NCBI GenBank assembly: GCA_014874455.1 | Contig: JADBJL010000043.1 | Location: forward strand, 1-35,889 | DNA: 35,889 bases | Direction: 5' to 3' | From: Thermomicrobiaceae bacterium | Lineage (GTDB): Bacteria; Chloroflexota; Chloroflexia; Thermomicrobiales; Thermomicrobiaceae | Position numbers and translations under genes: made by a program | The notes under the pieces: generated by a model | Told to the model about the DNA's origin: nothing | Databases searched by the model: none | What the model saw: the letters and a program-made list of their open reading frames with translations, nothing else | In this document: piece after piece, positions 1 to 35,889 of the stretch | How positions within the stretch are numbered: position 1 is the stretch's first letter | Layout: each line of letters begins with the position of its first letter

Positions 1-62
1 TCGTGCCGGAGAGCGAGGACACCTGGCATGCCAGATGGCGGCGAGTCAGCGCGCCCGCGTGA
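1..62 (+). CDS. possible 3' end of an unidentified gene
   Basis: Reading from base 3, a frame with strongly GC-rich third positions runs to a TGA at 60-62 and would encode a tail of about 19 residues (VPESEDTWHARWRRVSAPA). The codon pattern fits the real genes of this window, but the piece is too short to recognise. The other forward frames also stay open here, so this is only a plausible end of a gene entering from the left. Confidence 0.25.
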   Translation, partial: VPESEDTWHARWRRVSAPA

Positions 63-135
63 CGCCGCGCCTTGCCTGGGTGCCCGCGAGTCGCGGCGCG
101 TCGACCACTCTTCGAACACAAAGCAAAATCAGCCA

Positions 136-196
136 CCCTCACCCCCTATCCCCTCTCCCTCCCTGCGGGAGAGGGGTGCCGGAGGCGGGGTGAGGG
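136..196. repeat. nested inverted repeat, C-rich arm / G-rich arm
   Basis: An outer perfect 10-bp arm pair (CCCTCACCCC at 136-145 and GGGGTGAGGG at 187-196) encloses an inner 10-bp hairpin (CCCCTCTCCC at 150-159 with GGGAGAGGGG at 167-176, 7-base loop). There is no T-run, so it is not a classical terminator. It has the form of a small dispersed palindromic element as seen in many GC-rich genomes. Bases 63-329 otherwise hold no gene I can support. Confidence 0.7.
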
Positions 197-273
197 CAGC
201 CGATCCACTCTCACCTCCTGCCCTTCTGCCGAGAGCAAGAGCGGGGTGCTCGAGCGGTGAGGCGATCCGATGC

Positions 274-302
274 TTGCGCGCTCGCTGCGCCAGCACCATA
301 CT
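274..302 (+). promoter_or_regulatory. weak candidate promoter for the M81 peptidase gene
   Basis: TTGCGC (274-279) and CATACT (297-302) are separated by 17 bases and sit about 40 bases before the start codon. The -10 matches the consensus at four of six positions and the -35 at three, so this is a guess from spacing and location. Confidence 0.3.
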
Positions 303-341
303 GCGGCTGCCGGCAGGCGTCTCGGGTGAATGGTGAAGACT

Positions 342-1853
342 ATGCCGATCCGCATCGTCACTGGCGGGATCTCGCAGGAGACCAATACCTTCCAGTGGCA
401 GCCGACGACGCTCGAGGACTTCCAGCGCGGCTCCAGCGCCATCCACCGCGGCGAGGAGATCCTGGCGCTGGAGGGAACCGGGACGGTCTACGGCGGCGTC
501 ATCGCCGAGGCCCGGCAACAGGGTATCGAGCTGATCCCGACCACGTTCGCTCGCGCGGTGCCCGGCGGGCGGGTCACGCGCCACGCCTTCGAGTCGCTCT
601 GCGCGGAGATCCTCGAGGGCATACGCCGCGCGCAGCCGTTCGACGGCGTGTTGCTGGTGATCCACGGGGCGATGGCGCTCGAGCACCACGACGACGGCGA
701 GGGACTCCTGCTGCGCGCGGTACGCGCTCTGGTGGGGCCGGACGTCCCGATCGTCTCGCCGCTCGACCTGCACACCAACCTCTCCGACGAGATGATGGCA
801 CTCGCCGACGCCCTTGTGGGCTACAAGGAGTACCCTCACATCGACACACCGCAGACCGGCGCGCGGGCCTTGCAGATCCTCGTCGAGACCGTCCGCGGCC
901 AGATCCGGCCGACGATGGCGCACGTGCGCCTGCCGTTGATCGCCCCGAACCAGTCGATGGTCACCACCTGGCAGTCGCCACTCAAGACCGCCATCGACCG
1001 GGCCCGCGAGATCGAGCGCGAGCCCGGCGTGATCGCCGCCACCGTCCTGGGTGGCTTCCCCTTCGCCGACGTCCCCTTCGCTGGCGTCGCCACGGTCGTC
1101 GTGACCGACAACGATCCGGCGCTCGCCCGCCGCTACGCCACCGAGCTAGCTCGAATCTGCTGGGAGCTGCGGGACGCCTTCACGGTTCACCCTACCCCGA
1201 TCCCCGACGCGATCGCCGAGGCGATGGCCGCCCCGCCGGCGAGCGTCTACGTGCTCGCCGACATCGCCGACTCCGGGGCCAGCGGCACGGCCGGGGACGG
1301 TACAGCGGTGTTGAAGGGGTTGCTGGATGGCAACGCCCGGTCAGCCGCAGTGGCCCAGATCATGGATCCGGAGGCGGTGCGCGCCTGCATCGAAGCCGGT
1401 GTCGGCGCGACGGTGACGCTGCACGTCGGTGGCAAGCACGACGGGCTGCACGGTGACCCGGTCGAGGTCACCGGCATGGTACGGCTGATCCACGAGGGAA
1501 GCTTCATGCTGGCCGGGCCGATGGGCCGGGGCACGGTGGCCAGCCGTGGCAAGACCGTAGTGCTCGAGATCGGCGGGCGCGACGGCATCGAGCTGCAACT
1601 GACCGAGCTGCGGGGCCACCCGAACGACCTCAACTTCTTCCGCGCCTTCGGCATCGAGCCGACCCAGCGCCGCATCCTGGTGCTCAAGAGCGCGGCCCAC
1701 TTCCGGGCGGCCTTCGAGCCGATCGCGACAAAGGTCATCGAGGTCGACGCGCCCGGCATCAGCAGCCCGCGGCTCGAGCGCTTCGACTACCGCAAGCTGC
1801 GCCGGCCGATCTACCCGCTCGACCCGGACGCCTGCTGGTCTCCAGAGGCATAG
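342..1853 (+). CDS. M81 family metallopeptidase (MlrC / microcystinase C-like)
   Basis: A protein of about 503 residues, the usual length for the DUF1485/MlrC family. These cytoplasmic zinc enzymes act on small peptides and are often found near peptide transporters. The N-terminus (MPIRIVTGGISQETNTF) is the family signature. Likely metal ligands are visible as IHGAM (His108), the D-x-H pair in SPLDLHTN (Asp142, His144) and YPHID (His166). The C-terminal half matches the MlrC C-terminal domain in general character. I chose the ATG at 342 because homologues begin two or three residues before the first beta strand. An in-frame ATG at 330 is possible and neither start has a strong Shine-Dalgarno. 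The next gene follows after 22 bases, so the two are probably co-transcribed. The natural substrate is unknown; the family name comes from the microcystin pathway and should not be taken as the function here. Confidence 0.87.
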   Translation: MPIRIVTGGISQETNTFQWQPTTLEDFQRGSSAIHRGEEILALEGTGTVYGGVIAEARQQGIELIPTTFARAVPGGRVTRHAFESLCAEILEGIRRAQPFDGVLLVIHGAMALEHHDDGEGLLLRAVRALVGPDVPIVSPLDLHTNLSDEMMALADALVGYKEYPHIDTPQTGARALQILVETVRGQIRPTMAHVRLPLIAPNQSMVTTWQSPLKTAIDRAREIEREPGVIAATVLGGFPFADVPFAGVATVVVTDNDPALARRYATELARICWELRDAFTVHPTPIPDAIAEAMAAPPASVYVLADIADSGASGTAGDGTAVLKGLLDGNARSAAVAQIMDPEAVRACIEAGVGATVTLHVGGKHDGLHGDPVEVTGMVRLIHEGSFMLAGPMGRGTVASRGKTVVLEIGGRDGIELQLTELRGHPNDLNFFRAFGIEPTQRRILVLKSAAHFRAAFEPIATKVIEVDAPGISSPRLERFDYRKLRRPIYPLDPDACWSPEA

Positions 1854-1875
1854 CCCGACCTGAGGAGCAGAGCGC

Positions 1876-2934
1876 ATGCGCGTGGAGGCGACCCTCGGCG
1901 ACGTGCCCTGGGACGAGATCCCGAGGCTGGCGCGGGCGATCGAGGCGATGGGCTTCGACGGCATCGCCCAGCCCGAACTCAAGCGCGACCCCTTCCTGCC
2001 GTTGGCGCTGGCCGCGACGTCCACCAGCCGCGTGCGCCTGGCCACCGCGGTCGCCATCGCGTTCCCGCGCAGCCCCACGGTCGTTGCCTACACCGCGCGC
2101 AACCTGCATGACCTCTCCCGCGGCCGCTTCGTGCTCGGCCTCGGCACGCAGGTCAAGGGCCACATCGAGCGGCGCTTCGGCGTGGTCTGGGATTCGCCCG
2201 GCCCGAGATTGCGCGAGTACGTCCAGGCCCTTCGAGCGGTCTGGGCCACCTGGCAACATGGCACGCCGCTCGACTTCCGCGGCCGGTTCTACGCGCTGTC
2301 TTTGATGACGCCGGAGTTCGATCCCGGCCCGTCCGAGTACGGGCTCCCGAAGATCCACCTCGCCGCGGTGAACCCGTATAACCTGCGGCTGGCCGGCGAG
2401 ATCGCCGACGGGCTGCGCGTGCACCCCTTCTCCACCCCCGAGTACACGCGCGAGGTGATCTGGCCTCACGTTGTCCGGGGCGCCCGGCGCGCGGGCCGCA
2501 CGCTGGACGACTTCGAGCTGGTGGCCGGCGGCTTCATCGCCACCGGCGCCACCACGGTGGAGGTGCAGGCTGCCCGCGAGCGCGTCCGCTACCGGATCGC
2601 GTTCTACGGATCCACTCGCAGCTACCGGCCCGTCCTCGAGCACCACGGTTGGGGCCGCCTGAACGATGTGCTCCACCGGCTGGCAGGTCAAGGCCGGTGG
2701 GACGAGCTGGCCACGGCGGTACCGGACGAGGTGCTCGACGCCTTCTGCGTCTCGGGCACCTACGACGACATCGCCTCGGCCGTCGGCATGCGCCTCGAGG
2801 GCCTCGTCGATACGGTCACCTTCCCGCTACCCGCTAACCCCTATGCGCCGGACGGGCGGTACCTAGCTGCGCTGGAGGGCATCAAGCGCCTCGCCCCCGC
2901 GACCTCGTATCGCGGGCAGGCCACGTCACCGTAA
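1876..2934 (+). CDS. LLM-class (probably F420-dependent) oxidoreductase
   Basis: 352 residues forming a luciferase-like TIM barrel. It is preceded by a GAGGAG-type Shine-Dalgarno at 1862-1867. The stretch RFVLGLGTQVKGHIERRFG (residues 84-102) is diagnostic of the LLM oxidoreductase subfamily known from mycobacterial F420-dependent enzymes. The barrel strand around ATAVAIAFPRSPTVVA and the later AGEIADGLRVHPF are also typical. By family it would oxidise or reduce an unknown small molecule using F420 or FMN. Its partner is the upstream M81 peptidase gene (22-base gap). It is the last gene before a hairpin-rich gap that converges with the minus-strand operon. The substrate cannot be told from sequence. 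Confidence 0.85.
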   Translation: MRVEATLGDVPWDEIPRLARAIEAMGFDGIAQPELKRDPFLPLALAATSTSRVRLATAVAIAFPRSPTVVAYTARNLHDLSRGRFVLGLGTQVKGHIERRFGVVWDSPGPRLREYVQALRAVWATWQHGTPLDFRGRFYALSLMTPEFDPGPSEYGLPKIHLAAVNPYNLRLAGEIADGLRVHPFSTPEYTREVIWPHVVRGARRAGRTLDDFELVAGGFIATGATTVEVQAARERVRYRIAFYGSTRSYRPVLEHHGWGRLNDVLHRLAGQGRWDELATAVPDEVLDAFCVSGTYDDIASAVGMRLEGLVDTVTFPLPANPYAPDGRYLAALEGIKRLAPATSYRGQATSP

Positions 2935-3007
2935 CCCGCCGGCCAACGGGGCATCCGTCTAGTGGTGCGGCAGCTCAGCCCTAAGGCGCACGGCAGGCGC
3001 GTGAACC

Positions 3008-3066
3008 GCACGCATCGGCCCGCTGAACCGGCCTGAGTCCTGGAGTTCCCAGGCTGAAATGCGTGC
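3008..3066. repeat. long-stem inverted repeat in convergent intergenic region
   Basis: GCACGCAT (3008-3015) pairs perfectly with ATGCGTGC (3059-3066). Shorter complementary segments lie between them (GCCTG with CAGGC, CCTGG with CCAGG). It is part of the gene-free stretch 2935-3314, which otherwise contains only the two palindromes listed next. Confidence 0.5.
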
Positions 3067-3092
3067 AGGCGATCCGAACCGTTCGAATCCGA

Positions 3093-3122
3093 TGTAGGGG
3101 CGACCGGCCAGCCGCCCCTACA
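3093..3122. repeat. GTAGGGGCG-type palindromic repeat, copy 1
   Basis: TGTAGGGGCG (3093-3102) and its exact complement CGCCCCTACA (3113-3122) flank a 10-base GC-rich centre. The arms share the GTAGGGGCG core with copy 2, 33 bases further on. It could fold in RNA from either strand and lies between converging genes, so it may stop transcription, but it lacks a U-tract. Confidence 0.75.
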
Positions 3123-3154
3123 AATCGATCGACTACCGGGAACGTGGGCCATGG

Positions 3155-3186
3155 TGGTAGGGGCGAATGATCATTCGCCCCTACCA
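3155..3186. repeat. perfect 32-bp palindrome, GTAGGGGCG-type copy 2
   Basis: Bases 3155-3170 are the exact reverse complement of 3171-3186, with the outer core TGGTAGGGGCG shared with copy 1. There is no loop, so as RNA it would form a very stable hairpin on both strands and as DNA a cruciform. It lies between the LLM gene and the DUF35 gene, which converge, and is the best candidate here for a two-way transcription stop or a small mobile palindromic repeat. Confidence 0.85.
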
Positions 3187-3314
3187 GAAGAATGGAACCC
3201 TGCCCGGTTTGCGGGTGTTGACTACGCACCCGAACCTACATCATTGGGCAAGTGTTTCCCTGCTTCTGCTTCACGGCGCACTACACCAGCTCCCGGAAAC
3301 CAACCCCGCACGCC

Positions 3315-3737
3315 TCAGGTCGCCCGCACCGGCCGAAACCTGGGCAGGGTAATCTCCTCGGTCACGTCGTCATAGACGATCTCAACCGGCATGCCGATCC
3401 AGACGTGCTCCGGATCCGGCTCGACGTCCACCAGGTTCGACATCAGCCGCACACCCTCTTCCAGCTCGACGATCGCGACCACGTACGGCACGTCCTCGGC
3501 GAAGGCGGGGTCGCGGTTCTGGTAGACGATGGTGAAGGCGTGCACTACCCCGCGCCCAGAGACCGGCTCCCAGGAGATGTTGTCCGAGAGCGTGAAGGGG
3601 CTCAGCCCGCGCGGGTAGAAGAAGAACTTCCCGGTGTCGTTGCACCGTTGGATCTTCATCGCGTGTGCTTTGAGGCTCTCCCAATAGGGCGCGGTGACCG
3701 GGTCAGGCTTCGGCAAGGGCTTCTTGTATCCGCTCAT
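3315..3737 (-). CDS. DUF35 OB-fold protein, partner of the adjacent thiolase
   Basis: 140 residues. The ATG at 3737 has a GGAGGAGC Shine-Dalgarno and lies 13 bases after the thiolase stop; the longer frame upstream is out-of-frame reading of the thiolase gene and was trimmed. The N-terminal amphipathic segment (PYWESLKAHAM, 17-27) and the rubredoxin-like turn (YPR, 41-43) match DUF35. An OB-fold of beta strands follows (GRGVVHAFTIVY, PYVVAIVELEEG, GMPVEIVY). Family members normally carry four Cys that bind zinc. Here only Cys32 remains, so the zinc ribbon is degenerate. DUF35 proteins bind thiolase-like enzymes and help channel acyl-CoA substrates; in actinobacteria a DUF35 domain is required by the Ltp2 aldolase. 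That role is inferred here from the gene order. Confidence 0.85.
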   Translation of the reverse strand: MSGYKKPLPKPDPVTAPYWESLKAHAMKIQRCNDTGKFFFYPRGLSPFTLSDNISWEPVSGRGVVHAFTIVYQNRDPAFAEDVPYVVAIVELEEGVRLMSNLVDVEPDPEHVWIGMPVEIVYDDVTEEITLPRFRPVRAT

Positions 3738-3750
3738 CTCGCTCCTCCGC

Positions 3751-4902
3751 TCAATAGCGCGCCAGGATCGCTGTCCCAGCCGAAGACAGCACCCCGCCGG
3801 TTCCGTGGACGAGCGCGATGCTCGCGTCAGGCACCTGGCGAATGCCTTGGTCGACATAGTCGTGCCGGAGCTGGCGTACCGCCTCGATCACCGCGAAGAC
3901 GCCGTACATCCCTGGATGGGTATAGGAGAGCCCGCCACCGTTGGTGTTCATCGGGAAGTCACCGCCGGGGGCCGTCCGCTGGCCGCTCACGAACGCGCCG
4001 CCCTCGCCCTTGCCGCAGAAGCCCAGCTCCTCCAGCGAGAGCAGCACGGTGTAGGTGAACGAGTCGTAGATCATCGCCAGGTCGATATCGTCGTGGGTGA
4101 CGCCGGCCATCTCGAACGCGACTTTGCCCGACTGCCGCGCCGCGAAGCTGGTGTAACTGGGCATCTGCGAGATCATCGCGTGCGTATGGCTCTCGCCAAA
4201 GCCGAGCACGACGATCGGGTGCCGCCGCAGATCGCGCGCCCGCTCCAGCGAGGTCATCACGAAGGCGCCGCCAGCGTCGGTGACGAGGCAGCAGTCGAGC
4301 AGGTTGAACGGCCAGCAGATGGGCCGGGAGTTCAGCACGTCCTGGATGGTGATCGGGTCGCGCATGTAGGCCTTCGGGTTCAGCATGGCCCACTTGCGCG
4401 TCGCCACGGCGATCTCGGCCAGTTGCTCCTTCGTCGTGCCGAACTCGTACATGTGGCGCGAGCAGGCGAGCGCGTAGGCACCGACCGGCTGCGGCAGCCC
4501 GTAGGGCACCTCGAACTGGCCCCGCAGCGAATCCGGCGGCGTGACCCGTGGCGGCATGCCGACGCGCGAGCGACCGCTCTCCCCGTGCGTCACCAGCGCC
4601 ACCTGGCAACGGCCGGTCGCGATCGCCGTCGCGGCGTGGCCCACGTGGATGACGAACGACGAGCCGCCGACCGACGTGTTGTCGGTCACCGTCGGCTGGA
4701 TCCCGAGGTACTCCCCGAGTTCGGTGGTCGAGATGCCGGCAGTGAAGAGGCCGTCCACGTCGTCTTTGGTCAGGCCAGCTTCCGCCAGCGCCGAACGCGC
4801 CGCCTCGGCGTGCAGCATGATGGCCGGCTTGTCCGGCACCCGGCCGATCTGATCCGACTCCGCCACACCGACGATGGCGACCTTGCCCGATAACGCTCTC
4901 AC
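3751..4902 (-). CDS. SCP2-type thiolase family protein / Ltp2-like acyl-CoA lyase
   Basis: 383 residues from a GTG start with an AAGGAGGG Shine-Dalgarno 7 bases upstream. The fold is clear: N-terminal KVAIVGVAESD, DNTSVGGSS at 75-83 where thiolases carry the nucleophilic Cys, NTNGGGLSYTHPGMYG at 319-334 with the conserved His329, and VHGTGG near the end in place of the second catalytic Cys motif. Both catalytic Cys are therefore missing. This is the pattern of the lipid-transfer-protein group, such as the mycobacterial retro-aldolase Ltp2, rather than of a true ketothiolase. By analogy it may cleave a beta-hydroxyacyl-CoA with help from the DUF35 protein encoded 13 bases downstream. A 60-base gap separates it from the SDR gene upstream. 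The family is certain; the reaction is inference. Confidence 0.87.
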   Translation of the reverse strand: MRALSGKVAIVGVAESDQIGRVPDKPAIMLHAEAARSALAEAGLTKDDVDGLFTAGISTTELGEYLGIQPTVTDNTSVGGSSFVIHVGHAATAIATGRCQVALVTHGESGRSRVGMPPRVTPPDSLRGQFEVPYGLPQPVGAYALACSRHMYEFGTTKEQLAEIAVATRKWAMLNPKAYMRDPITIQDVLNSRPICWPFNLLDCCLVTDAGGAFVMTSLERARDLRRHPIVVLGFGESHTHAMISQMPSYTSFAARQSGKVAFEMAGVTHDDIDLAMIYDSFTYTVLLSLEELGFCGKGEGGAFVSGQRTAPGGDFPMNTNGGGLSYTHPGMYGVFAVIEAVRQLRHDYVDQGIRQVPDASIALVHGTGGVLSSAGTAILARY

Positions 4903-4962
4903 CCAGCCCTCCTTCCCTGGTTCCCGTCCCCGGAGAACTTTGCCCTTCCAATGGTGCCGTCC

Positions 4963-5976
4963 CTACCAGGTGAGCTCCCCGTAGGGCTCCAGCTTCGTCG
5001 CCCAGAAACGCACCCCCGGCATCACCTCGATCCACTCCCCTTCAGGGATCGCTTCGATCGCGCTCGAAAAGCCGGTTTGGTTGGTGATCGTCTCGAACTC
5101 GTGGGCGAACGCCCTCGGCACGATCTCGCACAGCTCCTCGACCGTCCAGCGGTGGTCGGCACGGAGCGTCTTGATCACCTTCGGCTGCGACATCAGCGCG
5201 ATGTTGTAGCCGAAGGCGCCGAACAGGTAGCCGTTGACCGACTGCGCCCGGTCGCTCGCGAGGAAGGCCACCAGCGGCGCAACGTTGGCTGGATCTCTCT
5301 CCGTCCCGGCAGCCAGCTCGCTGGGCAACTTGCCGTATTCCTGGAGCGTCCTCTCTCGCACGGTCGGGATCGAGTCGATCATCCGCGTCCAGCCGCTCGG
5401 TAGGACGGCGTTGGCGGTGACGTTGTAGCGGGACAGCGCGTTGGCACAGCTCAAGGTGAGCCCGATGATTCCTGCCTTGGCCGCGGCGTAGTTCGGCTGG
5501 CCAGGAGCGCCGAAAGCCGAGGTAGACGACATGTTGATGATCCGCCCCCAGCGCTGCTCGCGGAAGCGCACGGACGCCCACTTGCAGACGTTGAAGGTGC
5601 CCTTGAGGTGGACGTCCAGCACCGCCTGCCACTCCTCTTCGGTCATGTTGAAGATCATGCGGTCGCGCAGGATGCCGGCTACGTTCACCACCACGTCCAG
5701 CCGCCCAAACGCCTCCACCGCCTGCTCCACCATCCGCCCCGCCGCCCCATAGTCCGCCACCGATTCGCTGTTGGCCACCGCCCGCCCGCCGAACCCCTCG
5801 ATCTCCCGCACCACCTGCTGCGCGACCGACTCGTCCTTCCCTTCACCGCTCAGCGCCGTCCCCAGGTCGTTGACCACCACCGCCGCCCCCTCGCGGGCCA
5901 GCAGCAGCGCGATCCCCCGCCCGATCCCCCGCCCAGCCCCCGTCACCAGCGCAACCTTGCCGTCCAGCATCCCCAT
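4963..5976 (-). CDS. SDR family 3-hydroxyacyl-CoA dehydrogenase-like protein (copy 1)
   Basis: 337 residues. The ATG at 5976 has AGGAG 8 bases upstream; a much longer open frame reaching into the neighbouring SDR gene is spurious. NAD(P)-binding motif TGAGRGIG at 12-19, NVAG at 98-101, catalytic Ser at about 150-151, and Tyr163-x3-Lys167 in PNYAAAK. About 75 residues follow the normal SDR fold, as in the dehydrogenase part of multifunctional enzyme 2, which oxidises (3R)-hydroxyacyl-CoA. This would fit with the MaoC hydratase of the operon. The first 110 or so residues are identical to the next SDR while the rest is clearly diverged. Gap to copy 2 is 10 bases, to the thiolase 60 bases. Confidence 0.85.
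   Translation of the reverse strand: MGMLDGKVALVTGAGRGIGRGIALLLAREGAAVVVNDLGTALSGEGKDESVAQQVVREIEGFGGRAVANSESVADYGAAGRMVEQAVEAFGRLDVVVNVAGILRDRMIFNMTEEEWQAVLDVHLKGTFNVCKWASVRFREQRWGRIINMSSTSAFGAPGQPNYAAAKAGIIGLTLSCANALSRYNVTANAVLPSGWTRMIDSIPTVRERTLQEYGKLPSELAAGTERDPANVAPLVAFLASDRAQSVNGYLFGAFGYNIALMSQPKVIKTLRADHRWTVEELCEIVPRAFAHEFETITNQTGFSSAIEAIPEGEWIEVMPGVRFWATKLEPYGELTW
5639..5968. repeat. 330-bp exact direct repeat, copy 1 (5' part of SDR copy 1)
   Basis: Compared base by base by eye with 6675-7004, this block shows no difference over 330 bases. It covers codons 3 to about 112 of the SDR gene. On both sides the two genes differ at once (first mismatches at 5638 and 5969). Confidence 0.9.
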
Positions 5977-5986
5977 CGCTTCGCTC

Positions 5987-7012
5987 CTAGCGCTTCGCGT
6001 CGTAGTAGGCTCGCCGCTCCCAGAGCTGGATCCCCGGCGCGATCTCCCGCCAGCTCGCCGGGTCAGCTTGCATGGCTGCCGTCCCCCGCACCGGCCGGTC
6101 GTAGCCTGGTAGCTCGACCGAATCAGGCAGCCGAAGGAGCGGTTCCATCGTGCTGGGGAAAACCTCCGCGATCTCCGCTGGCGACCAGCCGCCCTCCTTA
6201 CGCAGCACCGCCGCCAGCTCCCAGTGCGAGTAGATCGAGATGGTGTAGCCGCGCACGCCGAAGAAGTGCCCGTTGATATGCGCGGCTTCATCGGTCGCGA
6301 GGAATGCCACCATCGGCGCGACGTTGGCCGGGTCGCCCTCGGTGCCCTCGGCCAGCTCGCTCGGCGGCTTGCCGTGCACCCGCGCGAACTCCTGCCCGCG
6401 CGGCGTCGAGTCGATCATCCGCGTGGTGGCGTACGGCAGAATCGCATTCGCGGTCACGTTGTACTTCGCCATGCTGTTGGCCAGCACCGCGGTCAGGCCC
6501 AAGATCCCGTACTTGGCCGCCGCGTAGTTGGGCTGGCCTGGGCTTCCCCAGGCAGAGACGCTGGAGAAGTTGATGATCCGCCCACTCCGCTGCTGCCGCA
6601 TCAGGGCGGTCGCGTGCCGGCAGACGTTGAACGTCCCGTTCAGGTGCACCGCCGAGACCGCGTCCCACTCCTCCTCGGTCATGTTGAAGATCATGCGGTC
6701 GCGCAGGATGCCGGCTACGTTCACCACCACGTCCAGCCGCCCAAACGCCTCCACCGCCTGCTCCACCATCCGCCCCGCCGCCCCATAGTCCGCCACCGAT
6801 TCGCTGTTGGCCACCGCCCGCCCGCCGAACCCCTCGATCTCCCGCACCACCTGCTGCGCGACCGACTCGTCCTTCCCTTCACCGCTCAGCGCCGTCCCCA
6901 GGTCGTTGACCACCACCGCCGCCCCCTCGCGGGCCAGCAGCAGCGCGATCCCCCGCCCGATCCCCCGCCCAGCCCCCGTCACCAGCGCAACCTTGCCGTC
7001 CAGCTTGCCCAT
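5987..7012 (-). CDS. SDR family 3-hydroxyacyl-CoA dehydrogenase-like protein (copy 2)
   Basis: 341 residues from an ATG with GGAGGGAGCGG just upstream. Same layout as copy 1: TGAGRGIG 12-19, the acidic NDLG after strand 2 (suggesting NAD rather than NADP), NVAG 98-101, FSS at 149-151, Tyr163-x3-Lys167, and an extra C-terminal region of about 80 residues with an amphipathic segment (SPAEIAEVFPSTMEPLL). After residue 116 it differs from copy 1 at many positions, in substrate-loop residues as well as in the tail. The two enzymes therefore probably act on different hydroxyacyl or hydroxysteroid-like substrates of the same pathway. It follows the metallophosphoesterase gene after 76 bases. Confidence 0.85.
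   Translation of the reverse strand: MGKLDGKVALVTGAGRGIGRGIALLLAREGAAVVVNDLGTALSGEGKDESVAQQVVREIEGFGGRAVANSESVADYGAAGRMVEQAVEAFGRLDVVVNVAGILRDRMIFNMTEEEWDAVSAVHLNGTFNVCRHATALMRQQRSGRIINFSSVSAWGSPGQPNYAAAKYGILGLTAVLANSMAKYNVTANAILPYATTRMIDSTPRGQEFARVHGKPPSELAEGTEGDPANVAPMVAFLATDEAAHINGHFFGVRGYTISIYSHWELAAVLRKEGGWSPAEIAEVFPSTMEPLLRLPDSVELPGYDRPVRGTAAMQADPASWREIAPGIQLWERRAYYDAKR
6675..7004. repeat. 330-bp exact direct repeat, copy 2 (5' part of SDR copy 2)
   Basis: Partner of 5639-5968, same orientation, offset 1036 bases. Synonymous positions are identical too, which coding constraint alone cannot explain. Confidence 0.9.
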
Positions 7013-7088
7013 CCGCTCCCTCCTCAGTCTCCACCAGCTCTCCTCGCCAACACCTCCGCCGGTAACCGAGCGTTCGCTTTCACCTCGC

Positions 7089-7718
7089 CTACAGCACCCC
7101 GATTCCCCTGGCGCTGCCCACTTCTCGGAAGACGACGACCCTGCGCTCGCGGTGCCAGACCGCGAACTGGCCAGCCACGAGTGCCCCGGGGTTGATCAGG
7201 TAGCGTCTCCGGGGGTCGAGCCAGAGGAGCCCGCGCGACAGGTCGAGCGGCCCGCGGTCGTCCCGTGCCTGCCGGTAATGCGTGTGCCCGGCGAAGGTGA
7301 CACGAGGGTGGCCATTGGAGGGCACGCTCTCCGTTCTACCCGCCATCCGGCTCAAGGGTATGTCGTGCATCCAGTCGGCGCCCGTTGCCTCGTGAATCAG
7401 GCACGCATCCTCGATCACCAGCCGGTCGCGTAGTGAAGCCAGCAGCTTGACCGTCTCGTCACGCAGCAGCGACCGGCATGCCTCGGTCGCCAGCGTCGCC
7501 AGCATGGTCGCTCGCTCATGGTTCCCGTACACCCCGATGACGGGCCAGTCAGCGAGCAGGAGCGCACAGCGGTCTGCTTGGTCGACCCGATCGAACAGGT
7601 CGCCGAGCAGTGCGATAGTCTCAACGCCCTCGCTGCGGCATAGCTCCAGCGCCCGGCGCAGCACCTCGTGCTCGCCGTGCACGTCCGCCAGCAATGCCAC
7701 GACCTGCCCGAGGCTCAT
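7089..7718 (-). CDS. calcineurin-like metallophosphoesterase
   Basis: 209 residues. The ATG at 7718 overlaps the stop of the acyl-CoA synthetase gene (ATGA), so translation is coupled; ten residues of upstream open frame were dropped. All metal-binding motifs of the YfcE/PrpE-like phosphoesterases are present: D-x-H-G at 12-15, GDLFDR at 39-44, GNHE at 65-68, a His at 109 (LIHE) and GHTH at 144-147. It should hydrolyse a phosphomonoester or phosphodiester using two metal ions in the cytoplasm. Its position inside a fatty-acid-type operon suggests a substrate or regulatory nucleotide linked to that pathway, but nothing in the sequence identifies it. Confidence 0.85.
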   Translation of the reverse strand: MSLGQVVALLADVHGEHEVLRRALELCRSEGVETIALLGDLFDRVDQADRCALLLADWPVIGVYGNHERATMLATLATEACRSLLRDETVKLLASLRDRLVIEDACLIHEATGADWMHDIPLSRMAGRTESVPSNGHPRVTFAGHTHYRQARDDRGPLDLSRGLLWLDPRRRYLINPGALVAGQFAVWHRERRVVVFREVGSARGIGVL

Positions 7719-9979
7719 CGCTCGCCCCGCGCCGGAACGATCAGGCAATCCACCACCCTGGCTCCCCGGCCGCGCTCGAAGACCACCAGCGGGTTGATGT
7801 CGATCTCGCTCACGTCGTCTTTCAGGTCGATGCAGAGCTGGGAGAAGCGGAGTAAGAGCTCGACCACCGCGTCCAGATCGGCCGGCCCAGTCCCACGGGC
7901 ACCGGTTTCGAGGAGCGGCGCCGCGCGCAGCCGCGCCAGCATCGCCCGGCAGTCGCGCCCGGTCAGGGGCGGTACCCCCAGCGCCACGTCCCTCAACAGC
8001 TCGACGAAGACCCCGCCGAGGCCGACCGCAATTGCCGGCCCGTAGACTGGATCGACCTTCATCCCCAGGATCAGCTCCCGCCCTTCCGCGACCATCTCCT
8101 GCACGAGCACCCCACTGATGCGTGCGGCGGGCGCGTACCGGCGCGCATTCTCCACGATGCGCGCGAAGCCCTCGCGCACCGCGTGATCGCCGGTAACGCC
8201 GAGCAGCACCCCACCGGCCTCGGTCTTGTGCACGATGTCGGGCGACTCGACCTTGAGCGCCACCGGGTAGCCGATCTCGCGCGCCGCCGCCAGCGCCTCC
8301 CCGGGGCTCGTAGCCAGGCGCTCGCGCGTCACCGGGATGCCGTAGAGGTCAAGGAGTTGCTTCGCCTCGCGCTCGACCAGCGGCCGCCCACCAGCGGCGC
8401 GCACCAGCGCCCGTGCCGCCTCAGCCACGGCGCTCGCCTGTGCCACCGAGCGCGGCTCAGCCTGGCGGCCTCGCAGGAACTCAGCGTAGCGGATCAGCGC
8501 GCGGACTGCCCGAAGGCCATTCTCTGCTCCCTGCAGGAACGGCACCCCGTCCAGGTGCGTCACCGGCTCCACGGGTGGCTGCCCCCAACGAGAACCGTCG
8601 TGCATCTTGCCCGTCACTAAGGACATCACCAGGAAGACTTTGTCCGGATACCGCTCCGGCATCGATCGGATGACCTGGCCGACCGGCGACGCGAGGTCGA
8701 TCATGTTGGGATAGGCCTGGCCGTACACGACCGTGTGGATGTTGGGGTCTTCGGCCATCGCGACGAGGGAGCCTTCGGTGATCTCGGGCTGCGTGGCCGC
8801 CTGGCCGGTGGTATCGAGCGGGTTGCCGACCGTGCCATACGGCGGTATGACGGGTTTGAGCTTCGCGACCGTCTCCGGTGCCAGCTCCGGGAGAGAGACG
8901 CCGAGATCCTGGCAGAGGTCGGAGATCAGCCCTCCCGCACCACCAGACACGAAAATCGTTCCGACTCCTGGCCCCTTCGGCAGCCGCTTCGAGTGGAAGG
9001 CCGCCAGCGTCTCGATCATCTCGTCCAGCGTGTTGACCCGGATGATGCCGTACTGCCGCATCACCGCGTCGATGACCTCGTCCGAGCCGACGAGCGAGCC
9101 GGTATGGGCCAGCGCCGCCTGCCGGGCTCGTTCCGAGCGGCCGACCTTCAAGACCACGATCGGCTTGGCGGCATCCGCTGCCTGCTCGGCTACCTCGAGC
9201 AGCTTCTGCGGGTCGCGGAACTGCTCGATGAAGCACCCAATGACCCGTGTCTGCTCGTCCTCGACACAGAAGCGGATGAAATCAGCAGCCTCCAGGTCGG
9301 CCTCGTTGCCGGTCGTCACCACGTAGGTAAAGCCGATCTTCCGGTCTTGAGGCGGGATGATCATGCTGTACGTAAGCAAGCCGCTCTGGAAGACGAGCGC
9401 GATGGGCCCACGCGCGATGCTGGTGTAGGGCCCGGACTTGGCCACCAGCTTCGCCGGGGTACTGACCAGCCCGAGACAGTTCGGCCCCACGACCCGGATA
9501 CCGGTGCGCCGAGCGAACTCCCGGATCTCGACTTGCCGACGTCGGGCGTCCTCGTCGTCCTGCTCTCCGAAGCCGCTGGTGATGATGTTGACCGTGGTCA
9601 CCCCCGCCCGCTCGGCCTGCTCCAGCACGCCGAGGACTGCGTGGGAAGGCACCACGATGACGGCCTGATCAACGCCGCCGGGAATGGCGTCGAGCGTCGG
9701 ATAGCAGGGCGTGCCCAGCACCTCCTGGTACTTCGGGTTGACGCCGAAGACTTCCCCCTCGAACCCGAAATTCAGGATGTTCCGATGGATGTTGAAAGCG
9801 AACCCGACCTGGGGCGTCGCCCCGACGATCGCGACTCGTCTCGGGTAGAAGAGCGCTCTCATCGCGCGATGGAACGCCGCCGGCTCGTCACGCTCCGGGC
9901 TGCGTTGGGGCGCTGGAGTGCGCTGGCGCGCAATCGCTGCCGGTGCACGGTCAGCGGGAGCTGCTCGCCCGGATTCCAT
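7715..9979 (-). CDS. ADP-forming acyl-CoA synthetase (alpha and beta parts fused)
   Basis: 754 residues. Order: CoA-binding Rossmann domain (RRVAIVGATPQVGF, 47-60), succinyl-CoA-ligase-like domain with VFQSG (196-200), phospho-His motif AHTGSLVGSD (His292), a further CoA-ligase domain with GNPLDTTGQA (386-395), and an ATP-grasp domain from about residue 535 (YPVALKVESPDIVHKTEAGG). This is the fused NDP-forming acetyl/acyl-CoA ligase family, which makes acyl-CoA reversibly with ATP to ADP plus phosphate. GGGGAGGAGG just before the ATG supports this start, although the first 35 residues are Ala/Pro-rich and not conserved. It probably activates the substrate, or recovers ATP from an acyl-CoA product, for the operon's enzymes. 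It starts 71 bases after the MaoC gene and its stop overlaps the next start. Confidence 0.87.
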   Translation of the reverse strand: MESGRAAPADRAPAAIARQRTPAPQRSPERDEPAAFHRAMRALFYPRRVAIVGATPQVGFAFNIHRNILNFGFEGEVFGVNPKYQEVLGTPCYPTLDAIPGGVDQAVIVVPSHAVLGVLEQAERAGVTTVNIITSGFGEQDDEDARRRQVEIREFARRTGIRVVGPNCLGLVSTPAKLVAKSGPYTSIARGPIALVFQSGLLTYSMIIPPQDRKIGFTYVVTTGNEADLEAADFIRFCVEDEQTRVIGCFIEQFRDPQKLLEVAEQAADAAKPIVVLKVGRSERARQAALAHTGSLVGSDEVIDAVMRQYGIIRVNTLDEMIETLAAFHSKRLPKGPGVGTIFVSGGAGGLISDLCQDLGVSLPELAPETVAKLKPVIPPYGTVGNPLDTTGQAATQPEITEGSLVAMAEDPNIHTVVYGQAYPNMIDLASPVGQVIRSMPERYPDKVFLVMSLVTGKMHDGSRWGQPPVEPVTHLDGVPFLQGAENGLRAVRALIRYAEFLRGRQAEPRSVAQASAVAEAARALVRAAGGRPLVEREAKQLLDLYGIPVTRERLATSPGEALAAAREIGYPVALKVESPDIVHKTEAGGVLLGVTGDHAVREGFARIVENARRYAPAARISGVLVQEMVAEGRELILGMKVDPVYGPAIAVGLGGVFVELLRDVALGVPPLTGRDCRAMLARLRAAPLLETGARGTGPADLDAVVELLLRFSQLCIDLKDDVSEIDINPLVVFERGRGARVVDCLIVPARGER

Positions 9980-10050
9980 CGCCGCCTCCTCCCCTCACAG
10001 TAGCTGCTGCGCCTACCTCTCACGCCCGTGCTGGCAAACCAGGGGGCCTC

Positions 10051-10539
10051 TCAGAAGTAGATGCGGCCGATCGTCTCGGCGACGCAGGCTGGCTTCTCTT
10101 CTCCCTCGACCTCGATCGTGCGCAGGTGGGTCATCTGCACAGCCTTCCCGTCGATCTCCTCGACCGAGAGGAGCCGAGTCCGCATCCGGATCCGCTTCCC
10201 CACTCGCACCGGCGCCGGGAAGCGGACACGGTTCAGCCCGTAGTTGACCGCCATTTTCCCGCCGAGGTCGACCTTCACCCCCCGGCTCAAGCTGCCGAGA
10301 TAGGGGATCAAGGACAGCGTCAGGAAGCCGTGGGCGATGGTGCCGCCGAAGAAGGTCTGCTTGGCTCGCTCCGGGTCGACGTGGATGTACTGGTGGTCGC
10401 CGGTGGCGTCGGCAAAGGCATTCACCCGCTCCTGGGTGATCTCGACCCACTCGCTGACGCCGATCTCCTCCCCCACGAGCTGCTTCAGCTCCTCGACCGT
10501 CCTGACCACGCGCTCGGGCAGCGCTTGGGGTTCGCTCAC
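10051..10539 (-). CDS. MaoC family (R)-specific enoyl-CoA hydratase
   Basis: 162 residues, a single hot-dog domain. The GTG at 10539 is chosen because AGGAG lies exactly 6 bases upstream; an earlier GTG at 10578, overlapping the previous stop, has no such site. The catalytic Asp-x4-His of the hydratase-2 motif is present in ATGDHQYIHVD (Asp48, His53), followed by GGTIAHGFLTLSL. It would add water to a trans-2-enoyl-CoA to give an (R)-3-hydroxyacyl-CoA, between the acyl-CoA dehydrogenases just upstream and the SDR dehydrogenases downstream. Proteins of this type usually work as dimers. Confidence 0.87.
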   Translation of the reverse strand: MSEPQALPERVVRTVEELKQLVGEEIGVSEWVEITQERVNAFADATGDHQYIHVDPERAKQTFFGGTIAHGFLTLSLIPYLGSLSRGVKVDLGGKMAVNYGLNRVRFPAPVRVGKRIRMRTRLLSVEEIDGKAVQMTHLRTIEVEGEEKPACVAETIGRIYF

Positions 10540-10574
10540 CACTGTCTCCTCTCCCTGCCCGCGCTCGCCGGGAC

Positions 10575-11726
10575 TCACGCCGAGCCGGCGACACGGCCGG
10601 CCAGCACCTCTTGCAACACCCGCTCGCGGTGGTACTCCGTATCGCCGTAGAGTGGCTCCAGGTGCTTCGCTCGCTTGAAGTAGAGGTGCAGGTCGTACTC
10701 CCAGGTGAAGCCGATCCCGCCGTGCACCTGGATGGCCTCGCCGCAGACGCGGCGCGCCGCCACGTTGACCGTCGACTTGGCTACCGAGGCCGCCAGCGCT
10801 GCGTCGGGCGCCCCGGCGTCGAGCGCCCAGGCCGCGTAGTACACGGCCGCGTGGGCGTTCTCGACCAGCTCCAGCATCTCGGCCAGCTTGTGCTTGATGG
10901 CCTGGAACTGCCCGATGTACTGGCCGAACTGCTTGCGCACCTTGGCGTAGTCGACCGACATCTCGAGCGCCTTACGTGCCGCGCCCAGCATCTCGGCGCT
11001 GGCACCCACCGCCGCTTGCCGGAGTGCCAGCTCCACCGCGGGCCAGGCGCCGCCCTCGGGCCCGACCAGGTTCTCCGCCGGAACCCGCACGCCTTCGAAG
11101 CGCAGCGTCGCCGTCTTCGAGGTCAGATCCATCATCACCTCGGGCTCGATCGCGAGCCCGGGCGCATCGGCTGGAACGGCGACCAGTGAGATCCCTTCAG
11201 CACCGCGCCCCTCGCCCGCTCGGGCGACGACCAGGATCACGTCCACCGACTGCCCGAACGGCACGAAGCGCTTGATCCCGTCGAGCCGGTAGCCGTCGCC
11301 GTCTCGCCGCAGGGAGAGGCTGATGGCCTCAGGCCCCCAGGCGATCCCACCCTCCAGGAAAGCGAGCGACATTGTCAGATCGCCGTTGCAGACGTCCGGG
11401 AGATAGCGCGCCTGCGCGCGGCGGTCGCCCGAGGCCATGAGCGCCCCGCCGGCCAGGATCACGGTGGCGAAGTACGGCCCAGGGTACGGGATGCGACCCA
11501 TCTCCTCGAGCACGATCGCTTGCTCGATCATCCCGAGCCCGGCCCCGCCGTACTCCTCGGGGAAGGGAAGCGTGCCGAGCTGGATCAACCGCCGGTACAG
11601 GCCGCGATCGTAGCCACGCGGGTCGTCCATCATCGCGCGGACGTGGCTGACCGGACACTGCTCGCTCAGGAACTCCCGCACCAGGCCGCGCAGCATGACC
11701 TGATCTTCGGTGAACTCGAAATCCAT
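10575..11726 (-). CDS. acyl-CoA dehydrogenase, subunit lacking the catalytic Glu
   Basis: 383 residues. The ATG at 11726 lies one base after the stop of the preceding dehydrogenase gene (TGAGATG), so the pair is translationally coupled; upstream open frame is that gene read out of frame. ACAD signatures: FPEEYGGAGLGMIEQAIVLEE (55-75), RKQFGQYIGQFQAIKHKLAEM (264-284) and QVHGGIGFTWEYDLHLYFKR (333-352). The helix position that carries the catalytic Glu in the neighbour has ALRQAAVG, and the C-terminal end has LYGDTEYH instead of the usual E-G-T motif, so no catalytic base is seen at either known site. This is what is known for one subunit of actinobacterial alpha2-beta2 steroid acyl-CoA dehydrogenases (FadE28/FadE29 type). 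Heterotetramer formation is inferred. Confidence 0.87.
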   Translation of the reverse strand: MDFEFTEDQVMLRGLVREFLSEQCPVSHVRAMMDDPRGYDRGLYRRLIQLGTLPFPEEYGGAGLGMIEQAIVLEEMGRIPYPGPYFATVILAGGALMASGDRRAQARYLPDVCNGDLTMSLAFLEGGIAWGPEAISLSLRRDGDGYRLDGIKRFVPFGQSVDVILVVARAGEGRGAEGISLVAVPADAPGLAIEPEVMMDLTSKTATLRFEGVRVPAENLVGPEGGAWPAVELALRQAAVGASAEMLGAARKALEMSVDYAKVRKQFGQYIGQFQAIKHKLAEMLELVENAHAAVYYAAWALDAGAPDAALAASVAKSTVNVAARRVCGEAIQVHGGIGFTWEYDLHLYFKRAKHLEPLYGDTEYHRERVLQEVLAGRVAGSA

Positions 11727-11727
11727 C

Positions 11728-12975
11728 TCAGTCCGCTCCGTCCCCACTTGCGGCTCTGGCCGTCTGTGCCGCAACGCGGTCGGCCCGCACCTCTTTCGGC
11801 AGGCCGAGTACCCGTTCGCCGATGATGTTCTTCTGGATCTCGGAAGAGCCCGCGTAGATCGTGCCTGCGCGCGACCAGAGGAAGGCGTACATCCAGCTTC
11901 CCTCTTCGCCATAGTCGACACCGGGTACCAGCGCGAGCTCGTCGGGAAGACCGCCCACCTGCTGGCCGTAGGGGCCCAGCACGTCCAGGATCGACTCCTG
12001 GACACGCTTATCGAGTTCGGAGTAGTGCAGCTTGGCGAGCGAGGACTCCGGGCCGGGGCGCAGCCCACGCTCCAACCGGCTCAAGATACGGAGCGAGGCA
12101 TAGCGCAGCACTTCCATCTCAGCGTAGATCTGCCCGAGCTTTTGCCGCACCACCGGATCCTCGATGGCCGGGCGACCGTCTCGCTGCAACACCCAGCAGA
12201 CCTCGAGCAGCCTGGTGACTTGCTGGAGCATTCGCGCGTAGCGGCTGAGCGTGTTGCCACCCCGCTCGTAGGAGAGCGTCGTCTGGGCGATCCGCCACCC
12301 GGCGTTGAGCTCACCAACCAGGTTCTCGCGAGGCACGCGGACATTGGTGAAGAACACCTCGCAGAACTCGCCGCTTCCGCTGATCTGCTTGAGCGTCCGC
12401 ACCTCGATACCTGGGGAATGCATGTCGACCAGGAGGCAGGAAATCCCCTCGTGCTTGGGCGCGGTGCGGTCAGTTCGAGCCAGCAGCAGGCCCCAATCCG
12501 CGTTGTGGGCGCCGCTCGTCCAGATCTTCTGTCCGTTGATCACGAACTCGTCGCCGTCGAGGTCGGCGCGGCACTGGAGGCTGGCTAGGTCGGAGCCGGC
12601 GTTGGGCTCTGAGTAGAGCTGGCACCAGAGCTCCTCGGCCGTGAGCAGCTTGTGGATGAAGCGCCGCTTTTGCTGCTCGGTTCCGTGGTGGATCAGGGTG
12701 GGGATCACGATCGCGATGCCGAGGCCGTTGAGCGGGGGCGGTGCCTTGGCCCGCACCATCTCTTCCCCGACGATCGCCTGCTCCATCGGTCGCGCGTCGC
12801 GCCCGCCGTATTCCCTGGGCAACCCCATGCCGACGAAGCCAGCGTCGTACAGCTTGCGGTGCCAGGCCTTCTTCTCCTCCATCGTGGTGAGCTTCTGGCG
12901 CGGCACGTTCTCGGCCAGCCAGGCGCGTACCCGCTGCCTGAAGGCCTGATCCTCGGCCGTATAGCTGAGATCCAT
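11728..12975 (-). CDS. acyl-CoA dehydrogenase, catalytic subunit
   Basis: 415 residues and the first gene of the operon. The ATG at 12975 has GGAGGG five bases upstream; a frame reaching 13212 is not supported. Motifs: LPREYGGR (52-59), CQLYSEPNAGSDLASLQ (118-134), GQKIWTSGAHNADW (148-161), and YAGSSEIQKNIIGERVLG (374-391). The usual C-terminal catalytic Glu is replaced by Ala375 (YAG instead of YEG), but Glu237 in LSYERGG occupies the alternative base position used by long-chain, isovaleryl and many FadE enzymes. It would carry FAD and form the alpha,beta double bond of an acyl-CoA, passing electrons to an ETF not encoded here. Confidence 0.87.
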   Translation of the reverse strand: MDLSYTAEDQAFRQRVRAWLAENVPRQKLTTMEEKKAWHRKLYDAGFVGMGLPREYGGRDARPMEQAIVGEEMVRAKAPPPLNGLGIAIVIPTLIHHGTEQQKRRFIHKLLTAEELWCQLYSEPNAGSDLASLQCRADLDGDEFVINGQKIWTSGAHNADWGLLLARTDRTAPKHEGISCLLVDMHSPGIEVRTLKQISGSGEFCEVFFTNVRVPRENLVGELNAGWRIAQTTLSYERGGNTLSRYARMLQQVTRLLEVCWVLQRDGRPAIEDPVVRQKLGQIYAEMEVLRYASLRILSRLERGLRPGPESSLAKLHYSELDKRVQESILDVLGPYGQQVGGLPDELALVPGVDYGEEGSWMYAFLWSRAGTIYAGSSEIQKNIIGERVLGLPKEVRADRVAAQTARAASGDGAD

Positions 12976-13300
12976 CTCGACCCTCCTCTGGTAGGCACAG
13001 CGACTGGCCAGCGGCCGATCCCCTGCCTCGCACGGCGACGCCGCCATAGGGCCGACACCTGCCCAGCTATGCGAGCGCTCATCGGTCGCCGAGCCACGCA
13101 CCGTCGCGGGAAAGCTCGCGTCCACGTTACCGCGGCGCTCCTTCGCTGTCAATTCGCCCACATGACGTCGCTGGTGCACACGCCGTCCGCGACGTCGAGC
13201 GTGGATCTTCACTCGGCGCTCAGGGGCACACTCTTAGGTTCGACAGCTGACACGCAGAGTGCCTCACCGGTGGTGGAAGAGTGACCAGGCACGCTCGCGC
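12976..13300. promoter_or_regulatory. divergent upstream region with candidate operon promoter
   Basis: No gene is visible here. On the minus strand TTGACA (complement of 13147-13152) is followed after 17 bases by TAACGT (complement of 13124-13129), about 150 bases before the first operon gene. The -35 is perfect and the -10 poor, as expected of a regulated promoter, but no operator repeat stands out and no regulator gene lies next to the operon. Confidence 0.4.
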
Positions 13301-13330
13301 TTGACAGCGCGTGTGGCCACGGCCTATACT
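13301..13330 (+). promoter_or_regulatory. promoter of the tRNA-Leu/Val/Phe cluster
   Basis: TTGACA (13301-13306), an 18-base spacer, and TATACT (13325-13330), 27 bases before tRNA-Leu. This is a near-consensus housekeeping promoter and the strongest in the window together with that of tRNA-Gln. Confidence 0.85.
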
Positions 13331-13357
13331 TTCTGATGCTGCTGGAGGGCAGCGCCT

Positions 13358-13444
13358 GCCGAGGTGGCGGAACAGGCAGACGCGCTACCTTGAGGGGGTA
13401 GTGCCCGAAAGGGCGTGGGGGTTCAAATCCCTTCCTCGGCACCA
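13358..13444 (+). tRNA. tRNA-Leu (anticodon GAG)
   Basis: Acceptor GCCGAGG pairs with CCTCGGC. The anticodon stem CTACC/GGTAG encloses GAG at 13392-13394. A long variable arm (GCCCGAAAGGGC) marks a class II tRNA, and the T-loop is TTCAAAT. The discriminator A (13441) and CCA (13442-13444) are encoded, unlike in the other four tRNAs here. It reads CUC and CUU. Confidence 0.95.
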
Positions 13445-13457
13445 GGGTCGTGCTTAT

Positions 13458-13530
13458 GGGCGATTAGCTCAGTTGGTAGAGCGCCACGTTTACACCGTGG
13501 AAGTCAGAGGTTCGAGTCCTCTATCGCCCA
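13458..13530 (+). tRNA. tRNA-Val (anticodon TAC)
   Basis: Acceptor GGGCGAT pairs with ATCGCCC. Anticodon stem CCACG/CGTGG with TAC at 13491-13493, T-loop TTCGAGT, discriminator A at 13530. CCA is not encoded (CGA follows). Thirteen bases after tRNA-Leu, so same transcript. Confidence 0.95.
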
Positions 13531-13541
13531 CGAACGCGGGT

Positions 13542-13610
13542 TGCCCGGCGAAGTCCAAGCCGCGCTCGCATGGCGGAGCACGATTGTACCAGAGCCGGGC
13601 ACTTTTCTTT
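13542..13610 (+). other. possible long-loop hairpin with U-rich tail after tRNA-Val
   Basis: TGCCCGGC (13542-13549) pairs with GCCGGGCA (13594-13601) across a 44-base loop and is followed by CTTTTCTTT. It could be a weak terminator or a processing structure between tRNA-Val and tRNA-Phe. The long loop makes this uncertain. Confidence 0.3.
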
Positions 13611-13669
13611 GAGCAGTTCGGCGGGGAGACCAGGATACGTCATCCCGGCCTGAATCCCCGGCAGAGCGA

Positions 13670-13742
13670 GGTCGGGTAGCTCAGTCGGTAGAGCACGTGA
13701 CTGAAAATCACGGTGTCGCCGGTTCGATTCCGGCCCCGACCA
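13670..13742 (+). tRNA. tRNA-Phe (anticodon GAA)
   Basis: Acceptor GGTCGGG pairs with CCCGACC. Anticodon stem CGTGA/TCACG with GAA at 13703-13705, T arm GCCGG-TTCGATT-CCGGC fully paired, discriminator A at 13742. CCA is not encoded. Confidence 0.95.
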
Positions 13743-13748
13743 CTCGTG

Positions 13749-13780
13749 AAACCCCCGCCCCAAGGCGGGGGTTTCTTTCA
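13749..13780 (+). terminator. intrinsic terminator of the tRNA cluster
   Basis: A perfect 11-bp stem (13749-13759 with 13764-13774), 4-base loop, outer A-T pairs and a T-rich tail (TTTCTTTC). Because the stem begins with AAA on the other strand it could also act on minus-strand transcripts from the DUF2090 gene. Confidence 0.92.
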
Positions 13781-13796
13781 CGCTTCAAGCACTGAA

Positions 13797-13870
13797 CACA
13801 GGCACGTCGCGCCTGTGCCGGTCAAGACAGCTTCGCGAGCATGGTGGCGGGCTTCAAATTACCTGCCACC
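13797..13870. other. two hairpin-forming segments between tRNA-Phe and the DUF2090 gene
   Basis: CACAGGC (13797-13803) pairs with GCCTGTG (13811-13817), and GGTGGC (13843-13848) pairs with GCCACC (13865-13870), with the stem extending inward by three more pairs, one of them G-T. They lie in the 3' flank of a minus-strand gene and could help end its transcript. No gene is seen in 13781-13932. Confidence 0.35.
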
Positions 13871-13932
13871 AGCCCCCATGCATCCACCGGTCGAACCGGT
13901 ACGCTGTGCTGGCTGAGAGCAAGCATGCATCC

Positions 13933-14850
13933 TCAGTCAGCCGCTGCCGCTACCTGGACGAAGAGGTCGATCGCGCGCAGGTAGTTCGCTGCAATCTTCT
14001 CTGCCGCATCCTGCCGCGTCAACGCCCTGTTCAGGAAGCCCTGCACGCCCTCCCACCAGAGCGTTCGCCCGATCGCGAACCCGATGTAGCCGGGAACACC
14101 AGCGGCCTGCCGCAGCCAGTGATCCACCCGCTCAGGATCAGCGCCACGACCCAGCACCACGCAGCCGACCCGGTCGCGGCCGCCGCTCCGAACCTGGGCC
14201 GCCATGCGCTCGCAGTCCTCGCGCCGATCCAATCCCTCGATCTTCCAGACATCCGGCTCGATCCCGGCCTCGTAGAACTCGGCCACAGCCTGGATCGTCA
14301 AGTCGGGGCGCACCTCCCGGTCATAGCGGTCAGTGTCGCCCCCGACCGACTCGAGCTGCGCCTTCGTGGCCGGCACGAGCAGCTCCAGGAGGAACTTCCG
14401 GTCGCGCTCTCGCAGCCAGTCGTTCAGTCGCTTGAGGCGCTCGAACTGGATGCGCTTGGTCGTTGCGTCGTCGTCCGGGTTGAAGCGAACCAGCACCTTG
14501 GAGAAGGTCGGGTCGAAGTCCTCGATGTGCCGGCCGAACTCGTCGCCGTACTCGAAGTCGAACACCTTTTGCCCACTCTTCTCCACCGGCATGGCAAGGA
14601 TGTACCCCTTCGCGCGGGCCAGCCTCGCGACCTGGCTTCCGTATTGCTCGTCGACCAGGATGCCAGCCGCCTCCTTCGGCGCCCCACGCCCGATGGCGAC
14701 CTCGAAACCCTCGAAGATCACCGACTTCGAGTCGCTGATCCGCTGGTGCCGCTCTGCTTCCGGCACTCCTGCTTTCGCCGCCATCTCCTCGAACGAGCTG
14801 CGATGATCGAACGCCAGGATGTAGAGTGGCTTGTCGTACCCAACAGCCAT
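13933..14850 (-). CDS. stand-alone DUF2090 protein (IolC C-terminal aldolase-like domain)
   Basis: 305 residues from an ATG with a strong AAAGGAGG eight bases upstream. The opening KPLYILAFDHRSSF and the later VDEQYGSQVARLARAKG and FAIGRTLWWEG are typical of DUF2090. This TIM-barrel domain is usually fused behind the IolC sugar kinase, where it is thought to act as the 2-deoxy-5-keto-gluconate-6-phosphate aldolase of inositol breakdown. Here it is free-standing, full length, and no inositol gene is nearby. Lysines in MPVEKSGQK and DVWKIEG are candidates for a Schiff base, but I cannot assign one. It is a single-gene unit between tRNA genes. The fold is likely; the substrate is unknown. Confidence 0.8.
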   Translation of the reverse strand: MAVGYDKPLYILAFDHRSSFEEMAAKAGVPEAERHQRISDSKSVIFEGFEVAIGRGAPKEAAGILVDEQYGSQVARLARAKGYILAMPVEKSGQKVFDFEYGDEFGRHIEDFDPTFSKVLVRFNPDDDATTKRIQFERLKRLNDWLRERDRKFLLELLVPATKAQLESVGGDTDRYDREVRPDLTIQAVAEFYEAGIEPDVWKIEGLDRREDCERMAAQVRSGGRDRVGCVVLGRGADPERVDHWLRQAAGVPGYIGFAIGRTLWWEGVQGFLNRALTRQDAAEKIAANYLRAIDLFVQVAAAAD

Positions 14851-15071
14851 GGCTCGACCTCCTTTGCTCTCCCTGTTCCTCGTCCTTAAGCTACCTGATC
14901 AAGCTGGCAGAGGCAACTGCTCGATACTGGAGTCGACATCAGTCGCAATCCCCGGGGGTGTACCGCGCCCCTGGAACCAACTCCGACCACCAGTGGGTAC
15001 TTGGAGGCACCGGGCAACTCCGCCTCCATAGCACGTATCCGTTCGCTGCATAACCAGGGACTCGCCAGCGG

Positions 15072-15101
15072 TTGACAAGACCCGGCCGGACGCGGTATCC
15101 T
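15072..15101 (+). promoter_or_regulatory. promoter of tRNA-Gln
   Basis: TTGACA (15072-15077), 18-base spacer, TATCCT (15096-15101), 14 bases before the mature tRNA. Confidence 0.8.
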
Positions 15102-15115
15102 TGCGTGTGCTGCGG

Positions 15116-15186
15116 TGGGGAGTCGTCTAACGGTAGGACGGCTGGCTCTGGACCAGCAAGGTGGGGGTCGAAACCCGGCTCCCCAG
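15116..15186 (+). tRNA. tRNA-Gln (anticodon CTG), unusual T arm
   Basis: Acceptor TGGGGAG pairs with CTCCCCA, the D arm GTC-TAACGGTAG-GAC is normal, and anticodon stem GCTGG/CCAGC encloses CTG at 15148-15150. The T arm is odd: the best stem has one G-G mismatch and one G-T pair, and the loop reads GTCGAAA, so the nearly universal T at position 54 is G. The discriminator is G (15186) and CCA is not encoded. It is probably functional, as it has a good promoter, but a sequencing error in the T arm is possible. Confidence 0.85.
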
Positions 15187-15193
15187 CCCTTGG

Positions 15194-15219
15194 GAGCCGC
15201 CGGAACCGTCCGGCGGCTC
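15194..15219 (+). terminator. GC-rich hairpin after tRNA-Gln
   Basis: GAGCCGCCGGA (15194-15204) pairs perfectly with TCCGGCGGCTC (15209-15219) around a 4-base loop, 7 bases after the tRNA. There is no T-run, so termination would be weak or factor-assisted. Some transcription may continue into hflX. Confidence 0.55.
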
Positions 15220-15243
15220 ACTGTATCCGGTCGGTGCTTCTCG

Positions 15244-15249
15244 TATACT
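15244..15249 (+). promoter_or_regulatory. possible -10 element for hflX
   Basis: TATACT lies 32 bases before the hflX Shine-Dalgarno; no good -35 hexamer is found at the right distance. If real, transcripts start at about 15256, after the only canonical upstream start codon (GTG 15234), which would favour initiation at 15300. Confidence 0.35.
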
Positions 15250-15280
15250 TTCTGCACTGGCCGGCAGGATCAACCTGCAC

Positions 15281-15302
15281 GAAAAGGAGGCTGCAGACCA
15301 TC
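15281..15302 (+). promoter_or_regulatory. strong Shine-Dalgarno followed by a non-canonical start (ATC)
   Basis: GAAAAGGAGG (15281-15290) is the best ribosome binding site near hflX. At the correct distance (9 bases) the reading frame carries ATC at 15300-15302. No ATG, GTG or TTG exists in frame between 15237 and the conserved start of the protein. Confidence 0.6.
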
Positions 15303-16634
15303 GGAGAGCTACATCGCGTTCACCGAGCGGCCGAGCGCGCGCTGCTCGTCGGTGTCTACTGGCAGGACGATGGCTGGGATATCCGCTCGTCGATGGAAGA
15401 GCTCGCCCAGCTCGCGGAGACAGCCGACTTGCAGGTCGTCGGCGCCGTCACCCAGCGGCTGGATCACCCGAACGGCAAGCACTACGTCGGTGCCGGGAAG
15501 TTGGCGGAAATCAAGATGCTGCGCGAGCAGCTCGCCTACGACGTCGTACTGGTCAACGACGAGCTGTCACCAGCGCAGCTCCGAAATCTGGAGGACGAAC
15601 TCCAAGTTAAGGTGCTCGACCGCACGGCGCTGATCCTCGATATCTTCGCCCGGCGGGCTCATACGCACGAGGGGCGGCTTCAGGTTGAGCTGGCCCAGCT
15701 CGAGTATCGGCTCCCGCGCCTCACTCGGATGTGGACACATTTGTCACGACAGGCGGTCGGTGGCGTCGGCCTCCGGGGGCCGGGTGAAACACAGCTCGAG
15801 ATCGACCGGCGCCAGGCCCGCCAGCGCATCGCGTTGATTCGCCGCCAGCTCGCCGAGGTGCACCAGCACCGCGAGCGCTATCGCCAGCGGCGGCGCCAGA
15901 ACCAGATCCCCGTCATCGCACTGGTCGGCTACACGAACGCCGGTAAGTCAACGCTGCTGAACGCGCTGGCAGGCAGCCACGTGCTCGCCGAAGACAAGTT
16001 GTTCGCGACTCTCGACCCGACTACCCGGCGCATCACGCTCCCCAGTGGCCGAGAGGTGCTGGTGACTGATACCGTCGGCTTCATCCACAAGCTCCCGACC
16101 ATGCTCGTCGCCGCCTTCCGGGCTACGCTGGAAGAGATCCTCGAGGCACGTCTGGTGTTGCATGTGCTCGATATCACCCATCCGAAGGCGGCCGAGCAAG
16201 CGGCGACCGTCAGCAGGGTCTTGGCCGAACTCGGGGCCGAGCACTACCCGACGCTCACCGTGCTCAACAAGATCGACCGGCTGGGAGAAGATGTCGACCC
16301 CATCCAGCTCGCTCAGGAATTGGGGCTCCAGCCGGATGTCGTACCGGTCTCCGCGCTCTCCGGAGCGGGATTGAGCCTGCTCCGCCAGCGGATCGAGGAG
16401 ACGCTGACTCGCGTCGAGCGGCTGACCCCGGTGTCCGTGCTGGTGCCGTTCCATGCGTCAGATCTTGTCGCGCTCTTCCACGAGCGTGGTCAGGTAGAGG
16501 AGATCGCCTACCAGCACAACGGGGTGCACATCCGAGGGCGATTGCCCGCCTACTTGGCTCCCCGGTTCGCGCGGTACCTCCAGACTGGAAGTGTGCGGGG
16601 GAGTACCCTCCGGGTCGAGGATCGATTCCGGTGA
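15300..16634 (+). CDS. hflX: HflX, ribosome-associated GTPase
   Basis: About 444 residues counted from the ATC at 15300, a normal HflX length. HflX binds 50S subunits, splits stalled ribosomes and hydrolyses GTP. Motifs: the N-terminal HflX domain with HYVGAGKLAEI (61-71), the glycine-rich GVGLRGPGETQLEIDRR (155-171), P-loop GYTNAGKST (210-218), G3 DTVGFIHKLP (257-266), and G4 NKID. A C-terminal domain of about 70 residues follows (SDLVALFHERGQVEE). The start is uncertain. The only canonical in-frame codons upstream are GTG 15234 and codons inside or before tRNA-Gln; the Shine-Dalgarno points to ATC. HflX is often heat-induced, but no heat-shock element is visible here. Confidence 0.93.
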   Translation: MGELHRVHRAAERALLVGVYWQDDGWDIRSSMEELAQLAETADLQVVGAVTQRLDHPNGKHYVGAGKLAEIKMLREQLAYDVVLVNDELSPAQLRNLEDELQVKVLDRTALILDIFARRAHTHEGRLQVELAQLEYRLPRLTRMWTHLSRQAVGGVGLRGPGETQLEIDRRQARQRIALIRRQLAEVHQHRERYRQRRRQNQIPVIALVGYTNAGKSTLLNALAGSHVLAEDKLFATLDPTTRRITLPSGREVLVTDTVGFIHKLPTMLVAAFRATLEEILEARLVLHVLDITHPKAAEQAATVSRVLAELGAEHYPTLTVLNKIDRLGEDVDPIQLAQELGLQPDVVPVSALSGAGLSLLRQRIEETLTRVERLTPVSVLVPFHASDLVALFHERGQVEEIAYQHNGVHIRGRLPAYLAPRFARYLQTGSVRGSTLRVEDRFR

Positions 16635-16688
16635 CGCAGACGTTCGGAGTCAGGCACTCATTCGGGACTAATCTCCTGACCGACGGCG

Positions 16689-16718
16689 GTATTGGAGATA
16701 CGTTCGGCACCGTATAAT
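16689..16718 (+). promoter_or_regulatory. candidate promoter for the roadblock-purM-mglA cluster
   Basis: A perfect TATAAT lies at 16713-16718. Upstream hexamers are poor (TTGGAG at 16692 with 15 bases, or GTATTG at 16689 with 18 bases). It sits in the 152-base gap after hflX, 68 bases before the roadblock gene, so it probably starts the seven-gene plus-strand run. Confidence 0.6.
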
Positions 16719-16786
16719 CGGGCTGTACCTCAAAGCGCTTCAGAGCGGCACGCGACACGGGTAAGCTCAGGAACGGAGGAACCGGG

Positions 16787-17146
16787 GTGGCAGTCACCGA
16801 TGTGTTGCAGCGCCTGCGCGAAGACTACGGACTGGAGATGGCGGCCATCGTGGGAACCGACGGGCTGCTGGTCGAGTCGGCGCACGATCCCGGGCTCGAT
16901 GCTGAGTCGATCGCGGCGAACGCCGTAAGCGGCTTGTTGATGATGGAGGCACTCGGCCGAGAACTGGGCGGAGCCAGTGCGCGACAGGCCATCGTCGAGT
17001 TCGACGAGCATATCGTCCTGGTGACACCGATCGGTCAGGATACTGCGCTCGTCGTCGTGTCAACCGGCACCTCCAACCTGGGCCGACTGCGACTCGCTGT
17101 TCGGCGGGCCCGAGGCACGCTCGAGCGGGAAGCCGCGACCATTTGA
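16787..17146 (+). CDS. roadblock/LC7 domain protein (MglB-like)
   Basis: 119 residues from a GTG with GGAGGA six bases upstream. It is a single roadblock/LC7 domain: an N-terminal helix (VTDVLQRLREDYG), AAIVGTDGLLVES, then a long helix (AESIAANAVSGLLMMEALGREL), and closing strands (ALVVVSTGTSNLGRLRLAVRR). Proteins of this family dimerise and bind small GTPases; MglB is the GAP of MglA in Myxococcus and Thermus. A mglA-like gene lies 1.7 kb downstream in the same direction, so this is a likely GTPase regulator. The stop overlaps a TTG of the purM frame. Confidence 0.82.
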   Translation: MAVTDVLQRLREDYGLEMAAIVGTDGLLVESAHDPGLDAESIAANAVSGLLMMEALGRELGGASARQAIVEFDEHIVLVTPIGQDTALVVVSTGTSNLGRLRLAVRRARGTLEREAATI

Positions 17147-17175
17147 GACGGCCGGAGATGCCTCGCGGGGAGTCT

Positions 17176-18225
17176 ATGGAGGGGCTGTCCTACAGTCGCG
17201 TCGGCGTCGATATCGATCGCGCCGAGAGACTGAAGCGCCGGATCGCCCAACTTGCGGCCTCGACTTTCACGCCTGGTGTGCTGGGAGAGATCGGCCACTT
17301 CGGTGGCCTGTACGTTGCACCGGGCGAACGTAACCCGTACGTGCTCGTCTCGAGCATCGACAGCGTGGGCACCAAGGTGCTCGTCGCAGCACTCGTCGGT
17401 CGTCACCGCGGGATCGGCATCGACCTCGTACACCACTGTATCGACGATATCCTGGCATGTGGCGCGAGGCCGCTGTTCTTCCTGGATTATTTCGCCACAT
17501 CGGGGCTCGATCCCGCACTGCTGGAAGAGCTGGTCGAGGGTATGGCCGAGGCATGCTCGGCGGCTGGCTGCGCGCTCATCGGGGGTGAGACGGCGCAGCT
17601 CCCGGGCATCTACCGGCCAGGCGCCTACGACCTCGCAGGGTGCATCGTCGGAGCCGTACGCCGTGACCGAGTGATCGACGGCTCGGCCATCCGGGAAGGT
17701 GACCTGCTGATCGGGCTGGCAAGCTCCGGACTCCACACCAACGGTTTCACCCTGGCGCGGGCCGCACTTGGCCTCGACGGCGACCCGGAGGAGGCACGGC
17801 GACGACTCGTCGAGGTGCCTCCCTGGGCTGACCGCCCGCTCGGCGATCTCTTGCTCGAGCCGCACCGCTGCTATCTCCCGGTTCTGGAGCCGCTGCTCGA
17901 TGCTGGAACCCTTCATGGACTGGCCCATGTCACCGGCGGAGGGTTGGCTGGGAATGTCGCTCGCATCATCCCGAGCGGGCTCCAGGCGTCGATCGAGGCT
18001 GGGAGCTGGCCGGTGCCGCCGCTCTTTCGGTATATCCAGGAACGCGGGTGTATCGCCGAGAGCGAAATGTTCCGCGTCTTCAACATGGGGATCGGCTACG
18101 TCGTCATCGTCCATCCGAGCGACGCCCCCGCGGTACAGCGACAGCTCGGCGAGGGATGGATCATCGGCACTATCGTCGCAGCGCCGGGCGGGGAAGCACG
18201 GGCTGTGGTATCTGGAATCATGTAG
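17176..18225 (+). CDS. purM: phosphoribosylformylglycinamidine cyclo-ligase
   Basis: 349 residues from the ATG at 17176; the family is normally about 345. It converts formylglycinamidine ribonucleotide to aminoimidazole ribonucleotide with ATP in purine synthesis. Motifs: YSRVGVDID (6-14), HFGGLY (41-46), SIDSVGTK (60-67; the more usual form is DGVGTK), DILACGARPLFFLDYFATSG (91-110), CALIGGETAQLPGIY, and LASSGLHTNGFTLAR. A longer reading from TTG 17143, overlapping the previous stop, adds eleven unconserved residues; GGGGAG just before 17176 supports the shorter form. The other step in this window, purH, is 1.9 kb downstream. Confidence 0.93.
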   Translation: MEGLSYSRVGVDIDRAERLKRRIAQLAASTFTPGVLGEIGHFGGLYVAPGERNPYVLVSSIDSVGTKVLVAALVGRHRGIGIDLVHHCIDDILACGARPLFFLDYFATSGLDPALLEELVEGMAEACSAAGCALIGGETAQLPGIYRPGAYDLAGCIVGAVRRDRVIDGSAIREGDLLIGLASSGLHTNGFTLARAALGLDGDPEEARRRLVEVPPWADRPLGDLLLEPHRCYLPVLEPLLDAGTLHGLAHVTGGGLAGNVARIIPSGLQASIEAGSWPVPPLFRYIQERGCIAESEMFRVFNMGIGYVVIVHPSDAPAVQRQLGEGWIIGTIVAAPGGEARAVVSGIM

Positions 18226-18280
18226 CGATCGTGCAGCGACACGGTGTCGGTCAGCGTTTACGGACTCGGTGGCATCGAAA

Positions 18281-18808
18281 ATGAGCGAACGCAAGACTGA
18301 GCGCCTGGTGATTTCGCCAGATGCTGTTGCCCAAGTGGCAGCGTGCTTGCAGCGGCTAATGGCTGACTCCAACGCCTCACTGAGCATGGTCATCGACCGC
18401 GCGGGGCGAGTAATCGCCGCGGAGAGCAGGGAGCAGCGTTCTGGGCTCGCCGACCTCGGCGTCCTGATCGCGGCCGCCTACGCCTCTCTGCAGGAGATCG
18501 CTCGTCTGCTAAAGGAGGAGAGCTTCCAGACCGTCCTGCACGAGGGGTTACGGGAGCGCATCGTTACGGAGACGGTCAGCACGCATTGGCTGCTGGTCGT
18601 GCTGTTCGACGAGCAGGTGCAGGTGGGCCTCATCCGAGTCCTGGTGAAGCGAACTGCGAGCACCCTCGCTGCGATCCTGGATCTTCAGAAGCAGCGCGCG
18701 CCGAGGGTGGCACGCCCCCGGCAGAAGCAGTCCAGACGTGCAGCCCAGGATACGATAGATTTGATCTTCGGCAAGGAACCACAGGGGCCCGATAACCACC
18801 CAAGCTGA
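18281..18808 (+). CDS. second roadblock/LC7-like protein
   Basis: 175 residues from ATG 18281, 55 bases after purM and 19 bases before the mglA-like gene. Residues about 12-125 read as a roadblock/LC7 fold: helix VAQVAACLQRLMADS, strand-turn SMVIDRAGRVIAAE, a long helix from GLADLGVLIAAAYASLQEIARL, and strands LLVVLFDEQVQVGLIRVLVK. The C-terminal 45 residues are basic and polar (RAPRVARPRQKQSRR) and probably disordered, which is unusual for this family. It is a good candidate for the direct partner of the GTPase encoded next. Shine-Dalgarno is weak, so it may depend on coupled translation. Confidence 0.72.
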   Translation: MSERKTERLVISPDAVAQVAACLQRLMADSNASLSMVIDRAGRVIAAESREQRSGLADLGVLIAAAYASLQEIARLLKEESFQTVLHEGLRERIVTETVSTHWLLVVLFDEQVQVGLIRVLVKRTASTLAAILDLQKQRAPRVARPRQKQSRRAAQDTIDLIFGKEPQGPDNHPS

Positions 18809-18827
18809 TAGGAGTCGATACGCGTCC

Positions 18828-19403
18828 ATGGCACTGATCAACGTCGCTGCCCGCGAGATACACGGCAAGATCGTCTACTACGGGCCAGGATTGTCCGGCA
18901 AGACGACGAACCTGCAATACATCCATGCCCGTATCCCCGCGCACAGCAAGGGGGAGCTGCTGTCGATCGCCACCGAGGCTGAACGTACGCTGTTCTTCGA
19001 CTTCCTTCCGCTCGACGTGGGGAAAGTCCACGGTTTCACCATCCGGTTCCACCTCTACACCGTACCAGGGCAGGTGCTGTACGAGCGCACGCGCGTGGCC
19101 GTGCTCAACGGCGCCGACGGTGTCGTCTTCGTGGCAGACGCGAAGCGCGACCGGCTGGCCGAGAACCTGCAGAGCTTGCGAGAACTGGGACAGAATCTCA
19201 CCGCGCAGGGCAAGAAGTTCCTCGAGTTCCCGCTGGTGCTCCAGTACAACAAGATGGACCTCCCCGACGCGTTGCCGACTCCCGTGTTAGATCGCTACCT
19301 CAACCCCATGCGGGTGCCACGCTTCGAGGCCATCGCTATCCAGGGCGTCGGCGTCTTCGAAACCCTCCGCGCGATCACCAAGCTCGTCGTGAATCGGCTG
19401 TAG
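18828..19403 (+). CDS. MglA-like small Ras-type GTPase
   Basis: 191 residues. P-loop GPGLSGKTTN (19-28) as in bacterial MglA, the MglA-specific switch region YTVPGQVLYERTR (77-89) in place of the eukaryotic DTAGQ, and NKMD (141-144). MglA GTPases set cell polarity and motility in Myxococcus and are found, with roadblock partners, in many non-gliding lineages including Deinococcus-Thermus and Chloroflexota, where their task is unclear. AGGAG is 13 bases upstream, a longer gap than ideal. The neighbouring roadblock genes on the same strand suggest a complete GTPase switch with two possible regulators. Confidence 0.9.
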   Translation: MALINVAAREIHGKIVYYGPGLSGKTTNLQYIHARIPAHSKGELLSIATEAERTLFFDFLPLDVGKVHGFTIRFHLYTVPGQVLYERTRVAVLNGADGVVFVADAKRDRLAENLQSLRELGQNLTAQGKKFLEFPLVLQYNKMDLPDALPTPVLDRYLNPMRVPRFEAIAIQGVGVFETLRAITKLVVNRL

Positions 19404-19489
19404 CGCAACGCCGCCATCTGGTCACGGGCGTTCACGCCTGGCATCATCCACAGTGCGTGTGCGTGCCCGAGTCTCGGGGAGGCAACGCG

Positions 19490-20134
19490 GTGGCACGCAA
19501 GACGGACTTGCTCGAGAGCGACCGATCAGTCGCCCGCGCGCTGGCAGCCGCGAATATCGAAACTCCAGATCCTGACCATAGCCGCCACGTGGCGTTCCTC
19601 AGTCTCCGCCTCTTCGATCTCCTCAAGGAGCCACTCCGACTACCCGACGAGGGACGCGACCTGCTCGCCGCAGCCGCGCTCTGGCACGATTGCGGCCAGC
19701 TACGCTCAATGGCAGACCACCATCGGCACAGCTTCGACCGGATTATGGCCGTGCCGCTGCGCGGCTTCAGCCAGTTGCAGCAGCTCCAGATCGCCAACAT
19801 CGCCCGTTACCACCGGGCCGCCCATCCTTCCCCCCAACATTATGGTTACCAGCGTCTCCCCCGCGTGGCGCGACCGGTGGTCGACCAGATGGCCGCCATC
19901 CTGCGTATCGCCGAGGGGTTGGATGCAGGCCACCTCCAGGTGATTCAGGACGTCGATGTCGTCGTCCATGACAACTATGTGACGATCTACGGCATCAGCG
20001 AGACCTACCCCTCCATGGAGATCGAACGTGCCCAGTCGCGGGCTGGCCTCTTCCGAGAAGTCTTCCAGCGCGACGTCGAAATCCTGCCACGCGTCGTGCG
20101 CCCCCGTTCAGCGGAGCGCGAGAAGGGAGTTTGA
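19490..20134 (+). CDS. HD-domain protein related to the Ppx/GppA C-terminal domain
   Basis: 214 residues from the GTG at 19490, which has GGGGAGG seven bases upstream. The metal-binding HD pair is in ALWHDCGQL (His66-Asp67), with further conserved His in ADHHRHSF (75-82), ARYHRAAHP (105-113), and the LRIAEGLD signature (138-145). This arrangement is that of the C-terminal HD domain of exopolyphosphatase/guanosine pentaphosphatase, here without the ASKHA catalytic half. It may hydrolyse a nucleotide or phosphate ester, perhaps (p)ppGpp-like or polyphosphate, but that is inference. It precedes purH by 5 bases. Confidence 0.8.
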   Translation: MARKTDLLESDRSVARALAAANIETPDPDHSRHVAFLSLRLFDLLKEPLRLPDEGRDLLAAAALWHDCGQLRSMADHHRHSFDRIMAVPLRGFSQLQQLQIANIARYHRAAHPSPQHYGYQRLPRVARPVVDQMAAILRIAEGLDAGHLQVIQDVDVVVHDNYVTIYGISETYPSMEIERAQSRAGLFREVFQRDVEILPRVVRPRSAEREKGV

Positions 20135-20139
20135 CGGCT

Positions 20140-21666
20140 GTGCGAGCCATCCTCTCTGTTTGGGACAAGACGGGTATCGTTGACTTGGCGCAGCGTCTCG
20201 TCGATCAGGGTTGGGAGATCGTGTCGACCGGCGGCACGCTGCGGGCGCTTGAAGACGCCGGGGTTCGGGCCATACCGGTTTCCGCCGTCACCGGTTTCCC
20301 CGAATTGCTCGAGGGCCGCGTCAAAACCCTTCACCCGGCGATCCACGCCGCAATTCTGGCCCGGCGTGACCGTTCCGACCATCTGGCGACTCTGGCTGAG
20401 CACCGGATCGGCTTGATCGATCTCGTGGTCGTGAACCTCTACCCCTTCGCCGAGGTGGCTCGATCCGACCCGTCGCTCGACGTGGCGCTCGAGCACATCG
20501 ACATTGGCGGGCCAGCGTTGTTGCGTGCCGCAGCCAAGAATTTCCCCTCGGTCTTGCCGCTCGTCGATCCGCGCGACTACGAGCCCGTGCTCCGGTGGCT
20601 CGCCGATGGCGGGCCGAACGCCGTTCCGCTGGACGAACGACGCCGCCTGGCCGCCAAGGCGTTTGCCCACGTCGCGAACTACGACGCAGTGATCGCCGAT
20701 TACTTGCGCCAAGCGGATCCGCTACCCGACCAGCTCCCCATCGCTCTCGAGAGGGCGCGTGAACTGCGCTACGGCGAGAACCCGCACCAGCAGGCAGCAC
20801 TCTACCACCTGCTTCGAGCGGCGGGCCCTTCTGGGATACAACGTTGGACGGTGGTCAGCGGGCCGGAGATGTCCTACAACAACTACCTCGATGCCGTCGC
20901 CGCATGGCAGGCTGTGTCCGCCCTGCCTCAGCCAGCGGCAGTTATCGTCAAGCACGGAAACCCCTGCGGCGCGGCGCATGCCTCGGATCTCCACACAGCC
21001 TACGAGCAGGCTCTGGCCAGCGACCCCATCTCCGCTTTCGGCGGCATCGTCGCCTTCAACCAAGCGCTCGATACCCGGACAGCCTCAGCGCTGACCGAGC
21101 GCGTCTTCGACATCGTGCTCGCGCCAGCGTTCGAGGACGGGGCGCTCGCGTTCCTGCGGCGAAAGCGCAACCTCCGCGTCGTGCTCGCGCCCGAGCCTCC
21201 CGAGTCTGGCTCATGGAGCATCCGCTCCCTCGACGGCGCGGCTCTCGTGCAGCAGGCTGACTACGAGCCGGTCGACCCAGCTTTATGGAGAGTCGTCACC
21301 CAGCGTTCGCCCACACCCGAGGAGCGCCGAGCGCTCGGCTTCGCATGGCGGGTCGTACGGTTCGTGACATCCAATGCCATCGTGCTGGCCCAGGATACCG
21401 CGACGGTAGGGATCGGCGGGGGCCAGCCGAACCGCGTGGATGCCGTTCGGCTCGCGGTATGGCGAGCCGGAGAACGTGCGCGGGGTAGCGTCCTGGCCAG
21501 CGACGCCTTCTTTCCTTTCCCCGACAGCGTCGAGGTCGCCGCCCAGGCGGGCGTCACCGCGGTCGTCCAGCCGGGCGGGAGTCGCCGGGACGAAGAGGTG
21601 ATCGCCGCAGCCGACCGCCTGGACATCGCGATGGTGTTCACCGGTGTGCGCCACTTCCGGCACTGA
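20140..21666 (+). CDS. purH: bifunctional AICAR formyltransferase / IMP cyclohydrolase
   Basis: 508 residues, typical of PurH, which performs the last two steps to IMP. The N-terminal MGS-like cyclohydrolase domain shows STGGT (30-34) and FPELLEGRVKTLHPAIHAAI. The transformylase part shows RYGENPHQ, YNNYLDAVAAW, VKHGNPCG with the catalytic Lys-His, DPISAFGGIVAF and SDAFFPFPD. The start is taken as GTG 20140, ten bases after AGGGAG; TTG 20131 overlaps the HD gene stop but is too close to the site. The 3' end is overlapped by an antisense open frame continuing from the uracil-DNA glycosylase gene. Confidence 0.95.
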   Translation: MRAILSVWDKTGIVDLAQRLVDQGWEIVSTGGTLRALEDAGVRAIPVSAVTGFPELLEGRVKTLHPAIHAAILARRDRSDHLATLAEHRIGLIDLVVVNLYPFAEVARSDPSLDVALEHIDIGGPALLRAAAKNFPSVLPLVDPRDYEPVLRWLADGGPNAVPLDERRRLAAKAFAHVANYDAVIADYLRQADPLPDQLPIALERARELRYGENPHQQAALYHLLRAAGPSGIQRWTVVSGPEMSYNNYLDAVAAWQAVSALPQPAAVIVKHGNPCGAAHASDLHTAYEQALASDPISAFGGIVAFNQALDTRTASALTERVFDIVLAPAFEDGALAFLRRKRNLRVVLAPEPPESGSWSIRSLDGAALVQQADYEPVDPALWRVVTQRSPTPEERRALGFAWRVVRFVTSNAIVLAQDTATVGIGGGQPNRVDAVRLAVWRAGERARGSVLASDAFFPFPDSVEVAAQAGVTAVVQPGGSRRDEEVIAAADRLDIAMVFTGVRHFRH

Positions 21667-22323
21667 GCAGGCGATGGAACGCCAGAGTTCGCCGAGTACC
21701 CGCCAGTCCTCCTCCTGTCGCCAGAGGGGGCGGTGCGCCACCGTCCGCGGAGAGGGGTGATACAGCGGCACGAGCCAGCGCCCGTTCCACCTCGTCGGCT
21801 TCCCGACCCCTTCCGAAAGGCAGAGACCGTGCGGCTCGATCCAGTCGAGCGCGGTCAGTGCCACCGTGCCGAGTGCGGCAACGATCTGTGGGCCGACGAT
21901 CTCGAGCCGCCGGGCCAGCCAGCGCACACATCGCCTGGTTTCGGTAGACCGCGGGCAGCGGTTTCGACCCTGCCGATCAGCCGGATGACACAATACCGCG
22001 TTCGTCCGGTGGACGAGTTCCGGCGGGATACCCGCCAGCGCCAGCAAGCGGTGAACCGCCTGCCCCGTACGATCTCCAGTGAGCGGTACACCCGTCCGGA
22101 CAGCGCCGAAGCGGCCAGGCGCCTCGGCGATCAGGACGATCGGGGCTGGCACAGGCCCGTCGCCCGGCCCGGCGACGGGCCGGCCCAGACCAGGACAGGC
22201 CCGGCAGGCGGCCACCTCGGCCAGCAGGCATGCCCAGGCGTCGCCCGGCGGCGCTGCGAGTCGCTGTTCAGGCCAGATCGGGATCGAGCGCTTCCAGGAG
22301 CGGGACGAGACGGTCATAGTCAT
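21283..22323 (-). CDS. Fe-S uracil-DNA glycosylase, family 4/5-like, with read-through tail
   Basis: The conserved domain runs from about 22260 to 21670. It has four Cys placed as in 4Fe-4S glycosylases (C-x2-C in ACRACPG, one in AVLCHP, one in TRRCVRW), motif 1 AEAPGRFGAVRTGVPLTGDRTG split as AEAPG plus RFGAVRTG plus TGDRTG, and motif 2 YHPSPRTV. It should remove uracil or deaminated bases from DNA. The first motif mixes family 4 (EAPG) and family 5 (GA-x-RTG, TGDR-S/T-G) features. Two oddities: the start is unclear, as ATG 22323 or 22317 lies inside the upstream gene without a Shine-Dalgarno, and the frame has no stop at the domain end but continues 384 bases antisense into purH, so the last 125 or so residues are doubtful. 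Confidence 0.75.
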   Translation of the reverse strand: MTMTVSSRSWKRSIPIWPEQRLAAPPGDAWACLLAEVAACRACPGLGRPVAGPGDGPVPAPIVLIAEAPGRFGAVRTGVPLTGDRTGQAVHRLLALAGIPPELVHRTNAVLCHPADRQGRNRCPRSTETRRCVRWLARRLEIVGPQIVAALGTVALTALDWIEPHGLCLSEGVGKPTRWNGRWLVPLYHPSPRTVAHRPLWRQEEDWRVLGELWRSIACSVPEVAHTGEHHRDVQAVGCGDHLFVPATPARLDDRGDARLGGDLDAVGERKEGVAGQDATPRTFSGSPYREPNGIHAVRLAPADPYRRGILGQHDGIGCHEPYDPPCEAERSALLGCGRTLGDDSP

Positions 22324-22882
22324 GCTTGAAGATGCGGGCCAGCTCCCGTGCGGCACGCTCTAGCCAGTCGCGATCGCTCTGGCGTACGTCGTAGAGATAG
22401 CGCGCGTGGGCGGCCAGAAGCTGGTCGGCCGGGATCTCTCCCCGGTACTGAGCCAGGATCGCGAAGTAGCGCGGCTGATCGGTCACCTCCTGCGCCTCCG
22501 GTAACGACACGCGCTCCACCGAAAAGTGGAGCGGAGGCGGAAGTGGCGGCAGCAGGTACGACAGCCGGTCGCCGCGTCGATAGGCGATCGCCGCCGCCGA
22601 GAACACCGAGCGCAGTACATGCCGAAGTTCCGGATTGCGCTGGTAGATCGCCTGGTCGCGCAGGTCAGCCGATCCCCGCCGGACGACACGCCTCCCCGGA
22701 TCGATGCTTCCCGTTTCCCCGTAGGTGACGACCGCGTAAATCACCTCTCCTTCCGCGCCGCGCACCCGGACAAGCGAACCCAGGGGCGGGAGACAGTGGA
22801 GCTCGTCGCACTCAGCGACAAAGCCTACCGTGCTCGTCTCGATGATCTCGCCTACACGCTCTGCTCCGGACTGGTCACACAT
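22268..22882 (-). CDS. stand-alone HAS-barrel domain protein, NurA-linked
   Basis: 204 residues. The ATG at 22882 overlaps the end of the nurA-like gene by 8 bases. The N-terminus (VGEIIETSTVGFVAE, about 10-24, then PLGSLVRVRGAEGEVIYAVV) reads as the HAS barrel that opens HerA helicases and is the part that docks on NurA. No Walker A or B motif follows: the rest is a helical region ending in AARELARIFKHDYDRLVPLLEAL. So this is not a HerA ATPase but could be a NurA-binding partner or adaptor. The fold call comes from pattern recognition only; the role is inferred from the overlap with the nuclease gene. Confidence 0.65.
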   Translation of the reverse strand: MCDQSGAERVGEIIETSTVGFVAECDELHCLPPLGSLVRVRGAEGEVIYAVVTYGETGSIDPGRRVVRRGSADLRDQAIYQRNPELRHVLRSVFSAAAIAYRRGDRLSYLLPPLPPPLHFSVERVSLPEAQEVTDQPRYFAILAQYRGEIPADQLLAAHARYLYDVRQSDRDWLERAARELARIFKHDYDRLVPLLEALDPDLA

Positions 22883-24059
22883 ACCGGCCTCGCTTGCTAC
22901 GGTCTTTCGCCGACCGGCGCATGACCACGCCATGTTCAGCGAGGAGCCGGTCGACCAGGATCTCGACGGCGCGTCGTTCCTCGGCTCGGATGACTGCCAG
23001 CTCGTGCGCTTCCTGGAGGGCCAGAGGATAGCCGCGGGCACGCGAGCATTGGTCGACGATGGCCGCGTGCACGAGCTCGAGTATCGCTCGATCTCGCGCT
23101 ACCCACGCTGGAACCTCGACGCGTGCCACTTCGGTTCCGGTATGGAGATAGAAAAACTGGATCCGGTCATCTTCTGGATAGCGGTCGAGGATCGTCGAGC
23201 CACTCGCGAACACGTTCGAGCGCGCGCCCGGCTCGAGCCGCATGACGTGCTCGAACAGCACGCGATCCGGCACGTCGGGGAGAATGTCGCAGGCAGGATG
23301 GTGCCCCTCCGTGAAGATCCGAGCGCGACAGTGATCGCAATTGACAGTCCGACCCTGAGGCGGATAGTCGCAGACTGAGACACGCAGAGCATTCATCACG
23401 TCACTGGAACCGGGATAGCTGATGAACCCGGCCACGGGCACCTGCGCCTCGCGCAACGCCTTCAAGGCATCGAGAAACGGGCCCAGCGCCCAGTTCGCGA
23501 CGAAGTCCGGCTGGCTCTCGAGCCCCCAGAGGATCAGCGTGCCGTCCTGCAGGACAACCACTGGAGGATCCGCCGACCTGACGAGTTCGACCGCGTGCTG
23601 CAGTTCCTCGACAGCCCGCCTGAAGCCCAGCACCGCACCACTGACAGGTATCCGGCGCGATAGGTCACTGAGATAGAGATCGTCTTCGCTCGCGTAGAGC
23701 CGGGCATGAGACCCCATCCGAGCGCCCGACGGCTCGCCGTAGGAGAGCACGACACCACCCAGGTTGATCACATAGTATCGAACCGGGCTGTGACGATCGG
23801 GGTTAAGCAGCGACCCATCCGTCGCGACCACGCCGTACCGATTCGGTACTGCAGGGCTAGGCCAGGCACCTCGGTAGCTGTGCGTCGCGCGCGCCAGGAG
23901 CCACGACGTCTTCGCCGTTCGCAGCCGCTCCTCAAGATTCGCCTCGTCGAGCTGGCGAACTGCCTTCTCGAGCGCGTTCCAGCCATCGCACTCCCCTGTG
24001 GCCGTCTCGAAAGCCAGCCGCTGGAGCTCCTCAGCGATGGCAGCGACGTCCAGGGTCAC
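22875..24059 (-). CDS. NurA-type DNA end-processing nuclease
   Basis: 394 residues from a GTG with GGGAGG five bases upstream. NurA motifs are clear: VVATDGSLLNPDRH (78-90, metal-binding Asp81), VVVLQDGTLILW (167-178, Asp172), and near the C-terminus ALQEAHELAVIRAEE (347-361, His352). NurA is a Mn-dependent 5' nuclease that works with the HerA helicase in resecting double-strand breaks. An unusual insert at 230-257 has four Cys (Cys230, Cys241, Cys244, Cys257) and several His, which looks like a metal site. Gene order is zincin, nurA, HAS-barrel, glycosylase, with a 27-base gap upstream and an 8-base overlap downstream. No HerA ATPase is encoded in the window. Confidence 0.85.
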   Translation of the reverse strand: MTLDVAAIAEELQRLAFETATGECDGWNALEKAVRQLDEANLEERLRTAKTSWLLARATHSYRGAWPSPAVPNRYGVVATDGSLLNPDRHSPVRYYVINLGGVVLSYGEPSGARMGSHARLYASEDDLYLSDLSRRIPVSGAVLGFRRAVEELQHAVELVRSADPPVVVLQDGTLILWGLESQPDFVANWALGPFLDALKALREAQVPVAGFISYPGSSDVMNALRVSVCDYPPQGRTVNCDHCRARIFTEGHHPACDILPDVPDRVLFEHVMRLEPGARSNVFASGSTILDRYPEDDRIQFFYLHTGTEVARVEVPAWVARDRAILELVHAAIVDQCSRARGYPLALQEAHELAVIRAEERRAVEILVDRLLAEHGVVMRRSAKDRSKRGRYV

Positions 24060-24086
24060 GCTTCCCTCCCAGAGAGGCCCGGCTCG

Positions 24087-25412
24087 TCAGTGCGACCCAG
24101 GAACCGGTACATCCTCGGCAACTGGTCGCCGGCGTACCCGCTCGACCCACCGGTCAGGCGCCCGCAGTTCGTCGACCGTCGGGAGGTAGTCCGGACCTTC
24201 CCAGACGAAGCGGAGCATGTCGTGACCATAGTTTTGCACGACGTGGTCGGCGAATGCCTCGCCCAGCCGGTACTGTTCCAACTTGAGGTCGAGCCCGGTG
24301 AGGCGGGCGAGCAACTGCTCGGCCGGCGAGCGCTGCTGCTGGCGTCGTTCGAACTGGTGGACGATCGCCCAGTAGGTCGGAATAATCGAGCGCCCCACTG
24401 CGTGCATGACGTGGTTACTGTACCCCTCGATGAGCGCCATGACTGCTTGCAGCCGCTGGAACAGTGCTCGCTGCTCCGGGCTCATGAACAGTTCCAGCCA
24501 TGAGCGCTCGCTGTCACCGCGAACGACGGAGGGCAGATCGCGCACCGCCTGCCAGACGCGCTTGAGCGCTTCGGTATCGGCTTGCAGAAGCCTCACCCAG
24601 TCGTGGATCAGACCGTTCACGTAGTCGCGCAGCCATGGATGGGCCTCGAACTCGAAGGCGTGGGTCGTCTCGTGTAAAGCCAACCAGAAGCGAAAGTCCG
24701 AGCCATCGAGCCGGAGTACCCGTTCGAGCCAGGCAACGTTCGGCTCGACGAAGTAGAGCCGGCCGGCAGCCAGCGGTTCTCGACCGAGCAGGACGAGATC
24801 GTACTGGCCGAGCACACGCCGCGCGAGATAGCCGAGCAAGAGTCCTACTTCCGTCGTCGCGACTGCCTGGCTGAGGCGTCCCCATACCAGGAGCCCTAGG
24901 CGCAAGGCCGGTTGTCCGGGTAGGTCGGGGAGCATCTCCAGGGGTCGCAGTACTTCCGCAAAGCCCTCCAGGTTGGCATCGATCCAGTCGATCCGGTCGA
25001 ACGCGTAGACGTGTTCGGCTGGGGATGGGAGTGTTTCACCCGTATAGTCAGCGATCAAGGGGACGGCGCGCTCGACCAGGGAGCGATAGTACCGCGTCAG
25101 GGCGACCCGTTCACTCGCAGACAAGCGGGAACTTGCGTTCATGCGGATAGCGATCGTTCGTGCTCGTTCCCAGTCGATCACCCGCGGTCTGCTCTGCGCC
25201 GCCGCGTAGTCCCTGGCCCGAGCCCCGACCCACGCGCCCACCGTCGCGCCGATAAGCGCTCCCAAGATCAGCATCTCGCGTTGGTTGCTCCACCGTTGAG
25301 CCAAGAGCGTTCCGCCTTCCCGCGCTCCCTGTACATCTGAAAACGTACTGTAAGCGTACCTGAGAGCGCTATCGCGAGCGAGGGCCTTGGTAATCATCGC
25401 CCTGCCATACAC
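24087..25412 (-). CDS. DUF2342 zinc metalloprotease-like protein (F420-associated family)
   Basis: 441 residues from a GTG with GGGGAG five bases upstream; ATG 25397 or ATG 25274 are alternatives, since conserved sequence begins only at about residue 78 (VIDWERARTIAIRMN). The zincin motif HETTH is at 247-251 in LALHETTHAFEFEAHPWL, and EGYSNHVMH further on could give the third ligand. A hydrophobic stretch at 47-63 (MLILGALIGATVGAWVG) may anchor the N-terminus. The family is common in actinobacteria and Chloroflexota that make coenzyme F420, but its substrate is unknown. It lies between the wall-protein gene and nurA on the same strand. Confidence 0.83.
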   Translation of the reverse strand: MYGRAMITKALARDSALRYAYSTFSDVQGAREGGTLLAQRWSNQREMLILGALIGATVGAWVGARARDYAAAQSRPRVIDWERARTIAIRMNASSRLSASERVALTRYYRSLVERAVPLIADYTGETLPSPAEHVYAFDRIDWIDANLEGFAEVLRPLEMLPDLPGQPALRLGLLVWGRLSQAVATTEVGLLLGYLARRVLGQYDLVLLGREPLAAGRLYFVEPNVAWLERVLRLDGSDFRFWLALHETTHAFEFEAHPWLRDYVNGLIHDWVRLLQADTEALKRVWQAVRDLPSVVRGDSERSWLELFMSPEQRALFQRLQAVMALIEGYSNHVMHAVGRSIIPTYWAIVHQFERRQQQRSPAEQLLARLTGLDLKLEQYRLGEAFADHVVQNYGHDMLRFVWEGPDYLPTVDELRAPDRWVERVRRRPVAEDVPVPGSH

Positions 25413-25484
25413 TCGCTCTCCCCTGTCCGCACCCCTACGTCCGGGGTGCGGATACCGTGTGGGGCCAGACCGTACCGGTGCGCG

Positions 25485-27770
25485 CTACTGGCCGGGTTGC
25501 GGTACCGGCTCCGGCGTCGGTTGCGCGGGCGCGCTCGGCTCGCTCGGGGTTTCCGATGACTCGCTCGGCCCGACCAGCGTCACGTTCGATGACGGCAGGT
25601 AGTGGCTCCGCAGTACCAGCTCGTCGATGAGCTGGTCACCCCGGTAGACCCGGCGACGGATCTCGACGTCGAAGCCGTCTCGCGCTTGCTCGACGACGAC
25701 CTGCTGCCCGGGTGCCAGGTCAGGGGATTCCCTGTAGACCGGAGTCGGGTCAGCCTTCACCACGTTCGTGACGATCGGCTCATCCACTTCGACACGCCAG
25801 TCCGGCTTGGTGCCCCAGATCTCGAAGCGCACCCACTGGCCGTCCGCCCGAGCGACGATCGCGATCCAGTCGTCCGTCGTGTTCTTGAACTTGAAGTCTA
25901 GCCCGTAATCGGTGTCCACCGTCGCATCGAGGCCGGTGATGCCGCTCGGTGGTTGGCCGTAGAGCGGAATCCAGTACAGGTGCCAGTTCCGCTCTACGAT
26001 CGGAAACCCACCCCAGAACGCCGCGTGGAAGAGCGTGGTCGATACCTGGCAGACGCCTCCGCCGACCGATGGTACGGTCGAGACGCGCCCATTGGTCGCG
26101 ACGATGCCGTAGCCGACTTTGTAACCGCTGTCCAAGTTGATCTCGCCCACGGTGCCGGTAAAGGAGAAGACTCCGCCAGGTGGTACCAGCGCGCCGTCGG
26201 CGCGCTGGGTGGCGAGTTCGACGTTGTGCCTCCGGTTGGGTACCGAGCCCCCGTAGTACGTCTGGCCAGAAGAGATCAGCTCCCGGATCACGATCTTGGC
26301 CGCCGTGGCTGAGGTGATCTGCGGCTGCACCGGACGGGTCACGAGCTCGACCTCGCTGCTATTGTCGAGAATCGCTGCCTGAACACGCTCGACCGATGCT
26401 TCGACATCCAGCTCACGACCGGTCTGCTCGGGCTCGACGACCTGCACCTGGCCATTCACGTACCTCAGCCTGGCGTCCCGCGCTGGGACATGTACCCGCC
26501 CGCTTAGCTCTTCCATCACCTTGCGTAGCTGCTCACGGTCAACCTCGACCGCGAGGCCGGTGACTGCTCCTCCGCGTTCCTCTCGCACGAAGGTCAGGAG
26601 GGACGCCAGTTGCTCCGGCCCGATGTCGAGAGAGCCGCCATCCCAGCGGAGCGTCAGCGGGCCATCAACGAGTCGCTGCGCGCGCCCTGCGGCCTCTTCT
26701 GCCATGTCAGCGGTGACCGCTGCTGGTACCGGCCTGGCCTGCACGTCGGTTTCGTGCCGCCCGGCCGCGAGTGCGGACAACACTGCCTCTACCGTCGCCG
26801 CCGGGTCAAGCTCCTGGCCAGCCACCGGCGGGTCGACCACGAAGCGGCCAGCCTCCCAGCGAACAGTCGCGTCTTTCGGGGCGACGAACGCACGGTCGGC
26901 GACGGTCGCGACATACGCTTCGAGTGCGGAGCGATCAGCAACGAGCCCCTGCTGACCCCTCTCGCCGGGCACGAGCTGTACAAAGTTCAGGAGCACGTTC
27001 GGTGCGATCTCCCACCGGGTGTTGTGATGGAGCAGGTAGAACGGCTGGCCGAACAGCTCGCGCGCCTTCGGAAGCAACGGCTCCAGGTCGTGGGTGGTCA
27101 CCTCCGGCTCGATCTCGACCAGCTCGAGCGAGACCGGCCGCGGTGACAGCGTCGCCACCTGCCGCTGCAGGGCGCGATAGGTCGCCGGTACGTCGATGCC
27201 GATACCCGCTTGATCCGGTTCGATGGTGACCTCACCATCCTTAAGCTGGAAGCGCGCGTTTCGTGCCGCACGCGTGACATCCGGCGCTATCCGATCGAGA
27301 GCAGTGAGGACCGCCTGCGGATCTAGCCTCACCCGCAGCGGCACATCGTAGCCCACGACGAGGGCACGGAACCAATCGGCCGAATCGCGCCACATGTCGC
27401 CCGACCGGCCATAACCGTATGCCTCGGCGATTGCCTCGTCCACATCGGCTGTCACCCCTAAATCCTGGAGCGGAAACTGGTACGTGCGATTGCCTGCTTC
27501 AACCAGGAGGGCACCAGCGCTGAACGAGGCATAGGACGCTTCCACACGAGACTTCGCTTCCGCGGGCGTCATCCCACCGACGTCGATCCCGCCGATCCGA
27601 ACCCCGTGGTACATCGTGGGCCCGCGGGTCAGGCCATAGGCCAGCAGCGACCCTGTGACGAGTGCGGTGACTAGGCCGAGAAAGGCGGTAACCAGAACGA
27701 GGAGATTCGGCGAAGGCAAACGGAGGATTCGAAAGCTGGCGGCCTGAAACGTCCGAGCCCTGTTGACCAT
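25485..27770 (-). CDS. VanW family cell-wall protein with PG-binding repeats and G5-like domain
   Basis: 761 residues from ATG 27770; 95 residues of upstream open frame were dropped because they have no Shine-Dalgarno and run into the divergent promoter region. One membrane segment (22-46) places the rest outside the cell. Two or more YoaR-type putative peptidoglycan-binding units follow (for example RIGGIDVGGMTPAEA and a later ADRSALEAYVATVAD region). A VanW domain spans about 512-640 with SVGGGVCQVSTTLF. A G5-like all-beta unit spans about 660-735, and the tail is Pro/Ser/Glu-rich (736-761). VanW is named from vancomycin clusters but occurs widely without resistance, so a role in the cell envelope is all that can be claimed. 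Confidence 0.85.
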   Translation of the reverse strand: MVNRARTFQAASFRILRLPSPNLLVLVTAFLGLVTALVTGSLLAYGLTRGPTMYHGVRIGGIDVGGMTPAEAKSRVEASYASFSAGALLVEAGNRTYQFPLQDLGVTADVDEAIAEAYGYGRSGDMWRDSADWFRALVVGYDVPLRVRLDPQAVLTALDRIAPDVTRAARNARFQLKDGEVTIEPDQAGIGIDVPATYRALQRQVATLSPRPVSLELVEIEPEVTTHDLEPLLPKARELFGQPFYLLHHNTRWEIAPNVLLNFVQLVPGERGQQGLVADRSALEAYVATVADRAFVAPKDATVRWEAGRFVVDPPVAGQELDPAATVEAVLSALAAGRHETDVQARPVPAAVTADMAEEAAGRAQRLVDGPLTLRWDGGSLDIGPEQLASLLTFVREERGGAVTGLAVEVDREQLRKVMEELSGRVHVPARDARLRYVNGQVQVVEPEQTGRELDVEASVERVQAAILDNSSEVELVTRPVQPQITSATAAKIVIRELISSGQTYYGGSVPNRRHNVELATQRADGALVPPGGVFSFTGTVGEINLDSGYKVGYGIVATNGRVSTVPSVGGGVCQVSTTLFHAAFWGGFPIVERNWHLYWIPLYGQPPSGITGLDATVDTDYGLDFKFKNTTDDWIAIVARADGQWVRFEIWGTKPDWRVEVDEPIVTNVVKADPTPVYRESPDLAPGQQVVVEQARDGFDVEIRRRVYRGDQLIDELVLRSHYLPSSNVTLVGPSESSETPSEPSAPAQPTPEPVPQPGQ

Positions 27771-27824
27771 TCTCCCATCCGCTTCCCCTACCGGTGCCGC
27801 CCCTGTTCGGACACTGGCCCCCTG

Positions 27825-27852
27825 AGTGTACCACGCGAGCGGCCCATGCCAG
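27825..27852 (-). promoter_or_regulatory. candidate promoter of the VanW gene
   Basis: On the minus strand CTGGCA (complement of 27847-27852) and TACACT (complement of 27825-27830) are 16 bases apart, 54 bases before the ATG. Moderate match. Confidence 0.4.
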
Positions 27853-27861
27853 CCGTGCGTC

Positions 27862-27890
27862 TTGTAGCACGAAGCAGGCGGTGTTAGAGT
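27862..27890 (+). promoter_or_regulatory. candidate promoter of ridA
   Basis: TTGTAG (27862-27867) and TAGAGT (27885-27890) with a 17-base spacer, 40 bases before the start; back to back with the VanW promoter. Confidence 0.45.
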
Positions 27891-27930
27891 GCGGGCAGTG
27901 GTAGGCGCTGCGCGCGGGAGGGAGGCAAGG

Positions 27931-28314
27931 ATGGCGAAGCAGGTGATCAGTACCGAGCGCGCACCGAGGGCGATCGGGCCGTATTCGCAGGGCGTGCGTA
28001 TCGGCAACCTTGTCTTCACTGCGGGGCAGATTCCTCTCGATCCCGCGACGGGCAAACTGGTCGAAGGCGGGATTGCCGCTCAGACCGAGCGAGTCCTGGA
28101 GAACCTGAAGGCAATCCTCGAAGCCGCCGGCAGCTCGCTCGACCGCGTCGTCAAGACGACCTGCTTTCTGGCGAATCTCGACGACTTCGCCGAGTTCAAC
28201 GCTGTCTACGGACGGTACTTCGGCCAGACCCCTCCGCCGCGCAGTACGGTGCAAGCGGCCCGCCTGCCCGCCGGCGCCTTGGTCGAAATCGAGTGCATCG
28301 CCGAGTGCGACTGA
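27931..28314 (+). CDS. ridA: RidA family enamine/imine deaminase
   Basis: 127 residues from the ATG at 27931, preceded by GGGAGGCAAGG. RidA trimers hydrolyse reactive 2-aminoacrylate and related imines to ketoacids. Recognised by AIGPYSQGVRIGNLVFTAGQ (residues 14-33), the substrate-binding Arg in PPPRSTVQAARLP and the Glu in LVEIECIAE. The following peptidase gene begins 48 bases later on the same strand, so the two may form a unit. Confidence 0.92.
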   Translation: MAKQVISTERAPRAIGPYSQGVRIGNLVFTAGQIPLDPATGKLVEGGIAAQTERVLENLKAILEAAGSSLDRVVKTTCFLANLDDFAEFNAVYGRYFGQTPPPRSTVQAARLPAGALVEIECIAECD

Positions 28315-28361
28315 CCATGGCGCTTCGTACTAGCGGAGATGGCACGAACTGGAAGGTGACC

Positions 28362-30113
28362 ATGATGCACCAGCAAGGGCTCGAGCGAGCGCTCGCGGAG
28401 GTCTCGTCCGATGAGCTGATGCGACACGTCAGGGCGATCGCCCAATGGGTACGCCTCTCTGGCACCCCAGAAGAGGCGCGCGCGTTCGACTACATCGAGT
28501 CGGTCGTCCGTCAGTTCGGCCTCACGGTCACGCGCCACGCGCCGATCTGCCTGGTAAGCCTGCCGGTCTCAGCGTCGCTAGCCATCGTCGGAACCGGGGA
28601 GCAGCTCCCCTGTATTACCCACTCGTTCTCCGTCTCGACCGGTCCGGAAGGGATAGCAGGAGAGCTGGTCTACGTCGGTAGCGGCCGCGAAGCCGAGTAC
28701 GAGGGGCGAGAGGCTCGCGGAAGGGTCGTGCTGGCCGAGGGTCTCGCGACGCCGGAAAAGGCGGCGATTGCCGAGCGACAGGGAGTGGCTGGCGTCATCC
28801 ACATCAGTGGCGAGCACCTGCACGAGATGATTATCTCACCGGTGTGGGGTAGCCCAACTGTCGAGACAATCGGCCTCTTACCGACCAAGCCCCACGTGTC
28901 AGTCACCCGGCAGTCAGGAGAGCGTCTCAAGGAGTTGCTGCAGGCTGGTCCGCTCCGCGTGCGGCTGAAGACGGAGGTCGACACTGGTTGGCGCCCGTTG
29001 CCCCTACTAATCGCCGAACTCGCCGCACCGAACGGTGACGGCACCTTCGTCCTCTTCAGCGGCCACGTGGACTCGTGGCACTATGGAGCGATGGACAACG
29101 GCAGTGCCAACGCCTTGATGCTCGAAGTCGCGCGCCTGCTGAGTCAGCAGCGCGAAGGCATCCGCCGCTCCGTGCGTTTCGCCTTCTGGTCAGGCCACTC
29201 GCACGCCCGCTACGCGACTTCCACCTGGTATGCGGACTATGCCTGGGAGGAGCTCTGGGAGCGCTGCGTCGCGCACGTGAACATCGATTCCCCCGGCGCG
29301 GTCGGCGCCACAGTGCTAACGGAAGCGCCGACCATGGCCGAGACCTACGACTTCGCCCGTGATGTGATCCAGGCGCTGACCGGCCAGCAGCTCGACTACC
29401 GGCGCATTGGCCGCCTCGGCGACCAGAGTTTCTGGGGATGCGGCATCCCGTCGCTCTTCTGCTCGATCTCGGAGCAAGGCGAGACCCAGGAGGAAGGAGA
29501 CATCGGGGCACTCATCGGCGGATCGAGAGCCCGCCGCGGTGGTCTGGGCTGGTGGTGGCACACGACGGAAGACACGATCGACAAGATCGATCCAGCCAAC
29601 CTCGTCCGCGATACGCGCGTCCTGCTGGCCACCGTGTGGCAGCTCGCGACAGCCCCGGTTCTGCCGTTTCGACAGTCACGGGCAGTCGAAGAGATCTATG
29701 GCACGCTCGAGGAGCTGTCTTCCGTAGCGGCCGTACCGCTTGACCTCGACGCAGTGCTTCTAGAGTGCCAGCGATTGCTCGAAGCAGCACGTAAGCTCGA
29801 CGAGCGCTGCTCGAAGCCAGCAGACGACGCTTCGGTCGACCGGCTCAACCGGTGCCTGATGGCAGTCAGCCGCGCGCTGGTTCCTGTCAACTACACCGCG
29901 CGTGGCCCGTTCGACCAGGATCCGGCCCTACCGACGAGGCCGCTTCCAGGTTTGCAACGAGCGCGTGAACTCGCGACCATGGATCCGCACGATGTCGGTT
30001 ACTACCCCCTGCTGCAGTCCCTGCGACGCGAACGCAACAGGGTCTTTCATGCCCTCCGCGTTGCTCGGCGCATCATCGAAGAGGCGGTGGAGGAACACGA
30101 GCGTCGTAGTTGA
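28362..30113 (+). CDS. M28-like peptidase with PA domain, general-base Glu apparently replaced
   Basis: 583 residues from ATG 28362, which has GGAAGG five bases upstream (in-frame ATG codons at 28317 and 28365 are alternatives). A protease-associated domain lies at about 95-205. The peptidase core has LFSGHVDSWHYGAMDNGSAN with metal ligands His235, Asp237 and Asp245, VNIDSPG with Asp309, and WWWHTTEDT with His400. Where typical M28 enzymes have a Glu-Glu pair the sequence is FWSGHSHARYATSTWYA (275-291). This form lacks the general-base Glu and may be inactive or chemically different. No signal peptide is seen, so it is cytoplasmic. The C-terminal 150 residues are helical and unlike standard aminopeptidases. 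Confidence 0.83.
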   Translation: MMHQQGLERALAEVSSDELMRHVRAIAQWVRLSGTPEEARAFDYIESVVRQFGLTVTRHAPICLVSLPVSASLAIVGTGEQLPCITHSFSVSTGPEGIAGELVYVGSGREAEYEGREARGRVVLAEGLATPEKAAIAERQGVAGVIHISGEHLHEMIISPVWGSPTVETIGLLPTKPHVSVTRQSGERLKELLQAGPLRVRLKTEVDTGWRPLPLLIAELAAPNGDGTFVLFSGHVDSWHYGAMDNGSANALMLEVARLLSQQREGIRRSVRFAFWSGHSHARYATSTWYADYAWEELWERCVAHVNIDSPGAVGATVLTEAPTMAETYDFARDVIQALTGQQLDYRRIGRLGDQSFWGCGIPSLFCSISEQGETQEEGDIGALIGGSRARRGGLGWWWHTTEDTIDKIDPANLVRDTRVLLATVWQLATAPVLPFRQSRAVEEIYGTLEELSSVAAVPLDLDAVLLECQRLLEAARKLDERCSKPADDASVDRLNRCLMAVSRALVPVNYTARGPFDQDPALPTRPLPGLQRARELATMDPHDVGYYPLLQSLRRERNRVFHALRVARRIIEEAVEEHERRS

Positions 30114-30163
30114 CGTCGAGCTATCGTGAGCGCAGAGCGGCCTCGACATCGGCCGCCTCGGCC

Positions 30164-30193
30164 TTGCTGACCGTACCGCCCCTGTGGTAGACT
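30164..30193 (+). promoter_or_regulatory. promoter of tRNA-Val(CAC)
   Basis: TTGCTG (30164-30169), 18-base spacer, TAGACT (30188-30193), 14 bases before the tRNA; same spacer as the two other tRNA promoters here. Confidence 0.6.
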
Positions 30194-30207
30194 CGTGCGT
30201 AGGAAAT

Positions 30208-30281
30208 GGGTGAGTAGCTCAGCCGGTCAGAGCGCGCGGTTCACATCCGCGAGGTCAGGGGTTCGAGTCCCTTCTCACCCA
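30208..30281 (+). tRNA. tRNA-Val (anticodon CAC)
   Basis: Acceptor GGGTGAG pairs with CTCACCC. Anticodon stem CGCGG/CCGCG with CAC at 30242-30244, T-loop TTCGAGT, discriminator A at 30281. CCA is not encoded (CCG follows). With the TAC tRNA at 13458 this makes two valine isoacceptors in the window. Confidence 0.95.
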
Positions 30282-30368
30282 CCGAGGGGGTGCACAGGTC
30301 TGGCTCGCCAGCGGCATGACTGCCGGGGCGGTTCTGTTGTGCGTTCGGGAGACATGGAGGAGCGGGCT

Positions 30369-30391
30369 GCCGAGGAGGGTTCCTCGGCTTT
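30369..30391 (+). terminator. possible terminator after tRNA-Val
   Basis: GCCGAGGA (30369-30376) pairs with TCCTCGGC (30381-30388), 4-base loop, then TTT. Short tail, so weak. No gene is seen in 30282-30519. Confidence 0.45.
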
Positions 30392-30489
30392 GCATGTCAG
30401 GAGCCCGGACTCCAGGGCCTCGTGACGTTGAAACGGGACAACGGCCTGGTGCATGTCTCATCTCTTCACTTTGCCGGGTTTCGGTCGAG

Positions 30490-30509
30490 TAGCCCGGGCA
30501 GCCGGGCTA
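30490..30509 (+). promoter_or_regulatory. leader hairpin directly before the greA ribosome binding site
   Basis: TAGCCCGG (30490-30497) pairs with CCGGGCTA (30502-30509) around GCAG. The greA Shine-Dalgarno (AGCAAGGA) begins at the next base. It may insulate or tune translation of greA, or be an attenuator; no T-run follows. Confidence 0.45.
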
Positions 30510-30519
30510 GAGCAAGGAC

Positions 30520-30996
30520 ATGTCTATGGTGCGTGAGCGTCCGGTCGTTCTCACGCTCGAAGGGAAGACACAACTAGAGCACGAGCTGGAGCAGCTTCGA
30601 ACCGTTAAGGTGCCCATGCTGGTCGCACGTCTGCAGCAACTGAGCACCGAGGGCGACATCTCCGACAACAGCGAGTACGAGGACACCAAGGAGGAGCTGG
30701 TTCTGGCGGAGGCTCGCATTCGCGAGATCGAGCATATCCTGCGTCGCGCTCAGGTGATGACTCACGAGCGTCGTCACGACCTCGTCCAGCTCGGCTCGCG
30801 GGTCACGGTTGTCGACGAAGAAGGGACGACCGAGACCTGGGTCATCGTTAGCCCTGAGGAAGCGAACGCGATGCAGGGCCGCATTTCGATCGAGTCGCCG
30901 GTCGGCGCTGCGCTGCTCGGCAAGCGACCGGGCGATACCGTTGTCGTTCGCGCCCCGGGCGGCGAGACTCGTCTGACCATCCAGCGGGTCGACTGA
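30520..30996 (+). CDS. greA: transcription elongation factor GreA
   Basis: 158 residues. An N-terminal antiparallel coiled coil (LTLEGKTQLEHELEQL and later LAEARIREIEHILR) has the acidic tip GDISDNSEYEDTKEE at 45-59, whose Asp/Glu residues hold the catalytic metal when GreA enters the RNA polymerase channel. A C-terminal FKBP-like domain follows (VDEEGTTETWVIVSPEEAN). GreA cleaves backtracked RNA to rescue paused polymerase. The ATG at 30520 has AAGGA nearby; ATG 30526 is an alternative. lysS follows after 92 bases, a neighbour pair seen in many bacteria. Confidence 0.94.
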   Translation: MSMVRERPVVLTLEGKTQLEHELEQLRTVKVPMLVARLQQLSTEGDISDNSEYEDTKEELVLAEARIREIEHILRRAQVMTHERRHDLVQLGSRVTVVDEEGTTETWVIVSPEEANAMQGRISIESPVGAALLGKRPGDTVVVRAPGGETRLTIQRVD

Positions 30997-31016
30997 CCAG
31001 GACACGACCTTCGGCG

Positions 31017-31048
31017 ACAGCCGCGGCGCCTGACCGCGCCGCGGCTGT
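31017..31048 (+). terminator. perfect 13-bp hairpin between greA and lysS
   Basis: ACAGCCGCGGCGC (31017-31029) pairs with GCGCCGCGGCTGT (31036-31048), 6-base loop. No U-tract follows, so it is a weak terminator, an attenuator, or protection for the greA mRNA end. Confidence 0.5.
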
Positions 31049-31088
31049 ATGCTGTGAAGGGCGCCAGCCGAGGGTACCTGAGGAGCGC

Positions 31089-32702
31089 ATGACCATGGGG
31101 TTGAATGACCAGCAAGAACAGCGCCTCGCAAAGTTGCGCACCCTGCGTGAGCAGGGTCTCGATCCCTACCCACCGCGTGCCCTCCGGACGCACAGCGCTG
31201 CAGAAGCGCTCGCCCGCTTCACGGCCATCGAACCATCGCTCGGCGGGGAGCCAGATCCAGAGGTGGTCGCGGTAGTGGGCAGGGTCGTCGCCATACGCGA
31301 CCTGGGCCGCATCGTCTTCTGCCACATCCGGGACGGCTCGGGAGCGATTCAGATCTACCTGCGGCGAGACCTGCTCGGTGACGAGCGACTCGCCTGGTTC
31401 AAGCGATTCATCGATCTCAACGACTTCATCGAGGTTCAAGGACACCTCTTCCGCACGCGAACAGGTGAAATCTCAGTTCAAGTACAGGAGTTCCGCCTGC
31501 TCACCAAGGCGCTCAACCCGCCGCCCGATAAGTGGCGAGGGCTCAGCGATGTCGAGACGCGCTACCGTCAGCGGTATGTCGACCTCCTGACCAACGAGCA
31601 GGTGCGCCGCATCTTCGTCGTGCGTGCGCAGCTCATCCGCGCTCTCCGGCGCTACCTGGATGAGCGAGGCTTCCTCGAGGTCGAGACGCCGACGCTGCAG
31701 CCGATCTACGGTGGCGCGGCTGCGAGGCCCTTCACGACCTACTATCACGCGCTCGACCAGACCTTCTACCTCCGCATCTCCGACGAGCTCTACCTCAAGC
31801 GGCTGCTGGTCGGCGGGTATGAGCGGGTGTACGAGATCTGCAAGGACTTCCGCAACGAGGGGATCGATGCACGCCATTCCCCCGAGTTCACCATGCTCGA
31901 ATTCTACGCCGCCTATTGCGACTACCTGGACGTCATGCAGATGTGTGAGGAGATGGTCGTCTACGCGGCCGAGCAGGCGCTGGGCACGCTGGTCATCCCC
32001 TGGGGGGAACATACTCTCGACCTCACGCCCCCGTGGCGGCGGGTCTCGCTGCGTGAGGCCCTGATCGAGTACACGGGCATCGACTTTCTGCAAGTCACTG
32101 ATCAGGCCGAGCTCTATGCTCGTGCCCGCGCTCTCGGTGCCGATGTCCAGCCCACCACGGTGTGGCCACGGATCCTCGACGAGTTGCTGAAGTCGTTCGT
32201 CCGGCCTCGGCTGATCCAACCCACCTTCGTCTACGACTACCCCGTCGAGCTCTCACCGCTCGCCAAGCGGAAGCCGGACGACCCGCGCCTGGTCGAACGT
32301 TTCCAGCTCTTCATCGGCGGACTGGAGCTGGCCAACGCCTACACTGAATTGAACGATCCCCTCGATCAGCTCGCTCGCTTCCTGGAACAGGCGCGCGACC
32401 GCGAGCTCGGCGATGAGGAGGCGATGCCGGTCGACGAGGACTTCATCAACGCTCTCATGTACGGCATGCCACCGACCGGTGGCTTCGGTCTCGGGATCGA
32501 CCGCCTCGTGATGTTGTTCACGAATCAGCAGAACATCCGAGAAGTTATCCTTTTCCCCCAGCTTCGAGTCAAGCCGGAGATGACCGGGTTAGCGGAGGCT
32601 CTAACTCCCTATCTCGACCTGGTGGTCGCCACACCGACGATGCCGACGCTTTCCGGGAGAAGCTCGTCAGCCGACGACGGGAGCGACAGCTCGCACGACT
32701 GA
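31089..32702 (+). CDS. lysS: lysyl-tRNA synthetase, class II
   Basis: 537 residues; GAGGAGC precedes the ATG. It attaches lysine to tRNA-Lys using ATP. An N-terminal OB-fold anticodon-binding domain (VVAVVGRVVAIRDLGRIVF, EVQGHLFRT) is followed by the class II core: motif 1 around RGFLEVETPTLQPIYGG, motif 2 FRNEGIDARHSPEFTMLEFY, and motif 3 GFGLGIDRLVMLF. The C-terminal 25 residues (SGRSSSADDGSDSS) are a polar tail not usual in LysS. It ends 37 bases before the converging AI-2E gene and no hairpin is seen between them. Confidence 0.95.
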   Translation: MTMGLNDQQEQRLAKLRTLREQGLDPYPPRALRTHSAAEALARFTAIEPSLGGEPDPEVVAVVGRVVAIRDLGRIVFCHIRDGSGAIQIYLRRDLLGDERLAWFKRFIDLNDFIEVQGHLFRTRTGEISVQVQEFRLLTKALNPPPDKWRGLSDVETRYRQRYVDLLTNEQVRRIFVVRAQLIRALRRYLDERGFLEVETPTLQPIYGGAAARPFTTYYHALDQTFYLRISDELYLKRLLVGGYERVYEICKDFRNEGIDARHSPEFTMLEFYAAYCDYLDVMQMCEEMVVYAAEQALGTLVIPWGEHTLDLTPPWRRVSLREALIEYTGIDFLQVTDQAELYARARALGADVQPTTVWPRILDELLKSFVRPRLIQPTFVYDYPVELSPLAKRKPDDPRLVERFQLFIGGLELANAYTELNDPLDQLARFLEQARDRELGDEEAMPVDEDFINALMYGMPPTGGFGLGIDRLVMLFTNQQNIREVILFPQLRVKPEMTGLAEALTPYLDLVVATPTMPTLSGRSSSADDGSDSSHD

Positions 32703-32739
32703 AGGGCCCAAAGCCAGGCCTCGCCGAGCACGCGCCTGT

Positions 32740-33864
32740 CTACCCCGATGGTTCGTCGCCGAGGCGATGATAGAGGTAGCGGAACACGTCACGGCAAATG
32801 GCGGCGAGGGGGACGATGACGATCATGCCGACGATACCCCAGAGCGCCCCACCGACGACGACGAGGAGCATGACCAGAGCTGAGCTCATCTGTACCACGT
32901 GCCCGTGAATACGCGGCACAAGAAGATTGTTTTCCAGTTGCTGGATCACGATGAACGCGACACCGACCAAGAGGAGCTTGGATGGCTCTGTCGCGAGAGC
33001 CACGAGTGCGATGATGATGAATGTCAAGATGGGCCCGAGGATCGGCACGAGCTCGAGGACGCCAGCGATCAGTCCCAGGACAATCGGCTGCCGCATGCCA
33101 ATTATCGCCATTGCGACCCCGGTAGCGACACCGATCACCACGCCGAGTAGGAGCTGGCCGCGAATGTACGCGGCCAGCGTCCGGTCGACGATGCCCACGA
33201 CAGCCCGCACATCATTGCGCCAGGCCTCAGGCCAGAGGCCGTAGAACCAGGCAACGCCACGTGGCTCGTCCTTCAGGACGTAGAACAGCCAGAACGGCAA
33301 GAGCACGACCGCCGAGAAGAACCCGATGGCGACACCGATCGCGTTGAACGTCGTCTTGATGGCACTCTGAACGGCCGAGATGACAAGCGAGCCGAGCCCC
33401 GAGAGGCTGTTCTCGATCTGGTTCTGGAGCTGCGGCGGTACCTCGGCCTGGTACCGCTCGAGCCAGGCGAGGAGCTGCTCGTTCACAGCCGCGATGTACT
33501 GCGGTACCGCCTGGACGAACTGGGTCGTCTGTCTGATCAGTGGTGGTACCAGCAGCATGCCGACGAGCGCCAGCAGCCCTCCCACCGCGATGTAGCTCAG
33601 CAGGATAGCCAGCGTGCGGGCCAGTGATGGAAACCGCGAATGGATCGGGTTGAGCCGTTCCAGAACCGCGACCAGCGGTGCCAGGAGATAAGCGGCGACA
33701 GCGCCCAATGCGAAGGGGACGAGTGCTCCTCGCGCCGCCCACAGCACCCAACCGACAGTGAGCAGTGCGAGAAGCACCATGACCACACGCCGGAAGCGGC
33801 GTGATTCCAGTGGCGACGGAGACCGCGTCGCTGGCGCGGCTCGCGTCGAAACCGGCTCAACCAT
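32740..33864 (-). CDS. AI-2E/PerM family membrane transporter
   Basis: 374 residues from ATG 33864, with AGGAGGG about 11 bases upstream; a longer frame to 33945 is less likely. About eight hydrophobic segments: two near the N-terminus (27-45 and 48-68), one at 85-108, a pair around IGVAIGFFSAVVLLPFWLFYV, and three in the C-terminal half, with the family signature LELVPILGPILTF and the closing ALWGIVGMIVIVPLAA. The extracellular or cytoplasmic loop after TM3 (about 110-165) is hydrophilic, as in the family. Members export autoinducer-2 or act as Na/H antiporters or are of unknown substrate. It lies 84 bases behind a polyamine-type permease on the same strand but probably has its own role. Confidence 0.87.
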   Translation of the reverse strand: MVEPVSTRAAPATRSPSPLESRRFRRVVMVLLALLTVGWVLWAARGALVPFALGAVAAYLLAPLVAVLERLNPIHSRFPSLARTLAILLSYIAVGGLLALVGMLLVPPLIRQTTQFVQAVPQYIAAVNEQLLAWLERYQAEVPPQLQNQIENSLSGLGSLVISAVQSAIKTTFNAIGVAIGFFSAVVLLPFWLFYVLKDEPRGVAWFYGLWPEAWRNDVRAVVGIVDRTLAAYIRGQLLLGVVIGVATGVAMAIIGMRQPIVLGLIAGVLELVPILGPILTFIIIALVALATEPSKLLLVGVAFIVIQQLENNLLVPRIHGHVVQMSSALVMLLVVVGGALWGIVGMIVIVPLAAICRDVFRYLYHRLGDEPSG

Positions 33865-33948
33865 GCGGTCGCGTCCCTCCTGGCTCGCCGGGCACGGTGC
33901 AGCCGGCCAAGGCCTTAGCCGTAATTGTTGCAGATCGGCGGTCATCGA

Positions 33949-34809
33949 CTACAGCTCGCTGCGACCCCGGCGACGAACGAGCTCCGCCGAGAGGAGGACA
34001 AGAACCGAAAACGTGATCAGCATCGAGGAGACTGCCGCGATGGTGGGATCGATCTCCAGCCGCAGCCCCTCGAACATCCGCATCGGCAGCGTCCGCCCCT
34101 GCGCGCCGGCGATGAACAGCGCGACGATCAGCTCATCGAAGGAGGCGATGAAGGCGAAGACCGCCCCGGCAAAGATACCAGGCGCTATTGTCGGTAGAGT
34201 GACGAACCGAAACGTTTGGAGTGGGCTCGCGCCGAGGCTCTGCGCTGCCTGTTCGAGCCGGATATCGAACCCTCTCAGCGTCGCAGTGACGTTCACGATC
34301 ACGTACGGGAGCGCGAGCACGGTGTGGGCCAGCACGAGGCCGAGGAAGGTCTGTACGAGGTGCAAGCGCGCGTACAATCCGTAGACCGCGATCGCCACGA
34401 TGATGGTCGGCACGATGAGCGGCGAAACGATGACCGCGTTGATGAAGTCTTTGCCAGGGAAGTTGCCCCGCACCAGGGCTAACGACGCCGTAATCCCGAG
34501 GATGGTGGCGAGGATCATCACTGTGAAGGCAACTCGAATACTCTGGATCATCGCCGACGTCCAGTCCGACCGGTTGAAGAAATTCTGGTACCACTGAAGC
34601 GAAAATCCAGGAGGTGGAAACGAGAGATACTTGGCCGCGCTGAACGACATCGGGATCACGATGATCACCGGTGCGACCAGGAAGAGGAGTACCAGGCCGC
34701 ACAGCGCCGCGAGCAGCAAACGAGACCAGGAGAAGGCGAAGCGCGGCGGCCGGGCCTGGCGCTCGGCCAGCACCCGTGTGCCTGGACGGGCCACCGGCTG
34801 CACCGTCAT
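33949..34809 (-). CDS. ABC transporter permease, PotC type (spermidine/putrescine-like)
   Basis: 286 residues with six membrane segments, starting at about 30-54 (RLLLAALCGLVLLFLVAPVI). The cytoplasmic EAA loop that binds the ATPase is EQAAQSLGASPLQTF followed by PTIAPGI. The layout matches PotC/YdcV permeases, whose relatives import polyamines, thiamine, Fe or other small ligands. The ATG overlaps the stop of the partner permease (ATGA), so they are made together. An N-terminal tail of about 28 basic residues is longer than usual. Confidence 0.9.
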   Translation of the reverse strand: MTVQPVARPGTRVLAERQARPPRFAFSWSRLLLAALCGLVLLFLVAPVIIVIPMSFSAAKYLSFPPPGFSLQWYQNFFNRSDWTSAMIQSIRVAFTVMILATILGITASLALVRGNFPGKDFINAVIVSPLIVPTIIVAIAVYGLYARLHLVQTFLGLVLAHTVLALPYVIVNVTATLRGFDIRLEQAAQSLGASPLQTFRFVTLPTIAPGIFAGAVFAFIASFDELIVALFIAGAQGRTLPMRMFEGLRLEIDPTIAAVSSMLITFSVLVLLSAELVRRRGRSEL

Positions 34810-35717
34810 GACACGTCACCTCCGAAGATCTTGTCCAGCCCGAGCAAGCGGTTGTAGATCACGAAGATCACCAAGGTCACCGCCAGGAGCACCGTACCGA
34901 GCGCCGCGGCAAACGGGAAATTGAGCTGCGTGCGGATCTGGTCTTCCATGAGCTGCGCGATCATGATGTCTGTCCGCCCGCCCATCAGCGCTGGCGTGAT
35001 AAAGAAGCCCAGTGCCAGGATGAAGACGAGCAGGCTACCTGCCGCGACGCCGGGCAGGCTCAGCGGGAAGAAGACGCGGAGGAACGCCTGGAGCGGCGTC
35101 GCCCCCAAGTTCTGCGCGGCGCGGATCAGGTCGCGGTCGATCCCGCGCATCACCGCGAAGGTCGGCAAGACCATGAACGGCAACAGCACGTGTACCATGC
35201 CGACGAGCACGCCGATGCGGTTGTACATCATCCGCAGCGGCTCATCGATCAGCCCGAGTTCAATCAACCACCGGTTGATCACGCCCTGACGCTGCAGCAG
35301 CACCATCCAGGCGTACGTTCGCACCAGGATGCTCGTCCAGAACGGGATGAGCACCAGGATCAAGAGCAGCCGGGCAGTGCGCGCGCGCAGGGTCGACAGG
35401 AAGTAGGCCAGCGGATAGCCCAGAACCAGGCAGATCGCGGTGACCTGAAGCGCGATCGTGAACGTCGTCCGCATGACCCGCAGGTAGAGGTCGACCTGCA
35501 CGATGCGCTGGTAGTGCGCCAGCGTGAACACGCCCTGGTCGTAGATGCTGGTGACCAGCAGCCGAGCGATCGGGTAAACGAATAGAACCAGCAGGAGGAC
35601 GAGCGCTGGCAGCAGCAAGCCGAAAAGGCCGAGCTGCCTGCGAAGGTACAGTTTTCTCATCCGCGGGTCGACCGCGACTCGAGCGCCTGTGACCGATCGC
35701 GGCGCAGTGACGGCCAC
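34806..35717 (-). CDS. ABC transporter permease, PotB type (spermidine/putrescine-like)
   Basis: 303 residues from GTG 35717, which has GGAGG seven bases upstream. The open frame continues to the sequence edge only because the adapter bases supply a false GTG and MLFRS-like residues, so that extension was removed. Six membrane segments (first at about 30-51, LGLFGLLLPALVLLLVLFVY), EAA loop AAQNLGATPLQAFLRVFFP, and PotB-like PFWTSILVRTYAWMVLL. With the overlapping PotC-type gene it forms the membrane channel. The ATPase and substrate-binding protein are not in the window and are probably upstream, past the right edge. Confidence 0.9.
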   Translation of the reverse strand: MAVTAPRSVTGARVAVDPRMRKLYLRRQLGLFGLLLPALVLLLVLFVYPIARLLVTSIYDQGVFTLAHYQRIVQVDLYLRVMRTTFTIALQVTAICLVLGYPLAYFLSTLRARTARLLLILVLIPFWTSILVRTYAWMVLLQRQGVINRWLIELGLIDEPLRMMYNRIGVLVGMVHVLLPFMVLPTFAVMRGIDRDLIRAAQNLGATPLQAFLRVFFPLSLPGVAAGSLLVFILALGFFITPALMGGRTDIMIAQLMEDQIRTQLNFPFAAALGTVLLAVTLVIFVIYNRLLGLDKIFGGDVS

Positions 35718-35763
35718 CGCAGTACCCTCCCGCGTGATGCGCGTCGCTTTCTGTCGAGGTCTC

Positions 35764-35808
35764 GCGGGCGGCGCGCCACCGTAAAACCGCTCGCTTGCCG
35801 CCGCCCGC
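35764..35808. repeat. GC-rich inverted repeat before the permease operon
   Basis: GCGGGCGGCG (35764-35773) pairs with CGCCGCCCGC (35799-35808) across a 25-base loop, about 45 bases before the PotB-type start on the minus strand. Possible mRNA structure; no known motif. Confidence 0.4.
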
Positions 35809-35828
35809 CCATCACCGTCATTGTCTAC

Positions 35829-35859
35829 TCGGGGCAGGCGGCTCTTTCGCCTGCCCCGA
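35829..35859 (-). terminator. perfect 12-bp hairpin upstream of the permease genes
   Basis: TCGGGGCAGGCG (35829-35840) is the exact complement of CGCCTGCCCCGA (35848-35859), with a 7-base loop. It lacks a U-tract on either strand. Structures like this often follow a binding-protein gene in ABC transporter operons and lower the expression of the permeases. That gene would lie past the sequence edge. Confidence 0.6.
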
Positions 35860-35873
35860 CTCCGTCTATCGCG

Positions 35874-35889
35874 AGATCGGAAGAGCACA
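35874..35889. other. Illumina TruSeq adapter remnant at sequence end
   Basis: The last 16 bases, AGATCGGAAGAGCACA, are identical to the start of the TruSeq read 1 adapter. They are not genomic DNA and should be clipped. Confidence 0.96.

Follow-up and report, generated by a model that had tools for sequence, protein, structure and literature searches.

Two adjacent acyl-CoA dehydrogenase (ACAD) genes of a Thermomicrobiaceae bacterium very probably encode the subunits, here called alpha and beta, of an obligate heteromeric enzyme of the PimCD, ChsE4-ChsE5 and Tcur3481-3483 kind. From the sequence we infer a complex, most likely an alpha2-beta2 heterotetramer with two FADs, and its activity, which would be the first oxidation in a nine-gene cassette. 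The supporting observations are the layout of the genes, the division of conserved residues between the two chains, the joint presence or absence of both subunits in related genomes, their phylogeny and the conservation of the operon. The window, i.e., the whole stretch of DNA that was analysed, comprises 35,889 nt.

Arrangement of the gene pair

Both genes lie on the minus strand, separated by a single base (position 11727) between the TGA of the first and the ATG of the second gene, just as a sequence-only reading of this region had described them. The alpha gene (11728..12975) encodes the catalytic, PimC/ChsE4-like subunit of 415 amino acids, and its ATG start codon is preceded by AGAGGAGG. 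The beta gene (10575..11726) encodes the non-catalytic, PimD/Tcur3481-like subunit of 383 amino acids. In both proteins the Pfam N-terminal, middle and C-terminal ACAD domains each score above their cut-offs, making both complete three-domain members of the superfamily. The AlphaFold2 monomer models display the ACAD fold in both chains, with mean pLDDT values of 89.4 (alpha) and 95.0 (beta). The opposite strand holds three tRNA genes (Leu-GAG, Val-TAC and Phe-GAA; 13358-13743, plus strand) a short distance upstream of the operon.

Division of the active site between the two chains

The catalytic glutamate is present in just one product of the gene pair. In alpha, the base is Glu237 within LSYERGG, and the beta residue in the same column of the direct alignment of both chains is Ala238. 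The position of the MCAD-type base (YEGT) reads YGDT in beta, so that both known ACAD bases are missing from this chain. The sequence-only reading had pointed to the glutamate in the upstream protein and to an alanine and a missing EGT in the downstream one; these residues are right, and they follow a conserved pattern in the homologues rather than chance. E237-R238 is invariant in all 124 alpha homologues, and a glutamate occupies the base column in none of the 67 beta homologues (Ala in 54, Gly in 8, Ser in 2, Val in 1, Tyr in 1 and one gap). We rejected the missing EGT as a criterion for separating the chains. The catalytic alpha likewise lacks it, with YAGS at this place, as is to be expected when an ACAD carries its base in helix G, and its absence therefore cannot discriminate between alpha and beta.

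In MCAD-type homotetramers, EPxxGSD and W-x-[TS] motifs of the middle domain hold the flavin ring, and RxxFG and QxxGGxG in the C-terminal domain of the neighbouring subunit hold the ADP end. Alpha carries the flavin half, SEPNAGSD (residues 122-129) and W152, and lacks RxxFG and QxxGGxG at the aligned places. Beta carries the ADP half, consisting of R264-x-x-F267-G268 (R264KQFG), Q275 and Q333-x-x-G336-G337 (Q333VHGGIG), and lacks both EPxxGSD and the flavin-site tryptophan.

The same division was found among the homologues, counted as distinct sequences after the borderline beta L081 and the ordinary ACAD L058_5849 had been excluded by hand. S-E-P-x-x-G-S-D together with W152 is present in 123 of the 124 alpha homologues (the other one is truncated). 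At the positions aligned with RxxFG and QxxGGxG, all 124 lack these motifs; as a plain pattern, RxxF[GD] occurs in nine of them, never at that place. Conversely, 65 of the 67 beta homologues (two are truncated) have RxxF[GD]..Q and [QE]..GG/GA, and EPxxG[ST]D was found in none of the 67. The invariant alpha columns include E123, P124, G127, S128, D129, W152, E237 and R238, and the invariant beta columns R264, F267, Q275 and G336, a conservation that spans phyla.

As a control, the other three ACADs of the genome (L002, L003 and L004) have flavin and ADP motifs on one chain, and so do thirteen ACADs of its relatives, allowing for some variants and for the truncation of L151. In the single ACAD L002 (G000:C106), RQTTG replaces RxxFG; the protein is otherwise complete. 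The sequences of the solved chains 4X28_A, 6WY9_A and 6WY8_A bear the same residue signature as alpha and beta. At the residue level, the FAD site thus appears divided, the flavin ring falling to alpha and the ADP moiety to beta. For ChsE4-ChsE5 and ChsE1-ChsE2, one publication assigns isoalloxazine, substrate and glutamate to alpha and the ADP-ribose contacts to beta (PMC11153573). Another places one FAD at each alpha-beta dimer interface of the ChsE heterotetramers and describes the heterotetramer as essential for activity (PMC8399759).

In the proposed enzyme, each FAD would likewise lie at an alpha/beta interface. Alpha would bind the isoalloxazine ring and the acyl-CoA, with Glu237 taking the alpha-proton. 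Beta would have lost the sites for base, substrate and flavin ring, and would grip the ADP end of alpha's FAD via R264-x-x-F267-G268/Q275 and Q333-x-x-G336-G337.

Co-occurrence and numbers of subunits

We compared 61 genomes, that of the bacterium and those of 60 relatives; both subunits are present in 18 of them and both are absent from 43. The 18 include a partial alpha in G007 and a beta cut by the contig end in G010. As these genomes are kin, close relatives do not contribute independent data points to the profile, to which no probability was assigned. Presence is mixed even inside one genus (g4), in which G010, G015 and G017 have both subunits and G006 and G013 neither.

In genomes of Acidimicrobiia, Rokubacteria and Bacillus with an alpha gene that has no flanking beta, a beta gene was found elsewhere (only a partial one in G062). 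We considered such orphan alphas as homotetramers and rejected this as a likely explanation, as the ADP half is missing from them too, each tested genome has a beta elsewhere, and in four such genomes the next-best ACADs are ordinary ones with both kinds of motifs.

Several genomes have more alphas than betas. Two alpha genes and one beta gene are present in each of G021 and G028, three alpha genes and one beta gene in each of G025 and G030, and these four genomes harbour the alpha paralogues L023, L024, L025, L026, L027 and L028, which have no adjacent beta. Thirteen of the next-best ACADs of the four genomes proved to be ordinary single-gene types with both kinds of motifs, with no hidden beta among them. 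Beta-alpha-alpha triplets, with two catalytic subunits per beta, were identified in Rhodopseudomonas, Bradyrhizobium and a record named 'Frankia sp. RB7' (L070, L074, L079, L090-L092, L094, L095, L097, L103, L104 and L108). These gene counts, taken from assemblies that are 89-97% complete, suggest that one beta can serve several alphas.

Relationship to known two-protein ACADs

In a phylogenetic tree of 44 rows, the window alpha grouped with the alpha chains of solved heterotetramers (4X28 and 6WY9; support 100/100) and the window beta with the Tcur3481 beta chain of known structure (6WY8; 100/99), while single ACADs formed a separate group (100/95). Both chains thus fall among the alpha2-beta2 ACADs. 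The two steroid enzymes separate from the rest of the alpha group, and this remainder, which includes the window alpha, has a support of 91/84. As a Thermomicrobia-type enzyme, the pair is related to enzymes known from bacteria that degrade steroids or dicarboxylates, and we found no description of it in Thermomicrobia in a literature search of titles and abstracts.

The top four structure matches to the alpha model were 6WY9, 6WY8, 4X28 and 8HK0, with Z scores from 38.6 to 36.4; ordinary ACADs followed at 35.5 and below, a small gap to the two-protein complexes. The search with the beta model returned the general ACAD fold and did not single out heteromer beta chains, and the best PDB match to the beta sequence profile was 6WY8_A with 261 bits.

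The nearest alpha structure belongs to the bile-acid ACAD Tcur3481-Tcur3483 of Thermomonospora curvata (6WY8/6WY9; Z 38.6, rmsd 2.8, 368 aligned residues). Both its chains share the residue signature of the window pair, but sequence identity is only 30-32% and its substrate is a steroid. ChsE4-ChsE5 (FadE26-FadE27) of Mycobacterium tuberculosis (4X28) resembles the window pair in having the helix-G glutamate and the flavin half on alpha; the reported assignment of isoalloxazine to its alpha and of ADP-ribose to its beta agrees with the residue division found here, and the alphas group in the tree. It differs in its sterol side-chain substrate and steroid gene context, and over its alpha structure the identity is about 29%. 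The fourth alpha match (8HK0, Z 36.4) is the Fic32-33 complex of Streptomyces ficellus, titled as a two-protein complex; this title does not name a steroid, which suggests that the architecture extends beyond steroid catabolism.

PimC-PimD, the pimeloyl-CoA dehydrogenase of Rhodopseudomonas palustris with a large and a small subunit of one enzyme, gave the best NCBIfam name for both chains. The scores are far under the equivalog cut-offs of this TIGR03204/TIGR03203 pair, with 267.9 bits against 623.85 for alpha (PimC) and 210.4 bits against 652.7 for beta (PimD); we therefore do not regard the window pair as orthologous to PimC/PimD. The IpdE2 family NF050027 matched beta with 162.7 bits, also below its equivalog cut-off of 450. 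Since PimC was matched by all 44 of 44 alpha homologues from many phyla, its name denotes an architecture, not a substrate.

The nine-gene cassette

The alpha-beta pair comprises the first genes of a run of nine genes on the same strand, the order of which is kept in the pair-bearing related families across the order, as far as the contigs reach. The gene for a MaoC-type enoyl-CoA hydratase (10051..10578, minus strand) has a GTG start and overlaps the beta stop codon by 4 bases. An ADP-forming acyl-CoA synthetase with CoA-binding, Succ_CoA_lig and ATP-grasp domains follows (7715..9979, minus strand). Its gene shares a 34-base overlap with that of a calcineurin-like metallophosphoesterase (7089..7748, minus strand), a constant member of the operon whose TTG start is uncertain. 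Next are two short-chain dehydrogenases (SDRs), both candidate 3-hydroxyacyl-CoA dehydrogenases (SDR 1, 5987..7012; SDR 2, 4963..5976; both minus strand), a thiolase/Ltp2 superfamily protein that is a close relative of PDB 4U4E (3751..4902, minus strand), and a DUF35 protein with the ChsH2 C-terminal OB-fold as its partner (3315..3737, minus strand). A TIGR03617-type F420-dependent luciferase-like oxidoreductase (1876-2934, plus strand) adjoins the operon, and related genes are found at the flank in several relatives.

Near their 5' ends, the two SDR genes of the tandem are identical over a run of 330 bases, whereas most other 60-base blocks are only 42-80% identical. In a genome of the same genus (L116), at least three SDR copies are present and share identical stretches of 744 and 554 bases; in other families, no identical run between SDR genes exceeded 39 bases. 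The identical run of the window genes indicates partial gene conversion, unless the assembly is at fault.

The thiolase-like protein lacks the nucleophilic cysteine, the aligned region reading S-V-G-G, and has YDSF at the position of the catalytic YDHF of TcLtp2. It scores above the cut-off of NCBIfam PRK06158 ('acetyl-CoA acetyltransferase'), and 4U4E is annotated as a thiolase only; given the missing cysteine and YDSF at the Ltp2 motif, the PRK06158 name is doubtful. Ltp2 and Sal, members of the thiolase superfamily, have been described as aldolases with a bound DUF35 domain, and in Sal a glycine replaces the thiolase nucleophile (PMC12329534). By analogy, the last step of the cassette may possibly be aldolase-like rather than thiolytic, although the alignment shows no conservation of Tyr344, the second acid of Ltp2.

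In the predicted reaction sequence, the ADP-forming synthetase would first turn an acid into its CoA thioester, from which the alpha-beta ACAD would then remove two hydrogens, the alpha-proton passing to Glu237 and the hydride to FAD, with the electrons presumably going on to ETF. After addition of water by MaoC, either an SDR would oxidise the hydroxyacyl-CoA or the thiolase-like/DUF35 complex would cleave it directly. The cassette would end in C-C cleavage by the cysteine-less thiolase/Ltp2-like protein with DUF35.

The window cassette shares its alpha-beta ACAD, MaoC, Ltp2-like and DUF35 components with the igr-type cassette (ChsE1-ChsE2, ChsH1-ChsH2 and Ltp2). It differs in the additional ADP-forming CoA ligase, two SDRs and phosphoesterase, in having DUF35 as a separate gene, and in the YDSF of its Ltp2-like protein, which is YDHF in Ltp2.

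Alternative explanations and the question of the substrate

The two genes could instead encode two separate homotetrameric ACADs that merely lie next to each other, the second being a decayed or moonlighting paralogue. This we regard as extremely unlikely. Both models do have a complete ACAD fold, that of beta with the high pLDDT given above, and beta has kept canonical ADP-binding motifs. However, each chain has only half of the residues required for a homomeric FAD site, beta has invariant residues (R264, F267, Q275 and G336) across phyla and is not decayed, and the two subunits are together present or together absent throughout the 61 genomes. The divided FAD site, this strict co-occurrence and the placement in the tree support the FadE-type heteromer of one active and one inactive subunit that had been predicted from the sequence. 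The accompanying view that this architecture is the hallmark of steroid-CoA enzymes was too narrow. The same alpha-beta architecture has been proposed for PimCD and dicarboxylate enzymes (PMC12543098), and Fic32-33 is among the closest structures.

A role of pair and cassette in degrading the side chain of sterols or bile acids, as for the Mycobacterium igr operon, appears quite improbable, even though the cassette contains the igr-type parts and the nearest solved alpha structures are steroid ACADs. The clade of the window alpha excludes the steroid alpha chains, which branch apart; by descent, the window alpha is therefore not a steroid ACAD. The Ltp2-like protein also deviates at the YDHF motif. 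As the steroid gene to be tested we chose KshA (KshA_C), the ring-degradation oxygenase, which was found in none of six Thermomicrobia-type genomes and in five of five control genomes of Mycobacterium, Nocardia and Alteromonadaceae. Growth on steroid rings via the KshA route is therefore unlikely; this result bears on the rings, and degradation of the side chain alone is compatible with it. Weakened by the absence of KshA and by the position in the tree, a steroid substrate is not supported. It is also unlikely that the pair acts on dicarboxylyl-CoA (pimeloyl, suberyl or longer) in the manner of PimCD. PimC and PimD are the best NCBIfam matches, and PimCD-like pairs of beta-proteobacteria have dicarboxylate fitness phenotypes (PMC12543098), but the scores are less than half of the cut-offs and the PimC match, shared by alphas of many phyla, is an architecture label.

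Implications

With the heteromeric ACAD as the preferred reading, the residue division provides a test applicable to any genome: a flavin motif and the glutamate on one protein, with RxxFG and QxxGG on the other, flags obligate heteromers against ordinary ACADs. As a tentative and rather speculative extension, beta may act in some Thermomicrobia-type genomes as a common FAD-holding scaffold for two to three different alphas, giving several substrate ranges, while the alpha-beta pair of the operon would work in the nine-gene cassette, cleaving an acid by an aldolase-like, cysteine-independent step. With the genomes that have one beta and several alphas, subunit sharing could be tested directly. 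Dehydrogenases with a split site and two genes are now extended to a conserved operon of Thermomicrobia-type Chloroflexota, which are KshA-negative in the six tested genomes.
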